Shown: piece after piece, positions 1 to 64,000 of the stretch
Layout: the number at the start of each line of letters is the position of its first letter
Position numbering within the stretch: position 1 is the first letter of the stretch
NCBI GenBank assembly: GCA_021845925.1
Contig: JAJZUW010000009.1
Span: 34,178 to 98,177 of the forward strand
Source: Pseudomonadota bacterium
Lineage (GTDB): Bacteria > Pseudomonadota > Gammaproteobacteria > Burkholderiales > Sulfuriferulaceae
Direction: 5' to 3'
DNA length: 64,000 nt
The notes under the pieces: model-generated
Databases searched by the model: none
What the model saw: the letters and a program-made list of their open reading frames with translations, nothing else
What the model was told of the DNA's origin: nothing
Program-made: the position numbers and the translations under genes

Positions 1-284
1 GCGTTGCGCGGTGCTCGTCTTCTCGCCGTACCTGTTGTACTGTCTCGAATCCTGCGCTCCGTGCGCCTTGCACTCATCCCCGCTCGCACGCTCAAATGGC
101 CAGGCCGAAATGGCCTGATGGTGATTGCGCGGGGTGGTTGCCGCGTTGCGCGGTGCTCGTCTTCTCGCCGTACCTGTTGTACTGTCTCGAATCCTGCGCT
201 CCGTGCGCCTTGCACTCATCCCCGCTCGCACGCTCAAATGGCCAGGCCGAAATGGCCTGATGGTGATTGCGCGGGGTGGTTGCC
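1..284. repeat. 142-bp direct tandem repeat, two identical copies
   Basis: Bases 1-142 and 143-284 are identical by eye. The next three bases (gcg) begin a third copy, then the match stops. The array starts at the window edge, so more copies may lie to the left. Each unit contains a short hairpin, CAGGCC-GAAAT-GGCCTG (101-117 and 243-259), and a GTAC-N5-GTAC arm pair. The array ends 15 bases beyond the aspS stop codon. The frame through it is open for a while but shows no start signal or protein-like composition, so I treat it as non-coding repeat DNA. Confidence 0.93.
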
Positions 285-299
285 GCGCAGCCTGCTCGT

Positions 300-2078
300 T
301 CAATGCTGGTTTTTGACCGGTTCGGCGGCACGCACGCGAATGTGCAGGTCGCGTAACTGGCGTTCGTCGACCAGATTCGGTGCCTGTACCATGAGATCGC
401 TGGCCCGTTGGGTTTTCGGGAATGCAATCACGTCGCGGATGGAGTCTGCACCGGTCATCAGGGCCACCAGCCGGTCGAGTCCGAAAGCCAGGCCGCCGTG
501 AGGGGGAGCGCCAAACTGCAGGGCATCGAGCAGGAAGCCGAATTTTTCGCGTGCCTGTTCTTCGCTGATTCCGAGTGCGCGGAAAACGTGGTCCTGCACG
601 GTTTGCTGATGAATACGTACCGATCCGCCGCCGACCTCCCAGCCGTTCAATACCATGTCGTAAGCGCGTGAAAGCGCTGCGCCAGGATCGCTTTCCAGCA
701 AGGTTTCGTGACCTGGCTTCGGCGAGGTGAACGGGTGGTGCAGGGCATCCCAGCGCTTTTCGTCATCGTTGTATTCGAACATCGGGAAATCCACCACCCA
801 CAATGGGCGCCAGTCGCCTTCTGTTTTGCCAACCTTCAGGCGCAATGCACCTATGGCATCATTGACGATCTTGCGTCTGTCGGCGCCAAAGAACAGCAGG
901 TCGCCATTCTGTGCGCCAGAACGCGTCATGATTTCGGCCAGCACGGGTTCGGGCAGGAACTTGACAACCGGCGACTGCAGGCCGGTGTCATTCAGCTGGG
1001 TGACATCATTGATCTTGATCCATGCCAGTCCCTTGGCGCCATAGATTTTGACGAATTCGGTCAGGTCGTCGATGTCCTTGCGGGACAGGGCAGCGCCACC
1101 GGGCACGCGCAGAGCGACCACGCGACCATCGTCAAGATCGGCTGCTGCGCGGAATACCTTGAAATCCACGGTTTTCATCAGGTCGGTAAGCTCGGTGAAT
1201 TCGAGCGCAACGCGCAGGTCTGGCTTGTCCGATCCATAGCGATGCATGGCTTCGTGCCAGGTCATGCGCGGGAACGGGTTGGGCAGCTCGACTTGCAGCA
1301 CCTTGGCAAACAGTTCGCGGATCATGCCTTCGACCAGGGTCATGATCTCTTCTTCATTCATGAACGAAGTTTCGATATCGACCTGGGTGAACTCGGGTTG
1401 CCGGTCGGCCCGCAAATCTTCGTCACGGAAACATTTGGTGATCTGGAAATAACGGTCGAACCCCGAAACCATCAACAGCTGCTTGAACAGTTGGGGGGAT
1501 TGCGGCAACGCATAAAACTGGCCGGCATGAACGCGTGACGGAACCAGATAGTCGCGCGCGCCTTCCGGTGTCGAACGGGTCAGCATGGGGGTTTCAACTT
1601 CGATGAAGCCATGCTGGTCGAGATAATCGCGCAGGTTTTTGGCAACCCGGTAACGCAGCTTGAGGTTCGATTGCATCGCCGGACGACGCAGGTCCAGATA
1701 ACGATAGGTCAGCCGGACGTTTTCGGACAGGTTGTCGTCATCCATCTGGAATGGCGGGGTGACCGAGGCGTTGAGGATTTCAATGTCGTGGGCCAGCAGT
1801 TCGACATCGCCGGTTGACAGGCTGGCGTTGCGCGTACCTTCCGGGCGCATGCGGATGCGTCCGGTAATTTTGAGGACGAATTCACTGCGTGTCTGTTCGG
1901 CGGCGGCGAAGCTGTCCGGACGGTCCGGGTCTGCAACCACCTGCAGCATACCCTCGCGGTCGCGCAGGTCGATGAAAATCACGCCGCCATGATCGCGCCG
2001 GCGATGTGCCCAGCCGACAACGGTGACAATCTGGTCCAGATGGGCGCTGTTGAGCGCGCCGCAGTAATGAGTACGCAT
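300..2078 (-). CDS. aspS: Aspartate--tRNA ligase
   Basis: Class IIb aminoacyl-tRNA synthetase of 592 aa, the usual bacterial length, which charges tRNA-Asp in the cytosol. An N-terminal OB anticodon-binding domain (about residues 1-110) precedes the class II catalytic core. Motif 2 is [14 protein letters not shown] (about 218) and motif 3 is [15 protein letters not shown] near the C-terminus, with the bacterial GAD insertion between them. In the anticodon domain the sequence reads [10 protein letters not shown], with His at position 30 where E. coli has Leu. In studied enzymes this His is associated with the non-discriminating type that also makes Asp-tRNA-Asn; that reading is inference. It is the last gene of a minus-strand run after fmdB and the DUF502 gene, with 24 bases between genes. 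The start is the ATG at 2078, with only a weak ribosome site. Confidence 0.97.
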
Positions 2079-2102
2079 AGGGAACGGAATTTCTGGTAAG
2101 GG

Positions 2103-2714
2103 CTATTGGTTGGAATGCGGGTGTGGTTTTTCCGGGGTCGTCATGACACCCATCGACACGATGTATTTCAGCGCGTCATCCACGCTGATGTCCAGTTCCA
2201 TGACATCGGAACGTGGAACGAAAAAATAGAAGCCATTCACCGGGCTCGGCGTGGTCGGAATGAAAACGGCCACATGTTCGTCCGGCAACCGCGACGTGAC
2301 GCGGCTCGGGATATTGGTCTGGAATGCAAGCGACCAGCTTTCCGGATGCGGATAGCGGACCAGCAGTACCCGGCGAAAGGCATTGCCATTGCCGGACAGC
2401 AGGGAATCGGACACCTGCTTGACGCTGTAATAAATCGATTTGACCACTGGAATGCGTGCAAGCAGCTTTTCCCACCATTGCACCAGTCGCAGACCGATGA
2501 CATTGGTCATGATGATGCCGGAAATCAGGATGACGCCCAGCATCAGTACCACGCCAAGTCCGGGAATGTGCACGCCGAGCCAGGCCTGGGGTTGCCAGGA
2601 CGCCGGCAGCAGCAGCAGGCTCTCGTCCAGCGTGCTGATGATGGTGGTCAGTGCGTACAGGGTAATGCCCAGCGGCACCCACAGCAGCAGGCCGGTGACG
2701 AAATACCGTTTCAT
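2103..2714 (-). CDS. DUF502 family membrane protein
   Basis: A 203-aa protein that begins with a membrane segment (FVTGLLLWVPLGITLYALT) and has a second one at about residues 52-75 (VVLMLGVILISGIIMTNVIG). A soluble part follows with the family-typical stretches IPVVKSIYYSVKQVSDSLL and VFIPTTPSPVNGFYFFVP. This is the pattern of DUF502, a widespread bacterial membrane family without an assigned reaction. It sits between fmdB and aspS on the same strand with short gaps, an arrangement common in betaproteobacteria that suggests co-transcription. No function can be named from sequence. Confidence 0.9.
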   Translation of the reverse strand: MKRYFVTGLLLWVPLGITLYALTTIISTLDESLLLLPASWQPQAWLGVHIPGLGVVLMLGVILISGIIMTNVIGLRLVQWWEKLLARIPVVKSIYYSVKQVSDSLLSGNGNAFRRVLLVRYPHPESWSLAFQTNIPSRVTSRLPDEHVAVFIPTTPSPVNGFYFFVPRSDVMELDISVDDALKYIVSMGVMTTPEKPHPHSNQ

Positions 2715-2729
2715 GCAGGACGTGCCGGA

Positions 2730-2966
2730 TCAGGACACGCAGGCCGGGCAGCCACCGCTGCCGCAGGCCGGAGCATCGGCAGGCTTGTTCTTGAAATCGG
2801 TCGCATAGTAACCGTTGCCTTTGAGTTGGAAGCCGGCGGCCGACAACTGTTTGCTGAATGTGGTCTGGCCACATTGCGGACAAACGGTGAGTTCGGCATC
2901 GCTCATTTTTTGCATGACGTCCTCAGTGTGGCCACACTGGGCGCATTTGTACGCGTAGATAGGCAT
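2730..2966 (-). CDS. FmdB-family zinc ribbon protein
   Basis: A 78-aa protein starting MPIYAYKCAQCGH, the standard FmdB opening. Two CxxC pairs (CAQCGH and CPQCGQ) form a zinc ribbon, and a Gly/Cys-rich tail CGSGGCPACVS follows. I chose the ATG at 2966 over the upstream ATG at 3017. It matches the family start exactly and has a GGAG ribosome site, while the 17 extra residues do not look like protein of this family. FmdB-type proteins are described as putative regulators, but the molecular role is not settled. It heads the fmdB-DUF502-aspS run. Confidence 0.93.
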   Translation of the reverse strand: MPIYAYKCAQCGHTEDVMQKMSDAELTVCPQCGQTTFSKQLSAAGFQLKGNGYYATDFKNKPADAPACGSGGCPACVS

Positions 2967-3254
2967 GATGACATCTCCGGATTCAGGTTGGACTGGGCAA
3001 CTGCAGGCAGGTTGCATAAACAGATGCTTATTCTACTGCTTTCCCGACTGAATTTGAATGGCAGAGGGCTGCATTTTGATGAAATGACCGGTTTTGTCTG
3101 GCTGTCAGGGCGAGGTCAGCGCTTTGATGCATTATTCCTGCTACTGCCGGTCTGCTGAGTGGCAGTGAATATTTCGGTGCGGCCGTCTGGTGAATGTCAT
3201 GGCGTGCTGCTATTCTGGTGCGCGATACGACTGACCAATCAAGGTGATACGCAA

Positions 3255-3752
3255 ATGAAAGAAACACGTGTGTTCGCAGCAACCCGGGCAGGGGTGCATC
3301 TGGGGGTCATGGGCATGGTACTGACCGGGCTTTTGCTGGCATCTGGTTGCAGCAATGGCGAAGATACCCATCCCGGCCAGCCGGTGACGCATCGCAAGAT
3401 CCTGTTCAAACAGATGGTGCGTACGCTCGAACCGATGGGGCTGATGGTGCGTGGCCGGAGAGACTATGATCCTGCGCAGTTCATCGTGCTGGCAGGACAG
3501 CTCAAGGATCTGAGTACCAAACCCTGGGTCTATTTCACACCCGACAGCAATTACCCGCCTACCCGTGCCAAGCCGGATGTCTGGGACAAACCGGCTGACT
3601 TCCGCGCCGCACAGCAGAAGTTCATCAATGCTGCCAATGCGCTGGTTACTGCGGCCCAGTCCCGCAATATGGATACCATCAAGCCGTCATTTGCGGCGGT
3701 GGAATCCAGTTGCAAGGCCTGTCATCAGCAGTTTCGTGGCATTCCGCACTGA
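3255..3752 (+). CDS. Cytochrome c' family lipoprotein
   Basis: A 165-aa protein with an N-terminal lipoprotein signal ending LLLASGC (lipobox Cys at about residue 33), so it is probably anchored in the periplasm by lipid. The mature part is a four-helix cytochrome c' domain with the C-terminal heme motif CKACH just before the end, as in the PF01322 family. Cytochromes c' bind NO and CO at a five-coordinate heme and are linked to NO tolerance in several proteobacteria. Start ATG 3255 has AAGGTG upstream; a longer frame from 3159 has no ribosome site and would bury the signal peptide. It converges on a cytochrome b561 gene, a likely electron partner (inference). Confidence 0.9.
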   Translation: MKETRVFAATRAGVHLGVMGMVLTGLLLASGCSNGEDTHPGQPVTHRKILFKQMVRTLEPMGLMVRGRRDYDPAQFIVLAGQLKDLSTKPWVYFTPDSNYPPTRAKPDVWDKPADFRAAQQKFINAANALVTAAQSRNMDTIKPSFAAVESSCKACHQQFRGIPH

Positions 3753-3763
3753 TACGGTGCATT

Positions 3764-3997
3764 GTGGCTGATCTGATCCTGTCGACTGTGGTGTTCTTTG
3801 CGGCCGCCTGGTGGCTGCGGCGTTATCTGGATGATCAGGGTATCCCGCAGGGCATGACCCGCAACCTGATGGTGCTGGTCATCGCCACGACGTTGTCCTT
3901 TGCGGCATCCAGTCTGCTGGCCTGGCTGACTGGTCAGCCGACAGCAGATCAGCAGGTGATGCAGATGGTTGGCAATGTCGCCAGCATGCCCAGATGA
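3764..3997 (+). CDS. Small two-helix membrane protein, unknown
   Basis: A probable 77-aa protein starting at GTG 3764, twelve bases after the cytochrome c' stop. It has two hydrophobic segments, LILSTVVFFAAAWWLRRYL near the start and LMVLVIATTLSFAASSLLAW in the middle, and a short polar tail. The same frame is open upstream into the cytochrome gene, so the start is uncertain. Its position suggests co-transcription with the cytochrome. I do not recognise a family. Confidence 0.6.
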   Translation: MADLILSTVVFFAAAWWLRRYLDDQGIPQGMTRNLMVLVIATTLSFAASSLLAWLTGQPTADQQVMQMVGNVASMPR

Positions 3998-4038
3998 ACG
4001 GAGGGCTGTGCCGGCGCAGAATCGGGTCTGGTCTTGAT

Positions 4039-4704
4039 TCAGCCGGCTGATCGGGCGACCGCATAAACGATGCCCAGGCAGACGGCATACAGGATTCCGG
4101 CCAGCAGCAGACTGGCCGGTTTTGCGTTACAGTCCTCGCAATTGGCCAGTTTGCCGGTGATCATTGGTCTGACCAGATCGGTTTTCTTGTACAGGCGATA
4201 AAACAGGATCGCGAACAGATGCAGGCCGATGAAGACGGCCAGGATGTCGAATGACAGCTGGTGCCAGTCGGTCAGACGGTCGCTCATGTCATCGCCGACC
4301 CAGCCGGCCAGTGGGCCGTGCGTATCGATTGCATCATTGGAAAACAGACCAGTGATGGCGACTGTCAGGCTGGCGGTCAGCAACAGCACGACTGACCAGC
4401 CACCGATGGGATTGTGACCAGCTTGCTGGCCCACGCTGTTGCGGTGAAACAGTGTTCTGGCATAGGCGGCGATTGCCGCCGGACCGCGCAAAAAATGGTT
4501 GAACCTGGACGTCTGGCTGCCAGCGATGCCCCATAGCAAGCGAAACAGCAGCAAACTCAGGGTAAAGTAACCTGCCAGCAGATGAATCTGCATGGCGTTG
4601 TCCAAGAGGCTGCCGGTAATCCAGCAGGTGGCGATACCAGCGACCAGTCCCCAGTGAAACAGTCTGGTTGGCAAGTCCCAGAGCAGATCCGGTTGATCGG
4701 GCAT
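4039..4704 (-). CDS. Cytochrome b561 family protein
   Basis: A 221-aa integral membrane di-heme cytochrome of the bacterial b561/Ni-hydrogenase cytochrome b type. The opening LWDLPTRLFHWGLVAGI has the first conserved His in TM1. Further helices carry HLLAGYF, WHQLSFDILAVFIGLHLFAILFY and a C-terminal helix (LLLAGILYAVCLGIVYAVA). Proteins of this type pass electrons between the quinone pool and c-type cytochromes. Start ATG 4704 has a GGAG nine bases upstream; the earlier ATG at 4713 would overlap that site. It converges with the cytochrome c' gene and follows ppx on the same strand. Confidence 0.9.
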   Translation of the reverse strand: MPDQPDLLWDLPTRLFHWGLVAGIATCWITGSLLDNAMQIHLLAGYFTLSLLLFRLLWGIAGSQTSRFNHFLRGPAAIAAYARTLFHRNSVGQQAGHNPIGGWSVVLLLTASLTVAITGLFSNDAIDTHGPLAGWVGDDMSDRLTDWHQLSFDILAVFIGLHLFAILFYRLYKKTDLVRPMITGKLANCEDCNAKPASLLLAGILYAVCLGIVYAVARSAG

Positions 4705-4724
4705 GGTTAACATCTCCAGTCATG

Positions 4725-6230
4725 TCAGGTTGATTCGTCGGGATGCACGGTCATGCGGAAGCCCGCCTGCTTCCAGATCCGGCTTTCTTCATGCAGCGCG
4801 GCAGTTGTCAGTGGATTGCTGTCCAGCCACGTTGCCGGCAAACGCAGGTCGGCGCCATCGGGATCAAAATTCAATACCGGTTGCAGGTGCTGCGAAACAT
4901 CGCTTCGGCTGCGGTTGAACAGTACCGCCAGTCGCAAGGCAAGCACCATCGCGTGTGCGGGGCTTCCCATGCTGATCATGCCGGACAGTTTGTCCAGGCT
5001 GCCGCGCTGCATCCGGACCAGCATCGACATGCGGGTCTGGTCCTTTTGCGAAAACCCGGGCATGTCCGCATTGGCAAGTATATAGGCGCTATGCTTGTGA
5101 TAACCTGAATGAGCGATGGACAAACCGATTTCGTGCAGTTGCGCCGCCCATTGCAGGTGGTGCTGGTGTTCGGTCAGGCCGGCTGTGTCGATGCCAAGCG
5201 CGTGTCCTGCCCGTTGGAACAGGCGCAGTGCCAGATCGCATACCCGGCGCGCCTGACGGCTGTCGACATGGTAGCGACGCATGAACTGGGTAACCGTTGC
5301 GGTCCGCATGTCATGGTGATGAAAGCGTCCAAGCAGGTCCCATAGAACACCTTCGCGCAGGGCGCCATCGGCGACGGTCATGCGTTCGATGCCAAATTCG
5401 GCAAACAAGCCGCTCATGATGGCAACGCCGCCGGCAAAGACTGGTTTGCGATCGGGTTTCATGCCAGCCAGTTCCAGGCGGTTCTGGTGCCCGCACTGGA
5501 TCATGGCTTCTTTCAGACGAACCAGACCTTCGCGCGTGATCCCCTGGTCTGCCCAGCCGTTCTGGACCAGCACATCGCTGATGATGCGGGCGGTGCCGCT
5601 GGAACCAACGGCTTCATTCCATTTGCCGGCAAATGTTCTGACAATGGTTTGTGCTTCGGCACGTGCCGCGATTTCGGCGGCATGCAGGCTGTGCCGGGTG
5701 ATCTGGCCATCGCCGAAAAACCGGCGTGTGTAGACGACGCAGCCGAGATGGAGGCTTTCCATGACTTGCGGCACCATGCCGGTGCCAATCACGCATTCGG
5801 TCGAACCACCACCGATGTCGATGATCAGACGTGGGTGTTCGACAGCCGGCAAGCTGTGTACAACGCCAATGTAGACCAGTCGTGCTTCTTCCCGGCCGGC
5901 GATGATTTCTATCGGGTAACCAAGCGTGGCTTCAGCCAGCCTTAGAAATTCCGGGGTGTTGTTGGCTACGCGCAACGCGCTGGTGCCGACACATCGCACA
6001 GCGCCTTGCGGCAATCCGCGCAAACGTTCGTTGAAACGGCTCAAACAGGCCAGCGCACGTGTCTGTGACGGTCCGTCCAGCAGTTTGTCGGGGTCCAGTC
6101 CTGCACTGAGGCGAACCGGTTCCTTCAGCGCGTCCAGAGGGTAGAGCTGGTCATCCACCACGCGGGCTACCTGTAGCTTGAAACTGTTGGAACCGAGATC
6201 GACGGCAGCGAGGGTTGTGTATTCGTTCAT
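4725..6230 (-). CDS. ppx: Exopolyphosphatase (Ppx/GppA family)
   Basis: A 501-aa cytosolic phosphatase of the ASKHA fold. The N-terminus AAVDLGSNSFKLQVA carries the phosphate loop. The second nucleotide-binding motif LIIDIGGGSTECVIG lies at about 140. A C-terminal HD-like helical region includes WAAQLHEIGLSIAHSGYHKHSAYI. The length and extra C-terminal domain fit Ppx, which releases phosphate from polyphosphate, or a bifunctional Ppx/GppA acting on pppGpp. Start MNEYTT (6230) was chosen because it matches family starts; ATG 6257 is an alternative and neither has a strong ribosome site. It is downstream of murJ on the same strand. Confidence 0.92.
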   Translation of the reverse strand: MNEYTTLAAVDLGSNSFKLQVARVVDDQLYPLDALKEPVRLSAGLDPDKLLDGPSQTRALACLSRFNERLRGLPQGAVRCVGTSALRVANNTPEFLRLAEATLGYPIEIIAGREEARLVYIGVVHSLPAVEHPRLIIDIGGGSTECVIGTGMVPQVMESLHLGCVVYTRRFFGDGQITRHSLHAAEIAARAEAQTIVRTFAGKWNEAVGSSGTARIISDVLVQNGWADQGITREGLVRLKEAMIQCGHQNRLELAGMKPDRKPVFAGGVAIMSGLFAEFGIERMTVADGALREGVLWDLLGRFHHHDMRTATVTQFMRRYHVDSRQARRVCDLALRLFQRAGHALGIDTAGLTEHQHHLQWAAQLHEIGLSIAHSGYHKHSAYILANADMPGFSQKDQTRMSMLVRMQRGSLDKLSGMISMGSPAHAMVLALRLAVLFNRSRSDVSQHLQPVLNFDPDGADLRLPATWLDSNPLTTAALHEESRIWKQAGFRMTVHPDEST

Positions 6231-6319
6231 GATGCCGTGTGTCGCATGCGTAGGCAAGGCCAGTAAAATCGCACAAAAATACGGTTCCGTCCAGCAGGAA
6301 AACGTGATTCAGCCTGATG

Positions 6320-7855
6320 TCAGTTGCTGTGGCGGACAAACTGGCGCAATCGCACGCCGACCAGCATCAGACTGACAAAATAAGTGGCCATGCCGGCCAG
6401 AACCACGCCGGACAAATGCACGGCGCGCCAGTAAAACGGTGTGCCGGTCCACGGCGATGCCAGATCGGCCAGTTGCCACAGCACCAGCGTCATGACCGCT
6501 GTGGCCAGTATCGTTTGTCCCAGAAACATTGCCCAGCCGGGTTGTGGCTGGTAAATCCGGTCGCGCAGCAGGCGATGAAGCAGAATGCCTGCGTTCATGC
6601 ACGCACCGAGCCCGATGGCCAGTGCCAGGCCGGCAACGCCCAGCGGTTTGATGAACAGCAGATTCATCAGTTGTGTGCTGATCAGGGTGAACAGGGCAAT
6701 CTTGACCGGGGTTTTGATGTTCTGGCGGGCATAAAAGCCCGGTGCCAGAATCTTGACCATGATCAGGCCAAGCAGGCCGAGACTGTATGCCATCAAGGCC
6801 TGGCGGGTCATGCTGGCATCATGGGCGTCAAAATGACCGTATTGAAACAGGGTGGCAATCAGGGGCACCGCCAGTATGGCAAGCGCAGCTGCCGCAGGCA
6901 GCGCCAGGATCAGCGTCAGTCGTAGTCCCCAGTCCAGGGTGGCGGAATACTGGCTGGTGTCATTGTCCGCATAATGGCGTGACAGGCTTGGCAACAGGAT
7001 GGTGCCCAGTGCAACGCCGAGAATGCCGGTCGGGAATTCCATCAGGCGGTCGGCATAATACAACCAGGATACGCTCCCTGTGGCGAGAAATGAGGCAAAA
7101 ATCGTATTGATCAGCAACGACAGCTGCGAAATGGAAACGCCGAAGACGGCTGGTCCCATCTGGCGCAGAATGCGCCAGACGCCTTCGTCGTGACTGCTGA
7201 AACGCAGACGTGGAAGCAGGCCGAGTTGTTTTAGTGAAGGAATTTGCAGCGCTAGTTGTGCCATGCCGCCCAGGATGACACCCCAGGCCAGGGCCATTGC
7301 TGGTGGGTGGCAGTGGGGTGCCAGCAGCAGCGCAGCAGAGATCAGGGCAAGATTGAACAGCACAGGCGTGAATGCCGGAATACCAAACTGGCTCCAGGTA
7401 TTGAGAATGCCGCCCGACAGGGAAACCAGTGAGATCAGCAGGATGTACGGAAAGGTGATCCGGAGCATGCGTACGGTGATGTCAAACCGTTGCGGATCGT
7501 GTGCAAATCCGGGTGCGCTGAGCCAGACCACCACTGGCGCAGCCAGCATGCCAGCCAGCGTCACCAGAACCAGCACTGCCACCAGCCAGGTGGTGACGTG
7601 GTCAATCAGCAGACGGGTTTCCTGTTCTCCGCGACGGTTTTTGTATTCGGCCAGAATGGGCACGAATGCCTGCGAAAACGCGCCTTCTGCGAACAGGCGG
7701 CGCATCAGGTTGGGAATTTTCAGCGCGATGAAAAACGCATCGGTGTACAGACTGGCACCAAAGGTACGTGCCACGATGGTGTCGCGGATGAATCCGAAGA
7801 TGCGGGAGAGCAGGGTCAGGCTGCTGACCCTGGCCAGGGCGTTGAGCAGATTCAT
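6320..7855 (-). CDS. murJ: Lipid II flippase MurJ (MviN)
   Basis: A 511-aa polytopic membrane protein of the MOP/MATE superfamily with the MurJ signature near the start, RVSSLTLLSRIFGFIRDTIVA, and the conserved AFFIALKIPNLMRRLFAEGA (about 41-60). It has about 14 hydrophobic segments through to the C-terminus. MurJ moves lipid II across the inner membrane for peptidoglycan synthesis and is normally essential. The frame stays open upstream into the uvrD end, but MNLLNALARVSS at 7855 is the family start. It lies 34 bases after uvrD. Confidence 0.96.
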   Translation of the reverse strand: MNLLNALARVSSLTLLSRIFGFIRDTIVARTFGASLYTDAFFIALKIPNLMRRLFAEGAFSQAFVPILAEYKNRRGEQETRLLIDHVTTWLVAVLVLVTLAGMLAAPVVVWLSAPGFAHDPQRFDITVRMLRITFPYILLISLVSLSGGILNTWSQFGIPAFTPVLFNLALISAALLLAPHCHPPAMALAWGVILGGMAQLALQIPSLKQLGLLPRLRFSSHDEGVWRILRQMGPAVFGVSISQLSLLINTIFASFLATGSVSWLYYADRLMEFPTGILGVALGTILLPSLSRHYADNDTSQYSATLDWGLRLTLILALPAAAALAILAVPLIATLFQYGHFDAHDASMTRQALMAYSLGLLGLIMVKILAPGFYARQNIKTPVKIALFTLISTQLMNLLFIKPLGVAGLALAIGLGACMNAGILLHRLLRDRIYQPQPGWAMFLGQTILATAVMTLVLWQLADLASPWTGTPFYWRAVHLSGVVLAGMATYFVSLMLVGVRLRQFVRHSN

Positions 7856-7889
7856 GGGCAGGGAAATTCCGCAGAGATGGCTGTCCGGA

Positions 7890-10052
7890 TCATGCCAGGG
7901 CTTCCAGTCTGGCATAAGCCATTGCCAGCCATTTGGTGCCGTGTTCGCCGGCAAAGCGGACCTGCACGCGCAGATCGTTGCCCATGCCGGCCACGTCGAG
8001 TATAACACCAGTGCCAAATTTGGCATGTTTCACGTTCATGCCGGATCGCCATGGCGCGGCTGGCGTGGGTGCTGCCCGGAGCGCTGTGACGGGCGTCGTT
8101 GCCGGAGTAGCGCGGGGCATGCTCCGCTGTGTCGCAGGACGGATCTCGCTGCGGAGTTCTTCGGGAATTTCGGTCAGAAAGCGGGATGCAATGCCCCAGC
8201 GTTCCCGCCCGTGCAGCATGCGTTTGCCGGCCCAGCTCAGATACAGGCGTTTGCGTGCGCGGGTGATGGCGACATACATCAGGCGCCGTTCTTCCTCGAT
8301 GCCGCGTTCTTCGCTCAGTGCGTGTTCGCTGGGAAACAGACCTTCTTCCAGCCCGGTGAGGAACACGGTTTCGAATTCAAGTCCCTTGGCTGCGTGAATG
8401 GTCATCAGTTGCAGAGCATCTTCGCCGGCATTGGCCTGGTGATGTCCGGCTTCCAGGCTGGCCAGGGCGAGAAATTCGGCCAGCTGCTGATCGGAAGTGG
8501 CGTTCATGCCGGTTTCCTGGTAAAACAGCCGGCCTGCGTTGACCAGTTCATCCAGGTTGTCGAGGCGGTCCTGTCCATCGGTTTCGTTGCGATAAAACTG
8601 GTTGAGGCCGCTGTGTTCCAGAATGTGTGCGATGCATTCCGGCAGGTTCAGCGGTAACGCTTCTTCACGCAGGCGAGAGATCAGATTGACGAAGGCTGCT
8701 ACGCCGCGTTCGGCCGATTTGCCGGCCGGCTGCTGCCGGCAGACCTGCCAGAGGCTGACTTGTCCGGCAAGTGCAGTTTCGGTGAGCTGCTCCAGCGTGC
8801 GGGCGCCAATACCACGGGCTGGAAAATTAATCACCCGAATCAAGGAATTGTCATCATCCGGGTTCACCAGCAGGCGCAGATAGGCGAGGGCGTGCTTGAT
8901 TTCCTGGCGTTCGAAAAAGCGTAGTCCACCGTAAACCCTGTAGGGAATTCCGGCAGCAAACAGGCTGTGTTCCAGTTCGCGAGACTGTGCGTTGGCGCGA
9001 TACAAAACCGCGATGTCGGACAGGCGATGGTTGTCGTCCTGCAGGCGGCGCACCTGCTGGCAAAGCCAGCTGGCTTCGGCGCGGTCGTCTTCGGCACGAA
9101 ACACCATGACAGGCTCGCCATGTCCTGCATCGGTCCACAATTCTTTTCCCAGTCGTTCTGGATTCCGGCTGATCAGGGCATTGGCTGCATCCAGGATATT
9201 GCCCTGGCTGCGGTAGTTCTGCTCCAGCCGGATCAGGTGGTTGCCGGAAAAATCGCGCTGGAATTCCTGCATGTTGCCGGTATGCGCACCCCGGAACGCA
9301 TAGATCGACTGGTCATCGTCACCCACGGCCATCAGCGTGGTATCTGGTCCGGCAAACAGCTTGAGCCAGCGGTACTGCAGACGGTTGGTGTCCTGGAATT
9401 CATCGATCAGGACGTAGCGGAAGCGCTCCTGATAGTGTTGCCGGAGACTGTCATTCCGGCTGAGCAGTTCATGGCTGCGCAACAGCAGTTCGGCAAAGTC
9501 AACCACACCTTCCCGCTGGCATTGTTCGTCGTACGCCGCATAAATTTCAGTTAATTTTCGCTGGTAGGGGTCCCAGGCTTCGGTCTGGCTCGCGCGCAGT
9601 CCGTTTTCCTTGCTCTGGTTGATGAATGCCTGCACTTTACGCGGATCAAAGCGTTCGGTATCGACGTTGAGGGCTTTCATGGTTCGCTTGATGGCGGAAA
9701 GCTGGTCGGAGCTGTCCAGGATCTGGAACAACCCTGGCAGTCCGGCGGCGGCATGGTGGGTGCGCAGCAGACGGTTTGCAAGCCCGTGAAACGTACCAAT
9801 CCACATGTCGCGTGGCATGGCGGGCAACATGCCTGTCAGGCGGGCCAGCATTTCCTTTGCCGCCTTGTTGGTGAACGTGACAGCGAAGATCCCGCTGGGT
9901 GAAACGTGGCCATTGGCAATCAGCCAGGCGATCCGTGTGGTGAGGACGCGCGTCTTGCCACTGCCGGCACCGGCCAGAATCAGCGCAGACTGAGCAGGCA
10001 AGGTTACGGCGGCGAGTTGTTGCGGGTTGAGTCCTTCGAGCAGGGTGGGCAT
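7890..10052 (-). CDS. uvrD: UvrD/PcrA-type DNA helicase II
   Basis: A 720-aa superfamily 1A helicase, typical for UvrD. It has the Q motif (LNPQQLAAV), Walker A AGAGSGKT at about residues 27-34, FTNKAAKEM (motif Ia), IDEFQDTN (motif II), VGDDDQSIYAFRGA (motif III) and LMTIHAAKGLEFETVFL (motif V). Near the end it keeps the Tudor-like tail HAKFGTGVILDV...VRFAGEHGTKWL that UvrD/PcrA uses for RNA polymerase contact. It acts in nucleotide excision repair, mismatch repair and transcription-coupled repair. It is divergent from the rhodanese gene, with 90 bases between them. Confidence 0.95.
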   Translation of the reverse strand: MPTLLEGLNPQQLAAVTLPAQSALILAGAGSGKTRVLTTRIAWLIANGHVSPSGIFAVTFTNKAAKEMLARLTGMLPAMPRDMWIGTFHGLANRLLRTHHAAAGLPGLFQILDSSDQLSAIKRTMKALNVDTERFDPRKVQAFINQSKENGLRASQTEAWDPYQRKLTEIYAAYDEQCQREGVVDFAELLLRSHELLSRNDSLRQHYQERFRYVLIDEFQDTNRLQYRWLKLFAGPDTTLMAVGDDDQSIYAFRGAHTGNMQEFQRDFSGNHLIRLEQNYRSQGNILDAANALISRNPERLGKELWTDAGHGEPVMVFRAEDDRAEASWLCQQVRRLQDDNHRLSDIAVLYRANAQSRELEHSLFAAGIPYRVYGGLRFFERQEIKHALAYLRLLVNPDDDNSLIRVINFPARGIGARTLEQLTETALAGQVSLWQVCRQQPAGKSAERGVAAFVNLISRLREEALPLNLPECIAHILEHSGLNQFYRNETDGQDRLDNLDELVNAGRLFYQETGMNATSDQQLAEFLALASLEAGHHQANAGEDALQLMTIHAAKGLEFETVFLTGLEEGLFPSEHALSEERGIEEERRLMYVAITRARKRLYLSWAGKRMLHGRERWGIASRFLTEIPEELRSEIRPATQRSMPRATPATTPVTALRAAPTPAAPWRSGMNVKHAKFGTGVILDVAGMGNDLRVQVRFAGEHGTKWLAMAYARLEALA

Positions 10053-10142
10053 GTTACACTTTCAGTCAACCGTAATGGGACAGGCAAAAGCGGGTTGTTC
10101 AGGTTTTGTCGTGAACGGCCTGTTGAACAAGAGGACATTATA

Positions 10143-10532
10143 ATGGCTAAACAAATGGGATGCTTCATCAAGGAAGCGCGCAGTCATATCGACGAATGGG
10201 ATGCGGAAACTGCATTTGAACGGCTTGCAGCGGGAGACGTTCTGGTGGTGGATGTGCGCGAGGCGGACGAATTTGCATCCGGGCACATCCCGGGTTCCAT
10301 GCACATTCCACGCGGGCTGATTGAAGCGGCAGTAGATGTGGCGCCCAACCATTTCCGCAATCCACGACTGGCTGATTCGCGCCAGGCACCAGTATTGCTG
10401 GTCTGTCAGAGCGGGGGGCGCTCGGCAATGGCCGCCTGGGTGTTGCAACAGATGGGATTCGAAAATGTGCATTCATTGGCCGGCGGACTGGAATGCTGGA
10501 CCGCCGAGGGGTATGACCTGAATCAGGAATGA
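10143..10532 (+). CDS. Rhodanese-like domain protein
   Basis: A 129-aa single-domain rhodanese. The CDC25/rhodanese motif VVDVREADEFASGHIPGSMHIPRG is at about residues 36-59. The active-site loop LVCQSGGRSAMAAW carries the persulfide Cys at about 89. The loop CQSGGRS fits a six-residue sulfurtransferase loop. Cytosolic location is likely because no signal peptide is seen. Start ATG 10143 has AGAGGAC upstream. It is followed by a hairpin, so it is probably a single-gene unit. The physiological sulfur donor cannot be told from sequence. Confidence 0.92.
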   Translation: MAKQMGCFIKEARSHIDEWDAETAFERLAAGDVLVVDVREADEFASGHIPGSMHIPRGLIEAAVDVAPNHFRNPRLADSRQAPVLLVCQSGGRSAMAAWVLQQMGFENVHSLAGGLECWTAEGYDLNQE

Positions 10533-10541
10533 CATCACTTC

Positions 10542-10565
10542 TGCTGCCGTCAACAGGCGGCAGCA
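10542..10565 (+). terminator. Hairpin after the rhodanese gene
   Basis: A perfect 8-bp stem TGCTGCCG / CGGCAGCA with an 8-base loop lies ten bases after the rhodanese stop codon. There is no clear T-run after it, so it may be a weak or factor-assisted terminator. Confidence 0.5.
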
Positions 10566-10673
10566 ACGCGCTATTAGCGTGACATCAGTGCAGCCAGGCT
10601 GCAATTCCGAATTATTTTTTTCTTGTTTTTCAAGTAACTGGCCTCGTCCGCAAAAAAATTTTCAATTTCACCC

Positions 10674-10700
10674 TAAAGTTTTCTGCTGCAACGACGATAA
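10674..10700 (+). promoter_or_regulatory. Sigma-28 (FliA)-type promoter, distal copy before flhDC
   Basis: TAAAGTTT-N11-GACGATAA differs at one position from the bacterial flagellar sigma-28 consensus TAAAGTTT-N11-GCCGATAA and is preceded by CC, as is common in this group. It reads toward flhD, 490 bases upstream of its start codon. A class I operon is not normally expected to carry sigma-28 promoters. Confidence 0.72.
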
Positions 10701-10765
10701 CGGGTTTGTTAACCGTAGATGTGATGTGGTTGCGGAAATTTCGGGGTGCATTCTGGTCTCGCTCA

Positions 10766-10791
10766 TTTTTTTGAAAAATTTTTCAAAAAAA
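10766..10791. promoter_or_regulatory. Perfect 26-bp A/T palindrome
   Basis: Seven T, one G and five A are followed by the exact reverse complement (five T, one C, seven A). It ends four bases before the second sigma-28-like promoter. Such a site could bind a dimeric regulator, bend DNA like phased A-tracts, or form a hairpin in RNA started at the distal promoter. Which of these applies cannot be told. Confidence 0.6.
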
Positions 10792-10794
10792 CCC

Positions 10795-10821
10795 TAAAGT
10801 TTTCGGAAAGCATGTCGTAAA
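10795..10821 (+). promoter_or_regulatory. Sigma-28 (FliA)-type promoter, proximal copy before flhDC
   Basis: TAAAGTTT-N11-GTCGTAAA: the -35 element is perfect, the spacer is exact, and the -10 differs from GCCGATAA at three positions. It shares the flanking CCCTAAAGTTTTC and a trailing ACGG with the distal copy 121 bases upstream. It lies about 370 bases before the flhD start codon. Confidence 0.6.
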
Positions 10822-11190
10822 CGGTTCGAGAGCTTGAAATATGCAAATTATTTTTGCTCTTGAGCCTGACTCGGCAGTTGTCTTGTTGTCGTTGTTTGTC
10901 TGACACAGGGCTGCTGGGTCGGCAATCTGGTTTGTGGTGCAATGCCATGAATCAGAATATATTTTATGTTCTTCTTGATCGCCGTTCCATCAAAAAGATG
11001 GAGTGGCTATTCTCGTCTGTCAGAATTATTGCGTCAGGCACGTTCCCCACCATCGTACAAAAAATACGGCGGTCGTCTGCTTCCGTTCTTTTGGTTCTGG
11101 TTTCAATATCCGTTCCAAGCCATTGAATGTTTGTTTCCTGATCTGCGCAAATCCGCGTCAGAACCGAAAGCAGACCTGGAGGAAGCCAAA

Positions 11191-11508
11191 ATGAATACCA
11201 ATGATCTTCTGTCCGAAATTCGCGATGCCAACCTGAATTATCTGATGTTGGCTCAGCAGATGATTCGTGCTGACAAGGACACTGCCGTGTTTCGCCTGGG
11301 TATCGATTCCCAGATTGCCGAACTTCTGGAAAGCCTCAGCAACGCACAACTTCTCAAGCTGGCCAGCAGCCACATGATGCTGGCCCGCTTCCGTTTTGAG
11401 GACAGCGCCATCCTTGGCATGCTGACCAACTATCACAAAGATCGTTCTCTGGCGACAGCGCATTCCGCCATTCTGATGGCGGCGCAACCTGTTGAAGAAG
11501 TGCTTTGA
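11191..11508 (+). CDS. flhD: Flagellar transcriptional activator FlhD
   Basis: A 105-aa subunit of the FlhD4C2 master activator, which turns on class II flagellar promoters with sigma-70. The all-helical sequence (IRDANLNYLMLAQQMIRADK, ...AELLESLSNAQLLKLASS) matches the family over its full length. Start ATG 11191 is preceded by GGAGG. A longer frame begins upstream but has no ribosome site. It is followed by flhC after 17 bases, as expected for an operon whose products form one complex. Confidence 0.96.
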   Translation: MNTNDLLSEIRDANLNYLMLAQQMIRADKDTAVFRLGIDSQIAELLESLSNAQLLKLASSHMMLARFRFEDSAILGMLTNYHKDRSLATAHSAILMAAQPVEEVL

Positions 11509-11525
11509 GGGATAAGGAGAAAATC

Positions 11526-12086
11526 ATGGCCAAAACCAGTGTCGTTACCGAAGCTCAGGACATTCAGCTGGCGATTGAACTGATCAATCTGGGGGCGCGT
11601 CTGCAATTGCTTGAATCGGAGACTTCGCTGTCGCGCGAGCGTCTTCTGAAACTGTACAAGGAACTCAAGGGCGTTTCTCCACCCAAGGGCATGCTGCCAT
11701 TTTCGTCAGACTGGTTCCTGACCTGGCAACCCAACATTCATTCTTCGATTTTCATCAATATTTACAAATACCTGATCCGGTATGCCGATATTTCGGGTAT
11801 CCGCGCCATCATCAAGGCATACAAGCTCTACCTGGAACAGGTTGATCCGGCGCCTCAAGGCGAAGAGCCGGTACTTTCGCTGACCAGGGCATGGACGCTG
11901 GTTCGTTTTATCGAAGGCGGCATGCTGAGCACGGCACGCTGCAGCCATTGTGGCGGACATTTTGTGATTGACCGCTACGATCTGAACAAGCATTATGTCT
12001 GCGGTCTTTGTCATATGCCCTCCAGGGCCGGCAAAACCCGCAAGGCCAAAGAGGCCCGCGAAACTGCTGTCGCACAGGTGGCGTGA
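11526..12086 (+). CDS. flhC: Flagellar transcriptional activator FlhC
   Basis: A 186-aa DNA-binding partner of FlhD. An N-terminal helical half (AIELINLGARLQLLESETSLSRERLLKLYKEL) precedes the zinc site, made by four Cys in CSHCGGHFV and YVCGLCHMP near the C-terminus. The zinc cluster is characteristic of FlhC. Start ATG 11526 follows AAGGAG. The tail is rich in Lys and Arg. It is followed by a hairpin and then a methyltransferase gene. Confidence 0.96.
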   Translation: MAKTSVVTEAQDIQLAIELINLGARLQLLESETSLSRERLLKLYKELKGVSPPKGMLPFSSDWFLTWQPNIHSSIFINIYKYLIRYADISGIRAIIKAYKLYLEQVDPAPQGEEPVLSLTRAWTLVRFIEGGMLSTARCSHCGGHFVIDRYDLNKHYVCGLCHMPSRAGKTRKAKEARETAVAQVA

Positions 12087-12091
12087 AATCT

Positions 12092-12110
12092 GACCCGGTC
12101 ATGCCGGGTT
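12092..12110 (+). terminator. Short hairpin between flhC and the methyltransferase gene
   Basis: ACCCGG-TCATG-CCGGGT begins seven bases after the flhC stop, with a G-T pair extending the stem. No T-run follows, so it could be an attenuator or simply an RNA-processing or stability element within the operon. Confidence 0.4.
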
Positions 12111-13008
12111 GACTGATCCGGACCTGGCGGTTTGTATAACCAACACGGTCAGGCTGACCTTGGGTTCTTCCTTGCATCAACACACAGCGCCGGAAACAGA
12201 ATCCGGTGACGACGGGGCGGTTGTCGGGCAGCAAACCGGCAACCGGCGATTCCACCCTGCCGGGCATCCCTTTCTGGTGGCGTTTGTCGTTCAACTGCTC
12301 GTTCTTGCCGGGCAGTTCCTTGCCAGCCTGTTGCTGGTACATGCAGGTCATCATCTGGTCTGGCAACCCTTGCGCTTTGCCCTGATTCAGGGCGCTGCCT
12401 CTGCCACACTGTCCTTCCTGTTGCGTCAGCCCATCTGGTGGTGGTGGATACATGCCGGTTTTCCGCTGGCAATCTGGCTGGCCATGCGAACCACGTTGCC
12501 GGCCTGGAGCTATCTGCTTGCCTTGCTGCTGCTGTTGCCCTGGTACTGGCATACCTTTATCACACGCGTGCCGTATTATCCTTCCAGTCTGCCGGTCTGG
12601 CAGGCGGTTGACCGCCTATTGCCGTCAGGGCCCTGCCGTGTCCTCGAACTGGGCAGCGGGCTGGGCGGTTTCTCGCTGTGGCTGACCGAGGCGCATTCCG
12701 GATGCGAGGCCACCGGCGTGGAATGGTCTCCCATGCCATGGCTGATCAGTCGTGTCCGCTCCTGGCGAAAAGGAACCGCTGCCTGTTTTTTGCGGCAGGA
12801 TTACCGGCAAATGGACTGGCAGCCATATGATCTGGTGTTTGCCTACCTGTCGCCGGCTGCCATGCCGGAGATGTGGCAGCTCGCCAGGCAACGGATGCGT
12901 CACGGAACCGTGCTGGTCAGTTACGAATTCGGCATTCCCGGCGTGCCGGCTGACAGGACGATTCGCATCGCGGGCATGCGCGAAGAACTGTATGCGTGGT
13001 ATATTTAG
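12109..13008 (+). CDS. Membrane-linked SAM-dependent methyltransferase, unknown target
   Basis: A frame of up to 299 aa. Residues about 53-140 hold several hydrophobic segments (FLVAFVVQLLVLAGQFLASLLL; WWWWIHAGFPLAIWLA; SYLLALLLLLPWYW). A class I methyltransferase domain follows, with motif I VLELGSGLGGFSLWL at about 181 and an acidic post-I residue in GVEWSPMPW. The pattern suggests a cytosolic catalytic domain tethered to the inner membrane. No ATG is available early. TTG 12109 lies in the hairpin arm, and TTG 12160 or GTG 12277 are alternatives, so the first 50 residues are uncertain. It lies between flhC and motA on the same strand, implying co-expression with motility genes. The substrate is unknown. 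Confidence 0.75.
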   Translation: MTDPDLAVCITNTVRLTLGSSLHQHTAPETESGDDGAVVGQQTGNRRFHPAGHPFLVAFVVQLLVLAGQFLASLLLVHAGHHLVWQPLRFALIQGAASATLSFLLRQPIWWWWIHAGFPLAIWLAMRTTLPAWSYLLALLLLLPWYWHTFITRVPYYPSSLPVWQAVDRLLPSGPCRVLELGSGLGGFSLWLTEAHSGCEATGVEWSPMPWLISRVRSWRKGTAACFLRQDYRQMDWQPYDLVFAYLSPAAMPEMWQLARQRMRHGTVLVSYEFGIPGVPADRTIRIAGMREELYAWYI

Positions 13009-13147
13009 CGGCACAGACTCCAGCGCGTCCATCCAGACAAGATCCGTGGAGCAGGGATGATGCCGGAGCAGATGCTGGTTGCATGCCGAACCGGGCAGTG
13101 CGCCGGCCGGGCAAAAAACCAGTCGTGAGTTACAGGGGAGAGGTTCA

Positions 13148-13999
13148 GTGTTTGTCATCGTCGGATATGTTGTCGTGCTGGCTGCCATTTTCGGTGGTTT
13201 TGCCATGGCAGGTGGTCATCTGGCGGCATTGTTCCAGCCGCTTGAACTGCTGATGATTTTTGGCGGTGCGATCGGCGCTTTTCTGGTGGGCAATACCAAC
13301 AAGGCAGTCAAGGCCACTCTCAAGGCGCTGCCCGGTGTGTTCAAGGGTTCGGCCTATACCAAGGCGCTGTACATGGATCTGCTGGCCCTGATGTACGACA
13401 TTCTCACCAAAATCCGCAAGGAAGGATTGATGTCGGTTGAAAGTGACATCGAAAATCCCGAGTCCAGCGGCCTGTTCAGCAAATATCCGAATGTCCTGAA
13501 GGATCACCATGTGATCGAGTTCATGACCGATTACCTGCGCCTGATGGTGTCTGGCAACATGGATGCGATGCAGATCGAGAATCTGATGGACAACGAGCTC
13601 GAGACGCACCACCACGAAGGCCATGTGCCTGCACACAGCATCAACAAACTGGCTGACGGCATGCCGGCGTTCGGTATCGTGGCTGCAGTGATGGGGGTGG
13701 TTCATACCATGGAATCGGTGGGTGCTCCGCCAGCCGAACTGGGCCAGCTGATTGCCCATGCTCTGGTAGGTACTTTCCTTGGCATTTTGCTTGCGTATGG
13801 GTTTGTCGGCCCGCTTGGCGGCCTGCTGGAACAGAAACTCGATGAATCCGGCAAGATGCTGCAATGTGTCAGAACCACCCTGCTGGCGAGCCTGAACGGG
13901 TTTGCACCTGCACTGGCAGTTGAATTCGGCCGCAAGGTATTGTACTCGACAGAACGCCCGGGATTCACCGAACTGGAGGAACATGTCAAGCGCAAGTAA
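13148..13999 (+). CDS. motA: Flagellar motor stator protein MotA
   Basis: A 283-aa inner-membrane stator subunit that couples ion flow to rotation. The opening FVIVGYVVVLAAIFGGFAMAGGHLAAL, the cytoplasmic loop with RKEGLMSVESDIENP, and the C-terminal TM pair (MPAFGIVAAVMGVVHTME; ALVGTFLGILLAYGFVGPLGGLL) match proton-type MotA. The start is GTG 13148, which gives the family-standard N-terminus and has AGGGGAGAGG upstream. The frame is open 23 codons further back but without support. motB follows after 40 bases. Confidence 0.95.
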   Translation: MFVIVGYVVVLAAIFGGFAMAGGHLAALFQPLELLMIFGGAIGAFLVGNTNKAVKATLKALPGVFKGSAYTKALYMDLLALMYDILTKIRKEGLMSVESDIENPESSGLFSKYPNVLKDHHVIEFMTDYLRLMVSGNMDAMQIENLMDNELETHHHEGHVPAHSINKLADGMPAFGIVAAVMGVVHTMESVGAPPAELGQLIAHALVGTFLGILLAYGFVGPLGGLLEQKLDESGKMLQCVRTTLLASLNGFAPALAVEFGRKVLYSTERPGFTELEEHVKRK

Positions 14000-14039
14000 C
14001 GCTGCGCAGGCATGATTCGCATCCTTTCAGGACATCAAC

Positions 14040-15002
14040 ATGGCAGAAAATACACGGCCCATCGTTATCAAGCGCATCAAGAAGGTGGCTGGTGGACATC
14101 ACGGCGGCGCCTGGAAAATTGCGTATGCCGACTTTGTCACCGCCATGATGGCTTTTTTCCTGCTGATGTGGCTGCTGGGTTCGACAACCAAAGGTGATCT
14201 GAAAGGAATTTCCGAATACTTTGCGACCCCGCTCAAAGTCGCACTTGAAGGGGGCGAGGGGAGCGGTGATGCCACCAGTGTCATCAAGGGCGGCGGAACC
14301 GATCTGACCCGGCAGGCCGGCCAGGTGAAAAATGGCGCAACGGTTGTCAAAAAGAAAACCATCGATCTGAAAGCTTCCAGGGAACAGGCTGAGTTACAGG
14401 AGAAGCTGCGTCTCGAAGAGCTCAAAAAGCATATCGAACAGGCCATCGACGCCAATCCGAATCTGGCACAGTTCAAGAAACAGCTGCTGCTTGACATTAC
14501 CAGCGAAGGGTTGCGCATCCAGATCGTTGATGAAAAGAATCGGCCCATGTTCGCTTCTGCACGGGCGGAGCTGGAACCGTATACCAGGGACATCCTGCAT
14601 GCCATCGGCCAGACACTGAACAACGTGCCGAACCGGATCAGCCTGACGGGACATACAGATGCCACCCCGTATGCCAATGGTGGTACGGCATATAGCAACT
14701 GGGAATTGTCGGCTGACCGGGCGAATGCAGCCCGCCGTGAACTGATTGCCGGCGGAATGGCTGATGACAAGGTGTTGCGTGTGGTCGGAATGGCGTCGTC
14801 GATTCCGCTGGACAAGGCCAATCCGTTTGATCCGGTCAATCGCCGGATCAGTATCATTGTGCTGAACAAAAAGACCGAGGACGACATCCTGCGGGACGGA
14901 CAGGTGCTGAATACCCAGAACGGCACGGATGTCGGCAAAGGCTTGCAGGCCGATTCTGTCAAGGGTGTCGTGCAGGTGGCGCCAGCACAGGCGGCACGCT
15001 GA
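14040..15002 (+). CDS. motB: Flagellar motor stator protein MotB
   Basis: A 320-aa stator partner. The N-terminus MAENTRPIVIKRIKKVAGGHHGGAWKIAYADFVTAMMAFFLLMWLLG holds the single TM helix and the ion-binding Asp in YADFVTAMMAFF (residue 31). The C-terminal OmpA-like peptidoglycan-binding domain includes RISLTGHTDATPY and NWELSADRANAARREL, and ends with NPFDPVNRRISIIVL. The protein anchors MotA to the cell wall. Start ATG 14040 has AGGAC upstream. It ends 20 bases before the convergent panC stop, with a small CGCTGA/TCAGCG inverted repeat across the gap. Confidence 0.96.
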   Translation: MAENTRPIVIKRIKKVAGGHHGGAWKIAYADFVTAMMAFFLLMWLLGSTTKGDLKGISEYFATPLKVALEGGEGSGDATSVIKGGGTDLTRQAGQVKNGATVVKKKTIDLKASREQAELQEKLRLEELKKHIEQAIDANPNLAQFKKQLLLDITSEGLRIQIVDEKNRPMFASARAELEPYTRDILHAIGQTLNNVPNRISLTGHTDATPYANGGTAYSNWELSADRANAARRELIAGGMADDKVLRVVGMASSIPLDKANPFDPVNRRISIIVLNKKTEDDILRDGQVLNTQNGTDVGKGLQADSVKGVVQVAPAQAAR

Positions 15003-15022
15003 ACGCTCGTCCTGTCAGCGCA

Positions 15023-15865
15023 TCATGCCTGCGATGGACGTGGGCGAACGAATTCCAGGTTGTCGATCAGTCGGGTGTTGCCCAGACGGGCTGCGCCCAG
15101 CACCACGAGACTGGTGTCCTGGCTGGCGGGGGTGCCGAGTTGCCGGTTGCGGATGCTGATGTAATCGGTTTGCCATCCCTGACTGTCCAGCGTTTGCATT
15201 GCCCGCTGTTCGAGCACCGTCAGGTCAGCATCGGCATGTGCTTCGGCAGCAATTCGCTGCAACTCGCCAAACAGCGCCGGTGCCTGACTGCGTTGTGATT
15301 CGGTCAGATACTGATTGCGGGATGATAGCGCCAGCCCATCCGGGGCGCGCACCGTTTCACCGGCGACAATCCTGACTGGCATGGCAAAATCTTCCACCAT
15401 CATCCGGATGATGGCCAGTTGCTGGTAATCTTTTTTGCCGAAACAGGCGACTTGCGGTCTGACCAGATTCAGCAGCTTCATCACCACAGTGGCGACCCCG
15501 CGAAAATGACCTGGTCTGCTGGCACCGCAAAGCTCGCTGGCAATGTCGGGCAGCTCGATATGGCAACGCTGTGGCTGTGGGTACAGTTCACTGGTGTCGG
15601 GGGCAAACAGCAGGTCGACGCCATGCTCGCGCAGCCTGGCAGCATCCTGTTCCAGCGTTCTGGGATAACGCAGAAAATCTTCTCCCGGGCCAAACTGCAA
15701 CGGATTGACAAAAATGCTGACCACCACGTGATTGGCCTGCTGCCGGGCCAGACTGACCAGTTTCAGATGGCCTTCGTGCAGATTGCCCATGGTGGGCACG
15801 AAGGCGACGGAATCGCAGCAATCGCGCCATTCGCGCAAATCATTGACTGTATGAAATGTTTTCAT
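15023..15865 (-). CDS. panC: Pantothenate synthetase
   Basis: A 280-aa enzyme that joins pantoate and beta-alanine with ATP to make pantothenate, the last step of vitamin B5 synthesis. It has the nucleotidyltransferase HxGH-type site in PTMGNLHEGHLKLV (about 24-37), FVNPLQFGPGEDFLRYPRT for pantoate binding, and the KDYQQL motif in CFGKKDYQQLAIIRMMVEDF. Its ATG overlaps the panB stop by four bases (ATGA), indicating translational coupling. It is the last gene of the bamD-to-panC run. Confidence 0.96.
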   Translation of the reverse strand: MKTFHTVNDLREWRDCCDSVAFVPTMGNLHEGHLKLVSLARQQANHVVVSIFVNPLQFGPGEDFLRYPRTLEQDAARLREHGVDLLFAPDTSELYPQPQRCHIELPDIASELCGASRPGHFRGVATVVMKLLNLVRPQVACFGKKDYQQLAIIRMMVEDFAMPVRIVAGETVRAPDGLALSSRNQYLTESQRSQAPALFGELQRIAAEAHADADLTVLEQRAMQTLDSQGWQTDYISIRNRQLGTPASQDTSLVVLGAARLGNTRLIDNLEFVRPRPSQA

Positions 15866-16665
15866 GCGACTGGTTTCAGGTAACTGTGCTGGTGGGCGGG
15901 GAAACTGCCATCCTTCACTGCAGCGATATAGTGCTCGATCGCTTGCTGGATACTGGAAGCACCATCCATGAAGTTACGCACAAAGCGAGGCGTCTTCCCG
16001 GGCGTGATGCCCAGCATGTCATACAGAACCAGTACCTGTCCATCACATTCGTTGCCAGCACCAATGCCAATGGTCGGAATTTTGATCCGTTCGGTTGTCT
16101 GTCTGGCCAGCGCCGCCGGGATGGCTTCGAGGACCACCATGCTGGCACCGGCCTGTTCCAGCAGCAAGGCATCGTCGATCAGGCGTTCAGCCGCCGCGGT
16201 TGTTTTGGCCTGAATGCCATATCCGCCACTGGTAAAGACGGACTGGGGCAACAGGCCAAGATGACCACAGACAGGAATGCCGCGCGACGTCAGAAAATGC
16301 ACCGTATCCGCCATGAGTTCGCCGCCTTCCAGCTTGACGCAGTGCGCCCCGCTTGCCATCAGACGCGCAGCGGCGTCAAATGCCTGTCCGGGGCTGGCTT
16401 GATAGCTTCCGAAAGGCAGATCGGCAATGATCAGTGTATTGCGCGTGGCGCGGGCGACGGCAGCCGTGTGATAGGCCATGTCGGACAGGCTGACAGGCAA
16501 TGTGGTCGGTTGCCCTTGAACAACCATGCCCAGCGAATCGCCGACCAGAATGGCATCAATGCCGGCAGATTCCAGCCGGCTGGCGAAACTGGCATCGTAA
16601 CAGGTCAGCATGGCGATTTTTTCGTCCTCGCGACATTTCTGTTGCAGCGACAGCATGGGGCTCAT
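15862..16665 (-). CDS. panB: 3-methyl-2-oxobutanoate hydroxymethyltransferase
   Basis: A 267-aa TIM-barrel enzyme that transfers a hydroxymethyl group from methylene-tetrahydrofolate to ketoisovalerate, giving ketopantoate. Family motifs are AMLTCYDASFASRLESAG, LVGDSLGMVVQGQPTTLPV (Mg-binding Asp), and DLPFGSYQ. The C-terminal part has GIGAGNECDGQVLVLYDMLG. The gene precedes and overlaps panC and follows dgk by seven bases. With panC it forms the pantoate arm of coenzyme A synthesis. Confidence 0.96.
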   Translation of the reverse strand: MSPMLSLQQKCREDEKIAMLTCYDASFASRLESAGIDAILVGDSLGMVVQGQPTTLPVSLSDMAYHTAAVARATRNTLIIADLPFGSYQASPGQAFDAAARLMASGAHCVKLEGGELMADTVHFLTSRGIPVCGHLGLLPQSVFTSGGYGIQAKTTAAAERLIDDALLLEQAGASMVVLEAIPAALARQTTERIKIPTIGIGAGNECDGQVLVLYDMLGITPGKTPRFVRNFMDGASSIQQAIEHYIAAVKDGSFPAHQHSYLKPVA

Positions 16666-16672
16666 GACGGGC

Positions 16673-17320
16673 TTACTCCGACTGGTTGAAAAATTCCCGG
16701 GGGCCTTTCATGGCTGATATGCGATCTACCAGACGCATGAAATCCTGTTCATTGTCCACAAAATTCAGATGTTCGCAATTCACGATGAGCAGCGGTGCGG
16801 CATCATACTGGTGAAAATAGCGTGCATAACTGTCCACGAGCCGATTCAGATAGTCGGTGCTGATCTGCGTTTCATAACTGATGGCGCGTTTGCGGATGCG
16901 CTCCATCAGAATAGCGGGTCTGGCTTGCAGATAGATGACCAGATCCGGTCGGGGGGTCTGCAGCTGGAGTTGCTGGTAAATGTTCTGGTACAGATGGAAT
17001 TCGTCGTCGTCCAGCGTCAGTCTGGCAAACAGAGGGTCCTTGTCGAGCAGAAAGTCGGTCACGACTGGCTGGCTGAACAAATCGGGTTGTTTGAGTCCGC
17101 TGATCTGGGCGCTGCGCTGAAACAGGAAAAACAGTTGCGTGGCCAGCGCATAGCGTTTGGGGTCGCGGTAAAAACGGGCCAGAAAAGGGTTGTCGTCGGC
17201 ATTTTCCAGTAGCAGCCCGGCATTGATCTGGTTCGCCAGACGGTGGGTGAGGCTGGTCTTGCCCGCACCGATCGGGCCTTCGATGGCGATGATGGCGGAT
17301 GGCTTGGACAGAAGGTTCAT
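16673..17320 (-). CDS. dgk: Deoxynucleoside kinase
   Basis: A 215-aa kinase of the dNK/dCK family with P-loop IAIEGPIGAGKTSLTHRLA (about 11-29), ADDNPFLARFYRDPKRYALATQLFFL, which carries the substrate-contacting region, and the arginine-rich lid ERIRKRAISYE. Members phosphorylate deoxyadenosine or deoxyguanosine; which one cannot be decided here. The ATG overlaps the folK stop by four bases. The position between folK and panB is common in betaproteobacteria. Confidence 0.88.
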   Translation of the reverse strand: MNLLSKPSAIIAIEGPIGAGKTSLTHRLANQINAGLLLENADDNPFLARFYRDPKRYALATQLFFLFQRSAQISGLKQPDLFSQPVVTDFLLDKDPLFARLTLDDDEFHLYQNIYQQLQLQTPRPDLVIYLQARPAILMERIRKRAISYETQISTDYLNRLVDSYARYFHQYDAAPLLIVNCEHLNFVDNEQDFMRLVDRISAMKGPREFFNQSE

Positions 17321-17847
17321 GCCGGATGGGTTCCCAGTTTTTCAATGGCCTGGTCAGATACGCCAGCCAGCCAGTCCTGCGCCGCTCCCAGACCGGGAAT
17401 CCGGATGTCAGGGCTGATTTCGAGCAGGGGCAGCAGGACAAACGCACGCTGGTGCATGCGTGGATGGGGAAGATGCAGTTCAGGCGTGTTCAGGCAGATC
17501 TGGTCATAAAGCAGCAAGTCAAGGTCGAGCGTCCGCGGCGCGTTGCTGAACGTGCGCAGCCGGCCAGACCGTTGTTCGATGCCCTGCAGTTCGGCAAGCA
17601 GCTCATCTGGTGTCAGCGAAGTGCTGACACGAATGACTGTGTTGATGAAATCGGGTTGATCCGCATAGCCCAGCGGCGCGCTCCGGTAAAGGGATGCCTG
17701 GCTTTCCAGCCGGACGGCTGGCAGACAGCGGATGGTTTCGATCGCGCACATGATCTGCTGTTCCGGCTGGTCCAGATTGCTGCCTAGCGCGATGTGACAG
17801 CTGACAGCCGCGACTGGTAAATCGCCGCTGGCCATTTGCTCAGTCAT
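17317..17847 (-). CDS. folK: 6-hydroxymethyl-7,8-dihydropterin pyrophosphokinase
   Basis: A 176-aa enzyme that moves pyrophosphate from ATP to hydroxymethyldihydropterin in folate synthesis. It contains the opening HIALGSNLDQPEQQI, YRSAPLGYADQPDFINTVI, and the signature RTLDLDLLLYD with the Mg-binding Asp pair, then LPHPRMHQRAFVLLPLLEI. Start ATG 17847 overlaps the end of pcnB by eight bases. An upstream ATG at 17856 and a longer frame are possible but less likely. Confidence 0.94.
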   Translation of the reverse strand: MTEQMASGDLPVAAVSCHIALGSNLDQPEQQIMCAIETIRCLPAVRLESQASLYRSAPLGYADQPDFINTVIRVSTSLTPDELLAELQGIEQRSGRLRTFSNAPRTLDLDLLLYDQICLNTPELHLPHPRMHQRAFVLLPLLEISPDIRIPGLGAAQDWLAGVSDQAIEKLGTHPA

Positions 17848-19207
17848 GGGTAACATCCGGTTCCGCCGGCGGGTTTGCATTGGGTTTTTTCCGTCGCCGG
17901 CGACGTTTGGCGGGCGCCTTTTCGGTCAGTGCGGCGACCAGATTGTCGCGCAGACTGTCATCGGCATGATAAAACGCTGTCCACCAGTCGGCCAGTTCGC
18001 GCAGGCTGTGGTCTGCTTCTGCGCGTAGCAGCAGGAAATCGTAGCCAGCACGGAACCGTGGATGCGTCACCAGACGCCAGGCCCTGCCTCCGCCACGTTG
18101 CACAAATCGGGGCTGCATGGCCCAGATTTCCTTGATGTTGCCATCCAGCCGGCGTGGTACTGCCAGCCGGCTGCGTTGTTGTTCGAGAACTTCATCCATG
18201 GCGGCGAACAGCGCGGATTGTTCATTTTCGTCGTCGGTCAGCCGTTGTTGCCAGACTGGTTGCAGTGGATGCCACAACAGACTGGCAAACAGGAATGCCG
18301 GTGAGACCGGCTTGCCAGCCTGAACCCGCTGATCGGTGTTGTGCAGCGCGGCGGTGACAAAGCGCTGGCTTTGCTGGTCGTCCAGTAACTGGTCGAGCAT
18401 TGGCATCACGCCATGGTGCAGGCCTTCGGCACGTAACTGGTGAATGGCCCGCACTGCATGACCGGACAGCAACAGCTTGAGCATTTCGTCAAACAGACGG
18501 GCCGGCGGCACATTGGCCAGCAATCCGGCCAGTCCGGCAATGGGTGCGCGGGTGTCGGGTTCAATGTGGAAATCGAGTTTTGCGGCAAAGCGTGCGCAAC
18601 GCAGCATGCGAACCGGATCTTCCCGGTAACGGGTTGCCGGATCGCCAATCATGCGCACCAGGCGTTGGCGAATGTCGGAATAGCCACCGCAATAGTCCCA
18701 GATCTCTTGCTGTTGCGGATCGTAATACAGGGCATTGATCGTGAAATCACGCCGTTCCGCATCGCTTTCCTGGCCGCCAAATACATTGTCACGAAGGATG
18801 CGGCCATGCGGGTCGGTGGTGCGCTCGCCTTCTCCGGGTTCCTGGGTGTGGGCGCGGAAAGTCGAGACTTCAACCGTATCATTGCCGCACATGACATGAA
18901 CAAGACGGAACCGGCGACCAATGATGTGGGCGCGGCGGAACAGGCCTCGCACCTGTTCTGGAGTGGCGTTGGTGGCCACATCGAAATCTTTGGGCCTGGC
19001 TTCGATCATGAGATCACGGATGGCACCGCCAACCACGAATGCCAGATAACCTTGCTGTTGCAGGGTGTCGGTGACATGCAGGGCGCAAGCAGAAATCTGT
19101 TCGCGGCGGATGCCATGCTCTTCCAGCGGAATGCGCCGGAGCGGGCTGGCTGGTTCATCTGCAGTGGATTTTTGCCCAAGCAGGCGCTTGATGAATCGTT
19201 TCAGCAT
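17840..19207 (-). CDS. pcnB: Poly(A) polymerase I
   Basis: A 455-aa class II nucleotidyltransferase that adds poly(A) tails to RNA and promotes decay. The head domain has VVGGAIRDLMIEARPKDFDVATNA with the catalytic DFD, RDFTINALYYDP, and the RNA-binding region MIGDPATRYREDPVRMLRCARFAAKL. The basic C-terminal tail KAPAKRRRRRKKPN is typical of PcnB rather than the related CCA-adding enzyme. It lies 12 bases after the HAD phosphatase gene and overlaps folK. Confidence 0.94.
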   Translation of the reverse strand: MLKRFIKRLLGQKSTADEPASPLRRIPLEEHGIRREQISACALHVTDTLQQQGYLAFVVGGAIRDLMIEARPKDFDVATNATPEQVRGLFRRAHIIGRRFRLVHVMCGNDTVEVSTFRAHTQEPGEGERTTDPHGRILRDNVFGGQESDAERRDFTINALYYDPQQQEIWDYCGGYSDIRQRLVRMIGDPATRYREDPVRMLRCARFAAKLDFHIEPDTRAPIAGLAGLLANVPPARLFDEMLKLLLSGHAVRAIHQLRAEGLHHGVMPMLDQLLDDQQSQRFVTAALHNTDQRVQAGKPVSPAFLFASLLWHPLQPVWQQRLTDDENEQSALFAAMDEVLEQQRSRLAVPRRLDGNIKEIWAMQPRFVQRGGGRAWRLVTHPRFRAGYDFLLLRAEADHSLRELADWWTAFYHADDSLRDNLVAALTEKAPAKRRRRRKKPNANPPAEPDVTHD

Positions 19208-19219
19208 CAGTTTTGACAG

Positions 19220-19888
19220 TCAGTCACCATGCAAGTCGAGCAGCGGCCAGCCATGTGCAGAAGCATGGGCTTTCAGCACCGGATCTGCATTGACTGCCAC
19301 GGGGTGGGTTACGCTGGCGAGCAGAGGCAGGTCATTGCGCGAATCGCTGTAAAACCAGGATTCATCGAAATCGGACAGCTGGTGGCCGAGCCCGCCCAGC
19401 CAGTGATGGAGCCTGCTGATCTTGCCTTCGCGGAAGCTGGGTGTGCCACTGACTTTGCCGGTGAAACGGCCATCAATCTGTTCCGGTTCGGTGGCAATCA
19501 GGTGTCCGATGCCGAAGACTTGTGCGATGGGCCGGGTGACAAAGCTGTTGGTCGCCGTGATGATGGCCACCAGATCGGCATCGGCACGCGCGCGGTCGAC
19601 AAGCTCGCGCGCTGCGCTGGTGATCATGGGCGAAATGCGTTGCTGCATGAAAAGGTCGTGCCAGCGCTGCAACAGTTCCGGATCCCGGTTGGCCAGCGGG
19701 GCAAGCTGGAATGCCAGAAAAGCGTCGATATCGAGCGTACCCTCCTGGTACTGGCGATAAAATTCCTGATTGCGTGCTTCGTACAGATCGCGGTCGACAA
19801 TGCCCTGGTCGACCAGGAACTGTCCCCACGCGTAGTCCGAATCACCCTTGAGCAGGGTGTTGTCCAGATCAAACAAGACCAGCTTCAT
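19220..19888 (-). CDS. HAD-IB family phosphatase
   Basis: A 222-aa haloacid dehalogenase-type hydrolase. Motif I is FDLDNTLLKGDSDYAWG at residues 5-21 (nucleophile Asp), motif II is the Thr in IITATNSFVTRPIAQ, and motif III/IV is in WFYSDSRNDLPLLASV. The layout is that of the SerB-like HAD-IB branch often placed next to pcnB in betaproteobacteria. The substrate is not known. The frame extends upstream into bamD, but MKLVLFDLDNTLL at 19888 is clearly the start. Confidence 0.9.
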   Translation of the reverse strand: MKLVLFDLDNTLLKGDSDYAWGQFLVDQGIVDRDLYEARNQEFYRQYQEGTLDIDAFLAFQLAPLANRDPELLQRWHDLFMQQRISPMITSAARELVDRARADADLVAIITATNSFVTRPIAQVFGIGHLIATEPEQIDGRFTGKVSGTPSFREGKISRLHHWLGGLGHQLSDFDESWFYSDSRNDLPLLASVTHPVAVNADPVLKAHASAHGWPLLDLHGD

Positions 19889-19904
19889 GCGTTGGCTGTC
19901 CGGT

Positions 19905-20777
19905 TCATGAGGCCCAGAACTTCCACCAGCTCCTGGGCGGCTGCAGGCTGCCGCGGAACTGCAACGGCTGTTTGTCATCCAGCCACTTGCTGTTAGGGAA
20001 GTTGAGGCGCAACACGTTGAGCGCCTGTCCGGACAGGTCATTTGCTCCCAGTTTGGCGTATGAGCGTGCCATGACCGCGAGCGCCAGCTCATTGATGGGG
20101 GCCTGCGGATAGGTTTGCAGCGAATCTTCCGCACGGGCGGCTGCCGCTACCCAGGATTTGCGGTTGTAATAGTAAATGGCAATGTGGATTTCGTGTTCGG
20201 CCAGCAGGTTGACTAGTAGCTGCATGCGCTGGATGGCGTCTGGCGTGTAGCGGCTGTCCGGATAGCGTTTGGTCAGCTCGCGGAATGTATCAAACGATTT
20301 TTTCAGGTTGACTGTGTCCCGTTCGGACGGATCCTGTGCCGCAACATCCGAAAACACGGTGGTGTCAGCAACGAAGTTTGACAGTCCTTTCAGGTAGTAT
20401 GCATAATCGACGTCGGGGTTGTTCGGGTGCATCTTGATGAACCGGTCACAGGCTTCGACCGCAGAAGCCGGTTCGCTGTTCTTGTAGTGGGCGTAGGCAA
20501 CCTCAAGCTGGGCCTGTTCGGCGTAATGGCCGTATGGGTAGCGGGATTCCAGGGATTCAAAAAGCTTGATGGCTGCCGAATAGTTGCTGCTGTTCAGTTC
20601 ATGCATGCCCTGTACGAACAGTCGTTGCGCCGACCAGTTGCTGGTTTCGTCGGAATCCTTTTTCTTGTCGGAAGCGCAGCCACCGAGCAGCAAGGCAGCA
20701 GAGAGAATCATGCAGGCTGTGATTCCGGCTGCGGAGGTGGGAAAGCGCGTACGAACAACAGGCAGTTTCAGTTTCAT
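19905..20777 (-). CDS. bamD: Outer membrane assembly lipoprotein BamD
   Basis: A 290-aa lipoprotein of the BAM complex that inserts beta-barrel proteins into the outer membrane. The signal ends LLLGGC (lipobox Cys at about 34). TPR-like repeats follow, for example YSAAIKLFESLESRYPYGHYAEQAQLEVAYAHYK and the conserved PDVDYAYYLKGLSNF, and ERDTVNLKKSFDTFRELTKRYPDSRY. The C-terminus PPRSWWKFWAS is somewhat extended. It heads the minus-strand operon and is divergent from rluD, whose start overlaps it by two bases. Confidence 0.95.
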   Translation of the reverse strand: MKLKLPVVRTRFPTSAAGITACMILSAALLLGGCASDKKKDSDETSNWSAQRLFVQGMHELNSSNYSAAIKLFESLESRYPYGHYAEQAQLEVAYAHYKNSEPASAVEACDRFIKMHPNNPDVDYAYYLKGLSNFVADTTVFSDVAAQDPSERDTVNLKKSFDTFRELTKRYPDSRYTPDAIQRMQLLVNLLAEHEIHIAIYYYNRKSWVAAAARAEDSLQTYPQAPINELALAVMARSYAKLGANDLSGQALNVLRLNFPNSKWLDDKQPLQFRGSLQPPRSWWKFWAS

Positions 20778-21765
20778 GACTTCGTCCGGAAAACAATTCG
20801 CCGATTATACAATAAAGCAGTCGCCTGTCATTGAATTACAGGCATCCCCGGACGCAGCAGGTTCCAGAGTGGATGTGGTGCTGGCCGCCATGTTGCCGGA
20901 ATACTCGCGCAGCCGGATCCAGGAATGGATACGTCAGGGCGAAGTATTGCTGGATGACAGGCCGGTAACCAGCCCGGGGCAGCGCATGCGCGGCGGCGAG
21001 CTTGTCCGCGTGCGCGTGGAGGCGCATCCGGCAGAACTGCCCTCACAACCTCAGGAAATCGGCATAGACGTGGTCTATGAAGACGACTGGCTGATTGTGC
21101 TGAACAAGCCAGCCGGTCTGGTCGTTCATCCTGGCAATGGCAATTGGGATGGTACGTTGCTGAACGGGTTGCTGCACCATGTTCCCGCATTGGCAACCAT
21201 TCCACGAGCAGGTATCGTGCACCGGCTGGACAAGGATACCAGCGGTCTGATGGTGGTGGCGAAGACCCTGGTTGCGCAAACGGCATTGGTTCGCCAGTTG
21301 CAGGCGCGGACTGTCAAACGCGAATATCTTGCCATTGTGCACGGTGAAGTCATGCAGGCGGGCGTGGTGGATGAGCCGCTCGGACGTCATGCCAGTCAGC
21401 GCACACGCATGGCAGTCCAGTTGCCGGGACGTGGCAAGGAGGCGGTCACCCATTACCAGATCGAACGGCGTTTGCCGGGTCATACCCTGTTGCGCTGCAG
21501 GCTGGAAACCGGACGCACACATCAGATCCGGGTGCATATGCAACACATTGGATATCCTCTGGTTGGCGATCCCGTGTATCATGACCGGCGAACCCGGAAG
21601 TCCGCTTGCGAGCAGGCGTTTCATCGCCAGGCATTGCACGCCGTTCGTCTGGGACTGCAGCATCCGGCGACTGGTGAGCCCATGGTCTGGGAACGGGATC
21701 CGCCCGACGATTTTCTCCATTTGCTGCAGTGCTTGTCGGAGACTGTCGATGGCTCCGTTTCCTGA
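20776..21765 (+). CDS. rluD: 23S rRNA pseudouridine synthase RluD
   Basis: A 329-aa enzyme that makes pseudouridines in helix 69 of 23S rRNA. An N-terminal S4 RNA-binding domain (SRSRIQEWIRQGEVLLDD...) precedes the catalytic domain with LNKPAGLVVHPG, the catalytic Asp in GIVHRLDKDTSGLMVVAKT, and RLETGRTHQIRVHMQHIGYPLVGDP. The start is taken as ATG 20776 since no start codon follows in frame before the S4 domain. No good ribosome site is visible, and the start overlaps the divergent bamD start. pgeF follows after eight bases, a common bacterial pair. Confidence 0.94.
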   Translation: MTSSGKQFADYTIKQSPVIELQASPDAAGSRVDVVLAAMLPEYSRSRIQEWIRQGEVLLDDRPVTSPGQRMRGGELVRVRVEAHPAELPSQPQEIGIDVVYEDDWLIVLNKPAGLVVHPGNGNWDGTLLNGLLHHVPALATIPRAGIVHRLDKDTSGLMVVAKTLVAQTALVRQLQARTVKREYLAIVHGEVMQAGVVDEPLGRHASQRTRMAVQLPGRGKEAVTHYQIERRLPGHTLLRCRLETGRTHQIRVHMQHIGYPLVGDPVYHDRRTRKSACEQAFHRQALHAVRLGLQHPATGEPMVWERDPPDDFLHLLQCLSETVDGSVS

Positions 21766-21773
21766 TGGACTGA

Positions 21774-22517
21774 ATGGATGCAGTGATGGCTGGTACCTGG
21801 ATTTATCCTGATTGGCCTGCTCCCGTACGGGTGCGGGCGTTGTCGACAACTCGCCAGGGCGGTGTCAGCAGGGGCAAGTGGGACGGATTGAATCTGGCCG
21901 AGCATGTTGGGGATAACCCGATCGACGTGGCAGAAAACCGGACCCGGCTGCGGGAAATGCTGCCTGCAGAGCCGCGCTGGCTGAATCAGGTTCATGGTGT
22001 GACGGTGGCTTATGCCGACGTATTGCGCGAAGTGGTCGCGGCGGATGCCGCGATAGCGCGTCACCGGCATACGGTTTGTGCCGTGATGACGGCTGATTGC
22101 CTGCCGGTGCTGTTCTGTGATGAAGATGCCAGCGTGGTGGGCGTGGCGCATGCAGGCTGGCGCGGCCTGCATGCCGGTGTGCTCGAAGACACACTGGCCT
22201 GCATGGAGGTTGATCCGGCCAAGGTCATGGTTTGGCTTGGTCCTGGCATCGGCGGCAATGACTACGAAGTGGGTAGTGAGGTGAAGGACGCTTTTGTGGC
22301 CGATATGCCGCAAGCCATTGCCGCTTTCCGCATGTCCGTCCGTGAAGGGAAATGGCTGGCCGATCTGGGCATGCTGGCCCGTTTGCGACTCCGGCAGCAG
22401 GGCGTGCTGCGGATTTACGGTGGCGATTTCAGCACATTTGCCGATCCAGAGAGATTCTATTCCTATCGGCGGGACGGAGTGACCGGGCGGATGGCAACGC
22501 TGATCTGGCTGGATTAG
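21774..22517 (+). CDS. pgeF: Purine nucleoside phosphorylase / polyphenol oxidase family (PgeF/YfiH)
   Basis: A 247-aa multicopper-oxidase-like (DUF152) protein. Conserved metal-site motifs are LNLAEHVGD, WLNQVHGV, MTADCLPVLFCD and VGVAHAGWRGLHAGVL. Members have been described as laccase-like enzymes, purine nucleoside phosphorylases, and a peptidoglycan editing factor, so the in vivo role is not certain. Starts at 21774 or 21786 are both possible. The stop codon TAG is also the first three bases of the inverted-repeat element that follows. Confidence 0.9.
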   Translation: MDAVMAGTWIYPDWPAPVRVRALSTTRQGGVSRGKWDGLNLAEHVGDNPIDVAENRTRLREMLPAEPRWLNQVHGVTVAYADVLREVVAADAAIARHRHTVCAVMTADCLPVLFCDEDASVVGVAHAGWRGLHAGVLEDTLACMEVDPAKVMVWLGPGIGGNDYEVGSEVKDAFVADMPQAIAAFRMSVREGKWLADLGMLARLRLRQQGVLRIYGGDFSTFADPERFYSYRRDGVTGRMATLIWLD

Positions 22518-22661
22518 CAGGCTGTTGAAAAAACGTCATGAGCGCAGACAAGACAAGGCGAAAAAAGGTGAAAAACCGGAGTTTACAAGCAGTAAATGAG
22601 GATTTTGAACCATTTTTCAACGCCGAATTGTCAAGCGCAATCGTTTTTCAGTAGCCTGTTA
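22515..22661. repeat. 147-bp imperfect inverted-repeat (MITE-like) element
   Basis: The ends TAGCAGGCTGTTGAAAAA and TTTTTCAGTAGCCTGTTA are imperfect inverted repeats (15 of 18 positions pair). Just inside, GCGCAGACAAGACAAGGCG pairs loosely with a second arm that ends TTGTCAAGCGC. In the middle is a small hairpin, TTTAC-AAGCA-GTAAA. It holds no reading frame. It exactly fills the gap between two converging genes, overlapping the pgeF stop and ending one base before the next stop. It may be a miniature transposable element or act as a two-way terminator. Confidence 0.8.
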
Positions 22662-22662
22662 G

Positions 22663-22860
22663 TCAGTCGGATGATTCATCGTCCCCGGCGTTTTCCAGCA
22701 ATTGCCTGCGTCGTCTGCGCGTGGCAGTGTTGAGCAGGTAGTATACGACCCAGAGTCCGGTTCCGCCGAACAGTACAAGCAGAATTTCGCTACCGAGGCT
22801 GGGTGCGGTCAGGATCATCATGATCCAGAGATAAAGCAATGCGATGAAAACGATATACAT
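22663..22860 (-). CDS. Small membrane protein, unknown
   Basis: A 65-aa protein with two hydrophobic segments ([18 protein letters not shown] and [18 protein letters not shown]), then a strongly basic RRRRRQ stretch and an acidic tail [10 protein letters not shown]. This suggests a small inner-membrane protein with a cytoplasmic tail. The ATG at 22860 has GGA six bases upstream and is divergent from rimO with nine bases between starts. It converges on pgeF across the inverted-repeat element. I do not recognise a named family. Confidence 0.7.
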
Positions 22861-22869
22861 GGTGATCCA

Positions 22870-24216
22870 ATGACTAAAATTGATGCTGGCAATTCACGTC
22901 CGCCCAAGATTGGCTTCGTCTCGCTGGGATGCCCGAAGGCCACTTCTGATTCAGAACGTATTCTCACCGAATTACGGGCAGAGGGATATCTGATTGCGCC
23001 TGATTATGCCGGTTCTGATCTGGTGGTTGTCAATACCTGTGGTTTTATTGACGATGCGGTGGCGGAATCGCTGGATGCCATTGGCGAGGCGTTGGCCGAA
23101 AACGGCAAAGTCATTGTCACTGGCTGCCTTGGCGCGCGCGAGGAGATCATTCGCAGCAATCACCCGGCTGTGCTGGCCATTACCGGGCCGCATGATACAG
23201 CGGGGGTCATGCAGGCAGTGCATGCGCATTTGCCGCGCCGTCACGATCCGCATCTGGATCTGGTTCCGCCGCAGGGTATCCGCCTGACTCCTCCGCATTA
23301 TGCGTATCTAAAAATTTCCGAAGGCTGCAACCACCGTTGCAGTTTCTGCATCATTCCGTCGATGCGCGGCGATCTGGTCAGTCGGCCGATTGGTGAAGTC
23401 ATGCAGGAAGCCGAGCGCCTGGTGGATGCTGGTGTTCGCGAGTTGCTGGTGATTTCGCAGGATACCAGTGCCTATGGCGTGGATATGCGCTATCGCACTG
23501 GTTTCTGGCATGGTCGTCCGCTGAAAACGCGAATGACCGAACTGGTGACTGCCTTGTCCGAGCTGGATGTGTGGGTCAGGCTGCACTATGTCTACCCATA
23601 CCCGCATGTGGACGAAGTGATCCCGCTGATGGCGGAAGGCAAGGTGTTGCCGTATCTGGACATTCCGTTCCAGCACGCCAGTCCGCGTATTTTGCAGGCC
23701 ATGAAACGGCCGGCCGCAGCAGAGAACACGCTGGCACGCATTCGCGCCTGGCGGGAAATCTGTCCAGAGCTGGTGATCCGGTCGACATTCATTACCGGAT
23801 TTCCTGGCGAGACGGAAGACGACTTTGCGATGTTGCTGGATTTTTTGCAGGAAGCCCGTCTGGATCGGGTGGGTTGTTTCCCGTATTCGGCTGTGGCTGG
23901 AGCCGCTGCTAACCAGTTGCCTGGGCAGGTGGATGAAGAAATCCGGTTGGAACGGCGCGATCGCCTGATGGAACTGCAGTCTGATATCAGTGCCGCACGG
24001 CTGGCCGAACGGGTTGGCATGCAAATGACGGTTCTGGTCGACGAAGTCACTGACGAAGGCGTGATTGCGCGCAGTTACGCCGACGCACCAGAAATTGATG
24101 GTGTCGTCATCATCGAAAATGCAGATGCCGATCTGGCGGTTGGCGACATGGTGTCGGTGGTGATTACCGACAGTGGCGAGTACGATTTGTGGGCGGAACT
24201 GGCCGAAGATGAATGA
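22870..24216 (+). CDS. rimO: Ribosomal protein S12 methylthiotransferase RimO
   Basis: A 448-aa radical SAM enzyme that adds a methylthio group to an Asp of ribosomal protein S12. The N-terminal UPF0004 domain has [24 protein letters not shown] and GCLGAR, whose Cys residues hold the second iron-sulfur cluster. The radical SAM site is [15 protein letters not shown] (CxxxCxxC). A C-terminal TRAM domain ends the protein. SLGCPK and the length favour RimO over MiaB. Start ATG 22870 gives the family N-terminus; the longer upstream frame runs through the divergent small gene and is rejected. Confidence 0.95.
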
Positions 24217-24232
24217 TGGTCTGGCGTTGCAG

Positions 24233-24706
24233 TCAGCCGGTGACGAAGCCGCGTTTGCGGTTTCCGGCTGCCTGACTGGTTTGCCCATCCGGGCCGTACA
24301 GTGAAGCGTTGCGACCGGACAGGATATCCAGTGCGCTGCGGTAGCGCCCCAGCTGGGTATTGATCATCAGGCCATTGGTGTTGTTGAGGTTGCGTGCGGA
24401 ACGAACCCGGTCAATCAGTTTTTCCCAGATATCGTGCAGTTCGGGGTCGGGGTGACGGTTCAGGTATTCCTGCATGCCGGCCTCTTCGGCCGCGCAGCCC
24501 GCTTCTCCGAGAAGTGCGTGTCGCTGGCTGGCCAGTTGCGCCAGATTGGCAATATGACGGGCTTTCTGTTCGATGACCTGGCCGATGTCATGAATCCTGG
24601 CCTCTACCAGTAGTTCCTGTTCTTTGCGGATGAGGTCGAGCAGGTCGTCCATGACGCGGATTTCCTGGCCAATCTGTTGATGCAGGCGAATGTCCGGGCC
24701 GGTCAT
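24233..24706 (-). CDS. flgN: Flagellar export chaperone FlgN
   Basis: A 157-aa largely helical protein of the FlgN family, the cytosolic chaperone of the hook-filament junction proteins FlgK and FlgL. The helical stretch MDDLLDLIRKEQELLVEARIHDI and the family-type NNTNGLMINTQLGRYRSALDIL near the C-terminus support the call, as does its overlap with flgM (four bases, ATGA). It converges on rimO with 16 bases between stops. Confidence 0.88.
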   Translation of the reverse strand: MTGPDIRLHQQIGQEIRVMDDLLDLIRKEQELLVEARIHDIGQVIEQKARHIANLAQLASQRHALLGEAGCAAEEAGMQEYLNRHPDPELHDIWEKLIDRVRSARNLNNTNGLMINTQLGRYRSALDILSGRNASLYGPDGQTSQAAGNRKRGFVTG

Positions 24707-25011
24707 GCCTGACCATTGCTGGCCAGCAGGCCTCGCACGGAGTTGATCAGCTCATTGGCAACCTTGCTGGTATCAACACTGAATTGACCATTGGCAATGG
24801 CCTGACGGATGGAATCCACCTTCTGCGCGTCGTAGGTTCCGCTGCTGGCGATGGTGGACTGCAATGCCTGCAATGGTGCGGACGTGGATGCGACGCTGTC
24901 GGAGCCAGTGCTGGTGTTGACGGCAGGGGAAGATGTTGCACGAGACTTGCCGGCCGTGGCGCTGCCAACCGACAGGCTGGACACGTTCTTGATGGAGTCT
25001 GTGATCTTCAT
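24703..25011 (-). CDS. flgM: Anti-sigma-28 factor FlgM
   Basis: A 102-aa protein that holds FliA (sigma-28) inactive until exported through the finished hook. It starts MKITDSIKNVSSL. The N-terminal half is Ser/Thr/Ala-rich and probably disordered. The C-terminal helix region VDSIRQAIANGQFSVDTSKVANELI is the sigma-binding part. ATG 25011 was preferred over 25020 because of spacing from AGAG. It is directly preceded by a sigma-28 promoter, giving the classical negative feedback loop, and overlaps flgN. Confidence 0.94.
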   Translation of the reverse strand: MKITDSIKNVSSLSVGSATAGKSRATSSPAVNTSTGSDSVASTSAPLQALQSTIASSGTYDAQKVDSIRQAIANGQFSVDTSKVANELINSVRGLLASNGQA

Positions 25012-25058
25012 GGTCGTCATCTCTGGTTCATTTCCCGGAATGCCGGGTCACAGACTGT

Positions 25059-25085
25059 TTTTCGGCAGATTTTCCGCAAACTTTA
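25059..25085 (-). promoter_or_regulatory. Sigma-28 promoter of flgMN
   Basis: On the minus strand, TAAAGTTT-N11-GCCGAAAA matches the sigma-28 consensus at 15 of 16 positions with the exact 11-base spacer. It lies in the flgA-flgM gap about 48 bases before the flgM ATG. A small hairpin CCCGG-AATG-CCGGG (25034-25047) lies in the expected leader. Confidence 0.88.
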
Positions 25086-25128
25086 GCCGTCTGCCGATTA
25101 TTTTTATTCTGGCCGGCAAAAACCAGAT

Positions 25129-25863
25129 TCATTGTGCCAGCACCTTGCCACTGGCATTTGCTGTGCCGGAGACCACTTCGCCGGATGACATGCGTACCTG
25201 TACGGTCTGTCCGGCACTGGCGGCGTTGACTGCCTTGCCTTCACTGCTGACAGTAAATCCGTTGCCGGTGGATAGAACCGTGACAGTCTGGCCGGGCTGG
25301 ATCACCGTCCGTTCGCGCAACTGACTGGCACGCAGTGGAAATCCGGCCGGCAGCGAAGTGGCCATGATCTTGCCGGTGGCCTGGGAAACATCGGTCAGGG
25401 TGTCAGCCGGCAGCCGGGTCAGTTCGCCTTCGGCGCTTGCCAGGGTCGATGTGTCAATGGCCTGTCCCTGTTTGAGAGGCTTGGTGGTCACGATGTATTT
25501 GCCGTGCACGGTGATGCTGGCCTGCAGATAAACGGTCCAGGCGTGCGGAGTCTGGCACTGGACACCCAGCATGGTATGACCCCAGAGCTTGCCGTTGGGA
25601 GGCAGGAAAAAAACGGGCTGGCTGCACTCGGTGAGCGTGAGGCGGCTATCCGGTGGATCCACGTGAACAGTGACTTCGCCGGGCAACTGGCTGGTCTGCT
25701 CGGTCAGGTAGTGAGTGGCTTTGGCAATCAGTTGGCTGGCATCGAGGCTTGCCGGCTGGACAGACGCTGTTCCGGCGGCCAGTGCCGGCAGACTGGTCAG
25801 CGACAGGAACAGCAGTGGCAGAAGCATCAGGATGGCAAATGGCAATCGGTCAGGTCTGGGCAT
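25129..25863 (-). CDS. flgA: Flagellar P-ring assembly chaperone FlgA
   Basis: A periplasmic protein of about 244 aa needed to build the FlgI P-ring. It has a signal peptide (FAILMLLPLLFLSLTSLPALA), a middle domain with Cys pairs (ECSQPVFF, GVQCQT), and the C-terminal SAF domain with LKQGQAIDTSTL and LRERTVIQPGQTVTVLS. ATG 25863 places the signal peptide at the start. A GTG at 25962 in the same frame would add 33 residues and lies closer to the divergent flgB, so the start is open. It is transcribed away from flgB. Confidence 0.92.
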   Translation of the reverse strand: MPRPDRLPFAILMLLPLLFLSLTSLPALAAGTASVQPASLDASQLIAKATHYLTEQTSQLPGEVTVHVDPPDSRLTLTECSQPVFFLPPNGKLWGHTMLGVQCQTPHAWTVYLQASITVHGKYIVTTKPLKQGQAIDTSTLASAEGELTRLPADTLTDVSQATGKIMATSLPAGFPLRASQLRERTVIQPGQTVTVLSTGNGFTVSSEGKAVNAASAGQTVQVRMSSGEVVSGTANASGKVLAQ

Positions 25864-26021
25864 GCGGAATCCGGGGTTGCATGTTGTGTCCGGTGATCGG
25901 GACAGGTTTTTCGGGTTTTCGTCAAAAGCCCGAACAGGTCGGGTAAAAGCTGTCTTATTCACCGTTCAATTTTCTTCTTCTCTTCTATCATGGTCAACAG
26001 GAAAGCTGAATCCGGAGCACG

Positions 26022-26417
26022 ATGATGGGACCTTTGGACAACAATCTGCGATTTCAGGAGACTGTGGTAGCCCTGCGCGAAGCGCGTCAGCAGGTCCTGG
26101 CTTCCAACATCGCCAACGCGGATACGCCGAACTACAAGGCGCGCGACTTCGATTTTTCATCGGCATTGCAACAGGCCATGTCCACCAGCCAGAACCAGGC
26201 TTCTGCAGGCGGTCCGGCAGGTGCCGCCAGCACTGCCAGCCAGCCTGGCATGCCGCCACTGCTGTACCGGGTGCCGCAGCAGGACAGCCTGAATGGCAAT
26301 ACGGTAGATGTGGATGCAGAACGGAACGAATTTACCGACAACGCGCTGCGCTACGAAGCCAGCCTTACCATGATTACCGGACAGATCAAGCTGATGCTGT
26401 CTGCTATCCAGGGGTGA
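26022..26417 (+). CDS. flgB: Flagellar basal-body rod protein FlgB
   Basis: A 131-aa proximal rod subunit. It has the rod-family N-terminal motif in VLASNIANADTPNYKARDF and a C-terminal helix LRYEASLTMITGQIKLMLSAI. The middle (SQNQASAGGPAGAAST) is a flexible loop. It is the first gene of the long flgB-L run. ATG 26022 or 26025 fits, with CGGAGCACG upstream. Family members lack a signal peptide and leave through the flagellar export gate. Confidence 0.95.
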   Translation: MMGPLDNNLRFQETVVALREARQQVLASNIANADTPNYKARDFDFSSALQQAMSTSQNQASAGGPAGAASTASQPGMPPLLYRVPQQDSLNGNTVDVDAERNEFTDNALRYEASLTMITGQIKLMLSAIQG

Positions 26418-26423
26418 TGAACC

Positions 26424-26828
26424 ATGTCTTTGTTCAGTATTTTCAATGTGGCGGGATCAGCGATGGCTGCCCAGTCCCAGCGGCTGAATGTGGTGGCCAG
26501 CAATCTGGCCAATGCCGACAGCGCCACCAGCAGTACCGGCCAGGTGTACCGCGCCAAGCAGGTGGTATTTGCCGCAACACCCCAGACGCCAGATGGCGCG
26601 GTTGGCGTCAAGGTTCAGCAGGTGGTGGAAGATGCCTCGCCGCCTCGCATGGTGTATGACCCGAACAATCCGCTGGCGGATGGAAAAGGCTATGTGGCGA
26701 TGCCCAATGTGAATCCGGTGGAAGAAATGGTCAACATGATTTCCGCATCGCGGGACTACCAGACTGACGTGGATGTCATGAATGCAGCCAAGGTGATGTT
26801 GCAAAAAGCGCTGACCATCGGTCAGTAA
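26424..26828 (+). CDS. flgC: Flagellar basal-body rod protein FlgC
   Basis: A 134-aa proximal rod subunit. The N-terminus MSLFSIFNVAGSAMAAQSQRL is followed by VVASNLANADS. The C-terminal coiled segment VEEMVNMISASRDYQTDVDVM is shared by axial proteins. It follows flgB by six bases. Confidence 0.95.
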   Translation: MSLFSIFNVAGSAMAAQSQRLNVVASNLANADSATSSTGQVYRAKQVVFAATPQTPDGAVGVKVQQVVEDASPPRMVYDPNNPLADGKGYVAMPNVNPVEEMVNMISASRDYQTDVDVMNAAKVMLQKALTIGQ

Positions 26829-26847
26829 TGGCAAGGAGAACATGCAA

Positions 26848-27543
26848 ATGAGCACAGTGAATACGAACAACGCGGTGAATGCCAATCTGATGGCCGCCAT
26901 GAATGGGGTTCCTGCGGCCAGCAGCAGTTCGGCAACCGCATCTGGCAGCAGTGTGTCAGCCATGCAGAGCCAGTTCATGAATCTGCTGGTGACGCAGCTG
27001 AAAAACCAGGACCCGCTCAATCCGATGAACAATACGCAGATCACCAGTCAGCTGGCCCAGTTGTCGACGGTTCAGGGCGTTCAGCAGCTCAACAGCACAC
27101 TGACCAGTCTGATGAACAGTTACCAGTCGGCACAAACGCTGCAGGCCAGTGGCATGATCGGTCATAATGTTCTTGCCAATGGTTCAACGCTGGCTTATTC
27201 CGGTTCAGCAACCAACTTTGGCGTCAATCTGGCATCTGCTGCCGACAAGGTGACAGTCAATCTGGTCAATGCCGCCGGCCAGACCGTCGATACATTCAAT
27301 CTGGGTGCCCAGCCGGCTGGAGTGATACCGCTGCAATGGAATGGAACCGGCAGCAATGGTCAGCCAGCCCCCAATGGGAATTACACCATCCAGGTGAACG
27401 CATCGTCTTCCGGACAAACTGTCAACGCCCAGCCACTGGTTTACGGTCAGGTCGCCAGCGTGCTCAATGGTGCGAACGGAGCCCAGCTCGAAGTCAACGG
27501 GCTTGGAACTGTCAGTCTGTCCAGTGTGGCACAGGTTTTCTGA
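26848..27543 (+). CDS. flgD: Flagellar hook capping protein FlgD
   Basis: A 231-aa scaffold that caps the growing hook and is discarded afterwards. The N-terminal export region contains SQFMNLLVTQLKNQDPLNPM, the clear FlgD signature. The C-terminal half has the FlgD Ig-like region with VIPLQWNGTGSNGQPAPNG and YTIQVNASSSGQ. ATG 26848 is nine bases after AAGGAG; ATG 26842 would be too close. It lies upstream of flgE as usual. Confidence 0.95.
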   Translation: MSTVNTNNAVNANLMAAMNGVPAASSSSATASGSSVSAMQSQFMNLLVTQLKNQDPLNPMNNTQITSQLAQLSTVQGVQQLNSTLTSLMNSYQSAQTLQASGMIGHNVLANGSTLAYSGSATNFGVNLASAADKVTVNLVNAAGQTVDTFNLGAQPAGVIPLQWNGTGSNGQPAPNGNYTIQVNASSSGQTVNAQPLVYGQVASVLNGANGAQLEVNGLGTVSLSSVAQVF

Positions 27544-27568
27544 ACGTCTGTTCTGAAGGGAGAGTACC

Positions 27569-28801
27569 ATGAGTTTCAATTCGGCATTGAGCGGTCTGAA
27601 CGCCGCTTCCCAGGATCTGGACGTGATTGGCAACAACGTGGCCAACTCTGGCACGGTTGGTTTCAAGCAGTCGCAGATCGATTTTGCGGACGTGTACGCC
27701 AATTCCCTGGCCAGCAATGTGTCGCTGGAAGTGGGGACGGGTACCCGGGTCGCCCAGGTGGCGCAACAGTTTACCCAGGGCACCATCACCACAACCAGCA
27801 ACCCGCTCGATGTGGCGATCAATGGCGATGGTTTTTACCGCCTGGACAACAACGGCACGATTACCTACAGCCGCAATGGCCAGTTTCAGGTCGACAAGAA
27901 CGGCTACATCATCAATTCGAACGGCAACCGCCTGATGGGCTATGGCGCAACGGCAGGCGGCAAGATTTCTTCGGGTGCGGTGAGCGACCTGCAGATCAAT
28001 ACCGCCAACATGCCGCCCAAGGCGACGAGTACAGTCAGCAACGGACTCAATCTGAACTCCACCAGCACTGTTCCGGCCAATGCATTCAATATCAACGATC
28101 CGACCAGTTACAACAACAGTACCTCGGCAACGATTTATGACAGTCTTGGCAATGCCCATACTCTGCAGACATATTACGCAATGACCAGTACCAGCAATAC
28201 CTGGAATGTGTATGCATCACTTGACGGAACTCCGGTTGGTTATACGCCGCCGGCAGCTGCCGTTCCAGTCACAACGCTGTCCTTTACGTCGTCGGGCGCG
28301 CTGTCCACCGGTTCGCCGGTGACGCTGTCGCTGCCACTGGCCAATGGCGCGGCCACACCGCAATCGGTGCAGCTGAACTACACAGGCTCGACCCAGTATG
28401 GTGCCGCGTTCAGTGTGAATGCGCTGTCCCAGGATGGTTACACCACCGGTCAGCTGAGCAATTTCAACATCGGCAAGGATGGCACCATTGTCGGCAATTA
28501 CACGAACACGCAAACGGCCGTGCTGGGTCAGGTCGTGCTGGCCAATTTCACCGATCCGAATGGTTTGCAACCGCTTGGCAGCAATGAGTGGGGTGTCACG
28601 GCCGCTTCAGGTCCTGAGCTGGTCGGTGCGCCTGGCAGCTCTTCGCTGGGGGTTTTGCAATCTTCGGCTGTGGAAAATTCCAATGTGGACCTGACCAATC
28701 AGCTGGTGAACATGATCACTGCCCAGCGGGATTATCAGGCCAATGCGCAGACCATCAAGACCGAAGATGCCATCACGCAAACACTGATCAATCTGCGTTG
28801 A
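27569..28801 (+). CDS. flgE: Flagellar hook protein FlgE
   Basis: A 410-aa hook subunit. The N-terminus is FNSALSGLNAASQDLDVIGN, followed by NSGTVGFKQSQIDF, and the C-terminal zipper is SNVDLTNQLVNMITAQRDYQ. The middle is Thr/Asn/Ser-rich and of ordinary length for a roughly 400-aa hook protein. The upstream ribosome site is AGGGAGAG. Confidence 0.96.
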   Translation: MSFNSALSGLNAASQDLDVIGNNVANSGTVGFKQSQIDFADVYANSLASNVSLEVGTGTRVAQVAQQFTQGTITTTSNPLDVAINGDGFYRLDNNGTITYSRNGQFQVDKNGYIINSNGNRLMGYGATAGGKISSGAVSDLQINTANMPPKATSTVSNGLNLNSTSTVPANAFNINDPTSYNNSTSATIYDSLGNAHTLQTYYAMTSTSNTWNVYASLDGTPVGYTPPAAAVPVTTLSFTSSGALSTGSPVTLSLPLANGAATPQSVQLNYTGSTQYGAAFSVNALSQDGYTTGQLSNFNIGKDGTIVGNYTNTQTAVLGQVVLANFTDPNGLQPLGSNEWGVTAASGPELVGAPGSSSLGVLQSSAVENSNVDLTNQLVNMITAQRDYQANAQTIKTEDAITQTLINLR

Positions 28802-28826
28802 TGGCTGAACAGCAGGAGGGCACGCT

Positions 28827-29570
28827 ATGGACGGTTTGATCTATACCGCAATGACTGGTGCGAAACAGATCATGGAGCAGCAGGCGACGGCAACCAACAA
28901 TCTTGCCAATGTGTCCACGACCGGTTTTCGTGCGCAGTACGACAGCTTTCGCGCCATTCCCGTCGTGGGCGGTTCCGGCAGCAACACCCGGACGTTTGTT
29001 GTGGATTCGACAACCGGCAGCAATTTTGCGCCCGGTCCCCTGCAACAAACCGGTAACAATCTGGATGTCGCGGTGCAGGGGAGTGGCTGGATTGCGGTGG
29101 ACATGGGTAACGGGACCGAAGCCTATACCCGTAATGGCAGCCTGAGGGTCAACAGTAATGGCGAGCTTCAGACCTGGGATGGTCATGCGGTGCTCGGTGT
29201 GAACGGGCCGATCACGCTGCCGCCCGGCGAAAAAGTCCAGATCGGCGTCGATGGAACGGTGTCCAGCATTCCGGAGACTGGCGTGATGTCCTCGGTCAAT
29301 GTGCAGGGACAGATCAAGCTGGTCAACCCGCCGACATCGACACTGGTCCGGGGTGATGATGGATATTTCAGGCTGGCCAGCGGCAAACCGGCAGATGCCG
29401 ATCCTGCGGTCAAGCTGGTATCTGGTGCACTGGAAGGTAGCAATGTCAATGCAGTGTCAGCGATGGTGGACATCATCAACATGAGTCAGCAGTTCAGCAT
29501 TCAGATGAAACTGCTGACCAATGCTGAAAACGACGAAAGCAAGGCCAGCCAGCTGATGACGCTGGCCTGA
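28827..29570 (+). CDS. flgF: Flagellar basal-body rod protein FlgF
   Basis: A 247-aa proximal rod subunit of the FlgEFG family. It starts MDGLIYTAMTGAKQIMEQQA, with [21 protein letters not shown]. The inner domain includes LDVAVQGSGWIAVD, and the C-terminal helix is VSAMVDIINMSQQFSIQMKL. Single-copy spacing to flgE (25 bases) and flgG fits one operon. Confidence 0.95.
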   Translation: MDGLIYTAMTGAKQIMEQQATATNNLANVSTTGFRAQYDSFRAIPVVGGSGSNTRTFVVDSTTGSNFAPGPLQQTGNNLDVAVQGSGWIAVDMGNGTEAYTRNGSLRVNSNGELQTWDGHAVLGVNGPITLPPGEKVQIGVDGTVSSIPETGVMSSVNVQGQIKLVNPPTSTLVRGDDGYFRLASGKPADADPAVKLVSGALEGSNVNAVSAMVDIINMSQQFSIQMKLLTNAENDESKASQLMTLA

Positions 29571-29598
29571 TTGAACAAAACATGGCGAGGAGCCTGCG

Positions 29599-30384
29599 AT
29601 GATACGATCTCTCTGGATTGCCCGTACCGGCATGGATGCCCAGCAACTGCAGCTGGACGTGATTTCCAACAACCTGGCCAACGTCAGCACCAATGGTTTC
29701 AAGGCCCAGCGAGCCGTGTTTGCCGACTTGCTGTACCAGACCCAGATGCAGCCTGGTGCGCAGTCTACCCAGCAGACCCAGCTGCCGTCCGGCCTGCAGA
29801 TCGGTACCGGTGTGCAACCGGTTGCCACCGAACGCATCCTGACGCAGGGAAACCTGCAACAGACCAGCAATCCGACCGATATGGCCATTCAGGGATCGGG
29901 ATTTTTCCAGATTGGAATGCCCGATGGCACCATCGGATATACGAGAGACGGATCGTTTCAGGTGAACAATCAGGGGCAGCTGGTCAATTCGCTGGGATAT
30001 CCATTGCAGCCGCCAATTACCATCCCGCAGAATGCACTGAGCGTAACGGTCGGTCTCGATGGCACGGTATCCATCACCCAGCCAGGTTCACCGAACGCGA
30101 CCCAGATCGGTTCCATTCAGCTGGCTACCTTCATCAATCCGGGCGGGCTGCAGAACAACGGCGGCAACATTTTCCTGGAAACATCGTCTTCCGGCGCACC
30201 GAGTACCAATACACCCGGCACCAATGGCGCCGGCACCATCAATCAGGGCTATGTGGAAACCTCGAACGTGAATGTGGCCGAAGAGCTGGTCAACATGATT
30301 GAAACCCAGCGTGCGTACGAGATGGACAGCAAGGCAATCACCACGTCCGATCAGATGTTGCAGGCCTTGACCCAGATCAGTTGA
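29599..30384 (+). CDS. flgG: Flagellar distal rod protein FlgG
   Basis: A 261-aa distal rod protein. The opening is [19 protein letters not shown], then [19 protein letters not shown], and the C-terminus has [26 protein letters not shown]. The length is standard. The FlgG rod passes through the P and L rings encoded just downstream. Confidence 0.97.
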
Positions 30385-30412
30385 TGATGCCATTCATTGA
30401 AAGGATGCGGTC

Positions 30413-31093
30413 ATGATGACGCGCTGTCACGGATTCTGCAGGATGCTACCGCTGGTACTGGCTGTCTGGCAACTCGCCGGTTGTGCGGTGACGCCGGCAA
30501 CCATCACAAAGCAGCCGGCAGCCGAGGTGGCTGGTGCGATTCCGCCGCGCCCGGCGAATGGTGCCATTTATCAGGAAGCGACTTATCGTCCGCTGTTTGA
30601 AGATATCCGTCCGCATCGGGTGGGTGACGTGCTGATGATCTCGATCAATGAGACCACAAATGCATCCAAGACCGCTTCATCATCCGGCAGCAAGTCCGGC
30701 ACATTGTCCGCCAGTCTTCCGACAGTGGTCGGATTGCCGCTCAAGACGTTGCAGGGGCTGAATGCGCAGGGCAGCACCAGCAACAAGGATTCGACCACCG
30801 ATGCACTCAGTTCGGCAAATACCTTCATCAGCACCATTACCGTGCAGGTGACAGCCGTACAGCCTGATGGCAATCTGCAGGTGGCCGGCGAGAAACAGGT
30901 GGCGCTGGACAGTGGTGTGGAATACATCCGTTTTTCGGGAGTGGTGAATCCCGATACCATTCAGAGCGGTGACCTCGTGTCTTCGACCCAGGTGGCTGAT
31001 GCGCGGATTGAATACCGTACCGACAGTCGTTTGGACAAGGCGGCGATCATGTCATCGCTCACGCGCTTTTTCCAGAGTGTGGCGCCGTTCTGA
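30413..31093 (+). CDS. flgH: Flagellar L-ring lipoprotein FlgH
   Basis: A 226-aa outer-membrane lipoprotein that forms the L-ring bushing. The signal LPLVLAVWQLAGC gives the lipid-bearing Cys at about residue 24. The mature domain has LFEDIRPHRVGDVLMISINETTNASKTA and the family end SGVVNPDTIQSGDLVSSTQVADARIEY. ATG 30413 or 30416 fits, after AAGGATG. Confidence 0.95.
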   Translation: MMTRCHGFCRMLPLVLAVWQLAGCAVTPATITKQPAAEVAGAIPPRPANGAIYQEATYRPLFEDIRPHRVGDVLMISINETTNASKTASSSGSKSGTLSASLPTVVGLPLKTLQGLNAQGSTSNKDSTTDALSSANTFISTITVQVTAVQPDGNLQVAGEKQVALDSGVEYIRFSGVVNPDTIQSGDLVSSTQVADARIEYRTDSRLDKAAIMSSLTRFFQSVAPF

Positions 31094-31108
31094 ATCAGTG
31101 AGGTCGTG

Positions 31109-32218
31109 ATGAAAAACAGATGGCTTGGACTGATTGTACTGGTTTTGCTGATGGGGTCTCTGGCCGCGCGCGCCGACCGTCTGCTCGACCTGGCCAGCAT
31201 CAAGGGTGTGCGTGACAACCAGCTGGTTGGCTACGGGCTGGTGATCGGTCTGGACGGGACGGGTGACCAGACAGTCCAGACGCCTTTTACGGTGCAAAGC
31301 CTGTCTGACATGCTGACCCGGCTCGGTGTCAACATGCCGGCCAGTTCGATCAATATCACCATGCTCAAAAACATTGCCGCAGTGATGGTCACTGCCGACA
31401 TGCCCGCATTTGCCCAGCCCGGGCAAAAGCTCGATGTGACGGTGTCGTCGATGGGTACTGCCAAAAGTCTGGTTGGCGGTACGTTGGTCATGACGCCTTT
31501 GAAAGGGGCCGACGGCAGAGTGTATGCGATGGCGCAAGGCAATCTGCTGGTGGGTGGAATGGGGGCATCGGCCAATGGTACCCGTGTGCAGGTCAACCAT
31601 CTGACTGTGGGACGGATTACCGATGGGGCCACTGTCGAGCAGGAGGTGCCGGCTGCCATTGGTCAGAGTGGGGATATCCATCTTGAGTTGAACCAGACCG
31701 ATTTTGCCACCGCTGCCCGGGTCGTGGATGCCATCAACCGGCACTTTGGCATGCCGCTTGCGGCGGCAGTGGATGGGCGGGTGATTGCAGTGAAATCGCC
31801 ACTGAATGCCAATGAGCGCGTCAGTTTCATTGGCGCCCTGCAACAGCTTGATGTCACGCCGGCACGGGAAAGCGCGCGGGTCATCATCAATGCGCGTACG
31901 GGATCGGTGGTCATGAACCAGATGGTGACACTGGATCCGTGTGCCATTTCGCATGGCAATCTGACGGTGACTGTGTCGACGACACCCCAGGTCAGCCAGC
32001 CAGCTCCGTTCAGCAAAGGCAAGACAAAAACCGTGGCAACATCCCAGGTGTCGGTGCAGGCAGAACCGGGGGCGGTGGATTATCTGGCAGGAGGGGCGAG
32101 TCTGGCTGATGTCGTGCATGCCCTGAATTCGGTAGGCGCGACACCACAGGATCTGCTGGCCATTCTCCAGGCCATGAAGAGTGCTGGCGCCCTGCATGCC
32201 GAGCTGGATATCATCTGA
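31109..32218 (+). CDS. flgI: Flagellar P-ring protein FlgI
   Basis: A 369-aa periplasmic P-ring subunit. The signal peptide (LGLIVLVLLMGSLAARA) is followed by the family start DRLLDLASIKGVRDNQLVG and YGLVIGLDGTGDQT. The C-terminus has GASLADVVHALNSVGATPQDLLAILQAMK. ATG 31109 is preferred over GTG 31106 by spacing from GAGG. FlgA helps its assembly and FlgJ cuts the wall below it. Confidence 0.96.
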   Translation: MKNRWLGLIVLVLLMGSLAARADRLLDLASIKGVRDNQLVGYGLVIGLDGTGDQTVQTPFTVQSLSDMLTRLGVNMPASSINITMLKNIAAVMVTADMPAFAQPGQKLDVTVSSMGTAKSLVGGTLVMTPLKGADGRVYAMAQGNLLVGGMGASANGTRVQVNHLTVGRITDGATVEQEVPAAIGQSGDIHLELNQTDFATAARVVDAINRHFGMPLAAAVDGRVIAVKSPLNANERVSFIGALQQLDVTPARESARVIINARTGSVVMNQMVTLDPCAISHGNLTVTVSTTPQVSQPAPFSKGKTKTVATSQVSVQAEPGAVDYLAGGASLADVVHALNSVGATPQDLLAILQAMKSAGALHAELDII

Positions 32219-32229
32219 CGGAGGGTAAC

Positions 32230-33138
32230 GTGAATCCGGTTGATGCAAACCAGACACTCGCAGCAGATGCCCAGGGCAGTACTGCGGCATTGCGCCAGCT
32301 GGCCAACCAGAATTCACCACAGGCACTCAAGACGGTTGCCCGGCAGTTCGAATCCCTGTTTGTCGAAATGATGCTGAAAAGCATGCGCGATGCAACGCCT
32401 CAGGACGGCGTTCTTGATAACGATCAGACGCGTCTGTTCACGTCGATGCTTGACCAGCAGCTGAGCCAGAATCTGGCCAACCGCGGCATTGGTCTGGCAG
32501 ACATGCTGGTGCGGCAGCTGTCGCCCGGCAATCATCCAGCGGCCGGCCGGCAGCTTCCTCCGATCAATCCGGTTGCCGCGCGCCAGATGGCCAGCCAGTA
32601 TGCTGCTCAGGCTGGTGTTCCGGCATCTGGCAGTCCGGGCGCGCCGGCTGAACATGGTGCCGGGTTAACCCCGTCTGCCCATCTGATGCAGGCTTTCAAG
32701 TCTTTCATGGCACCGCATGCGGCCGCCGCAAGTGCCAAAACGGGTATTCCAGCACAGTTCATGTTGGGCCAGGCAGCGCTGGAAAGCGGCTGGGGCAGTC
32801 ATGAAGTGAAATCGGTGGATGGTCAGCCCAGTCATAACCTGTTCGGCATCAAGGCGGGGCCAGGCTGGCATGGCAAAACCGTGCTGGCGCAAACCACCGA
32901 ATATGTGAATGGCGTTGCCCGGCATACCCTGGCACGGTTTCGTGCATATGGCAGCTATGCCGAGAGTTTTTCGGATTATGCCAGTCTGTTGACCAGTAAT
33001 CCCCGTTTCAGCAAGGTGATGCAGAGTGTCCGCACACCAGAGCAGTTCGCCCGTGCGGTTCAGAGTGCCGGATATGCAACCGATCCGCAGTATGCGGCTA
33101 AATTGGTGCACGTGATCCAGCAGGCATCCCTGGTCTGA
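32230..33138 (+). CDS. flgJ: Rod-cap and peptidoglycan hydrolase FlgJ
   Basis: A 302-aa two-domain protein of the beta/gamma-proteobacterial type. The N-terminal rod-cap domain (RQFESLFVEMMLKSMRDATP, ...TRLFTSMLDQQLSQNLA) is joined by a Pro/Ala linker to a glucosaminidase domain with AQFMLGQAALESGWG (catalytic Glu) and HNLFGIKAGPGW. It opens the peptidoglycan so that the rod can pass. The start is GTG 32230 with GAGGG upstream. A 12-bp palindrome follows the gene. Confidence 0.95.
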   Translation: MNPVDANQTLAADAQGSTAALRQLANQNSPQALKTVARQFESLFVEMMLKSMRDATPQDGVLDNDQTRLFTSMLDQQLSQNLANRGIGLADMLVRQLSPGNHPAAGRQLPPINPVAARQMASQYAAQAGVPASGSPGAPAEHGAGLTPSAHLMQAFKSFMAPHAAAASAKTGIPAQFMLGQAALESGWGSHEVKSVDGQPSHNLFGIKAGPGWHGKTVLAQTTEYVNGVARHTLARFRAYGSYAESFSDYASLLTSNPRFSKVMQSVRTPEQFARAVQSAGYATDPQYAAKLVHVIQQASLV

Positions 33139-33140
33139 AT

Positions 33141-33152
33141 CATGACGTCATG
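33141..33152. promoter_or_regulatory. 12-bp palindrome before the flgK promoter
   Basis: CATGACGTCATG is a perfect palindrome three bases after the flgJ stop and 12 bases before the flgK sigma-28 -35 element. It is too short to be a convincing terminator. It could be a protein site or chance. Confidence 0.3.
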
Positions 33153-33164
33153 TCATCGCCGGCC

Positions 33165-33191
33165 TAAAGTTATGTGTCTGACGGACGTTAT
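33165..33191 (+). promoter_or_regulatory. Sigma-28 promoter of flgKL
   Basis: TAAAGTTA-N11-GACGTTAT, preceded by CC as in the other copies. The -35 matches seven of eight positions, the spacer is exact, and the -10 fits loosely. It lies 28 bases before the flgK ATG, so flgKL can be expressed late, after FlgM export, in addition to read-through from flgB-J. Confidence 0.75.
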
Positions 33192-33219
33192 ACTCCGTAC
33201 CAGGCTGGAGGAGTGAATC

Positions 33220-35466
33220 ATGGGTTTGTCTGACGTACTTAACATCGGCCAAAGTGCGCTTGCAGCTGCCCAGATTGGCCTGCAGGTGACCGGCAACAAC
33301 ATTGCCAATGCGTCCACGCCGGGATACAATCGCGAGACGGTTGTCCAGGCTGAGTCCACGTCGCAGGGGTTTGGTTATGGGTTTCTGGGTAGTGGGGTCA
33401 ACGTGGCTACCGTGCAGCGCATGTATTCATCCTTCGCCACGCAACAGGTCAATTCTGCCCAGGCCAATTCCAGCGGGCTGTCGACGTATTACAGCCAGAT
33501 GCAGCAGATCGACAACATGCTGGGCGATACGACTTCCGGTTTGTCGCCGGACATGCAGTCGTTTTTTTCCGGCGTGCAGACCATGGCCGCCAATCCGTCC
33601 TCGCTGGCGTCGCGCCAGGCCATGCTGGCGGATGCGCAGACTCTGGTCAGCCAGTTCCAGGGTATGGGGGCGCAGCTGGATCAGATGAACCAGTCGGTCA
33701 ACACCCAGATACAGACCAGTATCGGTTCGATCAACAGCATTGCCGCCCAGATTGCCCAGCTCAATGGTGCCATCGCCGCTGCCCAGACTTCGCCCCAGCA
33801 ACCGCCAAATACACTGCTGGACCAGCGTGACCAGCTGGTCAACCAGCTGAATCAGCAGGTGGCGGCTACGGTCGTGCAGGACGGCAATGGCAATGACAAC
33901 GTGTATATCGGCAATGGACAGGCGTTGGTGATCGGCCAGTCCAGTTACCAGTTGTCCACCGCGCAGTCTGCTCTCGATCCGACTCAGCTGGCTGTGGCTT
34001 ATACGGCAAATGGCAAGACCGCAACGTTGCCTGACTCCGCGCTGACTGGCGGGCAACTGGGGGGAGTGCTCAGTTTCCGGGATCTCTCGCTCAACAGTGC
34101 GCAGAACCAGCTTGGCCTGCTGGCCATTGGCATGGGCAATGCATTCAACAATCAGCAGGCGCTTGGCCTGGACCTGAACGGCAAGCCGGGCGCGCCCATG
34201 TTTACTGTGGCCGTGCCACAAGTGTCTGCGGCATCGACCAACCTGGGGACAGGAGCGGTCACTGCCAGTATTTCCGACCCTTCCCAGTTGACTGCGCAGG
34301 ATTACCAGCTGACCTATGACAGCGGTACTTATACGCTGAGCGCTGTGAACGGATCGAAAGTGGCCAGTTTTACTTCCTTTCCGCAAACCATTGATGGTCT
34401 GACCATCAATCTCACCGGAACGCCACAGAACGGCGACACCTTTCTGATCCGGCCGACCGCCAATGGCGCCGATGCCATGTCGCTGGCGCTGACCGATCCG
34501 GCCGGTATCGCGGCGGCGGCACCGATACTGACTTCAACGGTGGCCGACAGTCCGGTCATGTCCGCGGCAACTGCTACCAATACAGGCACGGGACAGATCA
34601 GCAGCGTGGCTCTGGGCAACAACCCGACCTCGCCGCTGTCAGCCACGGTCACGCTGACCTACAACAGCACTGGCAACACCCTGACCGGCTTTCCGGCAAA
34701 CCAACCGGTGACGGTGACCACGCCAGACGGTACGACAACGTCATTTGCCGCAGGCACGCCCGTGACCTATACCTCCGGCAGTACCATCAGCTTTCAGGGA
34801 TTGAGCTTTACGGTCAGCGGAACGCCCGCCAATGGAGATACCTTTACCCTGAGTAATGGCGGTACCGGCCAGATCAGCCCCGGAACGGTGAGTTCGGCCT
34901 ATACCGCATCGCCCCTGGCATCTCCGGTAACGCTGACCTACAATGGAACCACGGGCAACCTGACCGGATTTCCGGCAGCCGATGCGGTAACCGTCACCGT
35001 GGGCGGCTCATCAACCACATATCCGGCTGGTACTCCGGTACCTTATACGGCAGGCGCCAGCATCAGTTTTGGCGGCATGAGTTTCACCATTAACGGAACG
35101 CTGATCAACAACGATACCTTCACCATCGCACCGAACACCAATGCGACCGGTGACAACCGGAATGCGTTGTTGATGGGACAGTTACAGAACAGCAAGACCT
35201 TGTATGGCGGAACGTCGACATTTGCCGGAGGGTATGCGGAGCTGGTCAGCAGCGTGGCCAGCAAAACCAGCGAGCTCAACGTGACCAGTACGTCGGAAAA
35301 CAACGCCCTGAAAGGGTTGCAGCAGACGCAGCAGTCCGTTTCCGGAGTCAATCTGGATCAGGAAGCGACCAATCTCCTGCAATACCAGCAAGCGTATCAG
35401 GCCGCCGGAAAGCTGATGCAGATTGCCAGTCAGTTGTTTAACACGCTGCTTAACGTGAGCGCTTGA
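33220..35466 (+). CDS. flgK: Hook-filament junction protein FlgK (HAP1), enlarged
   Basis: A 748-aa protein, longer than the common 450-650 aa. The conserved N-terminus (SDVLNIGQSALAAAQIGLQV, then NNIANASTPGYNRE) and the C-terminus (SGVNLDQEATNLLQYQQAYQ) identify FlgK. Residues about 456-547 and 548-640 are two copies of one unit, each starting GTGQIS, with VTLTYN.., LTGFPA.., a GTPV-Y-SG run, GLSFTV/GMSFTI and NGDTFT/NNDTFT. A weaker third copy lies before them (about 340-420). These form a Thr/Gly-rich surface insertion. ATG 33220 follows GGAGGAG. FlgN is the likely chaperone. Confidence 0.95.
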   Translation: MGLSDVLNIGQSALAAAQIGLQVTGNNIANASTPGYNRETVVQAESTSQGFGYGFLGSGVNVATVQRMYSSFATQQVNSAQANSSGLSTYYSQMQQIDNMLGDTTSGLSPDMQSFFSGVQTMAANPSSLASRQAMLADAQTLVSQFQGMGAQLDQMNQSVNTQIQTSIGSINSIAAQIAQLNGAIAAAQTSPQQPPNTLLDQRDQLVNQLNQQVAATVVQDGNGNDNVYIGNGQALVIGQSSYQLSTAQSALDPTQLAVAYTANGKTATLPDSALTGGQLGGVLSFRDLSLNSAQNQLGLLAIGMGNAFNNQQALGLDLNGKPGAPMFTVAVPQVSAASTNLGTGAVTASISDPSQLTAQDYQLTYDSGTYTLSAVNGSKVASFTSFPQTIDGLTINLTGTPQNGDTFLIRPTANGADAMSLALTDPAGIAAAAPILTSTVADSPVMSAATATNTGTGQISSVALGNNPTSPLSATVTLTYNSTGNTLTGFPANQPVTVTTPDGTTTSFAAGTPVTYTSGSTISFQGLSFTVSGTPANGDTFTLSNGGTGQISPGTVSSAYTASPLASPVTLTYNGTTGNLTGFPAADAVTVTVGGSSTTYPAGTPVPYTAGASISFGGMSFTINGTLINNDTFTIAPNTNATGDNRNALLMGQLQNSKTLYGGTSTFAGGYAELVSSVASKTSELNVTSTSENNALKGLQQTQQSVSGVNLDQEATNLLQYQQAYQAAGKLMQIASQLFNTLLNVSA

Positions 35467-35476
35467 GGGGTTGATC

Positions 35477-36400
35477 ATGCGAATCAGTACGTCCAGTATC
35501 TACACTCAGGGCGGTAGCCAGATCAGCTACCTGCAGAACCAGGTTTCAACCACCCAGCAGGAAATATCCAGCGGGCAGGCCTATCTCAATCCTGCCGGAA
35601 ATCCGGTCAATGCTTCACAGGCCCTGGTGGTCAGTCAGCAACAGGCTGCCAATACGCAATATGGCAGTAACCGGCAGGCAGCAGAAACATCGCTCAACAT
35701 GGCTGGTAGTGCATTGTCCAGCATGACCACCCTGTTGCAGAGCGTCAATTCGCTGGTGGTCAGCGCCGGCAATCCAGGACTCAATGCGGCTGACCGGAGC
35801 AACATTGCCACCCAGATCAAAAATGACTACAACAGTCTGCTCTCGCTAGCCAATTCGACAGACGGAAACGGTAATTATCTGTTTGGCGGATACCAGAATG
35901 CCAGTCCGCCATTTGTGTCGGCAACTGATGCCAGCGGCAATCCGGTGGTGCAGTATACCGGTGACCAGGGGCAGATCATGGCACAGGTCGGACCCAACCA
36001 GCAGGTGGCCGTCAGCGTGTCTGGCCAGGCAATGCTGCAGTCTGCCGGAACCGATATTTTCAGTACGCTCAATAATCTGACATCCCTGCTCAACAACAAT
36101 ACCCTCACCCCGGCACAGATTACTGCCGGGCTCAGCACAGCCAGTAACGGTATCCAGCAAACCCTGAACAGGGTCGTGCAAACCAGTGCGACGGTGGGCA
36201 GTACCCTGAGTCAGTTGTCGCAACTGGACAGTGCGGGCAGCAGTCTGGACCTCCAGTACAGCCAGAGTCTGTCTACCCTGCAGAATCTCGATTACGCCAA
36301 GGCGATCACCCAGTTGTCCGAACAGACCACCACATTGCAGGCAGCTCAGCAATCTTTCGTAAAAATTGCAAATTTGTCCCTCTTCAATTATATAAACTGA
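35477..36400 (+). CDS. flgL: Hook-filament junction protein FlgL (HAP3)
   Basis: A 307-aa flagellin-like junction protein. The start is MRISTSSIYTQGGSQISYLQ, and the repeated coiled ends include TQQEISSGQAYLNPAGNP and the C-terminal ITQLSEQTTTLQAAQQSF. SDGNG-like core motifs are present as NSTDGNGNYLFGGY. ATG 35477 follows GAGGGG; the TTG in frame just before it is rejected. The last bases overlap a sigma-70-like promoter for cheA. Confidence 0.94.
   Translation: MRISTSSIYTQGGSQISYLQNQVSTTQQEISSGQAYLNPAGNPVNASQALVVSQQQAANTQYGSNRQAAETSLNMAGSALSSMTTLLQSVNSLVVSAGNPGLNAADRSNIATQIKNDYNSLLSLANSTDGNGNYLFGGYQNASPPFVSATDASGNPVVQYTGDQGQIMAQVGPNQQVAVSVSGQAMLQSAGTDIFSTLNNLTSLLNNNTLTPAQITAGLSTASNGIQQTLNRVVQTSATVGSTLSQLSQLDSAGSSLDLQYSQSLSTLQNLDYAKAITQLSEQTTTLQAAQQSFVKIANLSLFNYIN
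36366..36394 (+). promoter_or_regulatory. Sigma-70-type promoter candidate for the chemotaxis operon
   Basis: TTGCAA-N17-TATATA lies in the last codons of flgL, about 100 bases before the cheA ATG. The local A/T content is higher than around it. No sigma-28 match was seen before cheA. An FlhDC site upstream would fit class II control but cannot be judged by eye. Confidence 0.55.
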
Positions 36401-36492
36401 TAAGATGAACCAGCGTATTTCGTGGACAACGTCAATAACACGGGATGCGCTGAGACAAACGACAGAAGCAAGCCAGGTCTTGGAGGGGATAG

Positions 36493-38505
36493 ATGAACGA
36501 TGACTTGAGTCAGTTTTATCAGGTATTTTTTGATGAAGCGGCTGAGTTGCTGGCAGAAAAAGAAAGACTGCTCCTCGGTATTGATATTGAAAATCCCTCG
36601 TCCGAAGAGCTGAATGCGATTTTTCGCGCGGCGCATTCCATCAAGGGTGGTGCTGCCACTTTTGGCTTTACGGATATCAGCGAATTCACCCATGTGCTGG
36701 AATCGCTGCTCGACAAGATACGTCGGGGAGAAATGCCGCTGACGGCCGAGCATGTCGATACCTTTCTGGCTGCAAAAGACGTTATTGCCATGTTGCTGGG
36801 CGGGCATCATGTTGGCAGTCCGGTTGACCGGCAGCAGGTGGCCGAAGTCAGCCAGCGCCTGAATGCCCTGGCGGACGAGAACGGCGCGTCGGCCCCACAG
36901 CCTGTGGCAGCGGCTGCTGCTGCAGTTCCGGCTGCGGAGCCGGTTCCTGAACCAGTCAGCCAGCCGTTACCAGCCGGGACCATGCGCAAGATACGCATCG
37001 AATTGCCGGAAACGTCCGACAAGGATATTGCCGGGCTGACCACCGAACTCGGGTTTCTGGGTACGCTGGATGTGTTGCGCCAGCCCGATGGCCGGGTTGC
37101 GTTCAGCTTGCTGACCGACCAGAGCCTGCAGGATGTCACCGCAGTCTGCTCGTTTGTGGTCGATGAAACAAAACTGAAGATATCTGAATCGGCTGCTGGC
37201 GAACCCGCGCCGGCGACAGAGCCTGAACCGGCGGCTGTCGGAGTGGCGCCGCCCAGTGCTCCGACTGTTGCCCCAGTCGCACAGGTGGCGGCCGAAGTGG
37301 ACAGACGCGTCGCCAAGCGCGATACCCCGGCGCCCGCCAGTCATGAATCCAGTTCGATTCGTGTGAATATCGAAAAAGTGGATCTGCTGATCAACCTGGT
37401 TGGCGAGCTGGTCATCACCCAGGCCATGATAGCCCAGCGCGGAGCAGACCTTGACCCTGTTCACCACGAAGCCCTGCTGAACAATTTTGCCCAGCTGGCA
37501 AGAAATACCCGCGATCTGCAGGAATCGGTGATGTCCATTCGCATGATCCAGATGGATTATGTGTTTTCCAGGTTCCCGCGCATGGTGCGCGAACTGGCCA
37601 CAAAACTGGGCAAGAAGGTCGATTTCATTACCCAGGGCGCTTCAACGGAACTGGACAAGGGACTCATCGAGCGCATCATTGACCCGCTGACCCATCTGGT
37701 GCGCAACAGTATTGACCATGGCATCGAATCGCCGGAGAAGCGTCGTCAGGCCGGCAAGGCCGAGGCGGGGCGCATCGTGCTTTCCGCTTCGCACCAGGGT
37801 GGTAACATCGTCATTGAAGTGACCGATGACGGCGGCGGCCTGCACCGCGATCGCATTCTCGACAAGGCCAGGCAAAATGGCTTGCCGGTGTCCGATTCGA
37901 TGACCGACGAAGAAGTCTGGCAGCTGATCTTCATGCCTGGATTCTCGACTGCGGAAGCCATTACCGACATCTCGGGACGCGGCGTTGGCATGGATGTGGT
38001 GCGTCGCAACATTGCCGACATGGGTGGCACCGTTGAAATCCGTTCGGTGTTTGGCCAGGGATCGACGATCCGCATTTCGGTTCCGCTGACCCTGGCAATC
38101 CTGGACGGCATGTCGGTCAAGGTCGGTGAAGAAGTCTACATCGTGCCGCTGGCCTACGTGGTCGAATCACTGCAACCCAGTGCCGGTGATCTGAAGGAAG
38201 TGGCTGGTCAGGGACGGTTGATCAAGGTGCGGGACGATTATCTGCCGCTGGTGTATCTGTACGAGCTGTTCAGTATCGAGCCGCATTTTGCGGATCCTAC
38301 CGAAAGCATTGTGCTGGTGCTCGGCGTGGACGACAGAAAATTTGCCCTGCTGGTCGATACCCTGGTTGGTCAGCAACAGGTTGTGGTGAAGAATCTGGAA
38401 ACCAATTTCCGCAAAGTGCCCGGTATTTCTGGCGCCACGATACTGGGTGATGGCGGCGTATCGCTGATCCTCGATGTGTCGGCGCTGATGAGAGGGACGG
38501 TCTGA
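36493..38505 (+). CDS. cheA: Chemotaxis histidine kinase CheA
   Basis: A 670-aa kinase that phosphorylates CheY and CheB. The P1 Hpt domain carries phospho-acceptor His48 in IFRAAHSIKGGAATFGF. An Ala/Pro linker leads to a P2-like region (about 165-235). After a second linker come the P3 dimer helices (RVNIEKVDLLINLVGELVITQ), the P4 ATPase with LVRNSIDHGIES (N box), VTDDGGGL (G1) and DISGRGVGMDVVRRNI (G2), and the CheW-like P5 ending SLILDVSALMRG. GGAGGGG precedes ATG 36493. It is the first gene of the che run. Confidence 0.97.
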   Translation: MNDDLSQFYQVFFDEAAELLAEKERLLLGIDIENPSSEELNAIFRAAHSIKGGAATFGFTDISEFTHVLESLLDKIRRGEMPLTAEHVDTFLAAKDVIAMLLGGHHVGSPVDRQQVAEVSQRLNALADENGASAPQPVAAAAAAVPAAEPVPEPVSQPLPAGTMRKIRIELPETSDKDIAGLTTELGFLGTLDVLRQPDGRVAFSLLTDQSLQDVTAVCSFVVDETKLKISESAAGEPAPATEPEPAAVGVAPPSAPTVAPVAQVAAEVDRRVAKRDTPAPASHESSSIRVNIEKVDLLINLVGELVITQAMIAQRGADLDPVHHEALLNNFAQLARNTRDLQESVMSIRMIQMDYVFSRFPRMVRELATKLGKKVDFITQGASTELDKGLIERIIDPLTHLVRNSIDHGIESPEKRRQAGKAEAGRIVLSASHQGGNIVIEVTDDGGGLHRDRILDKARQNGLPVSDSMTDEEVWQLIFMPGFSTAEAITDISGRGVGMDVVRRNIADMGGTVEIRSVFGQGSTIRISVPLTLAILDGMSVKVGEEVYIVPLAYVVESLQPSAGDLKEVAGQGRLIKVRDDYLPLVYLYELFSIEPHFADPTESIVLVLGVDDRKFALLVDTLVGQQQVVVKNLETNFRKVPGISGATILGDGGVSLILDVSALMRGTV

Positions 38506-38557
38506 ACGACTGTCCTGAACGGAACGTGTGTTGCTTGTACGGGAGCATGGCAGATCA

Positions 38558-39049
38558 ATGGAAAATGGCTTGAATCAAATCGTCAGTTCGGATAATCGGG
38601 AATTCCTGGCCTTTACGCTGGGAGCCGAGGAATACGGCATTGATATCCTGCGCGTGCAGGAAATCCGGGGTTATGAACCGCCCACCCGGATTGCCAATGT
38701 GCAGAATTTCATCAAGGGGGTCATCAACCTGCGCGGACTGATCGTGCCAGTGGTGGACCTGCGTCTCAAATTCAGTCTTGGTCAGGCAGAATATACCGAT
38801 CTGACCGTGGTCATCATTCTCAACATCCTTGGCCGGGTGGTCGGCATTGTCGTTGACAGTGTATCGGACGTGACCACCCTGACTCCGGAACAGATCAAAC
38901 CCGCCCCGGCGGTAAGCAGCAGTCTGGATACCGATTATCTGCTGGGGTTGGGCACCATCGATGAACGGATGCTGATTCTGGTGGACATCGAGAAATTGAT
39001 GAGCAGTGAAGAAATGGGTTTGACTGATACGGCTGCCTATAATGCCTGA
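38558..39049 (+). CDS. cheW: Chemotaxis adaptor CheW
   Basis: A 163-aa SH3-like adaptor linking receptors to CheA. It has [51 protein letters not shown] and the family end [23 protein letters not shown] 38558 gives the standard N-terminus with GGGAG upstream. It sits 52 bases after cheA and 49 before the first receptor. Confidence 0.95.
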
Positions 39050-39098
39050 GCGTTTGTCTGGCAGCAAAACAGAAGCAATACAAAAATGAGGTGGAGAT

Positions 39099-40826
39099 AT
39101 GCTCGGTAATCTGAACATCAGGATTCGAGTGACCATGGTGATGGGCGTCATGATTGCCATGATGTTCGTGTTGGGGGGATTTGGCCTGTACGCGAGCAAT
39201 CACAGTGTGGCCGTTCTGGAACAGAAGGTCCTGCGCGACAAGTTTGCCGAAGTGAGTCTCGTGCGGGTCAAGGTGCAGATGGAACTGGCTTATGCGCAAC
39301 TGCTGCAGGCATTGACGCACAACCCGCAGCTGAATGTGGCGAAGGTTCAGGACCATCCCGTGACCGTTCATCTGGACAAGATTGCCGGCATTTATGCCAG
39401 GCTGAACCAATCACTGCAAGACTACCAGAAATATCGCTCGGACGATCCAGGCGAGGCGCGCCTGTTTGAGAACTGGAAAGAAGATACCGCAGGTTTCGGT
39501 GAGGCTGATATCGAGCAGGTGTCCAATCTGATTGCGCAGGGAAAATGGGACGATGCCGAACTGATGTCGGTTACCCGCATCAACAAGCTGTTTCTGAACG
39601 CAGACAAGGATGCGCAGGCCATCAATAGCTATTTGCTCAGGCGGGAACAGGAAAACCAGAAACAGACGGATGAAACGCTGAATCTGATGAATTATCTGTC
39701 TGTGGCGCTGATGCTGCTGGCGGTTGCCGTGGCGACCGTGATGGGCATGTCGATGTCGAAAAGCATTACTGCGCCGCTGCTCAAGGCCGTGGATCTTGCG
39801 CGCAGGGTGGCGGCCGGCGATCTGACCGCGAAACCTGAAATCACGTGCAATGATGAAATAGGCGATCTGCAACGCGCGCTGTTCGAGATGAACCAGAATC
39901 TGACCCGCATTGTGTCGGAAGTCCGCGTGGGTACCGAAAGCATTGCCTCTTCATCGTCCGAAATTGCCAGTGGCAATCTCGATTTGTCCAACCGTACCGA
40001 GGCTCAGGCCGGATCGCTGGAAGAAACTGCTTCCGCAATGGAAGAGCTGACCACGGCCGTGCGACAGAATGCCGAGAATGCCCAGCAGGCAAATGATCTG
40101 GCAACCACGGCATCCGAAGTGGCCGTCAGGGGAGGTGCCGTGGTCTCCGAAGTGGTGCAGACCATGGCAGCCATCAATGAATCGGCGCGCAAGATTGCCG
40201 ACATCATTGGCGTGATTGACGGCATTGCCTTCCAGACCAATATCCTGGCGTTGAATGCCGCAGTGGAGGCAGCGCGCGCTGGCGAACAGGGTCGCGGTTT
40301 TGCGGTGGTGGCGGCCGAAGTGCGCAGTCTGGCACAACGCAGCGCCAATGCGGCCAAGGAAATCAAGGCGTTGATCGACGATTCGGTCGACAAGGTCGAA
40401 ACCGGTAACCGCCAGGCGGACCAGGCGGGATCGACCATGAGCGATGTCGTGACCAGCATCCAGAGTGTCGCCAGAATCATGGGCGACATCACTTCCGCCA
40501 GCAAGGAACAGAGCGCTGGCATTGAACAGATCAACAGCGCCATTGGACACATGGACGAGACAACGCAGCAGAATGCCGCGCTGGTCGAACAGGCAGCGGC
40601 AGCAGCCAAATCCTTGCAGGATCAGGCGCGCAATCTCGAGGAGCTGGTGTTGCGTTTCAAGCTCGAAGGACAGGCCGCCATGCGCCATGCGCCTCGCACC
40701 GTTGCTGCTGCACCCAAGGTTGCCCATGCTGCGGCGACCAGGCCAGCACTGTCCAGACCTGCACCGGCAAGCGAGCGAACTGTTGCCTCGCACCAGTCGG
40801 GCGATGAGGAGTGGGAAGAGTTCTGA
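39099..40826 (+). CDS. Methyl-accepting chemotaxis protein (four-helix sensor)
   Basis: A 575-aa inner-membrane receptor. TM1 (about 10-30) is followed by a periplasmic four-helix region (about 32-195), TM2 (LSVALMLLAVAVATVMGM), a HAMP domain, and the signalling domain with the hairpin tip [48 protein letters not shown]. After an Ala/Pro linker the C-terminus is EEWEEF, a match to the xWxxF pentapeptide that tethers CheR and CheB. A helical methylation region is visible (GSLEETASAMEELT). The ligand is unknown. Confidence 0.94.
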   Translation: MLGNLNIRIRVTMVMGVMIAMMFVLGGFGLYASNHSVAVLEQKVLRDKFAEVSLVRVKVQMELAYAQLLQALTHNPQLNVAKVQDHPVTVHLDKIAGIYARLNQSLQDYQKYRSDDPGEARLFENWKEDTAGFGEADIEQVSNLIAQGKWDDAELMSVTRINKLFLNADKDAQAINSYLLRREQENQKQTDETLNLMNYLSVALMLLAVAVATVMGMSMSKSITAPLLKAVDLARRVAAGDLTAKPEITCNDEIGDLQRALFEMNQNLTRIVSEVRVGTESIASSSSEIASGNLDLSNRTEAQAGSLEETASAMEELTTAVRQNAENAQQANDLATTASEVAVRGGAVVSEVVQTMAAINESARKIADIIGVIDGIAFQTNILALNAAVEAARAGEQGRGFAVVAAEVRSLAQRSANAAKEIKALIDDSVDKVETGNRQADQAGSTMSDVVTSIQSVARIMGDITSASKEQSAGIEQINSAIGHMDETTQQNAALVEQAAAAAKSLQDQARNLEELVLRFKLEGQAAMRHAPRTVAAAPKVAHAAATRPALSRPAPASERTVASHQSGDEEWEEF

Positions 40827-40880
40827 TGCGGTAACATGACCGGATTTCAGTCTGGTCAATAACAATGACGGGAGTGCAAC

Positions 40881-42065
40881 ATGTTGAAAAATCTGAGTAT
40901 CGGCATGCGTCTGGGGTTGGCGTTCGCCCTGGCTTATCTGTTCATGGTTGTCATCGCCCTGGTGGCGCTGTCAGGTTGGTCAATGGCAGTCGAGGCGACC
41001 ATCGGCTTACTGGTGATTGGCGTGGTGTTTGGCGTGATGATTGGCATTGTTTTCGTCCGCAGCATCACAGAGCCATTGCGGCAAGCCGTTGACGTGGCCA
41101 AGCAGATTGCCGAGGGAAATCTGACAGCCAGAATTGATTATGTTGCCGGAGATGCGATTGGCGAGCTGTTCAATGCCTTGCGGGAAATGAATCGCAGTCT
41201 GAATCAGCTGGTGGGAGAAGTGCATTCAGCGAGCGCAGGCATTGCGAATGCAACGGCCGAGATTGCCGCCGGGAATCTTGATCTGTCCAACCGGACAGAG
41301 TCGCAGGCAGCCGCCCTGCAGCACACGACTGGTACCATGAACGATATTACCAGCACCGTTCGGCAGAATGCGGAAAATGCCCTGCTGGCTAGTCAACTCG
41401 CCAATACTGCTTCCGAAGTGGCCGTTCGTGGCGGTGAAGTGGTCACGGAAGTGGTGAATACCATGGGGGCCATCAATGAATCCGCCCGCAAGATTTCCGA
41501 CATCATCGGTGTGATCGATGGTATTGCCTTTCAGACCAATATTCTCGCTCTGAATGCTGCCGTTGAAGCAGCGCGTGCGGGCGAGCAGGGCCGCGGGTTC
41601 GCAGTGGTGGCGGCAGAAGTGCGCAGTCTTGCCCAGCGCAGCGCGGGTGCGGCGAACGAAATCAAGCAGCTGATCAATGATTCGGTTTCCAAAGTCGACA
41701 TGGGTAATGTGCAGGTGGCTCAGGCCGGCAATACCATGAATGAAGTCGTCAGCAGCATCAACCGGGTCACCGAGGTGGTCAACCAGATCAGCCATGCCAG
41801 CAATGAACAGCGCGGTGGCATCGAGGAAATGAACCGTACGATCATGCAGATGGATGAAGTCACACAACAAAATGCTGCCCTGGTGGAAGAGTCCGCCGCA
41901 GCGGCTCGTTCCCTGCAAGACCAGACCGAACATCTGGATCAGCAGATCCGGCGTTTTTCGCTGGCAGACGGACATCTGATTCGCGATATTTCACCGGAAC
42001 CACGTGCTCTGGCTGGCGGGACAGGACGGCGGACCCGCAATCCGCGACTTGGAAAACATGGCTGA
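40881..42065 (+). CDS. Methyl-accepting protein without a periplasmic sensor
   Basis: A 394-aa receptor. Two membrane segments ([23 protein letters not shown] and [20 protein letters not shown]) are separated by only a few residues, where other receptors have 150 or more. HAMP and a full signalling domain with the same tip ([20 protein letters not shown]) follow. The C-terminus RNPRLGKHG lacks the CheR-tethering pentapeptide that both neighbours carry. It is in frame and intact, with a normal ribosome site (GGGAG), so it is probably functional but not a classical ligand receptor. It resembles its neighbours closely enough to suggest duplication and loss. Confidence 0.9.
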
Positions 42066-42138
42066 CCGGGCTGGTTATCATTTCAATGGCTGATAATGGT
42101 CGCAGGAAGCTGATTCTGGCTGCGGCGTGGAGATAAAA

Positions 42139-43908
42139 ATGATTGGAAATCTGAGTATTCGGGCGCGACTGACGCTGCTGATTGGTTACCTGAGCATTTC
42201 GATGCTGGTGGGCGGTGCAATGGGTATCTACATGCTCACCTTGTCCAACAATTCCTTGCGTGCCATTTACAACGACAGTTTCAGCAAGCTGGAACAGCTG
42301 GATGAGCTGAATCGCACCGTTGACGAAAACCAGTTGCTCTTGCAGCGTCTGCTGGCCGGCAAGCTGTCCGAACAACCAGACAGCGACATGACATGGAATG
42401 CGCTGTTTCAGGAATTCGACGATGGTCGACAGCAGGCCACCCAGATGGCCAAGCGTCTGCAGGCAATGAACTGGGCCGATAACGAGCGGACCATCCTCGA
42501 CCAGATGACCACGGCGCGCCTGCAATACCGCAAATCAGGCATTGATCCGCTGCTGGCAGCGATCAAGTCTGGTGACAAGACAACGGCGCTGGCAATCGAG
42601 CAGGGGCAGTTGCACGAACGTCAGAAAGTCATGACCCGTTATATCAATGCGTTGATCAATTTCGAGCATGCCAGGGCCAGGCAGGCGTATGAACAGGCAC
42701 AGTCCGATTTCGTTCTGCTGCGTGCCCTGGCAATCGTGCTGACGCTGCTTGGAGTCGTCATTGCCATGATTATTGGCTTCTGGATCAGTCGTTCCATTAC
42801 AGGCCCGCTGGGCAAAGCGGTGGAACAGGTCAGACGTGTGGCTTCTGGCGATCTGAGCCAGCGCATCGAGACGGACAACAGTGACAATGAAATCAGTATC
42901 CTGATTCGTGCGGTCTGCAATATGAATGAAAACCTGCATGGCATGGTCGGACAGGTCAGGCAGATTACCGAAGGCATCAACAATGATTCGGCCGGAATTG
43001 CGACAGGCAGTGCCGATCTGGCCCAGCGTATCGAGCAACAGGCACAATCCCTGTCCGGAACGGCATCGGCAATGGCGCAAATAACGGGGACTGTCGAACA
43101 CAACACTGAAAGTGCCCATCATGCCCTGAAGGTGGCCAGTACCACGCGCGAGATCGCCGAAACCGGTGGTCAGACCATGCAGCAAGTGGTGACGACCATG
43201 GCCAAAATCAGCAGCAGTTCGCGCAAGATCGTCGATATCATCAGCGTGATCGAAGGCATTGCATTCCAGACCAATATCCTGGCGCTGAATGCAGCGGTCG
43301 AAGCAGCGCGTGCTGGTGAACAGGGACGCGGATTTGCCGTGGTGGCTGGCGAAGTGCGCAATCTGGCGCAACGCAGTTCCGAAGCCGCAAAGGAAATCAA
43401 GGCATTGATCGACAGTTCGGTGCAGAGCGTCAAGGCGGGATCGGATCTGGTTCAGCAGGCTGGCGATAACATGGAAGAAATTCTGACCGTGGTCGGTCTC
43501 TTTTCCGACATCATGCAGTCGATCTATGATGCATCCAGCCAGCAGAGCAGTGGCATTGCCAGCATCAATCGCTCGGTTTCCGAAATGGACGAGATGACGC
43601 ACAAGAACGCCATGCTGGTTGAAGATGCGGCAGAGGCTGCACGCAACCTGCAGGAACGCGCTACGGCTCTGTACAAGGCCGTCAGTATGTTCAAACTGGC
43701 GTATGCCGGCAGCAACAATACCGCGTCTTCGCGGACGGCACATGCAGGTGCAGAGCCCCGCAATGCCCAGTCGCAGCGGCAGAATCCTCCGCCCAGGAAG
43801 ACGCCTGCGCAACCGGAAAGTCTGGCTGCCAACGAACCACAACCAACGTCCACACAGAAAAAACTGACCGATATCGAGACAGTGGGTGAAGAGTGGGAGG
43901 AATTCTGA
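42139..43908 (+). CDS. Methyl-accepting chemotaxis protein (four-helix sensor)
   Basis: A 589-aa receptor with TM1 ([23 protein letters not shown]), a periplasmic helical domain rich in Gln and Glu (about 34-195), TM2 ([21 protein letters not shown]), HAMP, and a signalling tip [43 protein letters not shown]. It ends VGEEWEEF with the CheR-tethering pentapeptide. The adaptation region [14 protein letters not shown] is more Ala/Gln-rich than in the first receptor. ATG 42139 follows GGAG; the GTG in frame 12 bases earlier is rejected. Confidence 0.94.
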
Positions 43909-43990
43909 TCGCTGCTGCTTTCGGACCGGAGCCAGCCTGGTCGGCATGATCAGGCGGCCTGACTGAAAGATACCGGACGCAGGATTGCCT

Positions 43991-44800
43991 ATGCAGGAAT
44001 TCGAATTTACCCGGCATGATTTCATGCGGGTGCGCGACATGATCTACCAGCGCGCAGGCATTTCGCTCAGCGAACAGAAGCAGGAAATGGTATATGGCCG
44101 CCTGGCCCGCCGGCTGCGCGTGCTGGGAATGGCGACTTTCAGTCAATATCTGGATGCCTTGCAGCACGATTCTTCCAGTGAAGAATGGGTTGCCTTCACC
44201 AATGCGCTGACCACCAATCTGACTTCGTTTTTTCGTGAAGCGCATCATTTTCCCGTTTTGGCTGACTATGTGCAGACCTGTACACCGCCCATCAGCATCT
44301 GGTGCGCGGCTAGTTCGACCGGCGAGGAACCGTATTCGATTGCGATGACGGTATGCGAAGCATTTGACAGTCTGACCCCGCCGGTGCGGATTCTTGCCAG
44401 TGATATCGATACCACGGTGCTTGAAACAGCACGCACGGGCGTCTATCCGGAGGAACGCGTGAACCGCATGCCGGACAGTCAGGTGCGTCGCTTTTTTTTG
44501 CGCGGGCGCGGCCGGAATCAGGGCAAGGTGCGCGTCAAACCACAGTTGCAACAGCTAATCCGTTTTGAACAGGTGAACCTGCTGGCGGCCAGTTGGCCCG
44601 ATCATGGCCAGCATGACCTCATATTTTGCCGTAATGTCATGATTTATTTTGATAAGCCAACCCAGGCTCGCATATTGTCGCGTTTTGAAAAAGTCCTGAA
44701 ACCAGGTGGATTGCTGTTTGCCGGACATTCCGAAAACTTTTTGAACATCACTGACCGCTTTTCGCTACTGGGCAAAACAGTGTATGCCCTTAACCGTTAA
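43991..44800 (+). CDS. cheR: Chemotaxis protein methyltransferase CheR
   Basis: A 269-aa enzyme that methylates receptor glutamates using SAM. The N-terminal helical domain (FMRVRDMIYQRAGISLSEQKQEMVYGRLARRLR) precedes the catalytic domain with TNLTSFFREAHHFPVL, the SAM motif WCAASSTGEEPYSIAM, the acidic pair in LASDIDTTVLETA, and FCRNVMIYFDKPTQ. ATG 43991 has AGGATT upstream. It overlaps the next frame only slightly, and cheD starts ten bases after the stop. Confidence 0.96.
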   Translation: MQEFEFTRHDFMRVRDMIYQRAGISLSEQKQEMVYGRLARRLRVLGMATFSQYLDALQHDSSSEEWVAFTNALTTNLTSFFREAHHFPVLADYVQTCTPPISIWCAASSTGEEPYSIAMTVCEAFDSLTPPVRILASDIDTTVLETARTGVYPEERVNRMPDSQVRRFFLRGRGRNQGKVRVKPQLQQLIRFEQVNLLAASWPDHGQHDLIFCRNVMIYFDKPTQARILSRFEKVLKPGGLLFAGHSENFLNITDRFSLLGKTVYALNR

Positions 44801-44810
44801 GGAACCGTTG

Positions 44811-45422
44811 ATGGCTGGCTGGGGTGTCGCAGAAGAGCATTTCGCAAGCAACATCTATTACGATGGCGCATTCAAGTGCGAAGCTGCCAAATTGCTGCCG
44901 GGCGAGTATTATTACACCAGCAAGGATATGGTGCTGGTCACGGTGCTGGGGTCCTGTGTTTCGGCCTGCCTGCGCGATCCGGTGTCGGGCGTGGGGGGGA
45001 TGAATCATTTCATGCTGCCCGATCCGGGTTACCTGTCGGATCAGACGGGTGTGATGTCGATGCGCTATGGCAATTACGCGATGGATATCCTGATTGATGA
45101 ATTGCTGTCGGCGGGTGCTCGCCTGGACAGGCTGGAAGCCAAGCTGTTTGGTGGTGGAAATGTCTTGAAGAATTTTGGCCAGATTCACGTCGGAAGCCGG
45201 AATGCGGCATTTGCCGTGGATTATCTGAATCAACGCAAAATACGGTTGCTGGCTAGCGATCTGAACGGGGACCATCCCCGCAAGGTTTATTTTTTTCCGC
45301 GTACAGGCAAAGTGTTTGTGCGCAAGATCCGCGAGTTGCGGAATGATACAGTGGTCCAGCGCGAACAGGAATATGCCAGCCGTCTGGTAGAGGTGTCGCG
45401 CGAGCAGGAAGGTGGCAAGTGA
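44811..45422 (+). CDS. cheD: Chemoreceptor glutamine deamidase CheD
   Basis: A 203-aa enzyme that converts receptor Gln to Glu, creating methylation sites. The catalytic Cys is in [16 protein letters not shown], the His in [12 protein letters not shown], and the rest of the fold is in [15 protein letters not shown] and [13 protein letters not shown] 44811 is preceded by AAGGA at the right distance; an earlier ATG at 44784 lies inside cheR and is less likely. Its stop overlaps the cheB GTG start. Confidence 0.94.
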
Positions 45423-46468
45423 AAATCAGGGTGTTGATTGTCGATGACTCGGCAGTCATGCGGGAGGTGCTGACAGGTATGATCTCGGCACAGCCTGATC
45501 TGCAAGTGGTGGGTGCGGCGGAAGATGCCTGGCAGGCGCGTGAACTGATCAAGCAGACGAATCCGGATGTGCTGACACTGGATGTTGACATGCCTGGGAT
45601 GGACGGGCTGGATTTTTTGTCGCGGCTGATGCGCTTGCGCCCCATGCCAGTGGTGATGGTGTCATCTGCCACCGAAGGCGGATCGCGAGAAACCCTGCGT
45701 GCACTGGAACTGGGTGCGGTCGATTTCATACCGAAGCCACGCGCAGAAAGTCCGCCAGCAGAATATGCCGAACTGCTGGCCGAGAAACTGCGTGCCGCCG
45801 CCCGGGCACATGTCAATCTGGCAACATCTGTTGCAGAGCATCGGTTGATCGCAAGCCAAGGTGCCATGCCTGCCGGCACGCTGGTGGCCATCGGTGCCTC
45901 CACGGGTGGGACCGAGGCGATTCGCGAGATTCTGGTTGACATGCCGCCGGACAGCCCGCCAATCGTCATCACCCAGCATATGCCAGCCGGATTTACGCAG
46001 TCGTTTGCCCATCGGCTGAATGACTTGTGTAAAATTACAGTCAGCGAGGCGCGGGATGGCGAGCCGGCTTTGCCTGGACATGCCTATATTGCGCCGGGAC
46101 ATTCGCATTTGCGGGTGCTAGGCCGCCCGGCAAGCGGATATTCGCTGAGACTGGATCAGGGTGAGCCGGTCAATCGCCACAGGCCGTCCGTGGATGTGAT
46201 GTTCGAGACGGTTGCGGTAGCAGCTGGTTCGGCAGCCATCGGGGTGCTTCTGACCGGTATGGGCAAGGACGGGGCAAAGGGGTTGCTGGCAATGCATGCA
46301 GCGGGTGCGCATACCTTTGCCCAGGACGAAGCAAGCTGCGTGGTGTATGGCATGCCGCGCGAAGCAGCCGCGTTGGGAGCGGCGGATGAAATACTACCCC
46401 TGTCGGGGATTGCGGGGCGCATGATTGCCGTGTTGCGCGATAGGGCGGCTGCCAGGAGGCTGGCATGA
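45419..46468 (+). CDS. cheB: Protein-glutamate methylesterase CheB
   Basis: A 349-aa response regulator with methylesterase and deamidase output. The receiver domain has [11 protein letters not shown] and the phospho-acceptor Asp in [14 protein letters not shown], with Lys in DFIPKP. The catalytic triad sits in [11 protein letters not shown] (Ser), [14 protein letters not shown] (His) and [13 protein letters not shown] (Asp). The start is GTG 45419, overlapping the cheD stop by four bases (GTGA), which couples the two. Confidence 0.96.
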
Positions 46469-46519
46469 TAACGGGTTCTGTGAATCATTCTGGATGCAAA
46501 TTGAACAGGGAGCAGGTGG

Positions 46520-46909
46520 ATGGCTGATCCAAACATGAGATTTCTGGTGGTTGACGATTTTTCGACCATGCGCAGAATTGTGAGAAATTTGCTCAAGGAA
46601 TTGGGTTATTCCAATGTCGAAGAGGCAGAGGATGGCGCCATTGCGCTTTCCATGCTGAAAAATGGTAACTTCGAATTTGTCGTGACAGACTGGAACATGC
46701 CCAACATGGACGGTCTGACCCTGTTGCAGAACATTCGCGCCGACGCATCGCTTGCGCATTTGCCGGTGCTCATGGTAACTGCCGAGGCGAAAAAGGAAAA
46801 TATCATCGCCGCTGCTCAGGCTGGCGCCAGTGGTTACGTTGTCAAACCTTTCACGGCTGCCACGCTCGACGAAAAGCTGACAAAGATCTTTGAAAAACTG
46901 GGCAAGTGA
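46520..46909 (+). CDS. cheY: Chemotaxis response regulator CheY
   Basis: A 129-aa single receiver domain that binds the flagellar switch when phosphorylated. It has the acidic pair in [12 protein letters not shown], the phospho-acceptor in [13 protein letters not shown], Thr in [12 protein letters not shown], and Lys in [19 protein letters not shown] precedes ATG 46520. The sequence is very close to enterobacterial CheY. cheZ follows within 14 bases. Confidence 0.97.
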
Positions 46910-46923
46910 GCGGGAGAGTGGGC

Positions 46924-47550
46924 ATGGATAATGATACCAAGCATCAGCACGGCGATGGATGCTGCAATGAAGAACTCATTGCGCGTGTCGGACACATGAC
47001 ACGGGTTCTGCACGACAGTTTGCGTGCGCTCGGACTGGACCGTGTGATCGAAGACGCCACGCGTGACATTCCTGATGTACGTGCTCGGCTGGATTTCGTC
47101 ATGTCCAAAACCGATGCGGCAGCCCAGCGGGTGCTGGATGCCACGGACAAGGCCATTCCCCTGCAGGAACAGGTGCAGGCGCGCTGCCAGCAGCTGGCGA
47201 ACCAGGTTCAGACCGGCCAAATGTCGGCCGATGCCGTCCTGGCAACTGAACTTGGTGACATGGCGACAAAAGCCGACACGACCAAACAGTTGCTGCTCGA
47301 TATCATGATGGCACAAGATTTTCAGGATATTACCGGACAGGTGATCCGTAAAGTGATCGAACTGGCAACAGAACTTGAATCACAACTGGTCCAGTTGCTG
47401 ATCGACTACTCCGACCCGGCAGAAGTGGCTCGCATGACGGAGCCAGCCAAGGACGATGGCCTCATGAACGGGCCACAGATCAAACCTAACGAAGACGCAG
47501 TGTCGACCCAGAGTCAGGTGGACGACCTGCTGAACAGCCTGGGATTTTAA
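46924..47550 (+). CDS. cheZ: Protein phosphatase CheZ
   Basis: A 208-aa dimeric helical protein that speeds CheY-P dephosphorylation. The active site DFQDITGQVIRK (Asp and Gln) is at about residue 130, after a long helix. The C-terminus, TQSQVDDLLNSLGF, is the CheY-binding peptide. ATG 46924 has GGGAG upstream. A GTG at 46906 in the same frame overlaps the cheY stop and is less likely. CheZ is restricted to beta/gamma/epsilon-type pathways. Confidence 0.95.
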   Translation: MDNDTKHQHGDGCCNEELIARVGHMTRVLHDSLRALGLDRVIEDATRDIPDVRARLDFVMSKTDAAAQRVLDATDKAIPLQEQVQARCQQLANQVQTGQMSADAVLATELGDMATKADTTKQLLLDIMMAQDFQDITGQVIRKVIELATELESQLVQLLIDYSDPAEVARMTEPAKDDGLMNGPQIKPNEDAVSTQSQVDDLLNSLGF

Positions 47551-47561
47551 CGGAGTCACAC

Positions 47562-48779
47562 ATGATGCAGAACCGGCTGGTCATTCGGGACCCATTGCTG
47601 GACCCGAATCAGCGTTTGCTAGGGTACCAGCTGCACTTTGATCAGCCATCCGGCCGAACTGACAGCGCCAGTGTGGAAGCAGAGCAGCTACTGAACCGGA
47701 TACTTGCCATGCAGGAGCAGGAGTCCGATGCGGTTTCGCGATACATTTATTTTCTGCCGGTGACGGTCGACCTGATTCAGGATGGACGTTACACCGGCTT
47801 GCCGGCAGGCGTGCTGGGACTGATCGTTACGCCCGACATCCTGGTTGATCAGGCGGCTGTCGACGTGCTGAAAGTCATGCGCGCCAGCGGTTATGAAATT
47901 CTGCTGCGTGGCGCCGATCTGGCTGCTATCCGCCAGGAATGGCTGCAAATTGCCACGCTGGTGGAAGTGTACTTTGAACCGGGCAATTTTTCGCTGCAGG
48001 CGAAGATATTTTCCCTGCTCAAAAACACATCGATGCGACTGGCAGCTTCGGATGTGGCCAGCTGGCAGGAATATGGTATCTGCAGGAAACTGGGCCTGCA
48101 CGCTTTTGTCGGCCGGTTCTTCATGCAAAGACCTGTTGAAACCGAAAGCGCCGACAAGGCCCGACCGCTCAGTCCGTCCCAGAGCACTTTGCTGCAACTG
48201 ATGGAGGGCGTGCGAGCCAATGCCGACATCGCCAAACTGGAGAATATTCTCAAACAGGACGCGGCTCTTTCATACAAGCTTCTGTTTTATATCAATTCAG
48301 CCGCGTTTGGTCTGAGTTTCGAGATCGAGTCGCTGCGTCATGCCATTACATTGCTGGGCTATGACAAGCTGAACCGGTGGTTGTGCGTGCTGTTTGCAAC
48401 CTCCGATTCGTCCACCAGTTCGCCGGTATTGTTGCACACGGCCCTGGTACGGGGCCGGATGGTCGAATTGCTGGGCGCGACCCTGCTGTCGCGAGCCGAG
48501 AGCGAAAGCCTGTTCATCACCGGCATGTTTTCCATGCTGGATCGCTTGCTGGCTACCGGCATGGAAGAAGCACTGGAGCACGTGCGGCTGCCGGAAGCCG
48601 TGATGGATGCCCTGATCGACGGACAAGGCATGTACGCGCCATTCCTGCAGCTGGCAGTGGCTGTCGAGCGTCATGATGAACGGGCGGAAGGATTGATGGA
48701 TGGCCTTGGTCTGACGTCCGATCAGGTGAACGACGCACATTTTTCGGCACTGTACTGGGCTAACCAGTTGCTGTCCTGA
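47562..48779 (+). CDS. EAL-like/HDOD domain signalling protein
   Basis: A 405-aa protein. The N-terminal half (about 5-190) has an EAL-like fold with RDPLLDPNQRLLGYQLHF but no intact EAL or DDF(G/A) catalytic motif, so phosphodiesterase activity is unlikely. The C-terminal half (about 200-400) is an HDOD domain with LENILKQDAALSYKLLFYINSAAFGL and LRHAITLLGYDKLNRWL. This combination (YuxH type) occurs next to motility operons. GGAG precedes ATG 47562. It is the last gene of the che run, before the palindrome cluster. The role is unknown. Confidence 0.85.
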   Translation: MMQNRLVIRDPLLDPNQRLLGYQLHFDQPSGRTDSASVEAEQLLNRILAMQEQESDAVSRYIYFLPVTVDLIQDGRYTGLPAGVLGLIVTPDILVDQAAVDVLKVMRASGYEILLRGADLAAIRQEWLQIATLVEVYFEPGNFSLQAKIFSLLKNTSMRLAASDVASWQEYGICRKLGLHAFVGRFFMQRPVETESADKARPLSPSQSTLLQLMEGVRANADIAKLENILKQDAALSYKLLFYINSAAFGLSFEIESLRHAITLLGYDKLNRWLCVLFATSDSSTSSPVLLHTALVRGRMVELLGATLLSRAESESLFITGMFSMLDRLLATGMEEALEHVRLPEAVMDALIDGQGMYAPFLQLAVAVERHDERAEGLMDGLGLTSDQVNDAHFSALYWANQLLS

Positions 48780-48800
48780 TTCAGCTGGCCTTGTCATCAA

Positions 48801-48980
48801 CCTCGTCATTCCGCGCAGAATGACGGGATGTGATATTCCGCACACCACATTGTCATTCCGCGCGTAGTCGCGGAATCCACAGATTCGGCCGGTAGGTATG
48901 CAAGGCAAAGCAAGGATTCTGCGACTGCGCTTCGCTCCGCGCAGAATGATGGGGTGAATGCTCCGTGCACAATGACGAAA
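48801..48980. repeat. Cluster of dispersed-type palindromic repeats
   Basis: Three hairpins occur in 150 bases: CGTCATTC-N6-GAATGACG (48804-48825), ATTCCGCG-N6-CGCGGAAT (48855-48876), and ATTCTGCG-N16-CGCAGAAT (48916-48947). They share the words GTCATTCCGCGC and GCAGAATGA in both orientations. A fourth partial copy, CACAATGACGAAAG, lies near 48970. This is the pattern of REP-like intergenic repeats. It lies between the converging EAL/HDOD and FimV-like genes and may end transcription from both sides. Confidence 0.75.
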
Positions 48981-49004
48981 GCAGGAACAAGGTGCGGTGA
49001 GAGA

Positions 49005-50774
49005 TTAAAACCCATTCGCCGGGTCAATGACCCTGAACGCCTCGTGAATGTTCGGAATGTCCAGGTCCAGTTCGTCCTTGCCGCCAGAAGACCGGTTTTC
49101 CGGACCTTTGGCAAGCAGTTCGGCATGCCGGATCGCGCTCATTTCCTGTGCCAGTGACAGCATCATCAGGATGTCGCGGTATACCGGCAGATCAAAACCG
49201 ATCCGTTTGTGTTCCGGATTCGCCAGCATGAGCGATTTCAGATAAGGGATGACGTCATCGGTACGCCAGAGTTCGCTGATGTTGCGAATGATGTGCGGAT
49301 AATCTTCGATCTGGTGCAGGTTGGCCGTTGCCGGATCTTCGTCGAAATCAAGTGTTCTGGCATTGAATAGTCCCGAAAACCGTTCACGCAGGTTTTCATA
49401 GGCTTCTCGCTGGCCTGTGCTGCGGTACAGGTCGAGCAGAAACAGCCAGGGAGCCGGTGATTCACGATGGCCGGGCGATTCGTCGCTGATCTGGTGTTCC
49501 AGGACCAGAATCGCTTTTTCAGGGTTGTTGACCGATATCCAGAATTCCGCTTCCTGGGTAATGTCGGAAATTTCTTCCACCTGCATGTGTTCTTCGCCGA
49601 ACATCGGCATGATTGCAGGTGTGTGCGCGGGCTCATGGAGGACTTCCGGCGCGGCCCGGTTTGATTCTGCAACCGGCTGACGCGGGCTCACGGGAGAGGG
49701 CGGGATGACAGTTGCCCCGGCATGTTCAGTGTGGCTTTCCAGCAATGCCCGGAACACTTCGTCGTCCGGGATTGCAGCCGGTGGTCTTGTCGCCAGCGCG
49801 ACATCAATCGATAGCTGCTGACGCCGCCGGTCACGTAGCAGCACGGCCAGCAGGATCAGTTCCAGAATGGCCAGCAGCGCTACCGCCACCAGCAGCTTCC
49901 GCGAGGTTGGTTGAGCCGGCAGCGACCGGGCCTGCAATTGCCGGATCTCGGTCATTTGCTGCTGTATTTGTGCCCGCAGTTGTTCAATCTGGTGCTCTTT
50001 TTGCGCCAGTTGCAGATTGGGAGACAAGTGCATTGCAGGGCTGGATTCAGTCGGTGCATGGGTAATGGCCGGGCTCTGGGACATTTCCGGTTCGCCCAGA
50101 CTGAGTACGGGCTCCAGTTTGAGCGTTTGTGCAGTCTTCTGGTGCGAGGTCGGTGGCGTTGCCTGTTGTGCGGCATGCATTGTCACGGCTGCAGCGGTTG
50201 GGCTTGCTGCAGATCTGACGGCAGGCATTGCAGACTGCCGGAGCAGCGTGCTGGCAGGACCGTTTCGCCGCGCATGATGTCCCAGACGATGGCGGATAGT
50301 TGCCGAAGGTTCCGGTTGTGCAGTCACCACGGACGGAATGGCTTCTTCGACAGCTGCTTCGGGCGCTTCGCTGGCGACCGGTGCGTCCAGCAGGATCGCA
50401 TATTCACGCGAATAGACATTGTCTTTGCAGTCAACCGACATTTTCAGGTAGGTCGCCGGCTCATACACAGTGTTGGAACTGCGGATTTCAAGGTAAGCAA
50501 CGCCGCTGGCATCGGTGATGACAGACGTCGTTGCGGTCATCAGTTGTTCGTGGTCTATCGTATCCAGTGTGGCATGCATGCAGGCGGTAGCTAGCTGGCT
50601 GGTATCGCCGGAGACCTGGATGCTTGCCCGCAGTCTTTCGCCAATGTGCGACCTGATATGCACTTCGCCCAGACCGATGGCAAGTACATTACCTGCAAAA
50701 CAGAAAAACACGATGCTTGCCAGCAGGCCGTTCAAAAACCTTGTGCAGACGGTGCAGGATCGTTTCATGTCCAT
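49005..50774 (-). CDS. FimV-like protein
   Basis: A 589-aa envelope protein. It has a signal peptide (LLASIVFFCFAGNVLA), a FimV N-terminal domain starting IGLGEVHIRSHIGERLRASI, a long Pro/Ala/Thr-rich linker, a short coiled coil (KEHQIEQLRAQIQQQMTEIRQLQ), a single TM helix (LLVAVALLAILELILLAVLL, about 297-316), and a cytoplasmic part with TPR-like helices (AEFWISVNNPEKAILVLEHQI). FimV in Pseudomonas supports type IV pilus assembly and polar organisation. This one lacks an obvious LysM domain and is short for the family. ATG 50768 is an alternative start. Confidence 0.75.
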   Translation of the reverse strand: MDMKRSCTVCTRFLNGLLASIVFFCFAGNVLAIGLGEVHIRSHIGERLRASIQVSGDTSQLATACMHATLDTIDHEQLMTATTSVITDASGVAYLEIRSSNTVYEPATYLKMSVDCKDNVYSREYAILLDAPVASEAPEAAVEEAIPSVVTAQPEPSATIRHRLGHHARRNGPASTLLRQSAMPAVRSAASPTAAAVTMHAAQQATPPTSHQKTAQTLKLEPVLSLGEPEMSQSPAITHAPTESSPAMHLSPNLQLAQKEHQIEQLRAQIQQQMTEIRQLQARSLPAQPTSRKLLVAVALLAILELILLAVLLRDRRRQQLSIDVALATRPPAAIPDDEVFRALLESHTEHAGATVIPPSPVSPRQPVAESNRAAPEVLHEPAHTPAIMPMFGEEHMQVEEISDITQEAEFWISVNNPEKAILVLEHQISDESPGHRESPAPWLFLLDLYRSTGQREAYENLRERFSGLFNARTLDFDEDPATANLHQIEDYPHIIRNISELWRTDDVIPYLKSLMLANPEHKRIGFDLPVYRDILMMLSLAQEMSAIRHAELLAKGPENRSSGGKDELDLDIPNIHEAFRVIDPANGF

Positions 50775-50904
50775 GACAGCAGACTGTTAAAATGTCGGCG
50801 TATCTTACGCTGAAAATTGGGCAAAATCCATGTAAATGCCATGGGTTACGTGATTTTCACGCGGTTGGTCCTGAAAGTAAACCCAATGCTGGTGAGTTGT
50901 CACG

Positions 50905-51567
50905 TCAGGCAGGTCGAGACGACAGCAATGAAAGGGCCAGTCCGTTCAGCATGTCGCGCAGCAGTTCGCCGGCGCGAACGCCATTCTGGTTGCGTAAAGC
51001 CTGCAGGATTGCTGCATGCACATCGATGAATTCGGGCAGATCCTTGCCAATGTGCAGGGTGGCGACATGTGCGCGTGCCGAGATGTCGAGATTGTCCCAG
51101 GTTTGCAGGAACAGTTTGTGGCCGGACTGGATGACAATCAGTCGGTGGAAATGGATGGCATGGGTCAGATAGCAGGATGTATCGGTTGCCGAAGCTGCCG
51201 TGGTCATTTTGTCCAGGCAGGCGGACAGTTCGTCAAGCAGGTCTTCTGGACAGGGCACTGCCAGTTCAGCCGCGCGCTGTTCGATCAGGGCACGCATCTG
51301 GTAGGTTTCCACCAGATCCTGAAGATTGGACTGCCGGACCCGGGTGCCACAGTAACGCCGGGAAGTCACCAGTCCCATGGTTTCCAGCTCGCGCAAGGCT
51401 TCGCGAACCGGCGCCTGGCTGACCTTGAATTCGCGTGCGAGGTTGAGTTCGATCAGCCGCTCGCCGGACTGGTAGGTGCCGTCCTGGATCCGCTGGATCA
51501 GAACGTCGCGGATTTTGTCCCGCATGCAGTGTCGATTGAGCGGGGTTGATGCACACGGGGCATTCAT
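50905..51567 (-). CDS. GntR-family regulator, FCD subfamily
   Basis: A 220-aa transcription factor. The N-terminal winged helix-turn-helix has IRDVLIQRIQDGTYQSGERL and LAREFKVSQAPVREALRELETMGLV (about 45-70). The all-helical FCD ligand domain follows, with DLVETYQMRALIEQRAAELA and the metal-binding His residues in FHRLIVIQSGHKLF and FIDVHAAILQAL. Its ATG overlaps the outer-membrane factor stop by four bases, so it is the fourth gene of the efflux operon. That implies autoregulation of the pump. The ligand is not known. Confidence 0.9.
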   Translation of the reverse strand: MNAPCASTPLNRHCMRDKIRDVLIQRIQDGTYQSGERLIELNLAREFKVSQAPVREALRELETMGLVTSRRYCGTRVRQSNLQDLVETYQMRALIEQRAAELAVPCPEDLLDELSACLDKMTTAASATDTSCYLTHAIHFHRLIVIQSGHKLFLQTWDNLDISARAHVATLHIGKDLPEFIDVHAAILQALRNQNGVRAGELLRDMLNGLALSLLSSRPA

Positions 51568-53012
51568 GGTGTCGGACCTTTTTCCTGCCAGCCACCGCCG
51601 AGTGCCTTGATCAGCGCAATGTCGGATTCCAGAACCAGCGCCTGGCTGTCCTGAGCTGCGATGTTGGCAAGAATTTGCTGGCTTTCGGTGTTGAGCCAGT
51701 CGGGACGGGCCAGTGTGCCGGTATCCATGGCAATGCTGGCCTGCTGCAACTGGTCGTCCTGTTGCCGGCGAATCGAATCGTTAGCCTGCTGCTCGTCTTC
51801 CAGCCGGTGGATGGCGGCCAGATTGTCTTCGACTTCCTTCCAGGCATTGAGTACGCTGCTGCGCCAGTTGGCAACAGATTCTCGCCAGGTGGCGTGGGCC
51901 TGATCATCCAGGGCAAACAGACGGCCAGCGTCGAACAGGGTCATGGCCACCGAAGGGCCGAACGACCAGAACTGTTCCGGCGCATTGAACCAGTTGTTGG
52001 TGTGGGTGCTCTCGTAACCCAGCGCGGCAGTCAGGTTGATGGCAGGAAAAAAAGCCGCTCTGGCAACGCCGATTTCTGCGTTGGCTGCCGCCATGGCCGC
52101 TGCCGCACTGGCCACGTCAGGGCGCCGCATGAGCAGCGAGGAGGGCAGGACAGGCGCCGGAGTGAGCGCATCTGGAAGCGGCTGCTGAGTGGCCATGATT
52201 CTGAACTGGTTGGCGGGCACACCACACAGCAGCGCCAAGGCGTGCTGTAGCTGTTCGCGCGCCAGCTGACGCGAGGCCAGACTGGCCTGAGCCGTATTCA
52301 GGGCTGCCATGGCCTGATCAAGCGAACTGACGGTTGCTGTGCCGGTGGCCAGCATCTGTCGGGTCAGGTCGAGAAAGTCCGTACGGTTTTTGATCAGCAG
52401 CCGCAGCTGTGCAATGTCGTGGTCTGCAGCCCGCAAAGCAAAGTAATCGATAGCAAGCCCGGACTGGATCGACAGCATCAGCGAGGCGCGGTCGTCGGCA
52501 ACGGCCTTGGCGCGTTGGTCTGCGGCCAGCGCGGTATTGCCGAGCTCTCCCCACAGGTCTGGTTCCCAGCTGGCATCCAGGCCAACCAGGTTGTCGCGAT
52601 AATGGGTTGGCACACCGGGTGGCAGGAAAGGTCTGTGCGCCGACGCCTGATTGACGGTATGCGAGGCGCCTGCCGTGACGGTGGGGAACAGGCTGGCATG
52701 AACCGCGCGTGCGGCTGCACGGGCTTCTTCAATGCGCGCATCGGCGGCCAGCAGATCCTGGTTGGCCTTATTGGCCTGCAATTCCAGCTGATTCAACGTA
52801 TCGTCGTGCCAGGCCGTCCACCAGTCTGTTTTCAGGGCGAGGGTCTGCTGGTGGTCCAGCCAGGGGCCGGCAGACTGCCAGTCTGCCGTGGTATCTGGCG
52901 GCGAGACTGTTTTGGTGGGCGCCAGCGAGCACCCTGTCAGGGTCATTAGCAGCCCGATCATGGCCAGACTCTGGCGCAGGTTTTGGCCAGGCCAACGCTG
53001 ACGGCTGCTCAT
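51564..53012 (-). CDS. Outer-membrane efflux lipoprotein (NodT/OprM family)
   Basis: A 482-aa TolC-like channel. The signal ends MIGLLMTLTGCSLAP with the lipid-bearing Cys at about residue 28. Two copies of the OEP helical barrel domain follow, with NQDLLAADARIEEARAAARAV and RDNLVGLDASWEPDLWGELGNT, LLMRRPDVASAAAAMAAANAEIGVARAAFFP, and GFESTHTN-like stretches. It forms the outer exit of the tripartite pump. It overlaps both the adaptor gene and the gntR gene by four bases. Confidence 0.92.
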   Translation of the reverse strand: MSSRQRWPGQNLRQSLAMIGLLMTLTGCSLAPTKTVSPPDTTADWQSAGPWLDHQQTLALKTDWWTAWHDDTLNQLELQANKANQDLLAADARIEEARAAARAVHASLFPTVTAGASHTVNQASAHRPFLPPGVPTHYRDNLVGLDASWEPDLWGELGNTALAADQRAKAVADDRASLMLSIQSGLAIDYFALRAADHDIAQLRLLIKNRTDFLDLTRQMLATGTATVSSLDQAMAALNTAQASLASRQLAREQLQHALALLCGVPANQFRIMATQQPLPDALTPAPVLPSSLLMRRPDVASAAAAMAAANAEIGVARAAFFPAINLTAALGYESTHTNNWFNAPEQFWSFGPSVAMTLFDAGRLFALDDQAHATWRESVANWRSSVLNAWKEVEDNLAAIHRLEDEQQANDSIRRQQDDQLQQASIAMDTGTLARPDWLNTESQQILANIAAQDSQALVLESDIALIKALGGGWQEKGPTP

Positions 53013-54175
53013 GAATGCATCCCCTGCAGGGCAGTGGCGATGACCTTTTGGCCATCGTGTATGGAATCTGGCGGGCTCACCACGATGTTCATGTCGCGGC
53101 TCAGGCCATGCAGGATCTCCATGTGCCTGCCAAAATCGCGACCGGGCACCACCGGATTGAGCCGAATGGTCCCATCGCCGGATACGCTGGCGACAAAGGT
53201 GCCGTGGGCATTGAAAATCAGAGCATTGCTCGGAATGTCGAGCAGTGCCGGGTCCGGTTTGCGGTGGAATCTGGTTTCGACAAATCCACCGGGCAACAGG
53301 CTGCCATCGCGATTGTCGATCTGCAGTTCGGTCAGCAAGGTATGGCTGGTCTGGTCAATGGCCCCTGCGGTGCTGCTCACGATCGCAGTCCGGGTGATGC
53401 CGGGATCGCTGCGTAAGGCAAGTTGAACCTTCATGCCTGGTTTGATCAGTCTGGCCTCGGTTTCGGGGACCGCAACGTAGACACGCATGCGGTCGGTTTC
53501 TGCCACATGAAACAGTTCGCGGGCTGCGCCATTGCCACTGCCAATGTCGATCAGCTGACCAATATCCAGGTTGCGAGCTGTCACAATGCCATTGATCGGG
53601 CTGGTAATGAATTTGTAGCGATCAAGTTGCAGCAACCGGTCCAGATTGGCCTGCGCAGCATCCAGTGCGGCCTGGCTGGCAAGCGCAGCATCGGTTTTCG
53701 TGTCGGCATCCTGTTGCGACACGGTTTTGGTCACAACCAGCTTTTGCCAGCGCTGGGCGGTGATTTCCGCCAGATGCAGGGCAGACTGGGCGCTTGTCAC
53801 ATCAGCACGGGCCTGGGCAACCTGCTGGTCCAGGTCCGGGGTATCAAGTTCGGCCAGTACCTCGCCAGTTTTGACGTGCGCGCCAATATCGGTATGCCAT
53901 GTTTTGACATAACCTGTGGCTCGGGCATACACGGGCGATTCAACCCAGGATTGCAGCGTGCCGGGCAAAACCAGGTCTGGTGTGTCGGTTTCGGGTTGCG
54001 GATGCGTTGTGCCGACATGCAGCAAGGTGGACTGATTGGCTTCCGAAACAAGTGCGGACTGGTTGTGCATGCGCTGGCTGATGCCAACGGCAGCAGCGGC
54101 AATGGCCGCCAGTGCGAGAATCAGTGCCGGAATGCGCAATGATCCTGCAGATTGTGGCGTGTCAGGCTGGTTCAT
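53009..54175 (-). CDS. RND efflux periplasmic adaptor subunit (HlyD/AcrA family)
   Basis: A 388-aa membrane fusion protein with an N-terminal anchor (LRIPALILALAAIAAAAVGI), a lipoyl half-motif VYARATGYVKTWHTDIGAHVKTGEVLAELDTPDLDQQVAQAR, a coiled-coil hairpin (about 120-185), the second lipoyl half ITSPINGIVTARNLDIGQLID, and a beta-barrel domain. It bridges the inner-membrane pump and the outer-membrane channel. It overlaps the pump gene stop and the channel gene start by four bases each. Confidence 0.93.
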   Translation of the reverse strand: MNQPDTPQSAGSLRIPALILALAAIAAAAVGISQRMHNQSALVSEANQSTLLHVGTTHPQPETDTPDLVLPGTLQSWVESPVYARATGYVKTWHTDIGAHVKTGEVLAELDTPDLDQQVAQARADVTSAQSALHLAEITAQRWQKLVVTKTVSQQDADTKTDAALASQAALDAAQANLDRLLQLDRYKFITSPINGIVTARNLDIGQLIDIGSGNGAARELFHVAETDRMRVYVAVPETEARLIKPGMKVQLALRSDPGITRTAIVSSTAGAIDQTSHTLLTELQIDNRDGSLLPGGFVETRFHRKPDPALLDIPSNALIFNAHGTFVASVSGDGTIRLNPVVPGRDFGRHMEILHGLSRDMNIVVSPPDSIHDGQKVIATALQGMHS

Positions 54176-57100
54176 GGATGACTCCTTTGCAGGCGGCCGC
54201 GCAATTCGCTGAACACGGCCGGCACGAAAAACAGGGTGGCGACGGTGGCAAACAGCAAACCGCCAATCACGGCACGTCCAAGAGGGGCGTTCTGTTCGCC
54301 GCCTTCGCCGAGGCCGAGTGCCATGGGCAGCATGCCGATCATCATGGCCATTGCGGTCATCAGGACCGGACGGAAACGGGTAAAACCAGCCTGCAACGCT
54401 GCATCATGTGCGTTGAGTCCTTCGGCCAGCTGTTCGCGCGCGAAACTGATGACCAGAATACTGTTGGCAGCGCCAACCCCCATGCTCATGATGGCCCCGG
54501 TCAGGGCGGGAACGCTGAGCGTGGTGTGGGTCAGGAACAGCATCCAGACGATGCCCGCCAGCGCGGCCGGCAAGGCAGTGATGATGATGAACGGATCCAG
54601 CCAGGACTGGTAGTTGATGACAATCAGCAGATATACCAGCACCACTGCTGCAAGCAGCCCCCATCCCAGGCTGGTATACGATTTGTTCATGGTTTCCACC
54701 TGGCCGCGCAAGGTGACTGTAACCCCTTTGGGTGGCTTCATGTCGGGACGGGCCAGCAGGCTGCGCATGCGACTGGCCACGCTGCCAAGATCTGTGCCAT
54801 GTACATCACCGTAAATGTCGATGACAGGTTTCACGTTGTAGTGACTGACCACGGCCGGATCATAGCCGCGCTCGATGGTGGCAAGATTGTCGAGCAGTTG
54901 CTGTGGCTTGCCGGCTCCGTTGACCGGCATGTGCTGCAGGTCATCCACCGATGTCATGTCGTACTGTGGTGCCTGCACTGCAACCGAATACTGGACCCCG
55001 GTTTTGGGGTTGGTCCAGAACGAAGGCGTGGTCTGGAAACTGCCCGACAGCGTGGTGAACAGGTTGGTGGCCACATCCTGTTCGCTGTAACCAAGCTGGG
55101 CTGCCAGATCGCGGTTGACATTGACCTTGATCCTTGGATAGTTGAATGCCTGCTGGATGCGCAGATCGACCGTACCCGGAATCGCTTTCAGCAATGGCAG
55201 CAGCTTTTGGGCATACGCCTGGTTTGCGACGGTATTGTTACCCGCAATCTGGATATCCAGCGGTGCCGGCATGCCAAAATTGAGAATCTGACTGACGATA
55301 TCGGCGGGCAGGAAGGCAAATGTGGTGGTTGGGAATCGCGTGACCAGATCCTTGCGCAAACGCTCGACATAACTGGCAGTTGGCGCGTGATCAGGGCTCA
55401 GGGTAATGAAGATGTCGGCATCGCCCGGACCGATCGGAGCCGAAGTGCTGTATGACAGGTTGATGCCGCTGTACGGCAGCCCGATCACATCGACCATGTT
55501 GCTCAACTGGCTGGCAGGAATGTCCCTGCGAATCTGTGCTTCCACTTCATCGCACAGCGCAGCTGTGGTTTCGATGCGCGTGCCTGTGGCTGCGCGCAGA
55601 TGGAGTTTGATCTGTCCGGCGTCAACGGAAGGAAAGAAATTCTGGCCCAGCCAGGGCGACAGTATCAGCAGCGACAGACTGGCCAGGATGACAAATGTCA
55701 GAATGAACCCGCGGGAATGGTTGAGCGTTTGTGTCAGCAGACCATGATAACGGTCGCGCAGCCAGTTGAATCCATCCTCGAAACGGTGCTGCAGGCGACC
55801 GAAAAATCCTTTGCTGTGGATTTCATGCGGGGCATGCTCGCGCAGCAGATAACTGGCCAGCGTGGGGACCAGTGTCCGGCTCAGGATCCAGGAGGCCAGC
55901 ATGGCAAATACCACTGATTCGGCCAGCGGGACAAACAGATAGTGCGCGACCCCGGTGAGCATGAACATGGGAATGAACACGATGCAGATGGCCAGCGTGG
56001 AAACCAGGGACGGCATGGCAATTTGGCGCGCGCCATCCAGAATGGCGGTTTCCACCGGTTTGCCTTGTTCCAGATGCCAGTTGATGTTTTCAATGGCAAC
56101 TGTGGCATCGTCCACCAGAATGCCAACCGCTAGCGCAAGACCACCCAGCGTCATGATGTTGATGGTATTGCCCAGCGCGGACAGGACCATGATGGATGAC
56201 AGGACTGACAGAGGAATCGAAATGGTGATGATCAGTGTGCTGCGCCATGAACCCAGAAACAGTAGGATCATCAGGCCGGTCAGTGCCGCGGCAATCACGC
56301 CCTCGCGGATCACGCCATCGACGGCCGCACGTACAAATATCGACTGGTCACCCAGGGCGCGCAGGCTCATGCCGGATGGCATGTCGTCCTGGATGGCCGG
56401 CAGCATGTGCTTGATGCTGCTGATGATGTTAAGCGTGGAGGCCGTGCCGGTTTTCAGCACGCTCATCAGGACAGCCTGGTGACCATCCACGCGCACCATG
56501 TTGGTCTGTGGTGGCGCGCCATCATGCACGAACGCCACGTCACGGATGTGAATCAGGTTGCCATTCCGGGTGCGCAGCGGAATGTCGTTCAGCTGGTTGA
56601 TCGCACTGAATTCGGCATTCATTTCAATGTGATATTCCAGGTTGCCGATCTTTTCGGTGCCCGCTGGCAGAATCAGGTTCTGTGTGCCGATGGCATTGGC
56701 AACATCCGCGGCTGACAGACCGAAGTTGCGCAATGCAACCGGATTGATGTCAACCTGAACCTGGCGCATCAGGCCGCCAAACGGAAAGGGCAGGGAGGCT
56801 CCGGCTACCGTTGCCAGCTGGGTGCGCATGAAACTGTTACCGAAATCGAACAGTTCCGCCCCGGTCATTTTGGAACTGGACAGAGCCAGTTGAATGACAG
56901 GAACGCTTGAGGCGTTGTAAGCCAGAATGAACGGCGGCGTGGTGCCAGGCGGCATCTGCCTCAGCAGGGTTTGCGAAACCGAGGTGATCTGTGCAACAGC
57001 CAGATCCTCGTTGACGTGCGGCTGGAAAAAATACTTGACCACAGCCGTTTCGTCGAGCGATTGCGATTCGATGTGCTCGATATCGTTGACTGTGGTGGTT

Positions 57101-57312
57101 GCCACCCGTTCGCTGAACGCGACGATGTGGTCCGACATCTGCTGGGGTGGCATGCCGCTGTAGTGCCAGATCACCGAAACAACCGGTATGTCGATTTCCG
57201 GCAGAATGTCGGTCGGCGTGCGTGACAGACTGAACACGCCGCCCAGCACAATCAACAGTGCCATGACGATAAACGTGTACGGGCGGTTCAGTGCGAGTTT
57301 GACAATCCACAT
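54172..57312 (-). CDS. RND multidrug efflux permease
   Basis: A 1046-aa inner-membrane transporter of the AcrB/MdtB class. TM1 is NRPYTFIVMALLIVLGGVFS. Two large periplasmic loops, each between TM1-2 and TM7-8, show the gene duplication typical of the family. TM4 has the proton-relay Asp pair in LALAVGILVDDATVAIENI. TM10-12 are in LSVPALTGAIMSMGVGAANSILVI and MTAMAMMIGMLPMALGLGEGGEQNAPLGRAVIGGLL. It probably exports drugs or other small amphiphiles; the substrate is not predictable. It is the first gene of the operon, with AGGA before ATG 57312. Confidence 0.94.
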   Translation of the reverse strand: MWIVKLALNRPYTFIVMALLIVLGGVFSLSRTPTDILPEIDIPVVSVIWHYSGMPPQQMSDHIVAFSERVATTTVNDIEHIESQSLDETAVVKYFFQPHVNEDLAVAQITSVSQTLLRQMPPGTTPPFILAYNASSVPVIQLALSSSKMTGAELFDFGNSFMRTQLATVAGASLPFPFGGLMRQVQVDINPVALRNFGLSAADVANAIGTQNLILPAGTEKIGNLEYHIEMNAEFSAINQLNDIPLRTRNGNLIHIRDVAFVHDGAPPQTNMVRVDGHQAVLMSVLKTGTASTLNIISSIKHMLPAIQDDMPSGMSLRALGDQSIFVRAAVDGVIREGVIAAALTGLMILLFLGSWRSTLIITISIPLSVLSSIMVLSALGNTINIMTLGGLALAVGILVDDATVAIENINWHLEQGKPVETAILDGARQIAMPSLVSTLAICIVFIPMFMLTGVAHYLFVPLAESVVFAMLASWILSRTLVPTLASYLLREHAPHEIHSKGFFGRLQHRFEDGFNWLRDRYHGLLTQTLNHSRGFILTFVILASLSLLILSPWLGQNFFPSVDAGQIKLHLRAATGTRIETTAALCDEVEAQIRRDIPASQLSNMVDVIGLPYSGINLSYSTSAPIGPGDADIFITLSPDHAPTASYVERLRKDLVTRFPTTTFAFLPADIVSQILNFGMPAPLDIQIAGNNTVANQAYAQKLLPLLKAIPGTVDLRIQQAFNYPRIKVNVNRDLAAQLGYSEQDVATNLFTTLSGSFQTTPSFWTNPKTGVQYSVAVQAPQYDMTSVDDLQHMPVNGAGKPQQLLDNLATIERGYDPAVVSHYNVKPVIDIYGDVHGTDLGSVASRMRSLLARPDMKPPKGVTVTLRGQVETMNKSYTSLGWGLLAAVVLVYLLIVINYQSWLDPFIIITALPAALAGIVWMLFLTHTTLSVPALTGAIMSMGVGAANSILVISFAREQLAEGLNAHDAALQAGFTRFRPVLMTAMAMMIGMLPMALGLGEGGEQNAPLGRAVIGGLLFATVATLFFVPAVFSELRGRLQRSHP

Positions 57313-57640
57313 GGTCGGGCAATCCTGGCGACAGTGCGCAGATTATAGATTATCGATAATATGACCTGCAAGCTGAATGGCGGTCATATGACAGTTTGGC
57401 GACCGGCATCTGACAACGAGCCAAGGCTGGTAGTCCTGCTTGCAGCAGACGTCAGCAAGGCCACGGATATTCCATGCTCATGAAGCTTGCGTTCGATGCC
57501 CGCAAGGGCGTGGAGATGTCATGACTGACGCATGCAAAGGGAATGCCGTGAAGCGTCATGCACAGGCGTGTTGCAGGTCTGCTGACCTGGCAAGGCCGGT
57601 GCTGGTATCGCCGATGCCAGGTCGGGATTTCGGGACAAAT
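57313..57640. other. Intergenic region before the RND operon
   Basis: About 330 bases separate the pump start from the end of the next gene upstream. The first 80 hold the promoter and palindromes described separately. The remaining 250 show no convincing coding frame, RNA gene or strong terminator. Confidence 0.6.
57342..57371 (-). promoter_or_regulatory. Promoter of the RND operon with a palindromic operator
   Basis: On the minus strand, TTGCAG-N18-TATAAT lies about 30 bases before the pump ATG. The spacer contains a perfect 12-bp palindrome, ATTATCGATAAT (57349-57360). Further upstream, GTCATATGAC (57383-57392) is another perfect palindrome, and TATGACC pairs with GGTCATA across the -35 element. 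A dimeric repressor bound here would block RNA polymerase; the GntR gene in the operon is the obvious candidate (inference). Confidence 0.65.
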
Positions 57641-58309
57641 TCAGACTGTGTTGCCAGATGATCCGTTGACGGGCGGGGTGGTCGAGGCTGGCTGGTTGTT
57701 CAGGGCTTGCGTCAGAATGCTGCTGCTGATGCCGGCAGACTGCAACGCAGTTGGTGTGCTGAGACTGAACAGGGATGCCAGCGAAGAGTTGCTGGAACCG
57801 GTGTTGCTGCTGTTGCCATACAGCAGGCTGGACATGGTGTTGTTCAGTGTCTGCTGGGCATTGAGCACATCCTGGGTGGCCTGGGCCTGCGTGACCTGTG
57901 TCGTGGATGCGTTCGATGTCTGCGCCCCATTGACCAGAGATATCAGTGATGCCAGGCTGCTGTTGCCGGAACCGGAAGCAGAGCCGGTGTTCAGCAGTTG
58001 TGACAGGCTTGAGCTTCCTGCGCTGGACGATGATGTCTGGTTGAACAGGGCGTTGACCGTGCTGCCGGCACTCTTGCTGATGGCTTGCTCAAGCGCTGAA
58101 ACCTGCGAACTGCTCAGTTTGCCGGCGGCATTGTATGTGATGGAACCGGTCGGTGGCGTATTGCCCAGACTCACGGTGGTGCTGCCAGCATTACTGGTGC
58201 TGCTCGATGTGGTCGTGCTGGTGGTGGAACCGGTGTTGCCGGTCTGGCCGAGCACCTGTTGCAGGGCGGATTGAAGCACTGCGTTGCCCAGGGAATTGAT
58301 GGTGGACAT
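57641..58309 (-). CDS. Ser/Thr/Asn-rich protein of the sigma-28 regulon, unknown
   Basis: A 222-aa protein starting MSTINSLGNAVLQSALQQVLG, with GAGGTGAC before ATG 58309. It has no Cys or Trp, very few charged or aromatic residues, and is made of Ser, Thr, Asn, Ala, Gly, Gln and Leu. Low-complexity runs (TSTTTSSSTSN, TSSSSAGSSSLSQLL) alternate with predicted amphipathic helices such as SSSQVSALEQAISKSA and TQAQATQDVLNAQQTLNNTM. There is no signal peptide or membrane segment. A near-perfect sigma-28 promoter lies 35 bases upstream. The composition and lack of a signal resemble flagellar export substrates such as FlgM. I recognise no named family. A longer frame from 58423 covers the promoter and is rejected. 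Confidence 0.85.
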   Translation of the reverse strand: MSTINSLGNAVLQSALQQVLGQTGNTGSTTSTTTSSSTSNAGSTTVSLGNTPPTGSITYNAAGKLSSSQVSALEQAISKSAGSTVNALFNQTSSSSAGSSSLSQLLNTGSASGSGNSSLASLISLVNGAQTSNASTTQVTQAQATQDVLNAQQTLNNTMSSLLYGNSSNTGSSNSSLASLFSLSTPTALQSAGISSSILTQALNNQPASTTPPVNGSSGNTV

Positions 58310-58343
58310 GCTGTCACCTCGCGCAAAAACGGACTTACGACCA

Positions 58344-58370
58344 TTATCGGCAGGATTGCAGAAAACTTGA
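58344..58370 (-). promoter_or_regulatory. Sigma-28 promoter of the Ser/Thr/Asn-rich gene
   Basis: On the minus strand, TCAAGTTT-N11-GCCGATAA matches 15 of 16 consensus positions with the exact spacer and a perfect -10. It is the best sigma-28 match seen in the window together with that of flgM. The expected transcript would start about 28 bases before the ATG. Confidence 0.88.
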
Positions 58371-58415
58371 CGGTCAAATTGTGAACCGGGCATGTCCACC
58401 ACGATCGACAGGGGA

Positions 58416-60083
58416 TCAATCAATCTCTGTCAGGTTGTCAATCAACGGTTTGAGCCATGTGGCATATGGTTTCCAGCGCCCGATGGCATCGCGATAGAGT
58501 GGTTTGCGCACTTGAACCAGGCTTGCTGTGCGGACGGTCCGGCGAACCAGTTCGGGCTGCAGGCAGGCTGGATGCCACGACAGACCGAGGTGATCCAGAA
58601 TGTTCCGGATGGTGGGCTCCGGCTGGCTGACCAGCGTTTCATAGCTGACATCCAGAATGCGTCCGGTTGGCAGAACCGATTGCCAGTGTCGCATCAGTTG
58701 GCGATAACGGTTGTACTGCCTTGCCATGGTTTCGAGGTCGAAGGCATATTCATGTCCCTGGCTAAACCGCAGCGTGTAGCATGAAAAGCAGCAATCCAGT
58801 GGATTTCGGTGGACATGCAGGATTGCAGCATGTGGAAACAGCAGGTGGATCAGACCCAGATGCAGGAAATTGCCCAACTGTTTGTCTACCACCCGGCTGG
58901 CTGCGGGATGCCGTTGCCAGAGCTTGTCCAGATATGTCTGACCGGTCAGCCCAAGCAGGTCGGCATCGCCACCCGGTGGTGCATTTTGCAGCTGTTCCAC
59001 GGCTTCCTGCAACCAGGGTACTTCGCCGGCGACACCAATGTCGGGATGGGCAGCCAGCATCTGTTCGAGCAGTGTAGAGCCGGAACGCATCATGCCCACA
59101 ATGAAAATCGGCGGACGTTGCTGTACCGATGGTGGAAGAACAGAGCGGGAAAGCGGGATCTGTTCGATGAGTTCCCGACTGAATGTGGCTTGCATCTGGC
59201 TGAAAATCCGCTGTTCGCGGGTTTCGTCAAACGGATGCAGATCCAGATGCAGACGGTTGGCTTCCTGCCAGGCTGCAAACGCCTGCGCATGACGTCCTGC
59301 CCGGTCATGCATCCGTCCCATGGCAAACCCCAGCAATATCTGGTGGGCGGGCAGATACTCTGATCGCCGTGCGTACAATTCGTCCAGTCTGGAAAAATCT
59401 GCATCGTGGTGGTCCGGATCGAGCCAGGTCAGCGCACTGGCCAGTGGGGCAGGCTGGTCGGGTGCGCTGCGGATGGCGAGCCGAAAAGCCTGTTCGCCTT
59501 CGGCGTGCTGACCAAGTTCCATCAGCACGGTGCCCAGGTTGGTCAAGGGCTCGGCCTGTGCCGGCACAATGTCCAGTGAATGGCGATAACATTCCGCCGC
59601 CATCGCTGGCTCACCCAGCCGGGCGAATGCATTGCCCATATTGTTCCAGGCTTCGGCGTAATCGGGACGAAACTGCAGGGCCAGGCGCAGGTTGTCAATG
59701 GCGGGCCGAAACTGTCCGCTTTCCAGCTGGACCACGGCCAGATTGTTGATGGCTTCGGCATGGTCCGGCTCAATGTGGATGGCCTGGCTGAATGAGGCTG
59801 CAGCGTCTGCCAGTCTGTTCATGCGCATCAGACAGACCCCCAGATTGTTGTACGCCACGGCCGATGCGGGATTCAGGTCGACAGCAACCCGGAATGCGGC
59901 TTCGGCGCCAGACAGGTCCTGTTGTTGCAGGAGAGCCAGTCCGCGCTGGATGAGAAAGGCACTTGCATCCTGGCTGATCTGGTGACGCTTTTCCGCGTCT
60001 GGCTTGATGTCATGCCCAGAACGAGCAGTCGGCTTGTCTGTGCCGGCAGGAGCGGTTTGTCTTTTTTCCTCAGGTGCTTGCAT
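58416..60083 (-). CDS. TPR repeat protein with a sulfotransferase domain
   Basis: A 555-aa protein. After a polar N-terminus (about 1-40), five or so tetratricopeptide repeats run to about residue 230 (for example ASAVAYNNLGVCLMRMNRLADAAASFSQAI and DYAEAWNNMGNAFARLGEPAMAAECYRHSL). The C-terminal sulfotransferase domain (about 325-545) has the PAPS-binding loop PIFIVGMMRSGSTLLEQMLAAHP and the 3'-phosphate site HVHRNPLDCCFSCY. No signal peptide is present, so it is likely cytosolic. It lies upstream of the sigma-28 gene on the same strand, but the promoter between them makes that gene a separate unit. The acceptor is unknown. Confidence 0.88.
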   Translation of the reverse strand: MQAPEEKRQTAPAGTDKPTARSGHDIKPDAEKRHQISQDASAFLIQRGLALLQQQDLSGAEAAFRVAVDLNPASAVAYNNLGVCLMRMNRLADAAASFSQAIHIEPDHAEAINNLAVVQLESGQFRPAIDNLRLALQFRPDYAEAWNNMGNAFARLGEPAMAAECYRHSLDIVPAQAEPLTNLGTVLMELGQHAEGEQAFRLAIRSAPDQPAPLASALTWLDPDHHDADFSRLDELYARRSEYLPAHQILLGFAMGRMHDRAGRHAQAFAAWQEANRLHLDLHPFDETREQRIFSQMQATFSRELIEQIPLSRSVLPPSVQQRPPIFIVGMMRSGSTLLEQMLAAHPDIGVAGEVPWLQEAVEQLQNAPPGGDADLLGLTGQTYLDKLWQRHPAASRVVDKQLGNFLHLGLIHLLFPHAAILHVHRNPLDCCFSCYTLRFSQGHEYAFDLETMARQYNRYRQLMRHWQSVLPTGRILDVSYETLVSQPEPTIRNILDHLGLSWHPACLQPELVRRTVRTASLVQVRKPLYRDAIGRWKPYATWLKPLIDNLTEID

Positions 60084-60198
60084 ATTTCCGGTTGGCCTGT
60101 TGACGTTTGGCGTGGTGACTGCGATGATGCGGGTTAAAATTGCAAAATGCCAGAACCTGTTTGGGGATCAGGGTATCTGGCGGCGCTGGGGATGTGTC

Positions 60199-60567
60199 AT
60201 GTTGCGTAGTTTTTTCGAAGACTTCAAATCCGTCTGCAAGTTCCTCTGCAAACCTTCGTCCTGGATTGTACTGGCGTTTGCCGGTGCCATTTTGCTGATC
60301 GGTTCCGGCATCCTGATGACCGGATTTGATTTCGGCGTGCCTGCCCGGCTGGTTTGCTCGGGAGCAGATGACAAGTTTCTGGTGTTGCTGTTCATTCTTG
60401 GGTTTATTTTTCTGATTCTGTCAGTGGCAGCGGTCGGTGCCATCCTGGTCATGATCGAAAATGTTCTCGCGCGCCGTCCGCCGGATTATTCAGGCTTGTG
60501 GTTGCCTGTGGCCGCGCTTGGTTGTGGTCTGGTCAGCTATGCCATTCTCAAGATGGCATGTCTGTGA
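60199..60567 (+). CDS. Three-helix membrane protein, unknown
   Basis: A 122-aa protein starting MLRSFFEDFKSVCKFLCKP. Three hydrophobic segments follow (WIVLAFAGAILLIGSGILM, FLVLLFILGFIFLILSVAAV, and LWLPVAALGCGLVSYAILK). A short soluble loop with LVCSGADDKF lies between the first two. The frame is open further upstream without a good start; ATG 60199 has TGGGGA before it. I recognise no family. Confidence 0.65.
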   Translation: MLRSFFEDFKSVCKFLCKPSSWIVLAFAGAILLIGSGILMTGFDFGVPARLVCSGADDKFLVLLFILGFIFLILSVAAVGAILVMIENVLARRPPDYSGLWLPVAALGCGLVSYAILKMACL

Positions 60568-60664
60568 GGTGATGTTCGGCGCGGATTGTCCGTGCAGTAC
60601 AGGTGTGGTTTCGGAGTGTGTCGGGTTCAGGCTGGTGTCTCGTCGGGCCTGACACTTTTGGTTA

Positions 60665-61708
60665 ATGGTTGCGGGAAGGCGCTGGCATCCTGCCGGTGTG
60701 TGGTTGATGCTGGTTTCCAGAAAACATGTTGCAACGATTATCGCCGTGCTGGCCATGGTTGTCATGTCGCCGTTTGCGGTTCCGATTGTTGCCGGGTTCT
60801 GCATGTCGATTGCGGGCATGCCTTATCAGAAAGGGCTTGAACGTCTCGGATTTTCCAGCCGGCTTGCCGCAACCTTGCACACCATGTCGTGGATGCTGTT
60901 GCTGGCTCTGCCGGCATGGCTGATTCTCGAAACGGCAGTGCCCGCGTTGTTGGCATTGTTGCGCATGCCGCCCAGGCCGGGCCAGATTCTTTCCGAAATC
61001 AATACCATACCTCTGGTTGGCCAGATGCTGTCCGGCTGGCTGGCGCCATCGTTGTCCACGCCATTGTCTTCGAGCCGTCTGGCCATCTGGGCTTCCGGCA
61101 ATGCGGCCGAGCTCAAGACTTCGGTCCGTCATGTCTGGTTGTTGCTGGCTCATATCGGCATTGCCTTGCTGGTGGCAGAAGTCGTGGCGCGCAACCATGT
61201 GGCGCTTGAAAATGCGATTGGCCGGGTTCTGGCCTGGGCCAGCGGAGATGCCGAATTTTCCGCGACCTTGCTGCAGGTTCTCACCCGGTCGATTCGTTCG
61301 GTGATGCTCGGCATGCTGGGCGTCACCCTGTTCAACGGTGCCCTGATCGGTCTGCTGATGGCGCTGCTCAAGTTGCCGGTGTGGCCGGTCTGGGGGTTGG
61401 CCGTATCATTGTTGTCTACCATTCCGCTGGGTGCCCTGATCGTGATTGTCATGGCCAGCCTAGCCATGCTGACATTCAAAAGCTGGACGAGCGTACTGCT
61501 GTTTTTTGTGGCCAGCAACACGGTTGTGCTGGTGGCGGACTTCCTGATCAAACCCAAGCTGACCGGAGCTCGTACCGAAGCGCCATTCATGCTGGTGCTG
61601 CTTAGTATACTGGGGGGTATCGAAGTGTTCGGTCTGATCGGAGTCATGATCGGTCCCGTGATCGTACTGACCGCTCTGGAGCTGTGGCGTGGGTGGCCTG
61701 AACGATGA
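60665..61708 (+). CDS. AI-2E/PerM family membrane transporter
   Basis: A protein of up to 347 aa with about eight membrane segments. The N-terminal pair is followed by a periplasmic stretch. The C-terminal half has the family pattern LGMLGVTLFNGALIGLLMALLKLP, SLLSTIPLGALIVIV, FLIKPKLTGARTEAPFMLVLLSILGGIEVFGLIGVMIGPVI. The members exported or imported differ (AI-2, Na+/H+, others), so the substrate is open. The start may be ATG 60665 or ATG 60707; neither has a strong ribosome site. It precedes the diguanylate cyclase gene by 64 bases. Confidence 0.86.
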   Translation: MVAGRRWHPAGVWLMLVSRKHVATIIAVLAMVVMSPFAVPIVAGFCMSIAGMPYQKGLERLGFSSRLAATLHTMSWMLLLALPAWLILETAVPALLALLRMPPRPGQILSEINTIPLVGQMLSGWLAPSLSTPLSSSRLAIWASGNAAELKTSVRHVWLLLAHIGIALLVAEVVARNHVALENAIGRVLAWASGDAEFSATLLQVLTRSIRSVMLGMLGVTLFNGALIGLLMALLKLPVWPVWGLAVSLLSTIPLGALIVIVMASLAMLTFKSWTSVLLFFVASNTVVLVADFLIKPKLTGARTEAPFMLVLLSILGGIEVFGLIGVMIGPVIVLTALELWRGWPER

Positions 61709-61772
61709 TTTTCCACCATCAGGGGACATGGCATTTTGCCGGAATCGCCAACTGCATGCGGTGCTCTGAAAC

Positions 61773-62993
61773 ATGAAACGGATTCCTGCATTCCTGCTGA
61801 AAAATTTCAGTTATTTCTTCATGATCGGTCAGGGGGATTTGCGAGAATTCTTTTTTCCGGCCAATCACCCACCGCTGTTTGCGCGTCGACGTGCCCGGTT
61901 CATCCTGTCCCGTGTCCGCATGGTGGCGATTGTGTTTGCCGTTCTGACACCCATGTGGATTGTGATCGACTGGCTTGGGTTTCCGGCGCACGTGGCCGGA
62001 GTCATGTCGATTGCCCGTCTGGTTGCCAGCCTGGCCTTTCTGTTACTGGCGTTGTTTTGTCACTGTACGCCTACCTTGCGCCACACCCATCTGGCGATGG
62101 GATTCCTGTTTGCCATCCCAACCGGATTTTTCCTGTTCAGCCGCTGGTTGCTGACCGGGGTACATCTGAATGCGCTCAGCACAGCCATGGCGGCCGGATA
62201 CACCTTTCTGCCATTCGTGCTGATCAGTGGTTTGTCGGTATTTCCGCTGGTGGCCGTCGAAACCCTGATGTTTTCATTGCCCTTGTTGCTGGCATTTGCG
62301 GTTTCCCTGGTCATGCGGCATACCTCACTGCTGCCTGGGTTCAGTGATATGGCCATTATCTGGCTGCTTGGCCTGCTGGGCATGGTCAGTTCCATGGCAT
62401 CCATCAACCAGTTGCAGCTGATGAAAGACCTGTACCAGGAATCCAGTACGGATTCCCTTACTGGCCTGCTCAACCGTCGTAGCGGGGAAGCACTGCTGGG
62501 CATTCTGTTTGCCCAGTCCGTACGGCATCAGCAGCGATTGGTGGTGGCGTTTCTTGACCTGGACAACTTCAAGCAGGTGAATGACCGTTTTGGGCATGAA
62601 GCAGGCGACCATACCCTGGGCAGAGTTGGTGAAATGCTGGCCCATACATTGCGCAGCGGCGATGCCGTGATCCGCTGGGGCGGTGAAGAATTTCTGGTGG
62701 TCATGCCACAAATCGGTCTTGAACAGGCAGAAAGCCGGATTCTGGCCATGTTGCGCCAGCATGGCCCTACCTTGTTGCGTCCGGATGGTACACCCGTGAC
62801 GTTCAGTGTCGGGGTGGCCGAACGGTCCGACAGCAAGGTGGCTACCTGGGAAGCGCTCCTCCGGCATGCGGATGAACGGATGTACCGGTCAAAAATGTCC
62901 GGCAAAAACCGCCTCACCGACACCAGTGGCCGGGGCGCAAACGCGGTGCAACACAGCATCGAGATACTCCCGGTTGCAGAGATGAAGGCTTGA
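61773..62993 (+). CDS. Membrane diguanylate cyclase (GGDEF)
   Basis: A 406-aa protein. The N-terminal half has about six membrane helices (MVAIVFAVLTPMWIVIDWLGF through MAIIWLLGLLGMVSSMASI). A short linker leads to the GGDEF domain (about 232-375) with DSLTGLLNRRSGEALL, FLDLDNFKQVNDRFGHEAGD, and the active-site motif RWGGEEFLVVM. This should make cyclic di-GMP from two GTP; the RxxD inhibitory site is not evident. It probably senses a membrane or small-molecule signal and could feed the motility system. Its stop codon lies inside an FNR-type box. Confidence 0.9.
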   Translation: MKRIPAFLLKNFSYFFMIGQGDLREFFFPANHPPLFARRRARFILSRVRMVAIVFAVLTPMWIVIDWLGFPAHVAGVMSIARLVASLAFLLLALFCHCTPTLRHTHLAMGFLFAIPTGFFLFSRWLLTGVHLNALSTAMAAGYTFLPFVLISGLSVFPLVAVETLMFSLPLLLAFAVSLVMRHTSLLPGFSDMAIIWLLGLLGMVSSMASINQLQLMKDLYQESSTDSLTGLLNRRSGEALLGILFAQSVRHQQRLVVAFLDLDNFKQVNDRFGHEAGDHTLGRVGEMLAHTLRSGDAVIRWGGEEFLVVMPQIGLEQAESRILAMLRQHGPTLLRPDGTPVTFSVGVAERSDSKVATWEALLRHADERMYRSKMSGKNRLTDTSGRGANAVQHSIEILPVAEMKA

Positions 62994-63003
62994 CCTGCGT
63001 CAA
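62990..63003 (+). promoter_or_regulatory. FNR/Dnr-type binding site before nnrS
   Basis: TTGAC-CTGC-GTCAA is a perfect inverted repeat that fits the FNR-family consensus TTGAY-N4-RTCAA at every defined position. It is about 70 bases before the nnrS ATG and overlaps the stop codon of the diguanylate cyclase gene. It suggests control by oxygen or nitrogen oxides. Confidence 0.65.
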
Positions 63004-63072
63004 GGCGTGCCGGTTTGCAGTCTGCCAGACTGTCATCGTGGTCAGTTGACCGGCACATGCGGGGGCGCAAAC

Positions 63073-64000
63073 ATGATGATCATCCAGGACGCAACACAGC
63101 CACAACCCAGACTGGCGCTATTCAATCTCGGGTTCCGGCCTTTCTTTTTGCTGGCAGGACTGTTTGCGCCTGTGGCGGTGCTGGTCTGGGTCGCTGTCTA
63201 TTCGGGAGGTCTGCCGGTTACCAGCGAATCCGGCCAGCCGGTTGCCTGGCACGGGCATGAAATGCTGTTTGGCTATGGTCTGGCGGTGGTAGCCGGATTT
63301 CTGCTCACGGCCGTGCGCAACTGGACGCAAATACCAACGTTGCGCGGTGTCTGGCTGGCATTGCTGGCTGGATGCTGGCTGGCCGCACGTCTGACGGTAT
63401 GGCTGGCGACGGACTTGCGCTGGCCAATGATGTTTGACCTGGCGTTTGATGTTGGTCTGATCTTCGCGGTGTCATGGCCCGTGGTGCGTGCGCGCCAGTG
63501 GAAACAGATCGCCATTCTGGCCAAACTGGTGCTGCTGGCTGTGGCCAATCTTGTTTTCTGGCTTGCCATGACACAAAGATTTCCGTCTGGCATGCAAACC
63601 ACCGCCGTGCAGTGGGGCGTTGAATCTGCCTTGTATCTGCTGCTGGCGCTGATGTTCGAGATGGCGCGCCGGATTCTGCCATTTTTCATCGAACGAGGTG
63701 TTGGCTATTCGGTACAGCTGATCAACCGGAGCTGGATCGATCGTTCCAGTCTGGTGCTGTTTGCTGCATTCTGGCTGGCGGATGTGTTTGCCAGAATGGC
63801 CTGGCTTGCCAGCCTGCTGGCGGCCATGCTGTTTGTGATCCATGCCATCCGGCTGGCCGGCTGGCATACCCGCGGAATCTGGCGCAAACCCCTGTTGTGG
63901 GTGCTGTATGCCGGTTATGCGATCGCCACGACCGGATTTCTGCTCAAAGCCGCCACGCCCTGGTTCGGGTTGTCATCCATGCTGGCGCTGCATGCTTTCG
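63073..64000 (+). CDS. nnrS: NnrS family protein (3' end beyond window)
   Basis: The first 309 aa of a heme- and copper-containing membrane protein linked to nitric oxide tolerance. The opening LFNLGFRPFFLLAGLFAPVAVLVW and the signature WHGHEMLFGYGLAVVAGFLLTAVRNW (His pair) are typical, and RILPFFIERGVGY follows later. Many TM helices are seen. ATG 63073 or 63076 may be the start. It runs off the right edge in frame with no stop. The FNR-type box upstream fits NO-responsive control. Confidence 0.93.
   Translation, partial: MMIIQDATQPQPRLALFNLGFRPFFLLAGLFAPVAVLVWVAVYSGGLPVTSESGQPVAWHGHEMLFGYGLAVVAGFLLTAVRNWTQIPTLRGVWLALLAGCWLAARLTVWLATDLRWPMMFDLAFDVGLIFAVSWPVVRARQWKQIAILAKLVLLAVANLVFWLAMTQRFPSGMQTTAVQWGVESALYLLLALMFEMARRILPFFIERGVGYSVQLINRSWIDRSSLVLFAAFWLADVFARMAWLASLLAAMLFVIHAIRLAGWHTRGIWRKPLLWVLYAGYAIATTGFLLKAATPWFGLSSMLALHAF

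Follow-up and report, generated by a model that had tools for sequence, protein, structure and literature searches.

In the window, by which we mean the whole 64,000-nucleotide stretch of DNA analysed, a reading frame for a 222-aa protein stands outside any flagellar operon and has an RND efflux operon (PF00873) directly downstream. The genome (2,337,315 bases in 15 contigs) belongs very probably to the genus Sulfuriferula, and together with 17 genus mates it formed the comparison set of 18 genomes. An alternative in-frame TTG start at 58423 would extend the protein to 260 aa; the ATG is favoured because GAGGT precedes it and the orthologues align from it (Table 1). Five orthologues were found by protein similarity alone, blind to the promoter: those of G005 (62% identity), G015, G013 and G002 within the genus, and that of G168 in another family of the same order. 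A scan of 57300-58500 for sigma-70-type promoters and intrinsic terminators gave neither, and the perfect inverted repeat directly past the stop was not counted as one of the latter. Reading of the neighbouring genes revealed no chaperone gene adjoining the ORF.

Table 1. Positions in the window of the 222-aa gene, its sequence features and the comparison loci
Feature	Positions	Strand	Basis
Coding sequence, 222 aa plus stop	57641..58309	-	ATG at 58309, stop ends at 57641; ORF listing and conservation with five orthologues
Shine-Dalgarno-like GAGGT 5' of the ATG	58316..58320	-	read directly
Sigma-28 (FliA) promoter-like site TCAAGTTT-N11-GCCGATAA	58344..58370	-	15 of 16 consensus bases
Conserved N-terminal block, residues 1-20	58250..58309	-	alignments; helix 3-20 in low-confidence model; putative export signal
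Conserved core, residues 44-90 (TTVSLGN...ITYNAAGKLSSSQVSALEQAI...ALF)	58040..58180	-	alignments; strand 57-59 and helix 67-90 in low-confidence model
Third conserved block, residues 141-164	57818..57889	-	alignments; helix 141-164 in low-confidence model
Inverted repeat, 9 nt	57584-57592 / 57615-57623
flgM reading frame	24703-25020	-	FlgM by TIGR03824 and PF04316
Comparison sigma-28 site, 38 nt before flgM	25059..25085	-
flgK	33220-35466	+	FlgK by profile
Sigma-28-like sites upstream of flhD (start 11191)	10674-10700; 10795-10821	+	FlhD by profile

Strength of the sigma-28 promoter-like site

The FliA consensus is TAAAGTTT-N11-GCCGATAA, and the full motif upstream of the 222-aa gene, TCAAGTTTTCTGCAATCCTGCCGATAA, departs from it at a single position. 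An earlier note on this DNA had reported a near-perfect sigma-28 motif 35 bases before the gene, and the motif is borne out, with a gap of 34 nt between its end and the ATG. A published Escherichia coli ChIP-seq table places the same TAAAGTTT-N11-GCCGATAA before tar and a site starting TCAA before modABC (PMC4183435).

When the 100 nt upstream of the gene were dinucleotide-shuffled 5000 times, no shuffle matched the motif as well. Across the whole genome three N11 sites have at most one mismatch, one before flgM, one upstream of flhDC and the one before the 222-aa gene, against about 0.05 expected on an equal-base estimate; the next-best site, with two mismatches, precedes a flagellin gene. 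When up to three mismatches are allowed, 13 matches to the motif compare with 18 to a reversed control pattern, so that only near-perfect sites are informative by themselves. Among the 18 genus genomes, sites with at most two mismatches lie before genes identified by reading as flgM, flagellin, flgK and cheY-like (FlgM and FlgK of the window being confirmed by profile), which calibrates the motif for Sulfuriferula; at the same threshold no target gene is evident for many other sites in the genus, and matches to the reversed pattern are also common. FliA itself is encoded in the window genome (G000:C15), scoring 282.3 bits against a family cut-off of 189.6.

Composition and affinities of the protein

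The protein contains neither Cys nor Trp, has four D/E/K/R residues among its 222 and consists to 56% of Ser, Thr, Asn and Gln, much as the earlier note had described it; all six members of the family likewise lack Cys and Trp, with 2-6% charged residues. Its N-terminus, MSTINSLGNAVLQSALQQVLG, shows neither a basic start nor a hydrophobic core, and hence no Sec-type signal when judged by eye, in agreement with the absence of a signal peptide noted before. The alignments reveal three conserved blocks joined by Ser/Thr/Gly/Asn linkers of variable length, the third being mostly absent from the short G002 protein. In a structure model built from three sequences the three helices coincide with these blocks, and with a mean pLDDT of 43 they are not to be trusted.

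FlgD, FlgL, FlgK, FlgE, FlgG and FlgF are flagellar export substrates. When the 56 window ORFs of at least 100 aa were ranked, a mechanically picked list that includes non-genes, omits flgM and comes from a window rich in flagellar genes, the 222-aa protein had both the lowest charge and the highest Ser/Thr/Asn/Gln content; ranks two to six of both lists were taken, in varying order, by FlgD, FlgL, FlgK, FlgE and FlgG (named by NCBIfam), and FlgF stood only 11th by charge. The composition, an indirect indication, fits the export substrate that had been suggested in the earlier note; secretion itself is a prediction from sequence. Given composition and co-regulation with the flagellum, we consider that the 222-aa protein is probably exported by the flagellar apparatus. 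The leading alternative, in itself unlikely, is a sigma-28-controlled protein kept in the cytoplasm as a disordered regulator or a chaperone-like partner of flagellar proteins. The protein is indeed short and largely unstructured in the (poor) model, its promoter is of the type found before flgM, and the regulator FlgM is also rich in Ser, Thr, Asn, Gln, Ala and Gly (62%). Nevertheless, FlgM has 13% charged residues as against four among 222 here, and the window proteins closest in composition are the axial export substrates.

Searches of Pfam, NCBIfam and PHROGs with the six members gave no convincing family match, so that the profile check proposed in the earlier note brought up no credible unrelated family. 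No flagellar family appeared in the Pfam and NCBIfam scans of the six members (E up to 1), nor with the window protein alone in Pfam at E up to 10, and sequences of the PDB gave no match at E up to 1. Stray matches to MAP70 (window protein, E 7.2), to the S-layer SbsC C-terminal family (E 0.0054), DUF2680 (E 0.012) and EssA (E 0.23), each of these three in one of the six members, and to four PHROGs (E 0.1 to 0.33) were taken as low-complexity noise.

The second alternative, which appears quite improbable, is that the protein belongs to a known flagellar family such as FlaG, FliK or a minor axial protein and has diverged too far for profiles to recognise it. Low complexity may well hide homology, and hhalign aligned the family with an insert of the window FlgK; however, this kinship, which would run through a common LGN...LTYN stretch, was rejected because the stretch is too short, and the match is not significant (20 columns, E 0.057 for one comparison, probability about 1%). 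Kinship with FlgD was likewise rejected (comparison E 0.25), and the database searches described above also speak against a known family. The window FlgK itself holds two VTLTYN...LTGFP stretches, the first of which pairs weakly with the family core (20 columns).

Conservation of the site and distribution of the gene

All five orthologues carry a sigma-28-like site with an 11-nt spacer, located 34-45 nt before the ATG. The sites read TAAAGTTT/GCCGTTAT in G005 (two mismatches; none of 5000 shuffles as good, from 64 nt of upstream sequence only), TCAAGTTT/ACCGTTAA in G015 (three mismatches; 6 of 5000), TAAAGTTG/GACGATAA in G013 (two mismatches; 0 of 5000), TCAACTTT/GCCGTTAT in G002 (4 of 16 bases mismatched; 4 of 5000) and TCAAGTAT/GCCGATAT in G168 (three mismatches; 1 of 5000). 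Among 151 mechanically picked control ORFs, four have a site with at most five mismatches, and these are the orthologues of G015 and G013 themselves, flgK (four mismatches) and an efflux gene of G005 (five). The reading of a late flagellar gene, already put forward from the window by itself, gains support from this conservation, and we regard sigma-28 control of the 222-aa gene, predicted from its upstream sequence, as very likely.

Apart from the motif, the DNA upstream of the orthologues is poorly conserved, and the neighbouring genes, judged by reading, mostly differ between the window and the orthologues. In G005 an RND efflux operon lies nearby, past one intervening region on the other strand; beside the gene in G013, G002, G015 and G168 none was recognised by reading, the stretches of the last two being short. 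Since the motif is kept while the neighbours differ, the promoter travels with the gene and does not derive from a fixed operon context.

These neighbourhoods bear on a third alternative, which we consider more improbable still, namely that the sigma-28 site is real but the protein is exported by a path other than the flagellum, or serves at the surface or in adhesion and only shares its regulation with motility. FliA of E. coli also drives the non-flagellar modABC, ves and flxA (PMC4183435), and RND operons lie close to the gene in the window and in G005; yet such an operon was recognised beside the gene in none of the stretches from the other four genomes, and the N-terminus has no visible Sec-type signal. 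That the motif lies by chance before a spurious ORF is exceedingly improbable: low-complexity ORFs can be spurious, and of 35 FliA sites newly detected in E. coli 28 are inside genes (PMC4183435), but motif and frame are preserved in every orthologue and dN stays well below dS against both G005 (0.42 and 3.40, the latter near saturation) and G015 (0.74 and 1.67), two further pairs being not computable owing to saturated dS.

Within the genus the gene was detected in 5 of the 18 genomes (the window genome, G005, G015, G013 and G002), though FliA exceeds its family cut-off in 16, including all five holders, which indicates that the gene is not needed for a flagellum. A flagellin-N match was likewise found in 16 of 18, with a profile that also catches FlgL. 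No copy was detected in the genus mate G011; some of the absences could reflect gaps, several genus genomes being incomplete. Matches in G014 (E 0.007) and G009 (E 0.008) were judged unrelated on reading of the frames, that of G009 falling in a thioredoxin-like protein; counting both would give 7 of 18. On a FliA tree built from 16 members of the genus (19 rows, leaving out G010 and G017, which have no FliA over the cut-off) four holders fall in one clade of five genomes, the fifth being G006, which lacks the gene, and G013 stands elsewhere. The fewest changes in presence of the gene on this tree are three, of which well-supported branches force two; as the holders are split, gains or losses of the gene have occurred.

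Wider profile searches, whose first step is coarse and may pass over relatives of low complexity, gave matches in 4 of 399 genomes from the order (G168 and three Sulfuriferula genomes), in 1 of 369 from the class (the window genome itself), in 4 of 150 from the family to which G168 belongs, three of these matches being weak, and in 3 of 34 from the genus of G168, two being weak. In scans of genome contigs, the single protein matched a pattern in 104 stretches, none of them a relative, and the alignment-based scan gave 82 stretches, two of which are relatives on the same contigs as G005 and G015. Viral contigs yielded no relatives (0 of 185) and plasmids no tblastn match.

The family of G168 contains three remote matches that are weak (L050, L051 and L052; E 1.4e-4 to 2.7e-4, aligned from profile position 21 or 22 onwards). 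Their core resembles STVS.GN...PLTYNA.G, and none of their ORFs is preceded by a sigma-28 motif. Conservation of the motif, which the earlier note had proposed to examine in related genomes, accordingly holds for the five orthologues and fails for these three: either FliA controls only part of the family, or they are not true relatives. They may also mark a wider family of which the flagellar gene is one branch.

A putative orphan late flagellar gene

The explanation that we favour, with rather more confidence than doubt, is an orphan sigma-28-dependent gene whose product, for the most part disordered, is exported through the flagellar type III apparatus. It would be a stand-alone late (class 3) flagellar gene: with the hook-basal body complete and FlgM gone from the cell, FliA-RNA polymerase would transcribe it from 58370-58344, and the nearly uncharged, Ser/Thr/Asn/Gln-rich product would leave through the flagellar apparatus by means of its conserved N-terminal block, with no need of a Sec signal, and would then act extracellularly, either on the filament or after release. 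Far more tentatively, and with considerable doubt, we may hypothesize that free-living sulfur-oxidising betaproteobacteria have a new family of extracellular proteins exported by the flagellum, released or coating the filament, perhaps for attachment to minerals or sulfur; the flagellum would then be a secretion channel outside animal hosts, and a single gene would move between genome locations with its own sigma-28 promoter.

The gene shares with flgM, flagellin and flgK of the class 3 sigma-28 regulon the consensus and the 11-nt spacing found in the genus, where the distance from site to start is about 38-52 nt for flgM and 28-29 nt for flgK, and its product resembles FlgK and FlgL in low charge and in the lack of Cys and Trp. 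Unlike those genes, it has no convincing homology, lies outside a flagellar operon and was not found in 13 of the 18 genus genomes. E. coli FlxA, for which we know of no function, is linked to the 222-aa protein by no Pfam family. It resembles it in being FliA-dependent, and is counted as a non-flagellar target (PMC4183435). A functional analogy, by description, is offered by FspA, CiaI and FedB of Campylobacter, which are described as co-produced with flagellin or as secreted through the type III apparatus of the flagellum (PMC2764114 and PMC8306008), whereas the host here is an environmental sulfur oxidiser and export is predicted; two other proteins were found in a flagellum-dependent secretome (PMC5223770).

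No such protein is described in the titles and abstract openings searched, a scope outside which most subscription journals fall, and we regard it as a new protein family of an already known type, that of orphan late flagellar genes. Homology or position is what usually reveals a late flagellar gene; here conservation of a promoter singles out an undescribed family amid changing neighbourhoods. Export of the protein would suggest that secretion of non-structural proteins extends to the flagella of environmental lithotrophs; a review raises the question whether flagellated bacteria commonly secrete in this way (PMC8306008).

Further sigma-28-like sites were observed in the genus. Eleven Sulfuriferula genomes have one or two (at most three mismatches) 344-616 nt upstream of flhD, the loci other than that of the window having been chosen because they hold such a site, and in 5 of the 11 the sites are paired, 118-132 nt apart. 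This arrangement suggests that FliA feeds back on its own master regulator, or that sigma-28 drives a leader RNA. G001, G003 and G008 each contain two FliA matches above the family cut-off, which suggests two flagellar systems. In G014 (L148) a sigma-28-like TCAAGTTTTAAGTATTGTTGCCGTTAA lies 44 nt upstream of an ORF of 65 aa that is rich in Ser, Gln and Thr and may be a further small orphan gene of the late flagellar class.
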